This document shows positions 1 to 37,797 of a DNA stretch of 37,797 nucleotides, in pieces. This stretch comes from Desulfatiglandales bacterium. Lineage in GTDB: Bacteria > Desulfobacterota > DSM-4660 > Desulfatiglandales > HGW-15. The notes below the pieces were generated by a model that saw only the letters and a program-made list of their open reading frames with translations, searched no databases and was not told the DNA's origin. The stretch covers positions 1-37,797 of the forward strand of contig JAQYVK010000307.1 of NCBI GenBank assembly GCA_030145585.1, given 5' to 3'. Both the position numbers and the translations under genes were made by a program. Each line of letters starts with the position of its first letter. Position 1 is the first letter of the stretch.

Positions 1-3000
1 CCCTGCAGATCTACAGACACCAGCTTCGATACGCCCTGCTTCTCCATGGTAACACCATAGAGTCTATCCACGATCTCCATGGACCTCTTGTTGTGGGTCA
101 CAAGGATAATCTGTGAGGATTTTCTAATCTCTTGCAACAAATCGTTGAAACGATCGACATTGGCCTCATCAAGAGGGGCATCTACCTCGTCGAGTAAACA
201 GAACGGACTGGGTTTAATCAAATAGATTGCAAAGAGTAAGGCCATGGCCACCAAGGCTTTTTCACCACCGGACAAAAGTCCCATGTGGCTCAATTTTTTC
301 CCTGGCGGTTGCACTTCCACCAGGACCCCGCTCTCCAACGGTCTTGTTTCATCCAGCAGTTTCAGCCCAGCGGTACCACCGCTAAAAAGAATGGGAAATA
401 CCTGTTTTAACTTTTTATCCACCGCGATGAATGTATCCATAAACTTTTCCTGAGAGGTTCTATTGATCTTTTTGATCGCCTGGGTCAGGGATTCTATGGA
501 CTGAAGGAGATCTTCCCTCTGTTCCGTAATGAAATCGTGACGGTCCTTCAAGGCCTCATGCTCCTGTATAGCGGTGAGGTTTACCTCTCCCAATCTCTCT
601 TTTAAGTTTTTTTGATGTTCGAGCTTTTCTTTGAGTTCTGATGAGGAAAAATCCTCTTCCAGGTGAGATTTATAAATTTCACTCAATTCAAGGTTGAACT
701 TCTCTTTGACCGCATCCACCAGGCCATTCATCTTAAATCCAATCTCAGATTGTTCCATCTTGGCCATATGGATTTTTTCCTTAAGCGCCTCCAACTCCCC
801 TCGCAGAACCTCGCTCTTTTTTTCTTCTTCCTGCATCCTGTTGCGGAATTCGTTACGATCTTGATCCGCCCGATTTACGACCTCTTCAGCCCCTTGCAGC
901 TCGACATAGAGGCCCTCCAGGTCTTTTTGCAGCGCTTCTTTTTTCGTTAGGGTCTTTTGGACCATCTCCCGGGCGCCTATGATATCTTCCTCGATCCTTT
1001 TGAAAGTCTGTTGGGCTTCCTGGGCAAAAGAATCGATTCTTTCAACGTCACGCACAAGACCTTTCTCCTCTTCTATGGAAAGGCCGTAATCCATTTTTAT
1101 TTTTTCCTGTTCACTCCGAAACTGCTCAAATTCCTTTTCGCTCTCCTTCAATTCGATTTCTTTTTGGAGCATGTATTCCTTTTCCCGCTTTCTTCTTTCC
1201 TTGGACTGGGCAAGATCAGACTCGAGTCTGTCAAGGGCCTCTTTGTGACCGCTCTGTTCTCTGCTTTTATGTTCAAGGTCGTCGGAAATCCTGCCGGACA
1301 ATTTTTCCAGTTGATCCAGTTCATGGCTAAGCTGGAAGATGGCTTTATCGTAATTATTGATCTTTTCCTGGCTATCCCATTTTTCCTCTTCCAAATCGTT
1401 CAGTGATGTTTTTTGCGTTTCGAACTCATCCTCTATATCTTTCAGCTTCGTGGTCAATGTGACTACATTCTCTCTACATTCGATCACTCGGGCTTTCAGT
1501 TCCTTGATTTCTCTCTTGCGGGCAAGAAGACCATGGGAATGATGAGCGAGTTTTCCACCGCTGATGACGCCGGTTTTATCGACGACGTCTCCTTCCAGTG
1601 TAACCAGGGACGCGTCTTTTCCGTTACCGGCCCACAGGGATATGGCCTGGTCCAGATCATCGACCAGGGCGGCATTCCCAAGGAGGTGGTTGATCAAAGG
1701 TCTATAAGGATCGGAAGCTGAGACAAGATCCCTCAAAAGGGGGAAGCCTTTATGGGGGTTATTAAGACCGTTTCCATTTAGATCCTTTAGGGGAATAAAA
1801 CTGCTTCTGCCCTTGGCTCGAACTTTTAAGTAATCGATCGCATCCTTGCCGTCTTGCTGTCTTTCAACGATAATGTATTGGAGTTTGTCTGCCAGGACCG
1901 CTTCAATGGCCTGTTCATATTGGGGTTCGACCTGAATCATTTCAGCCACAAGGCCCATAATGCGCCCTTCACGCCTCGCATCCAAATCTTTGGCCTTCAT
2001 GATGGTCCGCACGCCGACCTTATATCCTTCGAAATTTTCTGTCAGGGATTGAAGGCTGTTCAAGCGAGACTCATGGATGTTCAGATCGGCCTCGGCTGAA
2101 CGGAGATCGTCTTCCACGCGCTTCTTCGTATTGACCAGTTTATCCCTCTTTTCTTGCACCTCCTTGGTGTCCCTTTCGATGTCGTTAAGCTTCTGGGCCA
2201 GGGCCTCTCTAACCTGGGTTTTTCTTTTCGAAGCCTCGAGGAGATCCTTTATCTTCAGGCTCACATCCTCTTTTTCCTTTTCAAGTCTTGATTGGCTGTC
2301 CGTGATCTCCCCGATCCTTTTGTTTAAATACCCTGATTCCTGAGTCAGGCTCATTTCCCTGCTCACCCCTGAATTGAGCCTTTCCCTCGCTTCCTCATGC
2401 CCTTCTTTCGCCTCTTTCAGTTGTTCGCGTCTTCCCTTTACCCTCTTTTCAATGATGGTCATTTCTTCATTCAAATGTATCGAGGTCTGTTTTACCTTTT
2501 CTATTTTCTCCTGAATGCTGCTCTTTTCCTCCAATAATTCCCCGAGTCGTCTGCCGAGGTCCTCTTTTTCTTTTCTTTGGCGGTTTTCCAGATCCAGTTG
2601 CATCCTTTTTTCAGCTGCCAAAGCTTCAAGGGTGGATTCTTTTTTGTTGACGTTCTCTTTCAGACGGAGATAGGTTTGCCTCAGGTTGGTGATCTCCCCA
2701 TCTTTCTCATCCAGTCCAATTTTCATGGTCACGATCCCGGCCTGATTTCGGGAGAAATCCGTGGACAATGCAATCTCTTCCTCAGAGAGCTTCTCCATGG
2801 ATTGCTTCTTGCTCCCTGAATCTTCCAGCATTTCATGATAGGCGTTGGCATTCAATTTCAATTCCACATGCCGGATATCTTCGCTGATCTTTTTAAAGCG
2901 TCTCGCTTTAGAAGCCTGGTACTTGAGAGATCTCATCTGTCGCTGAACTTCAACCAGAATGTCCTCTACCCGTGTCAGATTTCCCCTTGTGAGTTCAATC

Positions 3001-3548
3001 TTTCTTCTTGATTCATCAACCTTTTTCTTGTACTTGGTGATCCCGGCAGCTTCTTCCAGCATGGCCCTGGTGTCTTCAGGTTTTTGTTCGACGATCGTAC
3101 TGATCATCCCCTGTCCAATGATTGAGTAAGCCCGGTTTCCCAGACCCGTATCCATAAAGATCTCTTGGATATCCTTGAGTCGGCAGGGGACACTGTTGAT
3201 CAGGTACTCACTCTCACCGGACCGATATAATCTCCTGGTTATGGATATTTCGCTCTCATGGGCGAACTCATTCGGGAAGGAACCATTGCCATTTTCAAAA
3301 CTGATGGAAACTTCGGCCATGCCCAACGGTTTGTGATTATCGGCACCGCTGAATATGACATCCTCCATTTGTCTGCCCCTCAAACGTTTGGCACTCTGTT
3401 CCCCCAAAGCCCATCGGATGGCATCCACCATATTACTTTTGCCGCATCCATTGGGCCCCACGATCGCGCTGATCCCTTTGGGTAGATGAACCTCAAACTT
3501 ATCCATGAAGGATTTGAATCCGATCATGGAGACTTTCTTTATTTTCAT
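1..3548 (-). CDS. smc: Chromosome segregation protein SMC (3' end cut by window edge)
   Basis: Smc is the ATPase of bacterial condensin; with ScpA and ScpB it compacts and segregates the chromosome in the cytoplasm. The reading frame stays open for about 1182 codons from ATG 3548 to the window edge, close to the usual length of about 1190, so only a few codons are missing. Residues 31-38 form the Walker A loop GPNGCGKS. Two long coiled-coil arms rich in K, E, Q and L flank a hinge at about residues 495-670 containing ENFEGYKVGV and VVDKTGVISGGK. The ABC signature LLSGGEKALVAMAL lies near residue 1092 and the Walker B segment CLLDEVDAPLD near 1118. The start has a good ribosome binding site, GGGGAGG, 5 bases upstream. 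It is divergent from the LysM gene. No scpA or scpB is in the window. Confidence 0.97.
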   Translation of the reverse strand, partial: MKIKKVSMIGFKSFMDKFEVHLPKGISAIVGPNGCGKSNMVDAIRWALGEQSAKRLRGRQMEDVIFSGADNHKPLGMAEVSISFENGNGSFPNEFAHESEISITRRLYRSGESEYLINSVPCRLKDIQEIFMDTGLGNRAYSIIGQGMISTIVEQKPEDTRAMLEEAAGITKYKKKVDESRRKIELTRGNLTRVEDILVEVQRQMRSLKYQASKARRFKKISEDIRHVELKLNANAYHEMLEDSGSKKQSMEKLSEEEIALSTDFSRNQAGIVTMKIGLDEKDGEITNLRQTYLRLKENVNKKESTLEALAAEKRMQLDLENRQRKEKEDLGRRLGELLEEKSSIQEKIEKVKQTSIHLNEEMTIIEKRVKGRREQLKEAKEGHEEARERLNSGVSREMSLTQESGYLNKRIGEITDSQSRLEKEKEDVSLKIKDLLEASKRKTQVREALAQKLNDIERDTKEVQEKRDKLVNTKKRVEDDLRSAEADLNIHESRLNSLQSLTENFEGYKVGVRTIMKAKDLDARREGRIMGLVAEMIQVEPQYEQAIEAVLADKLQYIIVERQQDGKDAIDYLKVRAKGRSSFIPLKDLNGNGLNNPHKGFPLLRDLVSASDPYRPLINHLLGNAALVDDLDQAISLWAGNGKDASLVTLEGDVVDKTGVISGGKLAHHSHGLLARKREIKELKARVIECRENVVTLTTKLKDIEDEFETQKTSLNDLEEEKWDSQEKINNYDKAIFQLSHELDQLEKLSGRISDDLEHKSREQSGHKEALDRLESDLAQSKERRKREKEYMLQKEIELKESEKEFEQFRSEQEKIKMDYGLSIEEEKGLVRDVERIDSFAQEAQQTFKRIEEDIIGAREMVQKTLTKKEALQKDLEGLYVELQGAEEVVNRADQDRNEFRNRMQEEEKKSEVLRGELEALKEKIHMAKMEQSEIGFKMNGLVDAVKEKFNLELSEIYKSHLEEDFSSSELKEKLEHQKNLKERLGEVNLTAIQEHEALKDRHDFITEQREDLLQSIESLTQAIKKINRTSQEKFMDTFIAVDKKLKQVFPILFSGGTAGLKLLDETRPLESGVLVEVQPPGKKLSHMGLLSGGEKALVAMALLFAIYLIKPSPFCLLDEVDAPLDEANVDRFNDLLQEIRKSSQIILVTHNKRSMEIVDRLYGVTMEKQGVSKLVSVDLQ

Positions 3549-3596
3549 ACGGGCCTCCCCTGCCAATAACATTTAGAACAAATGCAGGTCGTATTA

Positions 3597-3625
3597 TTTT
3601 TATCAGAATTAGAAGCGCTTGTAAA
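3597..3625 (-). promoter_or_regulatory. Candidate sigma-70 promoter of smc
   Basis: Read on the minus strand: TTTACA (3625-3620), a 17-base spacer, then TAAAAA (3602-3597), about 50 bases before the smc start codon. The match to consensus is good at -35 and moderate at -10. Position and spacing support it; no other promoter of similar quality was seen in this gap. Confidence 0.45.
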
Positions 3626-3703
3626 GCGGAAATACCACATGGTGTGTGGAATAGCCAGATGTCACCAATATATAGTGGAAGAGCGACCATGGCGAGAAAA
3701 ATA

Positions 3704-3733
3704 TTGACAATTTTTGTGTCCCCTATCTAAAAT
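3704..3733 (+). promoter_or_regulatory. Candidate sigma-70 promoter of the LysM gene
   Basis: A perfect -35 box TTGACA (3704-3709), an 18-base spacer and a -10 box TAAAAT (3728-3733) lie 32 bases before ATG 3766. This is one of the best housekeeping promoter matches in the window and points away from the smc promoter. Confidence 0.6.
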
Positions 3734-3765
3734 AGATCCACCGCTTAGTTAAATTAAGAGAGAAT

Positions 3766-5382
3766 ATGAAATTTTATATGCAAGCTAAAGCGTATTATAC
3801 CATAATTTTCTTCTGTCTCCTCATTTTTCCGTTCGGTCTCTCTAAGGCCCAGGAAAAGAGTGAGGCGGGGGCCGGGAAAGAGATCCTCGAAATTGATGGT
3901 AAGAAAGTATTGACCGAGCATTATACTGTGAAGCATGGGGATCATTTATGGCAGATCCTAAGGGATAGAGGCTTATTGGAAAAAAAGGATTTCCAGGAAC
4001 TGCTCGCCCTGTTGAGAATACTGAACAATTCCCTGCCGGACCTCAGTTGGATCGAGCCTGGAAATAAGCTCATCATCCCACTCAGTATTGTTGCGAATGA
4101 AAGCCCTCCCCAAACTCCCCTAAAAACGACCGATGTGACGGTTTCACCTAAAAGCTTTAATGAGCCGGATCGGGAAGAGGAACCTGTTTTAAGAAAAGAA
4201 GAGCCGATTGCGGTCCATGTTAGCAAGGCCCCCATTCCCGAATCGGTAGAGAAGCCCCCGAGCAAAGGCCCAGAATGGACCAGCCGTCAGTTGGGGGAAA
4301 TCTTCGTTCAAATGGGAGAGGAATGGGTTCAGACGGGGAAGCATTTCATCCCCCTCAAGTCAGGGGGCGAGGTCAGCTTGAAGGCAGATTCATACCCCAT
4401 TATCAATCTGTCCAATGGGAACCGGGTCATTGTGGATTTGAAAACTGATCTACCGGAAAAGATGGCCCACCTGATAACATCGAGCTGGGAGAATTATAGG
4501 ATCGCTTCATTGACAGAAGCTGATGACCTTAGGAGTGCCCTTGGGAAGATTTTTTCCGTATGTGATTACAAAAAGATTTATAAAAATGGCGAACCTTTTG
4601 AGACTGGCGACGACATTTCCGTCCTTATTACGGCCGACTGGATCATAAAACCAATTACCGGGCACCCTGATGAGTTGGAAAAAGTGATCATTATTACTCT
4701 CACGGATGGCCCCGCCTCCGAAACCCCAAATGAGATAAAAAAATATCTGAAGAGTCTTGGAATCCTGACCATTGACTACCCTCCAGCTGAGGACCCCACT
4801 GATACACCCATGGAAAAAGCCGTCATTTTGAGCGCGGATCAGGAAAGATCGAATCTCATAGAAATTATTTTGAATTTATCCGGCCAGACGTTTTCGAGGA
4901 AAGTGGAAATCCCCATATACCGGAATCAGAAAACCGATTTTAACCTGATCATAGAGGCTGATTTTCTGTTCGAAAAAGAAGGAAGAGAATACATTATTGA
5001 TTTAACAGGGCTCGGATCCGATGTCATTTCACTCCTCAGGCAACACCAGTTTTCGGTCATGTCCCTTCCGGATGAAAAGGACCCCTATTTGGTCCTGCCT
5101 GTGGTGCTCGATTTCATAGGTGTCAAAGCCTATTCAGGGTCACATCCTTTTTGGACAGCTCATCGTGATGACGCAAAGAACATCAAGATCACTATTCCAG
5201 GTGTTAGCTTTCGGGATCATCAGGGTCAAAACATTTTTGCCACCCCATTGCGGCTCCCAGAGGAGGTGGCCAGCTTTTTATCAAGTAAGGGTTACAAGAT
5301 TTTGAGCGTCGCCATCCCATCCTATCCGACCCGCTTTAGTAGGGATCCCTCCAAAAGTGTGAGCGGAAATATCAAGCCTTAA
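3766..5382 (+). CDS. Exported LysM-domain protein of unknown function
   Basis: Predicted exported protein of 538 residues. Residues 1-29 form a signal peptide (a long hydrophobic core ending near SKAQE). Residues of about 47-107 form one LysM domain, recognisable from HYTVKHGDHLWQIL and the closing WIEPGNKLIIPL; LysM binds peptidoglycan sugars. A Pro/Glu-rich linker (about 108-160) leads to a long region of about 370 residues that I do not recognise. It alternates hydrophobic strands and Asp/Glu-rich turns and includes repeated-looking ends of the type LKSLGILTIDYP and LSSKGYKILSVAIP. The product is probably periplasmic and attached to the wall. The gene stands alone, with its own promoter, between divergent smc and a convergent response regulator. 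The ribosome site before ATG 3766 is weak (AAGAGAG); a second ATG five codons later is possible. Confidence 0.8.
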   Translation: MKFYMQAKAYYTIIFFCLLIFPFGLSKAQEKSEAGAGKEILEIDGKKVLTEHYTVKHGDHLWQILRDRGLLEKKDFQELLALLRILNNSLPDLSWIEPGNKLIIPLSIVANESPPQTPLKTTDVTVSPKSFNEPDREEEPVLRKEEPIAVHVSKAPIPESVEKPPSKGPEWTSRQLGEIFVQMGEEWVQTGKHFIPLKSGGEVSLKADSYPIINLSNGNRVIVDLKTDLPEKMAHLITSSWENYRIASLTEADDLRSALGKIFSVCDYKKIYKNGEPFETGDDISVLITADWIIKPITGHPDELEKVIIITLTDGPASETPNEIKKYLKSLGILTIDYPPAEDPTDTPMEKAVILSADQERSNLIEIILNLSGQTFSRKVEIPIYRNQKTDFNLIIEADFLFEKEGREYIIDLTGLGSDVISLLRQHQFSVMSLPDEKDPYLVLPVVLDFIGVKAYSGSHPFWTAHRDDAKNIKITIPGVSFRDHQGQNIFATPLRLPEEVASFLSSKGYKILSVAIPSYPTRFSRDPSKSVSGNIKP

Positions 5383-5440
5383 GAGCTCAAGTAGTTATGG
5401 AATATGGAGAAATCGCCGTCAAAGGGTTCAAGGGGCCAAG

Positions 5441-5460
5441 CCCGCCAAAGAGACGGCGGG
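5441..5460. other. Hairpin between convergent genes
   Basis: CCCGCC (5441-5446), an 8-base loop and GGCGGG (5455-5460) form a GC-rich hairpin between the ends of the LysM gene and the response regulator. No T-run follows on either strand, so it is at best a weak or factor-assisted terminator. Confidence 0.3.
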
Positions 5461-5498
5461 TAAAGATTCGAGGGTGCGAGGGGTTGGGAGAAGAAGCC

Positions 5499-5984
5499 TT
5501 AATATGTAAATTTGTCCCAGAAATCCTTGTCTTTCATTTGCCAGTCAGTGCCGAATCTTTTAACAAAGTTGGCGCCCAACCTGTCGAGCCAACGATACCA
5601 GGGATGCTTCCCTTGTTCTTTGGCTTCAAGTATATCAGTCAAGAACACCGTTATGTTTGCCATCTCGTCTTTGGGCACGTAGGAGGCAGCCCCCTCTTCA
5701 TAGGACTTTTTAATATGGTCCGGGCTCAGAGCGTGCGCGGTCAACATCACAGCAGGAACCTTTCTGGTTTTGGCAAGTTCCAACAGTCTGTACCCGTCAA
5801 CACCCATGATGTCCAGAATGGCCATGTCATAATAATGTGTTCCTAGCTTGTCCCACGCCTCTTCGAAGGTGGATGCCTTGGTAACTTGACACATCGGAAG
5901 CAAATCCTCCAAAGCCTCAAGAACGTCAGGCTCATCATCTACAATGAGAATGGTTTTGCCGTCCAGCAAATGTTCTTTTTCCAT
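5499..5984 (-). CDS. Single-domain response regulator
   Basis: A 161-residue two-component receiver protein. Residues of about 10-125 form a REC domain: acidic pair D16-D17 in ILIVDDEP, phospho-acceptor D58 in AILDIMG, the conserved Thr82 in MLTAH and Lys105 in VPKDE. The remaining 35 or so residues are a basic, aromatic tail (KHPWYRWLDRLG, KRFGTDWQMKDKDFWDKF) and not a known DNA-binding or enzymatic output domain, so it probably acts by protein contact in a phosphorelay. ATG 5984 is chosen because AGGAGG sits 8 bases before it; the frame is open 16 codons further upstream without a ribosome site. No histidine kinase is adjacent. It is convergent with the LysM gene and divergent from the DUF5658 gene. 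Confidence 0.88.
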   Translation of the reverse strand: MEKEHLLDGKTILIVDDEPDVLEALEDLLPMCQVTKASTFEEAWDKLGTHYYDMAILDIMGVDGYRLLELAKTRKVPAVMLTAHALSPDHIKKSYEEGAASYVPKDEMANITVFLTDILEAKEQGKHPWYRWLDRLGANFVKRFGTDWQMKDKDFWDKFTY

Positions 5985-6315
5985 AGGAATGCCTCCTAAT
6001 AGTCTATTTTTCGGCTGTAATAGTCCAAACAAGGTCTATCAAACTCTGTTTAAGATCTCATGCTGATTGTTGTAGGATAATATCTTTTTTTAACAAATCA
6101 AGGAAAAGTCATATCAGAAACGATCTTTTGCAAACTTTTGCCTCACCAGCGCCCTTTTTTGCCATCTCTGCATATTATGTAAAATTTTACCACAATATGG
6201 AATTTTTTTTCCTAACACTATGAAAATTTTTTTCACACCGGATGTCTCTCACGAGAGGGTATGATGTAACCATTTGTAAATAAAAGAGATATTCGTCTAT
6301 CAAAGTTTGTGCCGC
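5985..6315. other. AT-rich divergent intergenic region
   Basis: No convincing gene was seen here. The stretch is AT-rich, with runs of T and A at 6085-6110 and 6195-6235. It contains a 12-bp palindrome CTCTC-AC-GAGAG at 6246-6257, about 60 bases upstream of the sigma-54 box at 6316, where an activator could bind. A direct repeat of TTTTGC (6125-6140) is also visible. No clear promoter for the response regulator was found. Confidence 0.4.
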
Positions 6316-6331
6316 TGGCACATCCCTTGCT
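6316..6331 (+). promoter_or_regulatory. Sigma-54 (RpoN) type promoter
   Basis: TGGCAC at 6316-6321 and TTGCT at 6327-6331 match the -24/-12 consensus, with exactly ten bases between the invariant GG and GC. Transcription would start near 6342. It therefore excludes upstream start codons for the following gene and suits ATG 6450. Such promoters need an AAA+ activator, which is not encoded nearby. Confidence 0.6.
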
Positions 6332-6449
6332 CTTCTCCACAACAGAATTACATTTAATAAAGACCTTGAAGATGAGTTCCTCGCCAGGCGGAAGCTTATA
6401 TGCTGGAAATGGTTGTTTAAAAACAGATGGGAATCAGAAGGGGCAGATA

Positions 6450-7016
6450 ATGATGTGGAATAGTCGTCTGATTGAAATCCTTGGCCTGAGACGCAATATG
6501 ATTCAGCCGAAGCACCTAGATAGCCTACAGTTTTCAAGCGAAATTCAAGCTTCGAAAAGGACAATGAGCATGGAGCGGCGGTGTGGAGAGGATCGGAGAA
6601 AAGAGAGGATACCGATTTTTAGCAAGTACTGGCTTACAGGAAAGCGCGAGGTTTTTAGAAGGGAAGACGATAGTCGAATTTACGAGAGAGTTGACAGGTA
6701 TAGCCCCAAAACGCTTGCAATCATTCTCATCATATTAATGCTCAGTACAATTGATGCCATATTTACTTTGGTACTCATCAATGAGGGGGCGACAGAGCTT
6801 AACCCCTTAATGGCCTACTATCTTGGTCATGGACCATTGGTATTTTTTTGGACAAAATATACGTTGACTTGCGCGTCCACTCTGCTCATTTTTTTCAATC
6901 AACACCTATATATTTTTGGAAACAGGGTCCCGATGAAAGTCCTATATCTATTCATGATTATTCCTTACGCCCTCGTTGTCCAGTGGGAATTGTACCTCAT
7001 CTTTTCAATCAAATAA
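6450..7016 (+). CDS. DUF5658-like membrane protein
   Basis: A 188-residue protein with a charged cytoplasmic N-terminal half and three hydrophobic helices in the C-terminal half. The N-terminal part carries an Arg-rich stretch MERRCGEDRRKERIP, a pattern seen in front of many signalling or membrane proteins of this group. The membrane part has the DUF5658-like pattern STIDAIFTLVLINEG followed by ATELNPLMAYYL, then two further helices. Its function is unknown. ATG 6450 has AAGGGG six bases upstream and lies about 107 bases downstream of the predicted sigma-54 start site. A shorter start at ATG 6570, after AAAAGGAC, is also possible. The family name is recalled from the motif pattern and not from a search. 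Confidence 0.72.
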   Translation: MMWNSRLIEILGLRRNMIQPKHLDSLQFSSEIQASKRTMSMERRCGEDRRKERIPIFSKYWLTGKREVFRREDDSRIYERVDRYSPKTLAIILIILMLSTIDAIFTLVLINEGATELNPLMAYYLGHGPLVFFWTKYTLTCASTLLIFFNQHLYIFGNRVPMKVLYLFMIIPYALVVQWELYLIFSIK

Positions 7017-7028
7017 TAGTAAGGCGGG

Positions 7029-7130
7029 CCGGTTGTAATGCATAATTCCCACAACCGGTAGGGGCCGGTTGTAAAGCATAATTCCCACAACCGGCAGGGG
7101 CCGGTTGTAATAGGCAATTTTCACAGCCGG
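7029..7130. repeat. Three tandem 30-bp palindromes (period 36)
   Basis: Units at 7029-7058, 7065-7094 and 7101-7130 each have CCGGTTGT, 14 bases, and ACAACCGG (ACAGCCGG in the third). Six-base spacers YAGGGG separate them. Units 1 and 2 differ at two loop positions; unit 3 is more diverged. A fourth unit lies at 34822-34851. Each can form an 8-bp hairpin. They start 12 bases after the DUF5658 stop codon and precede the liv promoter. Confidence 0.9.
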
Positions 7131-7182
7131 CCGCCTTGCACCTCTTTTAAATCCCTCATTCCCCGGAAGTTCGCTAACCCCA

Positions 7183-7207
7183 TTTATTGTATACTGTACA
7201 GAATAAA
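7183..7207. promoter_or_regulatory. Possible operator upstream of livG
   Basis: An inverted repeat with outer arms TTTATT and AATAAA and an inner TGTA-tactg-TACA lies 15 bases upstream of the livG -35 box. Size and place suit a regulator site. This is inferred only. Confidence 0.3.
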
Positions 7208-7221
7208 CAGACCCATTCTTC

Positions 7222-7250
7222 TTGACATGGGACTTCCAATTCTCTATGCT
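7222..7250 (+). promoter_or_regulatory. Sigma-70 promoter of the livGFHM operon
   Basis: A perfect TTGACA (7222-7227), a 17-base spacer and TATGCT (7245-7250) lie about 60 bases before the livG start. It is the only good promoter in front of the operon. Confidence 0.6.
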
Positions 7251-7312
7251 GCCATCCATATTCAAATACTCACCCCAACTTGCTCCAACCCTTTCAAGTT
7301 TTAGGGCAATTT

Positions 7313-8074
7313 ATGCTCGAAGTTAGACACATAAACAAGAGTTTCGGGGGGATCATGGCCGTTTATGATTGCTCTCTAAACGTCGAAAAGGGTTCAATAA
7401 CAGGGCTTATCGGCCCAAACGGGGCAGGGAAAACCACCCTATTCAATGTCATCACCGGACATTATAAACCAGATAGAGGAGAGATCTTCTTTCAGGGACA
7501 CGACATAAGTGGTTTGCCCCCGAACAAAATCTTCCAAAAAAAAATCTATCGGACCTTCCAGATTACCCGTGAATTTGCCCAAATGACGGTTCTCGAAAAC
7601 TTAATGCTCATGCCGGAGGCTCAAACAGGGGAAAAAATCTGGAATACTTGGTTCCGGCCCGGATCCGTCAGACGACAGGAGGGGGAGATCGAAAAGAAGG
7701 CCCTGGAGGTCCTTGAATTCGTTGAACTCGTAGATCTCAAGGATGAGTATGCGGGATCACTATCAGGAGGTCAAAAGAAGCTACTCGAATTAGCGAGGAG
7801 TATGATGGCCGAGCCTGAGATGGTCCTCTTGGATGAACCCGGCGCCGGTGTCAATCCTACCTTAATGGGTAAGTTGACCAACAACATCCGGAAATTGAGG
7901 GATGAAAAGAAGATAACCTTTCTATTAATCGAACACGATATGGATCTTGTAATGAGCCTTTGCGATCCAGTGATTGTGATGAGCGAAGGGCGAAAACTGG
8001 CTGAAGGGCCCCCTGAAACGATTCAAAAAGATGAAAGGGTTCTTGAAGCCTACCTTGGCGGGCAATACCGATGA
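7313..8074 (+). CDS. livG: Branched-chain amino acid ABC transporter, ATPase LivG
   Basis: A 253-residue cytoplasmic ATPase, one of the two that power import of leucine, isoleucine and valine (or related substrates) through LivH-LivM. It shows Walker A GPNGAGKTT near residue 40, the LivG-type insert, signature LSGGQKKLLELARS, Walker B MVLLDEPGAGVNP, and the switch His in LLIEHDMDLVMSLCD. ATG 7313 is preceded by TTAGGG six bases upstream; an earlier in-frame TTG at 7280 has no ribosome site. It is the first gene of livG-livF-livH-livM, and its TGA overlaps the ATG of livF by four bases, which implies translational coupling. The precise substrate cannot be read from the sequence. Confidence 0.95.
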   Translation: MLEVRHINKSFGGIMAVYDCSLNVEKGSITGLIGPNGAGKTTLFNVITGHYKPDRGEIFFQGHDISGLPPNKIFQKKIYRTFQITREFAQMTVLENLMLMPEAQTGEKIWNTWFRPGSVRRQEGEIEKKALEVLEFVELVDLKDEYAGSLSGGQKKLLELARSMMAEPEMVLLDEPGAGVNPTLMGKLTNNIRKLRDEKKITFLLIEHDMDLVMSLCDPVIVMSEGRKLAEGPPETIQKDERVLEAYLGGQYR

Positions 8075-8775
8075 TCATCCTCAAGGTTGAAGACATCACA
8101 GCGGGTTATACCGAAGTGGAAATCCTCCATGATGTCCACATCCAGGTCAAATCAGATGAAATCGTTTCTGTGATCGGCCCCAATGGTGCAGGGAAGTCCA
8201 CCCTGCTCAAGACTATATTTGGTGTCTTGAAACCGAAGAAGGGACACATCATCCTGAAAGATGAAGAGATCACGGGGCTTAACCCGGATAGAGTCGCAAG
8301 GCGGGGAATCAGTTATGTGCCCCAGGTGAACAATGTGTTTCCTTCTCTGGCCATTCAAGAAAACCTCGAAATGGGCGCATATATCCGGAAAGATGATTAC
8401 AGCCAGAGGCTCGAGGAGGTTTTTGACCTCTTTCCCATCCTCAAAGGGAGAAGGAAACAAAAAGCGGGCCAGCTATCCGGGGGACAGAGACAGATGGTCG
8501 CCATGGGAAGGGCCTTGATGCTGGATCCACAGGTCCTGCTGCTGGATGAGCCTTCTGCAGGTCTGGCACCCCTTATCGTTGCAGATATTTTTGAAAAAAT
8601 AAAAGAAATCAATGCCGATGGTGTTGCTATTGTCATAGTCGAACAAAATGCACGTGAGGCTCTGAAAATGGCGCACCATGGTTACGTCTTGGCCACGGGT
8701 AGGAATGTCCTCGATGACAGCGGAGAAGCCCTGCTCGCCAATGATGAAGTCGGTCGTCTCTATTTAGGGGGATAA
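8071..8775 (+). CDS. livF: Branched-chain amino acid ABC transporter, ATPase LivF
   Basis: The second ATPase of the Liv importer, 234 residues, the normal length. Walker A GPNGAGKST, the Q-loop in YVPQVNNVFPSL, signature LSGGQRQMVAMGRAL, Walker B VLLLDEPSAGLAP and the switch-region VIVEQNAREAL are all present. It overlaps livG by 4 bases (ATGA) and is followed two bases later by livH, so the operon is read as one transcript. LivF and LivG form the heterodimeric motor on the cytoplasmic face of the membrane. Confidence 0.95.
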   Translation: MIILKVEDITAGYTEVEILHDVHIQVKSDEIVSVIGPNGAGKSTLLKTIFGVLKPKKGHIILKDEEITGLNPDRVARRGISYVPQVNNVFPSLAIQENLEMGAYIRKDDYSQRLEEVFDLFPILKGRRKQKAGQLSGGQRQMVAMGRALMLDPQVLLLDEPSAGLAPLIVADIFEKIKEINADGVAIVIVEQNAREALKMAHHGYVLATGRNVLDDSGEALLANDEVGRLYLGG

Positions 8776-8777
8776 GG

Positions 8778-9692
8778 GTGATAGAACTTATCGTCTATGG
8801 CTTGGTTCATGGGAGTATCATAGCACTGGGGGCCATTGGCCTCACCCTGGTCTTCGGCATCATCCGCTTTGCAAATTTCGCCCATGGCGATCTCATGTCG
8901 GCAGGGGCTTATATCGCCCTGTTCCTGGTCACCGGCCTCTTCTCATGGTTGGGGATCCCGGATAGTAATTTCGGGCCTCTTTCCTTCGGCTGGAGAATGC
9001 TCTTCGCTTTTCCCATTTCTATGCTATGTGTGGGTTTCGTGGCCATTCTGCTGGACCGCATCCTGTATCAAAGATTACGCAGGAAGGGAAGTGGGTCGGT
9101 CATGCTGGCCATATCTTCCCTGGGCGCGGCATTCATCATTCGAATGCTCCTGCTCATCTTCTGGGGTGCGGACTCCCTGTTTTACAAGCCGGGATTATTA
9201 CGGCACGCCCTCGAACTCCCATTGGGGATCAAAATAAGGCCGGATCAAATTTTGATCGTCATCGTCGTCCTGTTACTCATCACCTTACTTCATCTCTTTT
9301 TACAAAATACCAAGTTGGGAAAGGCCATGAGGTCCATGGCGGACAACATGGAGTTGGCTCGTATCTCCGGAATAGACACGGAGCGGATTATCATGTTGAC
9401 CTGGGGGATCGGCGGCGCCCTGGCTGCCGCCGCCGGTATGCTTTACGGCATCGATGTTCTGCTAAATCCATACATGGGCTGGAATTTCCTGATCCCCCTT
9501 TTCGCTGCTACAATTTTGGGGACGATTGGGAATGTGTACGGCGCGTTGGTAGGGGGGCTTGTCATAGGGGTGGTTCAACAGGTCTCTACGGCGTTTCTGC
9601 TACCGACCTATAAGCCTGCCGTGGCGTTCATCATCATGATATTGATCCTCTTGATTCGACCGAAGGGTATTTTTGGAGGGAGCAGCAAGTAA
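8778..9692 (+). CDS. livH: Branched-chain amino acid ABC transporter, permease LivH
   Basis: An integral membrane permease of 304 residues with about eight hydrophobic helices. The N-terminal pattern GSIIALGAIGLTLVFGIIRFANFAHGD is split here by family-typical residues and marks LivH. Near residue 200 the cytoplasmic coupling loop reads MRSMADNMELARISGID, where the ATPases dock. The start is GTG 8778 with TTAGGGGG just upstream. The stop codon TAA shares its last base with the ATG of livM. It pairs with LivM to form the channel for the LivK-delivered amino acid. Confidence 0.94.
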   Translation: MIELIVYGLVHGSIIALGAIGLTLVFGIIRFANFAHGDLMSAGAYIALFLVTGLFSWLGIPDSNFGPLSFGWRMLFAFPISMLCVGFVAILLDRILYQRLRRKGSGSVMLAISSLGAAFIIRMLLLIFWGADSLFYKPGLLRHALELPLGIKIRPDQILIVIVVLLLITLLHLFLQNTKLGKAMRSMADNMELARISGIDTERIIMLTWGIGGALAAAAGMLYGIDVLLNPYMGWNFLIPLFAATILGTIGNVYGALVGGLVIGVVQQVSTAFLLPTYKPAVAFIIMILILLIRPKGIFGGSSK

Positions 9693-10690
9693 TGGAAATT
9701 GGAGGCATCATAGCGTATCTTGTCTCGCTCGCTATTGCGGCAGGCATCTATGCCATCTTTTGTATGGGCCTGAATATTCAATGGGGATATACGGGTCTCT
9801 TCAATATCGGCATCGCAGGATTCTTCTGCATCGGTGCCTATACAACAGCCATGATCACCACCCCGGCTCCCACAGGCGTTTACGCAAAATATGTTCACCA
9901 ACTTTTCGGTTTTAACATGCCTTTCATCTTCGGATTGCTTGGCGCAGCCGTTATTTGCGGCATTGTGGCTTTTTTGATCGGCATCCCAACCCTCAAGCTG
10001 GGGGAAGATTATTTGGCCATTGCCACGCTAGGCATTGCTGAAACGTTCCGGCTCGTTTTCAACAACGAAAAATGGTTAGCCAACGGGGCGAGAGGGTTGA
10101 CAGGCCTCCCGCAGCCTCTCCAGAAACTTCTCGAGGACTGGTTTGATCTTGCTCCCAGGTACTACAATTATATCTATCTTATTATTGTCATTATCATCAT
10201 GGTTCTGATCTACATGCTGATCGAACGGGCGATACGATCCCCATGGGGGAGGGTGCTGAGGGCCGTCAGGGAGGATGAGGTTTCCGCCGCTATGAGTGGT
10301 AAGGATATCTTCAGATTCAAGATGCAATCCCTGGTTTTCGGTGCCATGGTGATGGGAGTGGGCGGTGCCCTGTTTGCCCACTACACAAAGGCCATTTCCC
10401 CTGGTATGTTTACACCCTTGTATGGGACCTTCATCATCTGGGTGATGCTGATAGCCGGAGGAAGCGGCAACAACAAAGGAGCTATCCTGGGGGCCTATGT
10501 GATTTGGACTGTCTGGATAGGCACCCAGCTTCTGACGAACCTGCTCCCTTATACGCTCAAGGCGAGGGGCCCCTACATCCGATTTCTTGTGATCGGCGTC
10601 CTGTTGGAGGTCATATTGATATGGAGACCTCAGGGACTTTTGGGTGAAGAAAAAAAGGTATCCACGATGCGGGATAAGGATTCAACTTGA
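9692..10690 (+). CDS. livM: Branched-chain amino acid ABC transporter, permease LivM
   Basis: The partner permease of LivH, 332 residues with about nine hydrophobic helices. The family pattern GLNIQWGYTGLFNIGIAGFF, the segment LKLGEDYLAIATLGIAE, and the docking loop GRVLRAVREDEVSAAMSGKD are visible. It begins on the last base of the livH stop (TAATG) and is the last gene of the operon. A 16-bp-stem hairpin and a strong bidirectional terminator follow within 110 bases. The binding protein gene livK lies on the other strand beyond the terminator, an unusual order compared with livK-first operons. Confidence 0.94.
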   Translation: MEIGGIIAYLVSLAIAAGIYAIFCMGLNIQWGYTGLFNIGIAGFFCIGAYTTAMITTPAPTGVYAKYVHQLFGFNMPFIFGLLGAAVICGIVAFLIGIPTLKLGEDYLAIATLGIAETFRLVFNNEKWLANGARGLTGLPQPLQKLLEDWFDLAPRYYNYIYLIIVIIIMVLIYMLIERAIRSPWGRVLRAVREDEVSAAMSGKDIFRFKMQSLVFGAMVMGVGGALFAHYTKAISPGMFTPLYGTFIIWVMLIAGGSGNNKGAILGAYVIWTVWIGTQLLTNLLPYTLKARGPYIRFLVIGVLLEVILIWRPQGLLGEEKKVSTMRDKDST

Positions 10691-10727
10691 TTCTGAGATA
10701 AATGAAAGCGGCCTTCCTGCGAAAGCG

Positions 10728-10762
10728 GCTGTTCCGCTGAAAGAAACTTTCAGCGAAACAGC
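10728..10762. repeat. 16-3-16 hairpin repeat, copy 1
   Basis: GCTGTTCCGCTGAAAG, loop AAA, then CTTTCAGCGAAACAGC: a 16-bp stem with a single mismatch. The core GCTGAAAG...CTTTC and the outer GCTGTYC arms recur at 21021, 25122 and 25954. This copy is in the reverse orientation, because the shared flank (a second CAGCCGCT palindrome) lies to its left. Confidence 0.85.
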
Positions 10763-10768
10763 TTAGAA

Positions 10769-10800
10769 GAAACCCCGACCATTGGTCGGGGTTTCTTCAT
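10769..10800. terminator. Bidirectional terminator between livM and livK
   Basis: AAACCCCGACC (10770-10780), loop ATT, GGTCGGGGTTT (10784-10794): a perfect 11-bp GC-rich stem flanked by A-rich and T-rich sides. It can end transcription from livM (+) and from livK (-). Confidence 0.85.
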
Positions 10801-10838
10801 TTGAGGCGGGTCGTTATTTTTTAATTAGGTATATGGAC

Positions 10839-10904
10839 TTCTGTATTCCCTGGCCGCCATAGCTTGCCCGCCAGAGGCGGTTAAGCGACGGTGGCTGACT
10901 CCTG
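10839..10904 (+). repeat. 66-bp palindromic repeat, copy 1
   Basis: It runs from TTCTGTATTCC through GGCCGCCATAG to CGACGGTGGCTGACTCCTG. By hand alignment it matches 27449-27514 on the opposite strand at about 53 of 66 positions without gaps. Nested inverted repeats are present: GCCGCC with GGTGGC, and CCGCC-aga-GGCGG at 10868-10880. It ends 12 bases after the livK stop codon. Confidence 0.75.
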
Positions 10905-10916
10905 ACTCCTGAAGTA

Positions 10917-12131
10917 TTACGGTGTTTCCATTCTAAGGGTTACGATCTCTCCTCCTCTATATTCCCAGACCTCAATGGGCGTGATGACATCTCCATATAT
11001 GTCGAAATCAACGGATCCGGCCGCACCCTCGTAATTAATGGCCTTCCCCTGCTTCAAAAGCTTAAAGGCCTTTTTAAATTCGCCGGGAAAGACGACTTCC
11101 CCGGGAGGATTGGCCACAACCCTCAGTTCATTTCTGATATTCTTTGACGTTAGTTTTTTGCCCTTCACATGGGCCGCATAGGCCGCAAGGCCGATGATGG
11201 CCGTGGCATCATAGGCATTGGTGATGTATGGCAAATTGGGCAATCGACCGAATTCGGCTTGATAGTACTTATTGAACAATTTCGCCGGCTCACCGCCTGC
11301 CGTACTCGGGGCGGTTCCCTTTTGACCTTCAACATTTTCCGCGCCGAGGGCCTTGATGATATCCACGGATTTGGTTCCGTCACAGAACAAAAACTTCTTA
11401 TATTTGAAAAACTCAATGGCCTCTTTCAGATAGACTTTTGCGTGATCCGGATAACTGAAGGCTGCCAGTCGATCGGGATTTCCTTTCAAGGCTTTCCTGA
11501 GTTCAGCAGTGTAGGATTCAGGGGCTTTTTCATCATGGGGAACCATGGCAAGCACCTTGCCCTTCCATTTTTTTTCAAAAGTCTCTGTGAATACTTCTGC
11601 AAGTCCCTGTCCATAAGCATTATTCACGTAAATAACGGAAATTGTTTTGTTATAGCTTGCGGCCAGTTTGGCGGTCACTCTCCCCTGCAGATCGTCTGAG
11701 GGGGTCGTGCGAAATAAATAGTCCTGGCCTTGATCAGCCGGCAACACGGTCATCAATGGGTTGGTGGATGCGGGCGAGATCATGATCACTCGGTTCGGAA
11801 TGGTCACGGATTCTGCCACGGCCAAGGTAACGCCGCTTGAAAGGGCACCGATGATCGCCACCACTCTATCCACTTCAACCAACTTTTTGGCCGCATTCGT
11901 TCCCGGAATGGCGGCCGTCTCGCTATCCTCATGAATGAGCTTCATGGTAAGACCGGCATCTGCCAACTGTTTTGCAGCCAGCACGGCGCCATTTTTGATG
12001 TTCGGGCCGTATTCCTTCAAAGGCCCGGTGTGGGCCATCAGGGTTCCTACCTTTATTTCCTGGGCGATAGCCCCGGAAGCAAATGCCAACAAAAAGGTCA
12101 ATACGCTTGCAAGTAGAATAGCTCTTTTCAT
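10917..12131 (-). CDS. livK: Branched-chain amino acid ABC transporter, periplasmic binding protein LivK
   Basis: A 404-residue periplasmic solute-binding protein that captures the substrate and hands it to LivH-LivM. Residues 1-23 are a signal peptide (MKRAILLASVLTFLLAF, cleavage after AIA). The mature protein starts EIKVGTLMAHTGPLKEYG, the type I periplasmic-binding fold of the Peripla_BP_6 family; IIGALSSGVTLAVAE and ISPASTNPLMT are the usual ligand-pocket segments, with YVNNAYGQGLAEVF at the hinge. The start ATG 12131 has GGGAGG five bases upstream; an upstream alternative frame start at 12161 lacks one and would spoil the signal peptide. It is convergent with livGFHM and must have its own promoter. 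Confidence 0.94.
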   Translation of the reverse strand: MKRAILLASVLTFLLAFASGAIAQEIKVGTLMAHTGPLKEYGPNIKNGAVLAAKQLADAGLTMKLIHEDSETAAIPGTNAAKKLVEVDRVVAIIGALSSGVTLAVAESVTIPNRVIMISPASTNPLMTVLPADQGQDYLFRTTPSDDLQGRVTAKLAASYNKTISVIYVNNAYGQGLAEVFTETFEKKWKGKVLAMVPHDEKAPESYTAELRKALKGNPDRLAAFSYPDHAKVYLKEAIEFFKYKKFLFCDGTKSVDIIKALGAENVEGQKGTAPSTAGGEPAKLFNKYYQAEFGRLPNLPYITNAYDATAIIGLAAYAAHVKGKKLTSKNIRNELRVVANPPGEVVFPGEFKKAFKLLKQGKAINYEGAAGSVDFDIYGDVITPIEVWEYRGGEIVTLRMETP

Positions 12132-12178
12132 GATTACCTCCCTTTTATAAGTTATAGCCATGTGATGATCATCTTCAT

Positions 12179-12195
12179 CGAGCGAAAAACGCTCG
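12179..12195. promoter_or_regulatory. Hairpin in the livK 5' region
   Basis: CGAGCG-aaaaa-CGCTCG, a perfect 6-bp stem with a 5-base loop, lies 48 bases upstream of the livK start. If transcribed it sits in the leader and could affect initiation or message stability. Confidence 0.4.
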
Positions 12196-12328
12196 TTTGT
12201 CCGCTGCGGGTTTCAGGTCGCCTGTTATTTAAAGACAGAATTTTATATATGTACCGAGGTGAAATGTATATTAGAAAGATTGAATTATTTTGAATTAAAT
12301 CTGACAAGAAACCAAATAAGACATAACC

Positions 12329-12346
12329 ATTGAGTTATGACTCAAT
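12329..12346. promoter_or_regulatory. Perfect 7-4-7 palindrome upstream of livK
   Basis: ATTGAGT-tatg-ACTCAAT is a perfect inverted repeat about 200 bases before the livK start. A possible promoter lies just downstream on the minus strand (TTGTCA with weak -10 sequences near 12285). An operator for a dimeric regulator is plausible but unproven. Confidence 0.4.
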
Positions 12347-12406
12347 AAGGGTATCACTAGAAAGGATATAGTGCGAAAAAAACCTCATGTCAAGGAAAGA
12401 AAAGAG

Positions 12407-12591
12407 TCCCTGATCATCATCAAGGCATCATATAAAAGAACGGTTTAGGGTTTAAGGTATGCGGTTTAGGGTCTTAAAGCTTCTAATCCACAATTACGTG
12501 AACCTTATAAGTTCAGAGTTATGCTTTTCCCCTTATACCTTATACCCTTTACCTTACGCCTTTTTATACAATACCTTGCTAATGATCAGGG
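12407..12591. repeat. CCTGATCA-ended palindromic element A (185 bp)
   Basis: The ends are near-perfect inverted repeats: TCCCTGATCATCATCAAGG on the left pairs with CCTTGCTAATGATCAGGGA on the right, continuing through TATAAAA. The left interior has GGTTTAGGG/TTTAAGG units and the right interior CCTTATACC units. Its right half and about 60 bases beyond match element B (15703-15876) closely. It contains no gene and fills the livK/dehydrogenase gap. Confidence 0.85.
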
Positions 12592-12703
12592 ATATTCCAT
12601 AAGCGGCCCATTTCATTTCTGAAAACTAAATTAGGTGGTGGACCTAGGAGAGTTGCCCAGGTATAGGAAAGGTTGGATGCATTTTGATGGGTGGGAGATG
12701 AAA

Positions 12704-14338
12704 TCAGGCCGATTTTCGGACTTTGTCCTTAATCCTGTTAATGTGACCCCGGCCCAACCCTTTGACCTCACATCCCAGTTCAAAATATCTCTCAATTTTC
12801 TCATCATCCAGAATGCCGAAACAATCTATAACTGCCAAAGGGCCGCCCGCCATCTCTACCACTTGATCAGGATCCAACTCCAAATAGTTCTTGTGGCGAA
12901 CAGCCAAAACAACCGCCTCAGAGCCGTTTAGGGCCTCGGCCAAGTCCGGGATCATCCTGAAATCTTCCAGCTGCTCCTGATTGCGGAAAAATTGAGACCA
13001 GCTCGTCCCGGCGGCAGGATAGGACTCCTGTTTTTCTATCTCCCACCAGTGCTGGACATATGGATCATGGGCTTTAATTTCCGCCCCCATTTCAGTCAAT
13101 TTTCTGACGATGATTTCAGACCCACTGTACCGTGTATCTGAGACACCCTCCCGGTATGAGACACCCAAAAGGGTTATCTGTGAAGCGGCCACAATTCGAC
13201 CCATGTTTCTCAAGGCGTCTCGGACAAGCTGGGCTGCATGCAAGGCCCTGGTATCATTGATATTGATCGCTTCCGGTGTGATCTTGAAAATATCATTTTC
13301 AAACCCCAGCAGGTGCTTGTAAGCCCAGAGTCCCAGGCCGCCGTCCTTTGGCAGACAATAGCCTCCGATGCCGGGACCCGGAAAGATGATATTGTTATGT
13401 GTCGGGCGGACCTTGATGGCATCGATCACCTTGAGAAGGTCCACACCGTTGGTTTCGGAAAAGAGGCTCCATTCATTGAGAAAGGCGAGAATGGTGGCCC
13501 GGTAACTGTTCTCCACGATCTTACAGGTTTCACTTTCAATGGGTCTATCAAGGACCGTCATTGGGAATTTTTCCACATTGACGATCTCCGATAGGAATTG
13601 GGTGACTTTTTCCCGGCTTTCCCGATTGACCCCGCTACAGACACGCCAAAAATCTCTGACGGACCTGACATAATCCTTGCCCGGCATCACCCTTTCAAAG
13701 CTGTGAGACAACATGGGTTCATCCTTGAGGCCCCTTTTTGCGAACGCCTTTTTAATCAGGGGATAAGCCACATATTCGGTCGTTCCGGGGGGCACGGTCG
13801 TCTCAATCAATACCAGACATTGGGGATCGATCCGCTCCCCAATGACCTTGAAACTCTGCTCCAGGGCGCTGATGTCCGCATGTCCGCTCCGAAGATTTCC
13901 CAGTTCCTGCTTGAGAAAGTCGCACTGGACATCTACCACGAGCACGTCGGCAAGCTTCAGTGCGTCATAAGTGAACGTGGCTGTGAGGGTCTTTTTTTGG
14001 TTCACACAGCGGTCGATCATGGGAGCCACTTCCGGGTCTTCCGAACTAACGGGGGATAATCCCCTGTTAAAAAGAGGGATTTTCCAGAAGCTCCGAGGAC
14101 TTGGCCTCTGCATGCCGATGACGAATTTATTCGGTTTGCCCGTCTTTCTGTCGACCGTGTCCGCCACCACAGCGGCCATGACGGCGCCAACAAATCCGAG
14201 GCCCATGACCACGACAATCTCACGGCCTTTTTCCCTTTGAGCGTCGGCCAGCTTTTTTAAGCGCTCATATTCCTGAGTGTATTCATCCTCACCGGGAAGC
14301 TCGAATTTTTCACCATCGGGACTTACAGAATATTCCAT
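12704..14338 (-). CDS. Nucleotide-sugar (UDP-glucose/ManNAc type) dehydrogenase
   Basis: A cytoplasmic NAD-dependent enzyme that oxidises a UDP- or GDP-sugar at C6 to the uronic acid for surface polysaccharides. At 544 residues it is about 100 longer than typical members. The Rossmann motif VVMGLGFVGAVMAAVVAD lies at about 41-60, preceded by a charged 40-residue extension. LIETTVPPGTTE (about 175) and the catalytic cysteine C328 in GPGIGGYCLPKDGG are present, followed by the C-terminal UDP-binding domain with LGVSYREGVSDTRYS. The sugar substrate cannot be told; GGYCLPKD fits the UDP-ManNAc branch as well as UDP-glucose. ATG 14338 has AAGGGG six bases upstream. No other polysaccharide gene is near. 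Confidence 0.85.
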   Translation of the reverse strand: MEYSVSPDGEKFELPGEDEYTQEYERLKKLADAQREKGREIVVVMGLGFVGAVMAAVVADTVDRKTGKPNKFVIGMQRPSPRSFWKIPLFNRGLSPVSSEDPEVAPMIDRCVNQKKTLTATFTYDALKLADVLVVDVQCDFLKQELGNLRSGHADISALEQSFKVIGERIDPQCLVLIETTVPPGTTEYVAYPLIKKAFAKRGLKDEPMLSHSFERVMPGKDYVRSVRDFWRVCSGVNRESREKVTQFLSEIVNVEKFPMTVLDRPIESETCKIVENSYRATILAFLNEWSLFSETNGVDLLKVIDAIKVRPTHNNIIFPGPGIGGYCLPKDGGLGLWAYKHLLGFENDIFKITPEAININDTRALHAAQLVRDALRNMGRIVAASQITLLGVSYREGVSDTRYSGSEIIVRKLTEMGAEIKAHDPYVQHWWEIEKQESYPAAGTSWSQFFRNQEQLEDFRMIPDLAEALNGSEAVVLAVRHKNYLELDPDQVVEMAGGPLAVIDCFGILDDEKIERYFELGCEVKGLGRGHINRIKDKVRKSA

Positions 14339-14605
14339 TATATCCCCTTTTTATGAAGTTTGAATTCCCTGCACCAAACTGTAGCTTGAAAATTGGTGCG
14401 GGGGGTTCATTTAGGATTTTTTTATGAATAATGCAAATTACGGGCCGGTCCACCCATAAGAAGAGGAAAGGCCGTCCACAATTTTGGCAATACTCTACCA
14501 CCCGACACCCAGCCGTTTATTGAAAATTCCCAAAAATGTCAAGGAATTCCTCCCCCATTTCCTTGCCGTTAGGACCGTATAGGGTCGAGGTTATTGATGC
14601 ATTTA

Positions 14606-15589
14606 TCAAACAAAGGTTTTGGCGGCTCTCTTTATGAGATCGAGCAGGTCAAATATCCGGGCAACATATTGATCTCGTATGTGAAATTTTGAGTCGCCTT
14701 TCCCTCTTAATTCCCTATCGACACTGTTAATAAATTTGAATAGTCTCCTCTGATGGATCCCAAGTTTGTGCTGAATAGGATCGGTAATGATCCCTGAGAA
14801 GGAAGTCAGTATCGCAAGCGCTGCCATGAGGGATCCTGTTGATGCGATGACAAGACCCATCGATGCGGAGGCTGGGAAAAGACTATAGTAAAGACCACCC
14901 AGAGTCGGCCCAAACATAAAATTGGATATGGCTGCCTGTTGGGCGATCGCTGAGGCAACGGCTCCGCCAGTGGTCAGCACACCGGGGGTCAGTTTACTAA
15001 ACATCGTGGCCCCAGCGGAGATGGTAATAATATTGCCTGCCAAATCGGCCGCGGCGGTTCTGCTCTTGGAGTATTCGATTAAATTTTCCTCCAGGGCGGC
15101 GCGAAATTTTGGGTTTTTTGATTTCAAATAAATCTTGAAAAGATCGCCACTGAAAAGGGATGATATTTCAGGCTGGTTGAGTATCTCCGCAAACAGGGCG
15201 TCTTTAAACGATTTGCGATCGCCCTGGGCGTAGGGCAATTCAAGGAGTTCCGTAAATATGACCCAGTTTATTTCCTGTTGAACTTTGGTTTCAAATCCAA
15301 CAGGTAATCTTTCCAGATGACCAGGAATTTTAATAAAACCCATTTTTTTGAGTAGAGAAGAAGAAGCTTTTGCTCCAATGAATGGCAGCGCCCACAGGAT
15401 ATTGACCGGGGCTTTATAAAGATCCGACCCAAATGCCCTTTTGTTGACTTTGAGTGAGCCCTTAAATGAGAAAAACTTTTTCGAGAATTTGGGCACTTTT
15501 TCTTTGCGAGAACGAATATAATTACTGATGGCCCTATCCACGGCGAGACCGGTTTTTTGATTTTTATCCTGTGGGTTCGTGTCGTCCAT
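14606..15589 (-). CDS. DUF6635-like protein of unknown function
   Basis: A 327-residue protein I can place only tentatively in DUF6635, from the pattern LAVDRAISNYIRSRKEKVPKF, FGSDLYKAPVNILWALP and the C-terminal RELRGKG..HIRDQYVARIFDLLDL. Residues 1-60 are basic; two or three hydrophobic, Gly/Ala-rich stretches (about 190-265, for example ASAIAQQAAISNF and ASTGSLMAALAILTSF) suggest membrane association. Function is unknown. ATG 15589 gives MDDTNPQDKNQ, with AAGAGA nine bases upstream; a TTG six codons earlier is less likely. A promoter lies at 15666-15694. It is divergent from the radical SAM gene. Confidence 0.72.
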   Translation of the reverse strand: MDDTNPQDKNQKTGLAVDRAISNYIRSRKEKVPKFSKKFFSFKGSLKVNKRAFGSDLYKAPVNILWALPFIGAKASSSLLKKMGFIKIPGHLERLPVGFETKVQQEINWVIFTELLELPYAQGDRKSFKDALFAEILNQPEISSLFSGDLFKIYLKSKNPKFRAALEENLIEYSKSRTAAADLAGNIITISAGATMFSKLTPGVLTTGGAVASAIAQQAAISNFMFGPTLGGLYYSLFPASASMGLVIASTGSLMAALAILTSFSGIITDPIQHKLGIHQRRLFKFINSVDRELRGKGDSKFHIRDQYVARIFDLLDLIKRAAKTFV

Positions 15590-15665
15590 TATCGAAGATC
15601 TCTTCAATTCGGGTCACAAAATCGGCCAAAATCTTGAAACATTGACACCAAAGACTCTCTTTTCT

Positions 15666-15694
15666 ATTATCTATTTCCACATTATTAAAGTAAA
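15666..15694 (-). promoter_or_regulatory. Candidate promoter of the DUF6635-like gene
   Basis: Read on the minus strand: TTTACT (15694-15689), a 17-base spacer, GATAAT (15671-15666), about 80 bases before the start codon. Four of six and five of six bases match the consensus. It lies just outside repeat element B. Confidence 0.5.
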
Positions 15695-15702
15695 CGAAAA
15701 GT

Positions 15703-15876
15703 TCCTGATCACCATAAATAAAGGACGGGTCAAAGGTCAAAGGTATAAGGTTCAAGGTTGAAAACTTCCTATCCAGCATTCCGTGAACCTTACAAGGTTA
15801 GAGCTATGCTTTTTCCCTCATGCCTTACACCATGTACCTTACACCTTTTTTTATAATACCTTGCTGGTGATCAGGA
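15703..15876. repeat. CCTGATCA-ended palindromic element B (174 bp)
   Basis: It starts TCCTGATCACCA and ends TGGTGATCAGGA, a perfect 12-bp inverted pair, with AAGGT-rich left and CCTTACACC-rich right interior. The right half aligns with element A over more than 100 bases. Homology runs on past the end (TAGAAGCGGC, then AGTGGTGGA), reaching the first in-frame ATG of the next gene. Confidence 0.85.
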
Positions 15877-15954
15877 TTACTCTAGAAGCGGCTAATTTCG
15901 GTTCTTATAACTATGTTAAGTGGTGGATTTGGGAAAGTAGGAATAGGGCGCAAA

Positions 15955-16935
15955 GTGAAGAAGACAGATCCCCTCCTTTTATTCAAAGACTGCCGTTTGT
16001 GTCCAAGACATTGCGGCGTGAACAGACTCAACCAAAGGAAGGCTGCTCCTCCAAGCTTCTGCGGTGAGAGCTCGCTTCTTCGTGTGGCCCACGTGGGTCC
16101 CCATTTTGGAGAAGAGCCACCCATTACAGGCAAAAATGGATCAGGGACAGTCTTTTTTTCAGGGTGTTCTCTCAAATGTTCCATTTGCCAGAATCACCAG
16201 ATATCAAGAGACGGCCTAGGAAACACCATAAGCGTGCATGATCTATACCTCAGGCTGGAAGAAATGATTAGAGTTGATAAAGTGCACAACATCAACCTTG
16301 TAACCCCGGATCACTTTTTTCCACATGTTTTTGAATTAGTTACCCTCCTTCGCCGGAACGGACACGATCTCCCTGTAATCTATAACCTTTCAGGTTATCA
16401 GAGCACGACTTTGCTGGCGTGGGCTGAGGATTTTGTCGACATTTATCTCCCCGACTTTAAATATGCGAATCCGGCCCTATCCAAGCACTTGTCTAATTGT
16501 AAAGAGTACCCGAGTGTGGCTCTCGATGCCATTTCGGTGATGGTCAGGCAAAAAGGATTTCTAGCCGCATCTGTGGAAGGGACTTCCCTGGCAAAAAAAG
16601 GGGTTCTAGTCAGACACATGATCCTTCCCGGTGAGGTTCGAAATTCCATGGATGCCTTGACCAGCCTGTTTTTAGAGTTTGGGAGTGGGTTGCCTATCAG
16701 TCTGATGTCCCAGTATTATCCTGTTCTCCCCCAAGAGGGGAGGGATCTTAATCGCCCCATCACCCAAGAGGAGTTCGACAGGGTTTATGCTCATGCACTG
16801 GATCTGGGACTCGAAAACCTCTATGTTCAATTTCTCGATAATGGAACATCAATCGAAGGGTGCCCCCCCTCCTTTCTTCCAGATTTCCACCAAAAGAATC
16901 CATTTTTGAACACCGTTCCAAAATCAACCATCTAA
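15955..16935 (+). CDS. Radical SAM protein, PflX-like (pyruvate formate-lyase activase type)
   Basis: A 326-residue iron-sulfur protein of the COG1313-type branch of radical SAM enzymes; the substrate is unknown. The SAM-binding [4Fe-4S] motif is C71-SLK-C75-SI-C78 (CxxxCxxC) after SGTVFFSG. An N-terminal cluster C13-LRC-type (CRLCPRHCGVNR, plus C36) may hold a second cluster. Further family segments are YNLSGYQS, DIYLPDFKYAN, VLVRHMILPGEV and LMSQYYPV. The GTG start at 15955 is preferred, because GGGCGC precedes it and the upstream in-frame ATG 15913 has no ribosome site and lies in sequence shared with repeat element A's flank. It stands alone between two repeat elements. Confidence 0.87.
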   Translation: MKKTDPLLLFKDCRLCPRHCGVNRLNQRKAAPPSFCGESSLLRVAHVGPHFGEEPPITGKNGSGTVFFSGCSLKCSICQNHQISRDGLGNTISVHDLYLRLEEMIRVDKVHNINLVTPDHFFPHVFELVTLLRRNGHDLPVIYNLSGYQSTTLLAWAEDFVDIYLPDFKYANPALSKHLSNCKEYPSVALDAISVMVRQKGFLAASVEGTSLAKKGVLVRHMILPGEVRNSMDALTSLFLEFGSGLPISLMSQYYPVLPQEGRDLNRPITQEEFDRVYAHALDLGLENLYVQFLDNGTSIEGCPPSFLPDFHQKNPFLNTVPKSTI

Positions 16936-17283
16936 ATTAGGTATCAAGGGACTGTTGCCCAAAGCCTCATAGGCCCCTTTTTGATATGTTAAGATACCTT
17001 TTCTTCAACATCAAGGCTCCCACCAGGCAATTCAGAAAAGGCATCAAAACCTGCATTGGATGGGGGTTTGTGCAACAGCCCGTAAACATTGAAATCATCA
17101 GATTAGTGTATATTCCTGATCACCATCAAGGTATGGATAAAAGGCTCAAGGCTTAAGGCTCGGGGCGCAGGGTAAAAAAACTCTGAGTTGCTGTGAGCCC
17201 CGTGCCCTGTGCCATGCGCCTTTTACCGTTAAACGTATACCGTTTTCAGATGCCTTGATGGTGATCAGGGGCTATTCACAGGA
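16936..17283. other. Intergenic region before larC
   Basis: No gene is seen. A weak inverted repeat (ATCAAGGG with CCCTTTTTGAT, 16944-16988) follows the radical SAM gene and may end its transcript. The rest is repeat element C (17115-17269) and the start of the larC promoter region. Confidence 0.4.
17115..17269. repeat. CCTGATCA-ended palindromic element C (155 bp)
   Basis: CCTGATCACCATCAAGG at 17115-17131 is repeated perfectly inverted at 17253-17269. The interior has AAGGCTCAAGGCTTAAGG on the left and GCGCCTTTTACC on the right around a centre GGTAAAAAAACTCTGAGTT that also occurs at 22286-22310 (element D). Confidence 0.88.
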
Positions 17284-17312
17284 TTGACTTCTGTGGGGTG
17301 TACTGTTAAAAA
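17284..17312 (+). promoter_or_regulatory. Candidate promoter of larC
   Basis: TTGACT (17284-17289), a 17-base spacer, TAAAAA (17307-17312), about 75 bases before ATG 17386 and just beyond repeat element C. It probably drives larC-pgpA-cinA-thpR. Confidence 0.45.
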
Positions 17313-17362
17313 TGGCGGGTGTGATAAAAAGAATCAGGGCCAATATGACCCTTAAAAAATTG

Positions 17363-17378
17363 TACCATCGGGATGGTA
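17363..17378. promoter_or_regulatory. Palindrome over the larC ribosome site
   Basis: TACCATC-GG-GATGGTA is a perfect 7-2-7 inverted repeat ending seven bases before the larC ATG. It includes the only purine-rich sequence that could act as a ribosome site (GGGATGG), so a bound protein or the RNA hairpin could control translation. Confidence 0.5.
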
Positions 17379-17385
17379 AAATAAG

Positions 17386-18549
17386 ATGAAAACAGCCTAC
17401 CTTGATTGTTTTTCCGGGATCAGTGGAGATATGTTTCTGGGGGCCCTACTCGACGCAGGACTTCCATTTGAGACACTGGAAGCGGCTCTTCATACCCTTC
17501 CCCTTAAGGATTATAGCCTTGGGATGCGACGGGAAGAAAGGGGACATCTATTTGGAACTCGATTCCTCGTGAGCGTTGATAAGGATAAGCAGGTTGAGAG
17601 AGGTATTAGAGACATAAAGAAGATTATCACAGCCGGTGACCTGAGCAATGGCGTAAAGATAAAAAGTATCGAAGTATTTGAGGCGATCGCCGCCGAAGAG
17701 GGGAAGATCCATAATCGTCCTCCGGAAGAGGTCCATTTTCACGAAGTGGGTGCCGCAGATTCCATCGTTGATATTGTCGGGACGTTTTTTGGAATAGAGT
17801 TTTTGGGCATTGGGTTCATAACGGCCTCTTCACTCCCATTGGGTTCCGGCTTCACAGAGACGGAACATGGAACAATCCCCCTCCCCGCTCCAGCCACCGT
17901 GGCTCTTTTAAAAGGCATCCCGGTTTACGATTCCGGGCTCAGGCACGAACTTGTAACCCCCACAGGTGCCGCTCTGGTCAGGGGGCTTGCAGGCTCCTTT
18001 GGCGTTATGCCCCCCATGATCGTGGAAAATGTAGGCTACGGGGTCGGTGGCAGAAACTTGCCTGACAGGCCCAACCTCCTCCGCATTCTCGTTGGTCGGG
18101 ATCAGCCTGAAGACCATATCGAGACAATCGTCATGCTCGAAGCCAACCTTGATGATACGAACCCGGAATGGATGGGTTTTATCATGGATCGATTATTTGA
18201 GGCAGGCGCCCTGGATGTGGTTTTTTGCCCGGTTCAGATGAAAAAAAATCGGCCCGGTATTCTCGTTCAGGTCATGGCACACCCGCAACAGCGGGACGAA
18301 TTAATAGACATCCTTTTTAGGGAAAGCACCACCCTTGGAGTCCGTTTCCGATATAGCCAGAGAAAAGTGCTTCAGAGATCCATAGAGGAAATTGACAGTC
18401 CCTGGGGAAAGATCCTCGCGAAGAAAGTTTCGCGACCGGACGGCTCCTTCTTTTTTCAGCCTGAATACGAGGCCTGTAAAAAGATTGCAAAAAAAAACGG
18501 CCTTCCCATTAAGGAGATATACTACTGGGTGATTTCATCAAATAAGTAA
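17386..18549 (+). CDS. larC: Nickel-pincer cofactor biosynthesis protein LarC
   Basis: LarC is the CTP-dependent nickel insertase that completes the nickel-pincer nucleotide cofactor of lactate racemase and related LarA enzymes. The 387-residue frame starts with the family hallmark AYLDCFSGISGDMFLGALLDAG. It contains HFHEVGAADSIVDIVG (about 120), LPLGSGF, LVTPTGAALVR, GYGVGGRNLPDRPN and the C-terminal LEANLDDTNPEWMG with MKKNRPG. The two halves, made in some lactobacilli by a frameshift (LarC1/LarC2), are here in one unbroken frame. No larA, larB or larE is nearby. It heads a run with pgpA (20-base gap), cinA and thpR. Confidence 0.93.
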   Translation: MKTAYLDCFSGISGDMFLGALLDAGLPFETLEAALHTLPLKDYSLGMRREERGHLFGTRFLVSVDKDKQVERGIRDIKKIITAGDLSNGVKIKSIEVFEAIAAEEGKIHNRPPEEVHFHEVGAADSIVDIVGTFFGIEFLGIGFITASSLPLGSGFTETEHGTIPLPAPATVALLKGIPVYDSGLRHELVTPTGAALVRGLAGSFGVMPPMIVENVGYGVGGRNLPDRPNLLRILVGRDQPEDHIETIVMLEANLDDTNPEWMGFIMDRLFEAGALDVVFCPVQMKKNRPGILVQVMAHPQQRDELIDILFRESTTLGVRFRYSQRKVLQRSIEEIDSPWGKILAKKVSRPDGSFFFQPEYEACKKIAKKNGLPIKEIYYWVISSNK

Positions 18550-18569
18550 TAGCCGCATCCCCCATAAAC

Positions 18570-19127
18570 ATGAAATCGGGTCTCAGAGAGAACCGGAAAT
18601 TGAATAGCAGCTTGATGTCTGAAATCCAATCTGATACTTTGACATTCAAAGAAGCTTTTGAGAAAGCGGATACATTAGGAAGAACGGCCCTGCTTCTTGC
18701 TTCTTGGTTTTTTACCGGACTCATGCCGAAGGCGCCGGGAACCTTCGGGACTCTGGCTGCCATACCCCTGGCCATTGCGGTTAATTACCTGGGCACTATC
18801 TACGGGGCCTTTTCTCTGGTGATTTTTATCTCAGTGGCTGTTTTAACATCGGGGCTCAGCCGAAAACTCATTGGCCGGGAGGATCCCCCAGAGATAGTCA
18901 TCGATGAAGCAGCCGGTCTTTCGGTAACCCTTTTTCTCCTGCCCCTGTCCTGGTTCAGCCTCTCTTTGGGGTTTCTCCTGTTTAGGCTTTTCGATATATT
19001 CAAACCCTTCCCCATAAGAAGGTTGGAAAAAATCAAGGGAGGGATCGGGATCGTGCTGGATGATCTTTTGGCCGGGGTTTATGCAAACCTGGTTCTGAGG
19101 CTTGTTCTGCTATCTAGTGCGGGGTGA
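18570..19127 (+). CDS. pgpA: Phosphatidylglycerophosphatase A
   Basis: An inner-membrane enzyme that removes the terminal phosphate from phosphatidylglycerol phosphate to give phosphatidylglycerol. At 185 residues it has the PgpA motifs: PKAPGTFGTLAAIPL (about 53), IVIDEAAGLSVTL (about 110), LFRLFDIFKPFPIRRLEK (about 137) and GIGIVLDDLLAGVYANL near the end, with the metal-binding Asp pair. Four hydrophobic helices fit the family. A 30-residue N-terminal extension precedes them. ATG 18570 has no clear ribosome site; ATG 18615 (MSEIQSD) is an alternative. It follows larC by 20 bases and is probably co-transcribed. Confidence 0.92.
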   Translation: MKSGLRENRKLNSSLMSEIQSDTLTFKEAFEKADTLGRTALLLASWFFTGLMPKAPGTFGTLAAIPLAIAVNYLGTIYGAFSLVIFISVAVLTSGLSRKLIGREDPPEIVIDEAAGLSVTLFLLPLSWFSLSLGFLLFRLFDIFKPFPIRRLEKIKGGIGIVLDDLLAGVYANLVLRLVLLSSAG

Positions 19128-19199
19128 ACCGACCGTTCAGGGCACAGGAAATTTCAGGGTTCAAAATCCGACAAATTGGAACGGAAAGCAACGACGTTC

Positions 19200-20456
19200 A
19201 TGCATGGCGAGATCATTACCATAGGAAACGAACTCATCTCGGGCCGAACCCTTGATCTAAACGGCTGGTATGCGGCGGGAAGGCTCACGGCGTCAGGGCT
19301 CAAGATCACTGGGATCGCGGCGGTGGGAGACAATCCCGAAGAGGTGACGAAGGCATTGAAAATGGCAGTGGAGAAATCTGGTTTTGTGATCGTCACCGGC
19401 GGGCTCGGCTCCACCGAGGATGACATGACCAATGAGATTGTAGCAGATGCCCTCAACCGACCCCTGTGCCTTGACAAGCAAATGTTCGAGCAAATTAAAA
19501 GTTATGTTGCTGCAAGAGGAATTGAAATGTCCTCCTCCCTTGAAAAAATGGCCTGGATGCCGGAAGGCTCGAAGATTCTAAATCCGAGAGGGAATGTATG
19601 CGGTTTTTCACTTGTCGAAGACAAAGTTCGGCTCTATTTTCTTCCCGGGGTGCCGGATCAGATGCGTTACTTGATGGACAGATATGTCCTCCCTGAGATT
19701 CTGAACCATGTCAAAACACTGCCCGTCCTAAGACAGAGGATCTTAAAGCTTTATGGCCTCAATGAACCCGGCATGGCCGAAATTTTAAAAGATCTTCCGC
19801 GGAAAAACGAAAATATCCTTCTAGGATTTTATCCCCATTTCCCGGAAAACCATATTACCATCAGCCTTCGGGGCCAAGATGAACGGACCGTCATGCGGGA
19901 ACTGGATAAGGCAGAGCAGGAGGTAAGATCCCTTTTAGGTCCTTACATTTTTGCGAGTGGTGTTGAGAGTATGGAAGAGGTGGTGGGTGAAAAGCTGAGA
20001 AACAAAGGGCTTACTATCTCTGTGGCGGAATCCTGCACAGGAGGTCTAATCGGTAATTTGTTGACGAATACCCCGGGCAGTTCAAACTATTTCATGGGCG
20101 GGCTACTGGTTTATAGCAACCAATCCAAGATAGACCTCCTGAACGTGTCCCAAGAGGTGATAGAAAAAAAAGGGGCGGTGAGTGACAAAACGGTTCGGGA
20201 GATGGCCGAGGGTGTGAAAAAAAGGATAGGGACCGATATCGGGTTGGCTGTAACGGGTATTGCGGGTCCAGAGGGTGGTAGTAGAGAAAAACCGGTTGGA
20301 ACCGTCCATATTGGTTTGTCCACAGACCGGGAAACTTTTGCCGGAAAATATCGCTTCTGGGGGACGAGAAAGCAGATCAAGAAAAATACCGCCATAATGG
20401 CGTTGGATTGGGTTAGAAGGTACCTGAATGGAGATCCGTTCCTTCCTGGCCTTTGA
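19200..20456 (+). CDS. cinA: CinA family protein (NMN deamidase / damage-inducible protein)
   Basis: A two-domain cytoplasmic protein of 418 residues. The N-terminal MoaB-like domain (about 1-170) starts MHGEIITIGNELISGRTLD and has VTGGLGSTEDDMTNEIVA and FLPGVPDQM; in this family it has been linked to ADP-ribose pyrophosphatase activity. The C-terminal domain (about 255-418) carries VAESCTGGLIGNLLT and VTGIAGPEGGSREKPVGTV, the nicotinamide-mononucleotide deamidase signature, which recycles NMN toward NAD. ATG 19200 is chosen because the family begins at this point; an in-frame TTG eight codons upstream also lacks a ribosome site. Its last 29 bases overlap thpR. The cinA-thpR-recA order is common in bacteria. 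Confidence 0.93.
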   Translation: MHGEIITIGNELISGRTLDLNGWYAAGRLTASGLKITGIAAVGDNPEEVTKALKMAVEKSGFVIVTGGLGSTEDDMTNEIVADALNRPLCLDKQMFEQIKSYVAARGIEMSSSLEKMAWMPEGSKILNPRGNVCGFSLVEDKVRLYFLPGVPDQMRYLMDRYVLPEILNHVKTLPVLRQRILKLYGLNEPGMAEILKDLPRKNENILLGFYPHFPENHITISLRGQDERTVMRELDKAEQEVRSLLGPYIFASGVESMEEVVGEKLRNKGLTISVAESCTGGLIGNLLTNTPGSSNYFMGGLLVYSNQSKIDLLNVSQEVIEKKGAVSDKTVREMAEGVKKRIGTDIGLAVTGIAGPEGGSREKPVGTVHIGLSTDRETFAGKYRFWGTRKQIKKNTAIMALDWVRRYLNGDPFLPGL

Positions 20457-21003
20457 GTTGCCGGTAGACATAAAAAAAACTGTAAAAAGGGTCACCGGGG
20501 AGATCCGGGATTCCGGTCTGGACGCACGGTGGGTTAAGGCGGAAAATATCCACCTCACCATAGTCTTTCTGGGCAATGTCAAAACGGAAGAAATAGATAG
20601 TATCGGAGAGAAGGTTCGGAATGTATGTCCGGAATATGGATCCTTTGACATCGCCTTAAAGGGGGTGGGATGCTTTCCAAGCATGCGGCGACCAAGGGTC
20701 CTGTGGTTAGGCCTCGATGGCGAGATAGAGAGGATGTCTCATTTCAGGGATGACCTTCAAAGAGCCCTCAAAGCCTTCGGGATAAAAGAGGAGAAGAGAC
20801 CATTTAAACCTCACCTCACTCTCGGTAGATTTCGGTCAACGCGTAAGATGGGCTCTAAGCTGGAAGAACTTCTGTCGAAATATGCGGCGTTGGAGAGTCC
20901 GGTTGAATCCTTGAATGAACTGTATCTTTTTAAAAGCGATCTGAAACCGGGAGGTGCGGTTTATACAAAACTGAGATCATGGCCCTTGTCCGGAGACAAA
21001 TAG
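20428..21003 (+). CDS. thpR: RNA 2',3'-cyclic phosphodiesterase
   Basis: A 191-residue member of the LigT/ThpR 2H phosphoesterase family, which opens 2',3'-cyclic phosphate ends of RNA to 2'-phosphates. The two catalytic HxT motifs are H42-L-T44 (IHLTIVFLG) and H129-L-T131 (HLTLGRFRS). The N-terminal IRSFLAFELP and the central PRVLWLGLDG are family-typical. The start ATG lies inside the end of cinA, a 29-base overlap in another frame, which suggests coupled translation. It is followed by a hairpin repeat (21021) before recA. Confidence 0.92.
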   Translation: MEIRSFLAFELPVDIKKTVKRVTGEIRDSGLDARWVKAENIHLTIVFLGNVKTEEIDSIGEKVRNVCPEYGSFDIALKGVGCFPSMRRPRVLWLGLDGEIERMSHFRDDLQRALKAFGIKEEKRPFKPHLTLGRFRSTRKMGSKLEELLSKYAALESPVESLNELYLFKSDLKPGGAVYTKLRSWPLSGDK

Positions 21004-21020
21004 AAAAAACCCGTTTTTAT

Positions 21021-21055
21021 GCTGTCCTGCTGAAAGAGACTTTCGGAAGGACAGC
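21021..21055. repeat. 16-3-16 hairpin repeat, copy 2
   Basis: GCTGTCCTGCTGAAAG, loop AGA, CTTTCGGAAGGACAGC: a 16-bp stem with one mismatch and one G-T pair. The right arm GGACAGC can instead pair with the following GCTGTTC (21057-21063), giving an alternative hairpin. It lies 18 bases after the thpR stop. Confidence 0.8.
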
Positions 21056-21117
21056 GGCTGTTCGCAAGAATAGCAGAAATAATCCTGGTTAAATAATCAC
21101 AATTTGGGCACACTTTC

Positions 21118-21159
21118 ATGTGTCTAAAACGGTGTGTCTACGACTGTGCGTCTACGACA
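21118..21159 (+). promoter_or_regulatory. Three tandem 14-bp repeats upstream of recA (possible SOS operator)
   Basis: Units ATGTGTCTAAAACG (21118), GTGTGTCTACGACT (21132) and GTGCGTCTACGACA (21146) abut with no spacer. Units 2 and 3 share 12 of 14 bases and unit 1 shares 10 with unit 2. The array ends 29 bases before the recA start. Its place fits damage control by LexA, but it does not match a LexA box I know. Confidence 0.6.
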
Positions 21160-21188
21160 CATAGGAAAATACTAAAGGGGGTGTAAGC

Positions 21189-22235
21189 ATGGCAGATCAT
21201 AAAGATAGGGAAAAGGCGGTAGATCAAGCCATCTCGCAAATAGAGAGGCAATTTGGCCGGGGGGCCATCATGAAGATGGGGGAGGATAACATCCCCGATA
21301 TACCAGCTATCTCCACCGGTTCCATTGCCCTGAATTTGGCACTTGGCATAGGCGGTGTGCCCCGAGGAAGGGTGGTGGAAATTTATGGTCCCGAGTCGTC
21401 AGGGAAGACGACCCTGGCCCTGCACGTAGCTGCAGAGACCCAGATTCTGGGAGGCATGGTGGCTTTTATCGATGCGGAGCATGCCCTCGATGTAAATTAC
21501 GCCAGGCGGTTGGGCGTCGATGTGGACAGCCTTCTGGTTTCACAGCCCGACACAGGCGAGCAGGGACTGGACATTGCGGAGATCCTGGTCCGGAGCGGCG
21601 CCATCGATACGTTGATCATCGACTCTGTTGCGGCCCTGGTGCCAAGGGCTGAGATCGAAGGAGACATGGGTGACTCGCATATGGGGCTTCAAGCGAGATT
21701 GATGTCGCAGGCCCTCAGAAAATTGACCGGCACGATCAGTAAATCCATGACGTGCGTTATATTTATTAATCAGATTAGGATGAAAATTGGTGTGATGTTT
21801 GGAAGTCCGGAGACGACCACCGGGGGGAACGCCCTGAAATTTTATGCCAGTCAGCGGTTGGACATTCGTCGTATAGGCGCCATCAAGGAAGGGGATCAGA
21901 TCATCGGGAACAGGACCCGGGTCAAGGTGGTCAAAAATAAGATAGCCCCACCCTTCAAGGAGGCTGAGTTTGACATCATATATGGCAAGGGCATTTCAAA
22001 GGAGGGGGATATTCTTGATTTGGGTGTGTCTTTAGGAGTCATTGAAAAAAGCGGCTCATGGTACTCCTCGGATGGTGAGCGGATGGGACAGGGAAGGGAA
22101 AACGTAAAGGGATTTTTGGTGGAAAACCTGGATATCAAGGAACATATTACCGATCTCATTATGGAAAAGACAGGGCTTAAAAAAGTCGAAGAAAAACCCC
22201 AAGAAGAAGCAGAAAAGGAACAGGCAGGTAAATGA
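21189..22235 (+). CDS. recA: Recombinase RecA
   Basis: RecA coats single-stranded DNA, pairs homologous strands and activates LexA self-cleavage. The 348-residue protein has the full core: [27 protein letters not shown] split here around Walker A GPESSGKT (67-74), the catalytic Glu region [12 protein letters not shown], loop L1 around [46 protein letters not shown] (loop L2 region), and an acidic C-terminal tail [15 protein letters not shown] 21189 follows AAAGGGGGTG. Upstream lie a hairpin repeat and a triple 14-bp repeat that may be a damage operator. No recX follows; alaS does, an arrangement common in proteobacteria. Confidence 0.98.
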
Positions 22236-22237
22236 AA

Positions 22238-22345
22238 GGTTAAAGGGATAAGGCTCAAGGCACAAGGTAAAAAAACTCTAAGTTCCACTGCACTGTGTAC
22301 CCTGCGCCGCATATTTACACCCTAAACCTTTTGCCTATGAAGACT
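22238..22345. repeat. Diverged element D, related to elements A-C
   Basis: It directly follows the recA stop. ATAAGGCTCAAGG and then GGTAAAAAAACTCTAAGTT match the interior of element C almost exactly, and CACCCTAAACCTTTTGCC makes the right half. The CCTGATCA ends are missing, but ATAGAAGCTGGCAAGTTCC (from about 22348) resembles the outside flank of element B. It looks like a truncated or older copy. Confidence 0.65.
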
Positions 22346-22453
22346 TCATAGAAGCTGGCAAGTTCCTGTTTTACTCAGGGTGAGCTTATCTCTGAAGCAA
22401 TGAAATGTGACGTTATTATCAAAAATATTTAAAAAGTAATAAAAGGTAATTGC

Positions 22454-25096
22454 ATGGATTTTAGAGAGATCAGAAGAACATTTTTAGATTTTTTTCATGC
22501 GCAGGGACACGAGATCATAGATAGCTCCTTCCTCGTACCAAGAGATGATCCCACCCTTTTGTTCACGAATGCAGGGATGGTTCAATTCAAAGGCCTTTTC
22601 CTTGGAGAAGAGAAGCGAAGCTATGCCCGAGCCACGACCTCCCAAAAATGTGTGCGAGCGGGGGGGAAACACAACGATCTGGAAAACGTCGGGTACACAC
22701 CAAGGCATCATACATTCTTTGAGATGCTCGGGAATTTTTCTTTCGGGGATTACTTTAAGGAGGAAGCCATATCCTGGGCCTGGGAGCTCCTAATAGATTA
22801 CTATAAACTCCCTGCCGATAAGCTTTGGATCTCAGTCTTCAAAGATGATGATGAGGCCTATGGGATTTGGGAAAACGAAATAGGCATCCCTGCAGAAAGA
22901 ATCGTCCGATTGGGTGAAAAGGACAATTTTTGGGCCATGGGGGATGTCGGTCCTTGCGGCCCTTGCTCTGAAATTTTGATCGATCAAGGGGAATCCATGA
23001 GCTGCGGGAGACCCGAATGCGGGCCCGGTTGCGATTGTGATCGGTATTTGGAAATTTGGAACCTTGTGTTCACCCAGTTTGATCGTGATTCGGAAGGAAA
23101 CCTGACACCGTTACCAAAACCAAATATCGACACCGGTATGGGCCTCGAAAGGATTACAGCGGTTGTGCAAGGGGTGACGTCCAATTATGAAACGGACATC
23201 TTTAAACCATACATCACGGAGTTGGAGACGTTATCAACGAAACGCTACGGGGAAGATAAAAGACAAGATATTTCTTTCAGAGTCATTGCAGATCATGCTC
23301 GTGCGGCCGCTTTTCTGATTGGTGACGGGGTCATGCCTTCCAATGAAGGACGTGGGTATGTTTTGAGACGTATTATAAGAAGGGCTATACGATTCGGGCA
23401 GGTTCTTGGTATCAAAGACCCGTTTCTGTACGGGGTGGCTAACCGGGTCATTGACATCATGGGCCGGGATTATGGGGAGCTGATCTCCTCACGCAGCTTT
23501 ATCGAAGGGGTTGTCATCAGCGAGGAAAAACGGTTTGCCGATACACTCTTTTACGGCATGAAAGTCTTGGAAGAAGAGGTGGACAAATTAAGGGAAAGGA
23601 AAGAAGACACTATCCCGGGAAAGCTTGCCTTTAAGCTTTATGACACCTATGGATTATCTGTGGATATCGTAGAGGATGTGGCCCGTGAAGAGGGATTAAA
23701 AGTAGATTTGGCAGGGTATGCGAAGGCCATGGAAAGGCAAAGGACCCAGTCGCAAGAGTCCTGGAAGGGAAGCGGTGAAGAGGCTGTCCCGGAAGCTTAT
23801 CGGAAATTGAGCACGAATGGACTTGCGACCCAATTTTTGGGTCATCAGACCCTTTATTCAGAGTCCAAGGTGTTGGCGATCCTGAAGGGAGGAAAGGAAG
23901 CATCTTCCATTGGGACAGGGGATGAGGCGGAAATCATTCTTGACCGGACCCCTTTCTATGGAGAAGCAGGCGGACAGGTTGGTGATACAGGATGGCTGGT
24001 CCGGAATGGCATGAAATTACGGGTGACGAATACCCTGAAGTTCAACCAAGGCCTCATCGTCCATCAGGGAAGGATGGAAGGGGGTGACCTTTCCCTTGGG
24101 GAGAGGGTAGAGGCCAAGGTCGATGAGGAAAAGCGAAAAGCGACCGCTCTTAATCACACGGCGACTCATCTGCTTCACGCTGCCCTCAGGGCGATACTGG
24201 GAGATCATGTCAAGCAGGCGGGTTCATTGGTCGCTCCGGACAGGTTTCGTTTCGACTTTAGCCATTTTACCCAGGTGGATCATGAAAAACTCAAAGAAGT
24301 GGAAAGCCTTGTCAACAAATATATAACGGAGAACTTGCCCGTTTCCTCCGAAGAACTGCCCAAGGAAGAGGCCATGAAGAGCGGCGCCATAGCCATCTTT
24401 GAAGAAAGGTATGGAGATCTGGTTCGGTTGGTTCGAGTGGGAGACGGTATAAGCATGGAATTGTGCGGCGGAACCCATACTACCAGATCCGGGGATATCG
24501 GGTTTTTCAAAATCATAAGCGAGAGTGCGGTTGGAGCCAATGTGCGTCGGATTGAGGCGTTGACTGCAAGGGCGGCCCTTGAACATATTCAGAACCAGGA
24601 TGATGATTTGAGGTTTGTCGCTTCAATTCTTAAAACAACTCCGGAACAGATAAAGGATCGGGTTGACCGGCTTTTAAAAGAACAGAAACTGCGCGATAGG
24701 GAACTCGAGTCCCTCAAGGCTAAACTTCTTTCCAGTGAGTCGGGTGAACTGCTTGAAGGAATGAAGGAGGTCTCGGGGACCAAAGTGTTGGCCAGGGAAG
24801 TAGGGGTCGAATCACCAAAAGAATTAAGAGAGTTTGCCGATCGAGTAAAGGAGAAGCTCCAATCCGGGGTTATCGTTCTCGGTTCGAAGAAGGCCGGCAA
24901 GGCGTTGTTGATCTGTTTGGTCACCAAAGATCTTCATGATCGCTACCATGCGGGTGAGATAATCCGCCGTTTGTCAGAGATCGTGGGAGGCAAAGGTGGG
25001 GGCCGTAAGGATATGGCCCAAGGAGGGGGAAGTAAGCCGGAGGCTCTTGGTCAGGCTCTTGAATGTGTGGATCAAATGATTCAAGGCACGGACTGA
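22454..25096 (+). CDS. alaS: Alanine--tRNA ligase
   Basis: Charges tRNA-Ala with alanine and clears mischarged Ser/Gly. Full length, 880 residues. The class II catalytic domain starts FREIRRTFLDFFHAQGHE with PRHHTFFEMLGNFSFGDYF, DVGPCGPCSEI and NIDTGMGLERI. The editing domain has the zinc-binding H568xxxH572 (NHTATHLLHAAL) and CGGTHTTRSGDIG. The C-terminal DHHA1 region ends GGKGGGRKDMAQGGG. An insertion CGRPECGPGCDCDRY near 185-200 holds several cysteines, as seen in some AlaRS. ATG 22454 follows AAAAGGT. It lies downstream of recA across repeat D and ends before a hairpin repeat and a terminator. Confidence 0.98.
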   Translation: MDFREIRRTFLDFFHAQGHEIIDSSFLVPRDDPTLLFTNAGMVQFKGLFLGEEKRSYARATTSQKCVRAGGKHNDLENVGYTPRHHTFFEMLGNFSFGDYFKEEAISWAWELLIDYYKLPADKLWISVFKDDDEAYGIWENEIGIPAERIVRLGEKDNFWAMGDVGPCGPCSEILIDQGESMSCGRPECGPGCDCDRYLEIWNLVFTQFDRDSEGNLTPLPKPNIDTGMGLERITAVVQGVTSNYETDIFKPYITELETLSTKRYGEDKRQDISFRVIADHARAAAFLIGDGVMPSNEGRGYVLRRIIRRAIRFGQVLGIKDPFLYGVANRVIDIMGRDYGELISSRSFIEGVVISEEKRFADTLFYGMKVLEEEVDKLRERKEDTIPGKLAFKLYDTYGLSVDIVEDVAREEGLKVDLAGYAKAMERQRTQSQESWKGSGEEAVPEAYRKLSTNGLATQFLGHQTLYSESKVLAILKGGKEASSIGTGDEAEIILDRTPFYGEAGGQVGDTGWLVRNGMKLRVTNTLKFNQGLIVHQGRMEGGDLSLGERVEAKVDEEKRKATALNHTATHLLHAALRAILGDHVKQAGSLVAPDRFRFDFSHFTQVDHEKLKEVESLVNKYITENLPVSSEELPKEEAMKSGAIAIFEERYGDLVRLVRVGDGISMELCGGTHTTRSGDIGFFKIISESAVGANVRRIEALTARAALEHIQNQDDDLRFVASILKTTPEQIKDRVDRLLKEQKLRDRELESLKAKLLSSESGELLEGMKEVSGTKVLAREVGVESPKELREFADRVKEKLQSGVIVLGSKKAGKALLICLVTKDLHDRYHAGEIIRRLSEIVGGKGGGRKDMAQGGGSKPEALGQALECVDQMIQGTD

Positions 25097-25121
25097 CCCC
25101 ATCATATTTGCGTCTTTCAAA

Positions 25122-25174
25122 CTGAAAGTATCATTCATGCTGAAAGAGTCTTTCGGCATGAATGATACTTTCAG
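25122..25174. repeat. 25-3-25 hairpin repeat, copy 3
   Basis: A 25-base arm from CTGAAAGTATC to GCTGAAAG (25122-25146), loop AGT, and its complement to 25174, with only one G-T pair imperfect. The inner GCTGAAAG/CTTTCGGC core and the following AGGACTGCGGCT flank match copies 1, 2 and 4. It lies 25 bases after the alaS stop. Confidence 0.85.
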
Positions 25175-25209
25175 CAGGACTGCGGCTATGCATTCGGATA
25201 GATATAATA

Positions 25210-25232
25210 AACCCCGACTGAAGCTCGGGGTT
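25210..25232. terminator. Bidirectional terminator between alaS and bamD
   Basis: AACCCCGA (25210-25217), a 7-base loop, TCGGGGTT (25225-25232). On the minus strand it is followed by TTATTATAT, fitting the end of the bamD transcript 20 bases after its stop; it may also stop alaS. Confidence 0.75.
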
Positions 25233-25251
25233 CCTTAACAAGTGTGATCTT

Positions 25252-25932
25252 CTAATTTTCTATTTTTTTAACGGTTAGTTTCTCTTTAATTATGCTGATC
25301 TTCTCCATGGCCTCATGATATTGCCCCATGTCGGGATAATTCTGAAGAATGTAGTTATACCTGCCGAGTGCTGCTCTGTAAAAACCCTTTTTAAAGTAAA
25401 AATTGCCTACATAAAGCTCATATTCCGCTAATAAGATGATGCAATTCCTGAGTTTTTTTTGGCCCCGAGCGGCATATTCACTTCTTGGGAACTGCCTCAC
25501 CAGCCTTTCAAATGTTTCTTTTGCCTTTAAGGTATGCACATGTTCACGATCAACCGTCTTTATCTGCTCAAAATTGCACATCCCCTTCTGGTAGATAACA
25601 TAAGGGATATTCTTATTTTTTGGATGGAGTCTTTCGAAATCATCATAGGCCTCATAGGCCTCATCGAAATCGCCCCGCTTGAACAGAGCGTCCGCTGTTT
25701 TTAGCTCCGCTGTTATGGCGTATTTGCTATAGGGGTACCTGTCCCTGATATCCTGGAAGGCTTCAAAGGCGCGTTCGTAGTTTCCAGACTCCATATCTGA
25801 CAACCCTTCCTGCATGAGCTGGTCAGGGCTCTTATCCTCACTATCGCCAAAATATTTGTCTATGGAAGAACAGGCGCCCAAAAGGAAGATGGCCATCGCT
25901 CCAATGAATATATATTTAAAACTCAAACCCAA
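25252..25932 (-). CDS. bamD: Outer membrane assembly lipoprotein BamD
   Basis: An essential lipoprotein of the BAM complex, which folds beta-barrel proteins into the outer membrane. At 226 residues it has a lipoprotein signal with lipobox LLGAC (Cys21) and then TPR-like repeats: SPDQLMQEGLSDMESGNYERAFEAF, DIRDRYPYSKYAITAELKTADALFKRGDFDEAYEAYDDF cut here into its repeat units, VRQFPRSEYAARGQKKLRNC, and YVGNFYFKKGFYRAALGRYNYILQ split likewise. The start is TTG 25932: an in-frame stop lies just upstream, the nearby ATG is in another frame, and AGGAG lies ten bases before. It is downstream of trxA-trxB on the same strand, across hairpin copy 4. Confidence 0.92.
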   Translation of the reverse strand: MGLSFKYIFIGAMAIFLLGACSSIDKYFGDSEDKSPDQLMQEGLSDMESGNYERAFEAFQDIRDRYPYSKYAITAELKTADALFKRGDFDEAYEAYDDFERLHPKNKNIPYVIYQKGMCNFEQIKTVDREHVHTLKAKETFERLVRQFPRSEYAARGQKKLRNCIILLAEYELYVGNFYFKKGFYRAALGRYNYILQNYPDMGQYHEAMEKISIIKEKLTVKKIEN

Positions 25933-25953
25933 CTTGCATTAACTCCTAATCAT

Positions 25954-26015
25954 GCTGTCCGGCTTAATGTGGCTTTCAAGCTGAAAGTGTGTTTCAGCCG
26001 GACAGCCGCTGTCCG
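25954..26015. repeat. 25-3-25 hairpin repeat, copy 4, with alternative hairpin
   Basis: Outer arms GCTGTCCGGCT (25954-25964) and AGCCGGACAGC (25996-26006) pair perfectly; inner CTTTCA-agc-TGAAAG pairs again; about eight bases between are unpaired, giving a 53-base unit. The right arm CGGACAG can also pair with CTGTCCG (26009-26015), so two exclusive hairpins are possible. Confidence 0.8.
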
Positions 26016-26044
26016 ACTGAAGGCTTGGAGGTGGGGACGTCTTC

Positions 26045-26962
26045 TTATTGATCAAGACCTTCCAGGTATCTTTCCGCAGTATAAGAGGCGGCAGCGCCTT
26101 CTCCAACTGCGGTTGAAATCTGACGAAAAAGTTTTGCGCGGTTGTCTCCCGCTGCAAAAACACCCGGAATTGACGTTTCCATGTTGTTATCAGTGACGAT
26201 GAACCCGTTATCATTGAGTTCTAATAGACCATTTACGAGCTCGGTATTGGGAATATTCCCTACAAAAATAAAAACGCCTTGCACGGCCTTGCGAGATATT
26301 TCTCCCGTCTTGACATTTTTTAATTCGACACCTTCAACCCCATTCTTCCCCAGAATTTTCAAGGGAATCGTATCCCAGATAAAAGAGATTTTTTCCTCCG
26401 CAAAGGCCCGCTCCTGGAGCAATTTGATGGCCCTTAAACTGTCCCTTCGGTGGATATGGTGGACTTTCGTGACGAAACGGGTCAAAAAAAGGGCTTCTTC
26501 AACGGCCGTATCTCCCCCCCCGATGACGGCAACTTCCTGATCCTTGTAAAAAGGACCATCGCAGGTGGCACAGTAGGAAATCCCCTTGCCTGCAAGGGAT
26601 TCCTCGCCCTCGATGCCAAGTTTTTTCCATGTGGCCCCGGTGGCAATAATAAGAGACTTGGTCTCGAATTTTTCTTTGTGGGTGGTAACAATTTTCTGAT
26701 CTCCGGAGAGTTCCAATCCGGCAACTTCATCGCTCTGAATCTTGAGACCAAACTTTTCCGCCTGGTTCTTCATCCGGTCGACCAGTTCAAATCCTGAAAT
26801 ACCGTCAGGGAACCCTGGATAGTTTTCAACCCAGTCGGTGTTCATGACCTGACCGCCAGGGGCAAGTTTTTCCAGCATCAAAACATTGAGACGCGCCCGC
26901 GCACTATAGAGACCCGCTGTTAGTCCTGCCGGACCGCCGCCTATGATAATTAGATCGTACAT
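26045..26962 (-). CDS. trxB: Thioredoxin reductase
   Basis: An NADPH-dependent flavoprotein that reduces thioredoxin; 305 residues, usual length. FAD-binding GGGPAGLTAGLYSARA lies at the N-terminus, the redox-active C131-A-T-C134 in SYCATCDGPF, NADPH-binding VIGGGDTAVEEALFLT with HRRDSLRA, and the second FAD motif GVFAAGDNRAKLFRQ near the end. ATG 26962 follows the trxA stop with no gap, so the pair is one operon and TrxA is its natural partner. In anaerobes this system supplies electrons for ribonucleotide reductase and disulfide repair. Confidence 0.97.
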   Translation of the reverse strand: MYDLIIIGGGPAGLTAGLYSARARLNVLMLEKLAPGGQVMNTDWVENYPGFPDGISGFELVDRMKNQAEKFGLKIQSDEVAGLELSGDQKIVTTHKEKFETKSLIIATGATWKKLGIEGEESLAGKGISYCATCDGPFYKDQEVAVIGGGDTAVEEALFLTRFVTKVHHIHRRDSLRAIKLLQERAFAEEKISFIWDTIPLKILGKNGVEGVELKNVKTGEISRKAVQGVFIFVGNIPNTELVNGLLELNDNGFIVTDNNMETSIPGVFAAGDNRAKLFRQISTAVGEGAAASYTAERYLEGLDQ

Positions 26963-27286
26963 CTACAGGAGCTTTTTGAGTTCTGCTTCAATGGAACTCT
27001 TCGGCTGTGCACCGATGATAGTATGGGCCACTTCCCCGCCTTTGAAAAGGATTAGGGTAGGGATGTTCCTTATGCCGAACTTAGCCGGGGTCTGCCGATT
27101 CTTGTCCACATCCATCTTGGCAACCTTGATTTTACCCTCATATTCATTGGCCAATTCTTCGACTACGGGAGCCACCATTCGGCAAGGACCGCACCATTCG
27201 GCCCAAAAATCCACCATGACGGGCAAATCGGATTTTACGATCTCCGCATCAAAGTTATCGTCTGTGACTTGTACCAGGTCAGCCAT
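26963..27286 (-). CDS. trxA: Thioredoxin
   Basis: A small cytoplasmic disulfide reductase, 107 residues, the standard size. The active site W31-C32-G33-P34-C35 lies in VDFWAEWCGPCRMVAP, with the cis-proline in IRNIPTLILFKGG and the final GAQPKSSIEAELKKLL. ATG 27286 follows AAAGGAG at good spacing. It is the first gene of trxA-trxB, with a promoter at 27325-27353, and divergent from radA. Confidence 0.97.
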   Translation of the reverse strand: MADLVQVTDDNFDAEIVKSDLPVMVDFWAEWCGPCRMVAPVVEELANEYEGKIKVAKMDVDKNRQTPAKFGIRNIPTLILFKGGEVAHTIIGAQPKSSIEAELKKLL

Positions 27287-27324
27287 ATTAATCTCCTTTC
27301 AACGATCTTTTTTAATTGGCTCAT

Positions 27325-27353
27325 ACCGTAACATCGCCTCTAAGCCTTGTCAA
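27325..27353 (-). promoter_or_regulatory. Candidate promoter of trxA-trxB
   Basis: Read on the minus strand: a perfect TTGACA (27353-27348), a 17-base spacer and TACGGT (27330-27325), 39 bases before the trxA start. The -10 box is weak (three of six). Confidence 0.45.
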
Positions 27354-27448
27354 CTTCACCGCATATTGTTAGCCGCCTCATGCCCCATTTTTTGTTATAA
27401 GGATTTGGATTGACTAAACGGCCGGAATTAAGAAGAATGATGGAAAAC

Positions 27449-27514
27449 CAGAAGTCAGCCGCCGTCGTTTGCCCGCGTGCGACAGGCCAACTATGGCGGC
27501 CAAGGAATACAGAA
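27449..27514 (-). repeat. 66-bp palindromic repeat, copy 2
   Basis: On the minus strand it reads TTCTGTATTCC, GGCCGCCATAG, ... ACGACGGCGGCTGACTTCTG, the same layout and length as 10839-10904. GCCGCC and GGCGGC ends can pair. It lies in the trxA/radA gap and contains an in-frame GTG (27477) that could be mistaken for the radA start. Confidence 0.75.
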
Positions 27515-27551
27515 TAAGGATACAAGAAGAAGAGCCGGTTCTAGGGGGGGC

Positions 27552-28907
27552 ATGAAAAAAGCTACGAAACTGATCTATGTCTGTCAAAGCTGCGGGTACG
27601 AAACACCAAAGTGGATGGGAAGGTGTCCGGATTGCAGCCAGTGGAACGCTTTTGTAGAGGAGATACCGGGGGCAGGACTCAAATCCGGTATGCTTGCTTC
27701 GATGGGGCAGCCCCAAAACATTGATGCCATATCTCTCGATCCGGAACTTCGTTTTGAAACGGGTATCGCCGAATTTGACCGCACATTAGGCGGGGGCCTT
27801 GTGCCCGGCTCCATGGTACTTATCGGGGGAGATCCCGGCATTGGAAAATCGACGCTTATTCTTCAAGTGGTTGGAAGACTCTCTCAAAACGGGCTTAAAT
27901 GCCTCTATCTTTCAGGGGAGGAATCACCTCAACAGATCAAACTGCGGGCCGAACGTCTTTCTATTCATTCGCAGGACCTGTTTATCCTGACCGGGACCTG
28001 TATAGAACATCTCTTCGAAAGGCTGGATGCGCTGAAACCGGACCTCCTCGTCGTGGATTCCATTCAGACCGTCTATACGGAAGCCCTCCCATCTGCGCCT
28101 GGAAGTGTGGGGCAGGTCAGGGAGGTCGCTGCGCGACTCATGAATTGGGCAAAAAAGACCGGCATCCCGACTTTCCTGATCGGTCATGTCACAAAGGAAG
28201 GAGCCATTGCGGGTCCCAAGGTCTTAGAGCACCTGGTGGATACGGTCCTCTATTTTGAAGGCGACAGAACCCATGCCTTCAGGATCCTCCGTTCGGTAAA
28301 AAACCGTTTCGGCGCTACCAACGAAATCGGTGTCTTTGAAATGAAGGAGTCGGGACTTCAGGAGGTGGGAAATCCTTCGCGGATTTTTTTAGAGGAAAAA
28401 CCTGAAGATGCCTCAGGTTCCGTGGTGATTCCCTGCCTTGAGGGTACCAGACCGGTCCTCTTAGAGATTCAAGCCCTGGTCGGTCCTAGTCCACTTGGGA
28501 TGCCGCGCCGAACGGCAGTTGGCGTGGATCATAATCGCATATCCCTTCTGGTGGCAGTCCTTGGGAAAAGAATGGGCCTGGAGATGGGGGACCAGGACAT
28601 CTTTGTAAATGTGGCCGGCGGCCTGAGAGTGGATGAGCCTGCGGCGGATCTGGCGATTGTTTCCGCCATGATCTCAAGTTTCCTCGACCGACCCGTGGAC
28701 AACAACATGGTCCTGTTTGGAGAAGTCGGCCTTGCGGGCGAGATTCGGGGTGTGAGTCAGCCGGAATTAAGGATCAAAGAGGCTAAAAAACTGGGATTTA
28801 CCAGATGCCTCCTCTCAAAGAGCAACATGGACGGCATTCGTTCTCCTGCAGGCATGAAACTTTTGGGTGTGGATTCCGTCAAGGGATTGATGGATGTCCT
28901 TTTTTAG
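27552..28907 (+). CDS. radA: DNA repair protein RadA
   Basis: A RecA-like helicase that helps branch migration during recombination; 451 residues. Zinc finger C11-C14-C25-C28 (YVCQSCGYETPKWMGRCPDC), Walker A GGDPGIGKST (92-101), Walker B LLVVDSIQTVYT, the RadA-specific KNRFG (in RSVKNRFGATNEIG), and a Lon-like C-terminal domain (GMPRRTAVGVDHNRISLLVA, VNVAGGLRVDEPAADLAI). ATG 27552 has TAGGGGGGG directly upstream and starts where RadA proteins usually do. The frame is open further up to a GTG at 27477, which lies inside a repeat. It ends 30 bases before the convergent patatin gene. Confidence 0.96.
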   Translation: MKKATKLIYVCQSCGYETPKWMGRCPDCSQWNAFVEEIPGAGLKSGMLASMGQPQNIDAISLDPELRFETGIAEFDRTLGGGLVPGSMVLIGGDPGIGKSTLILQVVGRLSQNGLKCLYLSGEESPQQIKLRAERLSIHSQDLFILTGTCIEHLFERLDALKPDLLVVDSIQTVYTEALPSAPGSVGQVREVAARLMNWAKKTGIPTFLIGHVTKEGAIAGPKVLEHLVDTVLYFEGDRTHAFRILRSVKNRFGATNEIGVFEMKESGLQEVGNPSRIFLEEKPEDASGSVVIPCLEGTRPVLLEIQALVGPSPLGMPRRTAVGVDHNRISLLVAVLGKRMGLEMGDQDIFVNVAGGLRVDEPAADLAIVSAMISSFLDRPVDNNMVLFGEVGLAGEIRGVSQPELRIKEAKKLGFTRCLLSKSNMDGIRSPAGMKLLGVDSVKGLMDVLF

Positions 28908-28937
28908 AACCGGGTCGGTTCAGTCTTTCGCCCAAAG

Positions 28938-29789
28938 TCACTTCGATAAAACCGTCAACGTTTCTTCCCGCGCTTTCTCGTAGGCCTCCGGTCCCCTTTC
29001 CAGTTTGCTCGGACCCACCGCGGGGGCGTTGGTGATGACTTCGACAACTTCGATACCCCGTTCCCTGACCCGTTTACACTGTCTAAGGTAGGCCTCATGG
29101 CGAGAAATGTTGACGGCAAGATGTTGGATATGCCAAGGGGTCAACCCCCTATTGAGAAAGCTGTTCTTGCGATCCCCGATGTTATCCGATGCAATAAAGT
29201 GAACAATAATTTTATCCGGTCGAACTTCGTCTGCCAAGGCCTCGACAGGGGCCTTGCTGACCATCCCTCCATCTACGAATAGAGAGCCGCCGATCTCCAC
29301 CGGTTTGAAGAGCATAGGCACGGAACCGGAGGCCTGAATGGCCTGAATGAGCGGCCCCCGGGTGAAAATTTCTTCTCTCCGGAGGGTCAGGTTGGTGGAA
29401 ACGATAATCAAGGGAACCGGACAATCTTCAATAAATTTGGCGGGGATTTTCTCCAACAGCTTGCTGAATCCTTCTCCACGGAGGTAGCCCGTATAGCCCT
29501 TGAGCCGCCTCAAGACCTTCTTTAAGATGACCGGTAAGGGATCGGGGTCCCAAAAATGGGATTTCTTCACATTGAAAAGGGTCTCTTTGATATCCGGGTC
29601 GCTCATAGAGGTGGCCGCCATGGCAGCCAGGATGGCTCCTGAACTGGCCCCCGCATACCCGATCGGTGTTATTCCAAGCTCACGGATGGCGGAGAGGAAA
29701 CCTGCGTGGGCAAAGAAACCGAAAAAACCGGATGAAAAGACGACACCCGTTCCGGAAGGTTTTCCTTTTTGTTGCACTATTCCCGCCAT
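28938..29789 (-). CDS. Patatin-like phospholipase
   Basis: A 283-residue predicted lipid acyl hydrolase with a Ser-Asp dyad. The nucleophile elbow is G47-A-S49-S-G51 (IGYAGASSGAILAAM) and the Asp motif is SLFVDGGMVSKAPVE near residue 170. The N-terminal oxyanion segment reads FSSGFFGFFAHAGFL, where most bacterial relatives have a GGGxxRG-like loop, so the usual basic residue is missing. The family includes RssA-type proteins of unclear substrate. The start overlaps the end of the nitroreductase gene by 13 bases with no clear ribosome site, so translation is probably coupled. It is convergent with radA. Confidence 0.87.
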   Translation of the reverse strand: MAGIVQQKGKPSGTGVVFSSGFFGFFAHAGFLSAIRELGITPIGYAGASSGAILAAMAATSMSDPDIKETLFNVKKSHFWDPDPLPVILKKVLRRLKGYTGYLRGEGFSKLLEKIPAKFIEDCPVPLIIVSTNLTLRREEIFTRGPLIQAIQASGSVPMLFKPVEIGGSLFVDGGMVSKAPVEALADEVRPDKIIVHFIASDNIGDRKNSFLNRGLTPWHIQHLAVNISRHEAYLRQCKRVRERGIEVVEVITNAPAVGPSKLERGPEAYEKAREETLTVLSK

Positions 29790-30427
29790 TTTACCATTTC
29801 GTTCAGGGGGGCCCTCTCCGATCTCGAGTGATTCACGGTGGCATCGGGGTCTCTGTACCCTAATGCAATACCGATGACCACCTGCTTCTCCTCAGGGAGG
29901 TTCAAGGTTTCTTTAATCTCATTGTCAAAGGCAGTGATGAGGCCGATAGGACAGGATCCCAGTCCCAAGCCATGGGCGGCGAGGACCAGGTACGCGACAA
30001 GAAGCCCAATATCGGTCAGCCGGGCCTTTGAAAAGACCTCATCGATAGTAATGATGATCGCCGTCGGCGCTCCGTAAAAATTGCAGCTCCCCTCGTTGAT
30101 ATAATCCTGGAAAGGTGTGCCTTCCGGAAGATTGGGAAGCATGGATTCGAGGAGGCCTCTCTGCCGTTCTACGAAATATTCCTGAAGGGGACGCTTGGCA
30201 CCCGGGCCACAAGAGATATTTCTTTCCCTCATCCTTTTTTCCAAAAGTCGGCTCAGCCTTTTCCGCTCTTCTCCAGAAACAATCGTGATCTCCCAGGGTT
30301 GTATGTTGATGGCCGAAGGTGCCTGGGTGGCCAGGGAAAGCAGTCGTTCGAGGGTTTCCTTCTCAACCGGTTTGTCAAGAAATCCCCGGGTACTTCGCCT
30401 TTCATCAAGAGCCTCTAAAATGTCCAT
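29777..30427 (-). CDS. Nitroreductase family protein
   Basis: A 216-residue flavin (FMN) oxidoreductase that uses NAD(P)H; the natural substrate is unknown. The N-terminal ERRSTRGFLDKPV carries the FMN-phosphate Arg residues, APSAINIQPWEITIV the usual second FMN segment, and GLGSCPIGLITAF with VVIGIALGYRD the C-terminal part. A central insertion of about 45 residues (REEN-like, GPGAKRPLQEYFVERQRG to EGTPFQDYINEG) is longer than in short nitroreductases. ATG 30427 has AAGGAG eight bases upstream. It forms a two-gene operon with the overlapping patatin gene. Confidence 0.92.
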   Translation of the reverse strand: MDILEALDERRSTRGFLDKPVEKETLERLLSLATQAPSAINIQPWEITIVSGEERKRLSRLLEKRMRERNISCGPGAKRPLQEYFVERQRGLLESMLPNLPEGTPFQDYINEGSCNFYGAPTAIIITIDEVFSKARLTDIGLLVAYLVLAAHGLGLGSCPIGLITAFDNEIKETLNLPEEKQVVIGIALGYRDPDATVNHSRSERAPLNEMVKWRE

Positions 30428-30718
30428 ACTGTGCGCTCCTTGTGACTATGAATAATTTGTAGCATTTTAGACAGAATGCCTGATTTATTCAATCCAAATC
30501 TCCTATTGGTTCATCAAACTAAAATTAAGGAAGTCTTTTTCATTTATAGCCATTTCCCTTGACCCTCTTAATTATCTGGGATAAATAGGAAATAACTCAC
30601 AATAAATTGTACAAAACAAATAGTATTTAGGTTAATAATGCTTGAATAGTTTCTGCTTTTGGGTACAGGTTTCAGATGACATCATATCTTAGACTAAATG
30701 CTTTAAGGAGGTGAACTT

Positions 30719-31105
30719 ATGAAATATTATTTCAACAAAACACTTGATATTTCGTTTGATGAGGCCATTGAGAGGGTCACAGAAGAACTCAAGAAAGAGG
30801 GGTTCGGGATTCTCACGGACATCGATGTCCAAAACACATTGAAAAAGAAACTGGATGTCAGCTTCAGAAAATATAGAATATTGGGTGCGTGTAATCCCCA
30901 GTTTGCTTACAAGGCTTTGCAGAACGAAAGTCGGATAGGCACCATGTTACCATGCAATGTCATCGTACAAGAGACTGAGGGAGGTGATATTGAGGTGTCC
31001 GCCGTAGATCCAATTTCGTCCATGCGGGCCGTTCAAAATCCCGACCTCGAAGATATCGCAAACCAGATCCAAGCCAAACTAAAAAGTGTCGTCGATAGTT
31101 TATGA
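30719..31105 (+). CDS. DUF302 domain-containing protein
   Basis: A 128-residue soluble protein with one DUF302 domain over nearly its full length: ISFDEAIERVTEELKKEGFGILTDID in two parts, then RKYRILGACNPQFAYKALQ, MLPCNVIVQE and the closing ISSMRAVQNPDLEDIANQIQ. The function of DUF302 is unknown; members often sit near redox or sulfur genes. The ribosome site is the strongest in the window (AAGGAGGTGA before ATG 30719), which suggests high expression. The 290-base gap upstream is AT-rich, with TTGTACAA (30607-30614) but no certain promoter. The slc13-type gene follows after a repeat element. Confidence 0.9.
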   Translation: MKYYFNKTLDISFDEAIERVTEELKKEGFGILTDIDVQNTLKKKLDVSFRKYRILGACNPQFAYKALQNESRIGTMLPCNVIVQETEGGDIEVSAVDPISSMRAVQNPDLEDIANQIQAKLKSVVDSL

Positions 31106-31156
31106 GAAATAATTAGAGTTATGCTCGATAAATAGGTCGCATTATTATTTATGGAT

Positions 31157-31283
31157 CACCCCCTCCCAAACCCTCCCCCTCGAGGGGGAGGTGCTGACTG
31201 TAGATGCTCAATTTCTTACAGTCAGCCTATGAGCTGACTGTAGATGCTCAATTTCTTACAGTCAGCCGGGCAGGGTGGGGGTG
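31157..31283. repeat. CACCCCC-ended element with twin 34-bp hairpins (127 bp)
   Basis: Ends CACCCCCTCCC (31157-31167) and GGGTGGGGGTG (31273-31283) are inverted with one mismatch. Next to the left end is a perfect 20-bp palindrome CCTCCCCCTC/GAGGGGGAGG (31172-31191). Two identical 34-base units (31193-31226, 31233-31266), each with a 10-bp stem GCTGACTGTA/TACAGTCAGC and a 14-base loop, follow at a 40-base period. It is non-coding and MITE-like. Confidence 0.85.
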
Positions 31284-31352
31284 TAGTGACTTTCAAAAGG
31301 TATTTAGAAACTAGAACCCTCGTTCGATTCTAAACAGGAAGGATAACTGACT

Positions 31353-33713
31353 GTGACACCACAAATCGCTCTATCACTTTTCATTTTGGCAATGGCCATC
31401 ATGTTCTTCGTCACCGAATGGCTCCCTATGGAAGTTGTGGCATTGCTGGTCCTGGGCACTGTTGCAATCACCGGGTTGGTAAACCCTACTGAAGCTCTAT
31501 CCGGTTTTAGCAGTCCGGCGGTCGTGACGGTTTGGGCGGTGTTCATTCTCAGTGGCGGTCTTACTCGGACGGGGGTGGCAAACATCATCGGTCGAAACAT
31601 TTTGCGGTTGGCGGGTAAACGAGAGTTCTTCATTGTAACGGTTGTGATGCTGAGCGCCGGTATCATGTCAGCATTCATGAACAATGTGGCTGTGGCGGCG
31701 CTGATGTTGCCCGTGGTCATGGACATCTCCCGTCAAACGGGCCATCCCGCCTCGAGATTACTAATGCCTTTGGCTTACGGCTCATTGCTGGGGGGGCTCA
31801 CTACATTAATCGGAACACCCCCCAATATTCTGATCAGTGAAGCACTCCGTGATAATGGCCTAACGCCTTTCAAGTTTTTTGATTATACCCCTGTAGGTGC
31901 TGCGGTGATGGTAGCAGGGGTTGTTTTCATGGTCTTGATAGGCCGCTATCTTTTACCTTCGAGAGACGTCACGAGAGAATCCTCCACAACAGGCCAGTTG
32001 AGCCTAAGGGACCGCTACGAATTGAGCGAACGGATGTTTCTGATGCGCATCCCGGCGAACTCAGTTCTGGTGGGCAAGAAACTTAGGGAAAGTCGTCTCG
32101 GCTCAGCCTTGGGCCTTCATGTCATGGGTATCATCCGGAACAGTCGGACTGAAGTGGCGCCGGAGCCATCCACAATCCTTTTTTCAGGAGATCGTTTAAT
32201 TGTGGAGGGGCGGCCAGATCAAATGGATGAGCTAAGTCACTGGCGAAAATTGGAAGTTGAGCAACGTAGCGCGCAACTTGAAAAGCTCTTTTCACCAAAT
32301 ACAGCCGTTGCCGAAGTTCGTCTGTCAGCCGGTTCAAATCTCATTGGGAAGACATTAAATGAAGCGGGCTTTCACGATCGTTTCGGGGTAAACATCTTGG
32401 TGATACGCCGCGGGGACACATTGAGGCGAAGTGACCTTCAGGATGAACATTTAGAAGCGGATGATACCTTACTCCTTCAAGGCATCGGCGACCGACTGGA
32501 ATCTATTGAAAAGGTCGATGACTTTAAATCTTTCAGACTTGTCTCCGTAGATGATCTGGAGAAAATCTACCGTCTGCATGAAAGGCTCTTGATAGTAAGG
32601 ATTTTGGAAGGTTCGACACTGGTTGGTAAGTCTCTTCAGGAAAGTCGACTTGGTGATGCTTTAGGCATGAGAGTGCTCAGTTTTTTTAGGACGGATGAAA
32701 CAATGGTCATGCCTGAGGCGGGGGAGCTTTTATCGGTGGGCGACCGTCTCATGATGCTTGGTAAAATGGATGACTTATTCATCTTGCAGGGGTTGGAACA
32801 ACTGGAGATCGAACAGGAGGTCCTGCCGGATATCAATGAATTGGAATCCGCACGCGTCGGGCTGGTGGAAGGGATGCTCTCACCTAGAACAACTTTGGCA
32901 GGAAAGACACTCCGCCAGATACACTTCCGTGAGAAATACGGATTGAGTGTCGTGGCCATTTGGCGTGCAGGGAAGATCCTTCGTACCAATATTCGTGATA
33001 TTGCCTTGCGCTTTGGTGATGCATTGCTCCTTTATGGCCGGCGCGACAAACTCGGAATGCTCGGGCTCGAGCCGGATTTTTTGGTCCTGACCGAATCCGC
33101 TCAAGAGACCCCACATTTTGGGAAGGCAAAGGTTTCTACTCTCATTATGTTGGCCGTACTTTTGCCTGTCATCATGGGTCTTGTCCCTATTTTTATCAGC
33201 GCGGTTATAGGAGCCGCGTTTATGGTGCTCTTTCGATGTCTGACCATGGAAGAAGCCTATCGTGATATCGAGTGGAAGGCCGTTTTCCTCATCGCCGGGA
33301 TGTTACCGCTGGGTAACGCCCTAGACCAGACCGGTGCAGCCAAATTCCTGGCAGAAGGGGTTGTATCCATAATCGGACCGTTCGGCCCGAAAGCGGTGTT
33401 GAGTGGTTTGATTGTGCTTACCTTTATTGCAACTTGCTTCATTCCCACCGCCGCACTTGTCGTCATCATGGCACCGATAGCGATTAGTACCTCAGTCAAT
33501 ATGGGGATATCCCAATATGCTCTCATGATGGCAGTAGCCATGGCGGCGTCGGCCAGTTTTATGACGCCAATATCTCATCCTGCCAACATCTTGGTCATGG
33601 GCCCGGGGGGGTACCGATTCATAGACTACTTAAAAGTTGGCTTACCGCTCAGTCTGGTCGTCCTCTTGGTGCTTGTGTTCGTTCTGCCCTACTTCTGGCC
33701 ATTGGTCGGATAG
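31353..33713 (+). CDS. SLC13-type (DASS) transporter with four RCK_C domains
   Basis: A 786-residue inner-membrane permease. Residues 1-200 and about 595-786 form two membrane halves with the family's hairpin motifs FMNNVAVAALMLP (108-120) and TLIGTPPNIL (151-160), and in the second half IPTAALVVIMAPIA and PISHPANILVMGPGGY. Between them lie four cytosolic RCK_C (TrkA_C) domains at about 226-295, 318-388, 408-478 and 502-572, probable ligand or ion sensors. Domains 1 and 3 (GKKLRESRLGSALG, GKSLQESRLGDALG) and 2 and 4 resemble each other most. Related proteins carry sulfate, dicarboxylates or other anions; the substrate here is unknown. Start GTG 31353 with AAGGA upstream. It stands alone. Confidence 0.9.
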   Translation: MTPQIALSLFILAMAIMFFVTEWLPMEVVALLVLGTVAITGLVNPTEALSGFSSPAVVTVWAVFILSGGLTRTGVANIIGRNILRLAGKREFFIVTVVMLSAGIMSAFMNNVAVAALMLPVVMDISRQTGHPASRLLMPLAYGSLLGGLTTLIGTPPNILISEALRDNGLTPFKFFDYTPVGAAVMVAGVVFMVLIGRYLLPSRDVTRESSTTGQLSLRDRYELSERMFLMRIPANSVLVGKKLRESRLGSALGLHVMGIIRNSRTEVAPEPSTILFSGDRLIVEGRPDQMDELSHWRKLEVEQRSAQLEKLFSPNTAVAEVRLSAGSNLIGKTLNEAGFHDRFGVNILVIRRGDTLRRSDLQDEHLEADDTLLLQGIGDRLESIEKVDDFKSFRLVSVDDLEKIYRLHERLLIVRILEGSTLVGKSLQESRLGDALGMRVLSFFRTDETMVMPEAGELLSVGDRLMMLGKMDDLFILQGLEQLEIEQEVLPDINELESARVGLVEGMLSPRTTLAGKTLRQIHFREKYGLSVVAIWRAGKILRTNIRDIALRFGDALLLYGRRDKLGMLGLEPDFLVLTESAQETPHFGKAKVSTLIMLAVLLPVIMGLVPIFISAVIGAAFMVLFRCLTMEEAYRDIEWKAVFLIAGMLPLGNALDQTGAAKFLAEGVVSIIGPFGPKAVLSGLIVLTFIATCFIPTAALVVIMAPIAISTSVNMGISQYALMMAVAMAASASFMTPISHPANILVMGPGGYRFIDYLKVGLPLSLVVLLVLVFVLPYFWPLVG

Positions 33714-33749
33714 CTTGAGATATGTGCCAACAATTAGTTTGATCTAAAC

Positions 33750-33793
33750 CCACCGCTTCTAGCGGTGGAACCGGAAAAGTTCACCCGTTCCGG
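33750..33793. repeat. Paired hairpins after the SLC13-type gene
   Basis: CCACCGCT-tct-AGCGGTGG (33750-33768) is a perfect 8-3-8 hairpin, followed at once by CCGGAA ... TTCCGG (33771-33793). There is no T-run. It may act as a terminator or be a remnant of an IS200/IS605-type end, which carry similar subterminal hairpins; no transposase is present. Confidence 0.6.
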
Positions 33794-33838
33794 CGAGAAT
33801 ATAGAATACTCGTTAGCGGCAGAGTAAAGCATTTTTTG

Positions 33839-33948
33839 AACGTCCAACATCGAACATTGAACATTGAACATCGAATGATGAACTCGCGTCGCTCGGCTAT
33901 TTAATAATAAATTTAGCATGCCTTATTCAAAATTCGACGTTGGACGTT
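33839..33948. repeat. Inverted repeat element, AACGTCCAAC ends (110 bp)
   Basis: AACGTCCAACATCGAA (33839-33854) is repeated inverted as TTCGACGTTGGACGTT (33933-33948) with one mismatch. The left interior contains short near-tandem units of the type CATTGAA/CATCGAA. No gene. A further 6-3-6 hairpin CTCGCC-ttt-GGCGAG follows at 33996-34010. Confidence 0.7.
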
Positions 33949-34088
33949 GGATCTGCCTGAGGTTTATCCGCCTTAGGAGGGCAGACAAGTGCTTGCTCGC
34001 CTTTGGCGAGTTCGACGTTCCTAGTCTTTTCGTTTTAACAGAAGCGTCTTTGATATAGTTTAGTAATCTTGAAAATGGCATTGTTTTC

Positions 34089-34140
34089 AGACCCCTTCGA
34101 GGGGTCTTCCAGAGGCCTTCCGCTCTGCGGAAGGAGCCTC
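34089..34140. terminator. Two strong hairpins before the small membrane gene
   Basis: AGACCCCT-tcg-AGGGGTCT (34089-34107) and CCTTCCGC-tct-GCGGAAGG (34116-34134), the second extended by GAGG/CCTC with one bulge. They lie between two same-strand genes and probably separate their transcripts. No clear T-run follows, so type and strand are uncertain. Confidence 0.5.
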
Positions 34141-34189
34141 ACTTCCATTTCTAATGATCGAATGACGTGATGTTAAGAAAGGAGGCCCT

Positions 34190-34564
34190 ATGTCAAATCA
34201 TATTCTACTCTATGTAGGATCCGCCCTACCACTGCTATGGGGAATAGCCCACCTGTTCCCCACAAGGTCTGTGGTCGAAGGCTTTGGTGACATATCCCTC
34301 GAAAATAAGAGAATCATCATGATGGAATGGATCATCGAGGGTGTTGCACTCATTTTCATAGGGTTTCTTGTTGCAACAGTCACCTACCTGGATTACACAA
34401 GCTCCATATCGAGAACCATATACTGGCTCTCGTTTGCGATGCTGAACACTCTGTCGCTCGTCTCCGTTTTTACCGGATTCAGGGTGGGTTTTCTACCCTT
34501 CAAATTGTGTCCCTTCATCTTTACAACCTCTTCCATCTTGATTGTTTTGGGCGCGTACCTTTAG
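34190..34564 (+). CDS. Small four-helix membrane protein, unknown function
   Basis: A 124-residue protein with four hydrophobic segments (about 5-22, 48-68, 75-95, 100-122) and short loops. Visible pattern: LLWGIAHLFPTRSVVEGFGDISLENKR, in two parts, then IMMEWIIEGVALIFIGFLV, typical of uncharacterised inner-membrane proteins I cannot name. AAAGGAGG six bases before ATG 34190 is a strong ribosome site and supports a real gene. It stands alone between a double hairpin and a MITE-like element. Confidence 0.78.
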   Translation: MSNHILLYVGSALPLLWGIAHLFPTRSVVEGFGDISLENKRIIMMEWIIEGVALIFIGFLVATVTYLDYTSSISRTIYWLSFAMLNTLSLVSVFTGFRVGFLPFKLCPFIFTTSSILIVLGAYL

Positions 34565-34680
34565 CTTCCACCTTTGGAAAATCTATCATGTATCGGTGTG
34601 TACTCTTGACCGGCACCTTGTAGAGAAGAATGGGGGATAAAAGGGGTGACACAGGCTTTATCATCTTTAGCCTTGGGGAT

Positions 34681-34911
34681 ATGTAGAAGTCATCTCAAAA
34701 ATAGAAAAATGGTTCGAGGTCAAGGACGGCGCAAGGATCTGAAGAATCCCGACCACAGGTCGGAATTCTTCTAAGGCGTCCGAAAGGACGCCAGGACGCA
34801 CAGAGATCGGCCCTTCGATTGCCGGTTGTGAAAATTGACCCTTACAACCGGCCACTCAGGGTCATGAGCCTGTCGAATGAGCCATTTAGCATTTTTGAGA
34901 TGGCTTCTATA
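34681..34911. mobile_element. MITE-like element (231 bp) overlapping the end of the MFS gene
   Basis: The left end ATGTAGAAGTCATCTCAAA and the right end, which read inverted is ATATAGAAGCCATCTCAAA, match at all but two positions, and the match goes on through AAATGG. Inside are a hairpin GAAGAAT..CCGACC/GGTCGG..ATTCTTC (34741-34771), a GNRA-loop hairpin GGCGTCC-gaaa-GGACGCC (34775-34792) and a CCGGTTGT palindrome (34822-34851). No gene. The stop codon of the MFS gene (34907-34909) lies in the right end. Confidence 0.7.
34822..34851 (-). repeat. CCGGTTGT palindrome, fourth unit
   Basis: CCGGTTGT, 14 bases, ACAACCGG: the same 8-14-8 layout as the tandem units at 7029-7130. Read on the minus strand, its 14-base centre shares 11 bases with that of unit 3. 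Confidence 0.85.
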
Positions 34912-36061
34912 TTTCTTGGAGGGCCTTGAATAGAAGACAAGACAGGGTACAGAGCAAACCCATAATGAATATCCCAATCTGAAAATTCCACGCGTCAGCC
35001 ACCGCACCCAATATAAAGGGGGCAAGACCGGGCCCCATCAATCCGGCAATACCCATCAGCACCCCGGTAAAAAGGCTACGTTCGTTGAGGTCCGTTATTT
35101 TGGAAATGGCCACGAGACCTGCGGGGAAAAAGGCAATGCTAAATGTGGCTTGGGCCAAAAGCATCACCACAAGGAGCCAAAAAGAATGGGCCAAGGAGAG
35201 CCCTACGGTCGTGATGCCTGTGGCCAATGCTAAAAATAATAAGATTCGTTTTAAATTAAAACGATCTATGACGAATCCTATTAAAATCGTCGATACAAAG
35301 CTCCCCACCCTCGAAAGTCCGAAAATAGAATTGGCAAGCTCCATTTGTATTCCCCTCTCTTTAACGAGGTAAAGGGGGATAATGTTAAAAACACCCATCG
35401 TTGCTGCACCACAAATGCTCCATAGAATGGTGATGATCCAGAAATCCTTACGCTTCAGTATGACCGACAACCGTACTCGCTTTTCTTTCTCCGGGGGGGA
35501 ATCGGGAGAAAAAATAAAAAAGAAAACGATCGCGATGAAACAGGCGCCACCTGCCAGGACAAAAAGGGATCTCCAATGAAAAAAACGTAGAGCAAATACC
35601 GTGATAAGGGGGATGGTGAGTAAGCTGAAGCCCGTCGCTGTCTCATGAAAAGAGATGGCCTTCCCCCAATTGTCCCGCTCGAAAATAGAAGTGATGAGAG
35701 GGATCGCGCAGGGTGGGTATAACCCTGCTCCGATACCAAGAAAAAATAGGACACCCACAAACTGATGGTAAGTGCCGGCGAATCTCAGGGCCAAAAAATT
35801 CAGCATTACAAACAGTGAACAGAAAAAGATAGACTTTTTATAACCGATGCGGAGAGAAAGAAAGCCTGACGAAAATACGGCAATCGTATGACCGATATAG
35901 AATGATAAAAACAGACTTCCGGCCAAGGAATGGCTTATGGCAAAGTCGTCTTCAATGAGGGGTAGAAGAGGAGTTATGAGCGTCCGTGTGGAAAAATTGA
36001 GATACCATAAGGTCCAAAAGAGGAAAAGGAGAAAGATTTTCATGAACCGTTCTATATCCAT
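34907..36061 (-). CDS. MFS transporter
   Basis: A 12-helix major facilitator of 384 residues, inner membrane; substrate unknown. The N-half has NFSTRTLITPLLPLIEDDF and the loop 2-3 region FLSLRIGYKKSIFF (a form of the G-x-x-x-D/R-R-x-G-R motif). A central loop SPDSPPEKEKRVRLSV separates the halves; the second half begins FWIITILWSICGAATMG and includes GLSRVGSFVSTILIGFVIDRF in its parts. ATG 36061 is used; a TTG six codons earlier (36079) is possible, and neither has a good ribosome site. The reading frame ends ALQEI, with its stop supplied by the end of a MITE-like element, so the natural C-terminus may have been altered. Confidence 0.87.
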   Translation of the reverse strand: MDIERFMKIFLLFLFWTLWYLNFSTRTLITPLLPLIEDDFAISHSLAGSLFLSFYIGHTIAVFSSGFLSLRIGYKKSIFFCSLFVMLNFLALRFAGTYHQFVGVLFFLGIGAGLYPPCAIPLITSIFERDNWGKAISFHETATGFSLLTIPLITVFALRFFHWRSLFVLAGGACFIAIVFFFIFSPDSPPEKEKRVRLSVILKRKDFWIITILWSICGAATMGVFNIIPLYLVKERGIQMELANSIFGLSRVGSFVSTILIGFVIDRFNLKRILLFLALATGITTVGLSLAHSFWLLVVMLLAQATFSIAFFPAGLVAISKITDLNERSLFTGVLMGIAGLMGPGLAPFILGAVADAWNFQIGIFIMGLLCTLSCLLFKALQEI

Positions 36062-36169
36062 ACTCCTGAGGGATGTCAACGGCTATATCTAAACCAACTC
36101 GAACTTGTCACATCTGTGCTGCTGCGGATCTTTCTCTATTGAAGGGGGGCTCTGTCAAGGGTTTACCGA

Positions 36170-36199
36170 TTGACATCAATCCGGTCATTCTTTTACAAT
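36170..36199 (+). promoter_or_regulatory. Candidate promoter of the AAA ATPase gene
   Basis: A perfect TTGACA (36170-36175), an 18-base spacer, and TACAAT (36194-36199, five of six), 46 bases before ATG 36245. It is one of the clearest sigma-70 sites here. Confidence 0.6.
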
Positions 36200-36244
36200 A
36201 TCAAAACGAGGAATTAACAATAAAAGTGAAATAAAGGGCAATAC

Positions 36245-36955
36245 ATGCATCTAAAAAGCGTCACGTTCCATCCAAAGAAATACCCCACAAAGGATTATTA
36301 TCCATATAATCTTCCCATCCTTCATCGAACCAAGGGTCTACGATTTGAAACTCCGGTCTCGATATTTGTAGGAGAAAATGGCACCGGTAAATCAACGTTA
36401 CTGGAGGCCCTATCGCACAGGTGCGGCATTCATATCTGGCGGAATAAGGAAATGATCCGTTTTGAGAACAATCCATACGAAAAATCATTTTGGGAGTATA
36501 TTACTGTCGGGTGGGTAAACGGACGGGTGCCGGGATCGTTTTTTGGATCATCAGTGTTCCAGCACTTTGCGCAATATCTGGATGAATGGGCGGCCTCAGA
36601 TCCCGGCCAACTCAAATATTTCGGGGGCAGGTCCCTGGTCACTCAATCTCACGGCCAGTCCATCCTGTCATACTTTAAGGCCCGATATCGGATAAAAGGT
36701 CTTTATCTTCTTGATGAACCGGAGACAGCCCTCTCCCCAAAAAGCCAAATAAATTTTCTGGATCTACTCGTAAAAATGGGTGCAAAGGGTCATGCTCAAT
36801 TTATTATTGCGACCCATTCACCGATTATTTTATCATGCCCAGGGGCTACGATCTTCAGTTTTGATCACATTCCCATTGAGACCGTTCGTTACGAAGAGAC
36901 GGAGCACTTTTTGCTGTATAAAAAATTTATGGAGAAAGGCCCAGGACTTGAATAA
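36245..36955 (+). CDS. AAA/ABC-type ATPase (COG3910-like)
   Basis: A 236-residue soluble ATPase of the ABC/Rad50-like fold without a membrane part. Walker A GENGTGKST is at residues 43-51, the signature-like GRSLVTQSHGQSILSYF near 130, Walker B LYLLDEPETALSPKSQ near 157, and the switch His in IIATHSPIILSCPGA. Such short stand-alone ATPases are widespread and their role is not established; some act with nucleases in defence, but no nuclease is adjacent. ATG 36245 follows AAAGGG and has a good promoter. A broken exported-protein gene follows 40 bases later on the same strand, with its own ribosome site. Confidence 0.88.
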   Translation: MHLKSVTFHPKKYPTKDYYPYNLPILHRTKGLRFETPVSIFVGENGTGKSTLLEALSHRCGIHIWRNKEMIRFENNPYEKSFWEYITVGWVNGRVPGSFFGSSVFQHFAQYLDEWAASDPGQLKYFGGRSLVTQSHGQSILSYFKARYRIKGLYLLDEPETALSPKSQINFLDLLVKMGAKGHAQFIIATHSPIILSCPGATIFSFDHIPIETVRYEETEHFLLYKKFMEKGPGLE

Positions 36956-36995
36956 GATATACGTCGAGTCAACCGATCAGGATAGGAGGCAAATC

Positions 36996-37680
36996 ATGAA
37001 GAAAATGCTCCTTTTTATAGCCCTTATTCCGCTTATGGCTTCTCAAAGCTTTGCAGGAAGCAATGCCAATTTTGTTATCGCTTTTTCTGGCGCAAAAAGT
37101 ACCGCAACAAGTCTGATAAAAAAAGCCGATTATCTTTCAGTCCCCGCTGACCATAAGTAGCAAACAAAAAGATCCCAGTGAACGATTTGCTGAAATTCGA
37201 AAGGCCCAAGATTTAATTGTTTCTCAAGCTCTCAAACACCCGGATCTCCTTGTACACAAGGGGGCTATTACCCTATCCCCCAGGCCCACGTCAAAATTAT
37301 CCTATTCATCCGGCGGATCATCAAAAGCCAGGTTTCACTTGCTCACTAAAATGAAAAAAGATGAAGATGTGTATGAAAGTGCCATTCGGGTTAGACAATT
37401 CATCGAAACAATTGAGATGCCGGGAAAATCAACCCATGCTTTAGGTCAACTGCAGCTTGCCGTAGACGATCCTGAACGATATCGAAAAGAATTGCTGGAA
37501 AATATCTCCAAGGATGTTGCTTTTTTGAAATCTACGATTGGGACAAAAGGTAAGGCATTTATTAAAGGGCTTGAACGTCCTGTCTTGGTCCGGCAGGTTG
37601 ATGACCGAAACGTTGAACTGTTTATTCACTACGAATTGACAATCGAAATGTCCAGTCAGTCCAATCCGAGGGTGCCATAG
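36996..37680 (+). pseudogene. Exported protein of unknown function, broken by a +1 frameshift
   Basis: The frame starts at ATG 36996 (AGGAGG six bases upstream) with a clear signal peptide, MKKMLLFIALIPLMASQSFA, and runs 54 residues to TAG 37158. The next frame is open from 37120 and continues without a stop to 37680: LTISSKQKDPSERF, ALKHPDLLVHKGAITLSP, KKDEDVYESAIRVRQFIETI, LGQLQLAVDDPERYRKELL, PVLVRQVDDRNVELFIHYE. The 685-base span is one base more than 228 codons, so one extra or two missing bases explain the break. The change lies between 37120 and 37157; a run of seven A at 37118-37124 is one likely site, CCCGC at 37143-37147 another. The intact product would have about 227 residues and be periplasmic. 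Assembly error or programmed shift remain possible. Confidence 0.72.
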
Positions 37681-37727
37681 AAATGGGATCCTTGAAAATA
37701 CATCCCATATTGCAATCTTAAAAGATC

Positions 37728-37797
37728 ATGTTATTGAATGACTTCAAAGCCATATTTTCAGGTTCGACATCACCGGACAAAAAAAGTTACAGGGCGA
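37728..37797 (+). CDS. Possible start of a gene cut by the window edge
   Basis: From ATG 37728 a frame runs open to the edge, reading MLLNDFKAIFSGSTSPDKKS. The composition is protein-like, but the ribosome site is poor (AAAAGATC) and only 23 codons are visible. No function can be assigned. Confidence 0.25.
   Translation, partial: MLLNDFKAIFSGSTSPDKKSYRA

Follow-up and report, generated by a model that had tools for sequence, protein, structure and literature searches.

We identify a family of short, multi-copy, dispersed elements whose edges, whichever way the element points, sit 12–14 nt before the −35 box of pre-existing sigma70 promoters. This placement is shown for many copies, whereas the promoters themselves are predicted, not measured, by an approximate matrix based on general E. 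coli knowledge. Three members, A, B and C, lie in the window, the 37,797-nt stretch of DNA analyzed here, which is contig C307 of a 4.72-Mb MAG (623 contigs, 83.6% complete). They are likely to be MITEs (non-autonomous transposons) that belong to an IS1380-type insertion sequence (IS), with mobilization in trans by that transposase being inferred. The best reading of our data, and a likely one, is that this IS1380-type MITE targets the edge upstream of sigma70 promoters, the choice of target being again an inference.

A, B and C each terminate in almost perfect inverted copies of CCTGATCACCATCAAGG and have interiors of AAGG-heptad arms. An initial annotation, made from sequence alone, had proposed these inverted ends, an alignment of A with B over about 150 bases including flanking sequence, and a fourth element, D, with the centre of C but no ends. 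All three claims held: A matches B at 78% identity over a 178-nt alignment that includes the flank, and C and D have a common 77-nt centre at 74% identity, with no recognizable ends on D. The claim that each folds into one long hairpin was supported for A, B and C, which fold as single-stranded DNA far better than shuffles (z −5.3, −3.9 and −9.6, respectively), and failed for D, which does no better than shuffles (z −1.0). The flank fragment of D scores 31, where 300 shuffles reach no more than 29, and D may at most be a decayed remnant of the MITE. No ORF of 100 aa lies wholly inside A or B, and no Rfam family matched at its gathering score anywhere in the window.

The CCTGATCA-bounded stretches originally taken as the elements proved too short. 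A conserved stretch of ~58 bp extends past one end of most pairs and finishes in GGTGGTGGATTTGGG; its middle is lineage-specific and alike within each genome, and its outer end is conserved between genera. The full unit, mostly ~180–300 bp, runs to CCCAAATCCACC, which forms an imperfect inverted pair with the other outer end, CCCTGATTCACC, and target-site duplications sit immediately outside this pair (Table 1). Exact flanking 5-mers agree in 9 of 39 copies of the discovery set, against 0.24 expected when flanks are re-paired, and in hold-out copies the flanks agree over at least 4 bp in 24 of 38 (0.86 by the same expectation). The family therefore makes target duplications of 4–5 bp, far above chance. 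Those of A and B are both perfect over 5 bp. In C, the far flank (17089–17114) is decayed and the CCC end of that side is missing.

Table 1. Elements, target-site duplications and predicted promoters in the window.
Feature	Position	Strand	Details
Predicted sigma70 promoter beside A	12365..12393	(-)	-35 TTGACA 12393..12388, 17-nt spacer, -10 TATATC 12370..12365
Left copy of A's 5-bp target-site duplication	12403..12407	no strand	sequence, AGAGT
Element A, full MITE, 241 bp	12408..12648	(-)	interior AAGG-heptad hairpin; promoter-side end CCCTGATCATC at 12408, far end ...GGTGGTGGACCTAGG at 12648
Right copy of A's 5-bp target-site duplication	12649..12653	no strand	sequence, AGAGT
Promoter-like site beside B	15666..15694	(-)	TTTACT 15694..15689, 17 nt, GATAAT 15671..15666
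Left copy of B's 5-bp target-site duplication	15698..15702	no strand	sequence, AAAGT
Element B, full MITE, 231 bp	15703..15933	(-)	AAGG-heptad interior
Right copy of B's 5-bp target-site duplication	15934..15938	no strand	sequence, AAAGT
Element C	17115..17270	(+)	inner and promoter-side ends intact; AAGG-heptad hairpin
Predicted sigma70 promoter beside C	17284..17312	(+)	TTGACT 17284-17289, 17 nt, TAAAAA 17307-17312
D, AAGG-heptad stretch and MITE-flank fragment GACTTCATAGAAGCTGGCAAGTTC	22232..22365	(+)	no recognizable ends

Many more copies are found beyond the window. With up to 3 mismatches allowed, the 17-mer end has 99 matches in the 4.72-Mb genome and none for a reversed control; both ends are paired, 124–282 bp apart, at 20 further loci of the same MAG, and several additional loci carry one end only, often close to contig edges. 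The resemblance among copies is accordingly more than low-complexity AAGG sequence, of which the ends and flank are not composed. The repeats extend to further genera within the same GTDB family and within the same order, in records of uncultured Deltaproteobacteria or Thermodesulfobacteriota MAGs, one of them filed under Syntrophales. Copies number in the tens per genome, with right-end counts of 22 in G005, 33 in G007 and 31 in G010.

The interior of the element is modular, and the AAGG hairpin is only one of several exchangeable interiors and not what defines the element. Outside the window, the commonest interior is a GC-rich core of ~90 bp (TTAGATGCAAGGCGCCGAGGAGCGACGACTGAGGCGTA...TACGCCGCAAGGAGGAGCGATCGAAGGCAACGCCGCAGATGATG). 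The AAGG hairpin stands in place of this core in A, B and C and is nested in its loop in four other copies (C452, C47b, C91 and C182b). One copy (L104) has lost almost its whole interior, and another locus (L132) retains the flank and a single end.

We take the parent family to be IS1380, first guessed from the MITE end and the duplication; IS1247, a member of this family, has inverted repeats noted as IR 16/13 and a direct repeat (DR) of 5 bp (PMC3281130). Searching relatives with PF13701 recovered a partner IS in G006, in which the start-side end CCCTGATTCACCGTCAAG and the far end TTAGGTGGTGGATTTGGG are both outer ends of the MITE. This IS is split over two contigs: on C167 a PF13701 transposase gene starts just inside CCCTGATTCACCGTCAAGAAAA, and C354 carries the C-terminal part of the transposase gene with the other end, CACTTAGGTGGTGGATTTGGG, behind it. 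The start-side end is common to two more ISs (G067 and G058), whose proteins are 79% and 72% identical. In its outer ends, the MITE thus agrees with a PF13701 IS of a relative. The partial transposases score 32.8 and 27.4 bits, slightly under the curated cut-off of 34.7, and the label IS1380-type therefore rests on this match, the ends and the duplication length taken together. Each of the three close ISs ends at a contig edge or has a broken frame, and an intact IS carrying both ends and a full transposase on a single contig was not recovered. G000 itself holds only a weak 52-aa PF13701 fragment, and four other PF13701 transposases (L137–L139, L145) lack these ends.

Some orthologous sites do not contain the MITE. 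At the L110, L112 and L123 loci, G015, a congener of G007, has no element and keeps the −35 and −10 boxes, which assigns these promoters to the host; L115 is a weaker case of an empty site in the same genome. One filled site, beside a gene read as efp (L109/L126), seems to be shared. Collectively, the extra copies, the 4–5 bp duplications, the empty sites in a congener and an IS with the same two ends support the MITE interpretation offered in the initial annotation, which missed the fixed distance to promoters.

In many copies, TTGAC(A/T) occurs at one distance beyond the end CCCTGATTCACC. The start of TTGAC lies 12–14 nt from the edge at 24 of 56 right ends, compared with 0.3 in shuffles (maximum 4), and when copies are aligned on TTGAC a −10 signal appears only at a 17-nt spacer (mean score +2.2, versus about −3 elsewhere). 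A good −10 follows TTGAC in 79% of element-adjacent cases, 41% of intergenic cases and 9% of genic cases (p 2e-6). Because the −10 is enriched after element-adjacent TTGAC, the mark beside the elements is a whole promoter, and the view of TTGAC as a mere sequence motif is countered. Several copies with a poor −35 have a good, correctly placed −10, as in TTTTCA-17-TATAAA and TTGAAA-17-TATAAT.

A predicted sigma70 promoter at a gap of 12–14 nt on at least one side was found in 39 of 54 discovery copies, against 2–10 in eight other 3-nt windows; about 3 rows of this set read the same element in reverse, which makes the true fraction slightly higher. The promoter rule was written down before being applied to 87 previously unused copies, of which 52 had a promoter at this gap, against 3–10 in six other windows. 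On the right side of the hold-out copies, TTGAC starts 21 times at gap 13, 15 times at gap 14 and at most twice anywhere else. The rule held in G005, G007, G008, G010 and G080 (3 of 6 in the last), and the single copies fetched from G012 and G068 showed no promoter at the register. The two ends are unlike in sequence and stand at the same gap from the promoters they face, mainly on the right side, with the far side facing one in 10 of 54. For 28–40% of copies the scoring finds no promoter at the register; some of these are degenerate or lie after a stop codon.

Two of the three copies in the window follow this rule. The gap to the predicted promoter is 14 nt for A and 13 nt for C, and these promoters face, by Pfam, a Peripla_BP_6 gene (10917–12161) and a larC-type Ni_insertion gene (17386–18549). 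The best site beside B, at a gap of 8 nt, is off the modal register and faces a DUF6635 gene (14606–15607, Pfam).

We propose that the transposase complex picks the upstream edge of sigma70 promoters, at about −44 to −50, as its target. Setting the −35 box at −36 to −31 puts the 5-bp target at roughly −50 to −44, positions that form the upstream edge of the holoenzyme footprint. The cue would most likely be promoter-bound RNA polymerase, or DNA bent by the polymerase; this is inferred, and there is no direct test of polymerase involvement. Insertion at this position would leave the promoter intact beside a gene-less element. Recognition of polymerase is the simplest mechanism we can infer. A bolder reading, to which we give slightly less than even odds, is that a bacterial DDE transposon family of IS1380 type uses promoter-bound sigma70 RNA polymerase as a targeting device and inserts at the upstream edge of its footprint.

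The transposase itself might instead read promoter DNA, through the −35 region or promoter shape, without RNA polymerase. In favor of this view, the insertion point shows no consensus besides the promoter hexamers, and the distance to the −35 box varies little. However, the signature equally includes the −10 box that lies 17 nt beyond, so that the transposase alone would need to read both boxes, and copies with a poor −35 and a good −10 also argue against it; we consider this unlikely. Less likely still is unbiased insertion with retention only at this distance, the element end acting as an activator site or insulator. The G000 end TTGATGGTGATCAGG does hold TGAT-N4-ATCA, an FNR/CRP-like box, at about −60, and copies adjoin unrelated genes with conserved promoters. 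Against retention, relatives have TGAT-N5-ATCA at the same end, which breaks the box, two different ends face promoters at the same gap, no second peak occurs one helical turn farther out, and the adjoining genes are functionally unrelated. An FNR/CRP operator as such (TTGAT-N4-ATCAA, with constant spacing and promoter distance, at one end only) was rejected on the N5 spacing in relatives and on the ability of either end to face the promoter.

Two further explanations are all but excluded. Under random insertion of an ordinary MITE, promoters would lie nearby only because surviving copies are intergenic; many copies are indeed near gene starts or ends, and intergenic DNA is promoter-rich. Such insertion cannot yield a peak only 3 nt wide and counts close to zero at gaps 16–25, nor the excess over shuffled flanks given above, and is disfavored by the hold-out. 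Non-mobile host regulatory or terminator palindromes (REP-like) would account for long hairpins within intergenic gaps but are refuted by the target duplications, the IS with the same ends and the empty sites. A terminator or riboswitch was likewise rejected, there being no Rfam match and the adjacent promoter pointing away from the element. Carriage of the promoter by the element was rejected as well, since neither the 12–14 nt gap nor the spacer is related from copy to copy, and promoters are present at empty sites.

The partner's PF13701 transposase, CC-starting inverted ends and 4–5 bp duplication resemble the IS1380 family (e.g. IS1247), for which promoter-register targeting such as we infer for the present MITE was not found in the literature searched. 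Transposable elements mostly land at random, some of them with a preference for A/T-rich DNA (PMC9330008), and, Tn7-like cases aside, target choice by functional class of site is known for few bacterial transposons. Bacterial MITEs such as Correia/CREE, MITEAba12 and BrickBuilt (PMC10969869) are similarly short, gene-less, intergenic and multi-copy with inverted ends, and BrickBuilt has captured tandem repeats (PMC4596501) comparable to the AAGG heptads described here. Those elements are noted for internal promoters, whereas the present MITE has a host promoter outside it at a constant distance. IS5 at fucAO (PMC11894529) is also inserted upstream of a promoter region, but this concerns a single locus and a fusion promoter, without genome-wide fixed spacing to the −35. 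In the open-licence literature searched, we found neither this MITE nor promoter-register targeting, which is weak evidence of novelty.

Ty1, Ty3 and piggyBac integrate near initiation sites via the transcription machinery. The mechanism we propose is of the same kind, but the machinery is different and the comparison is an analogy only; in one study (PMC10813416), IS1380 appears merely as an outgroup to piggyBac. If the bolder reading were true, it would be a bacterial counterpart of the transcription-machinery-guided integration of eukaryotic elements. A mobile element that keeps a fixed spacing of 13–14 nt to sigma70 promoters with either of its ends, as found again in copies and genomes not used before, would be one that senses promoters. 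If true, this would represent a new safe-harbour strategy and a route for hairpins and inverted repeats to spread beside promoters, and it may offer a means of mapping or engineering promoters that are active in uncultured bacteria.

Element C, a window copy of the IS1380-type MITE, is directly adjoined by a second MITE-like unit (GGACTGTTGCCCAAAGCC...GGGTTTGTGCAACAGCCC, positions 16949-17084), whose ends agree at 18/22 positions; this unit may account for the loss of C's far end. Among MITE copies in G010, a relative's genome, several (L259, L262, L269, L275 and L279) have in common the flank AATGCTTCTCCGTTATTCAGCC outside the right end, which may mean either that the MITE inserted several times into some other repeat or that these copies belong to a subfamily of greater length.

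The window also holds other repeats, tabulated below; its dispersed short palindromes possibly represent one more small repeat family.

Other repeats in the window
Feature	Positions	Detail
Tandem 36-bp units, GGGCCGGTTGTAATGCATAATTCCCACAACCGG	7026-7133	three units
Inverted relative of the 36-bp units	34820-34856	27 kb from the tandem array
35-bp hairpins, GCTGACTGTAGATGCTCAATTTCTTACAGTCAGCC	31193-31267	two, identical; separation 40 bp
Inverted repeat pair, 66 nt	10839-10904; 27449-27514	80% complementary; 16.5 kb between
Short palindromes around GCTGAAAG...CTTTCAGC	10732-10758; 21025-21051; 25122-25179; 25976-26002	dispersed

Stretches of AAGG heptads matching the interior of element A, another window copy, occur without A's ends in the window's own MAG (G000:C236, L066, and C212, L067), and the heptad hairpin may therefore be a repeat in its own right. 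In a second relative, locus L127 (G015:C318) carries a GC-rich core of the MITE type (CTACTGCGTTGCCCTCGTC...GCGACGTACTTTCATGTACGTC) flanked by different ends (GCAGGTTGCTGAAAAACGCTCATC), suggesting that such cores may pass from one repeat family to another.
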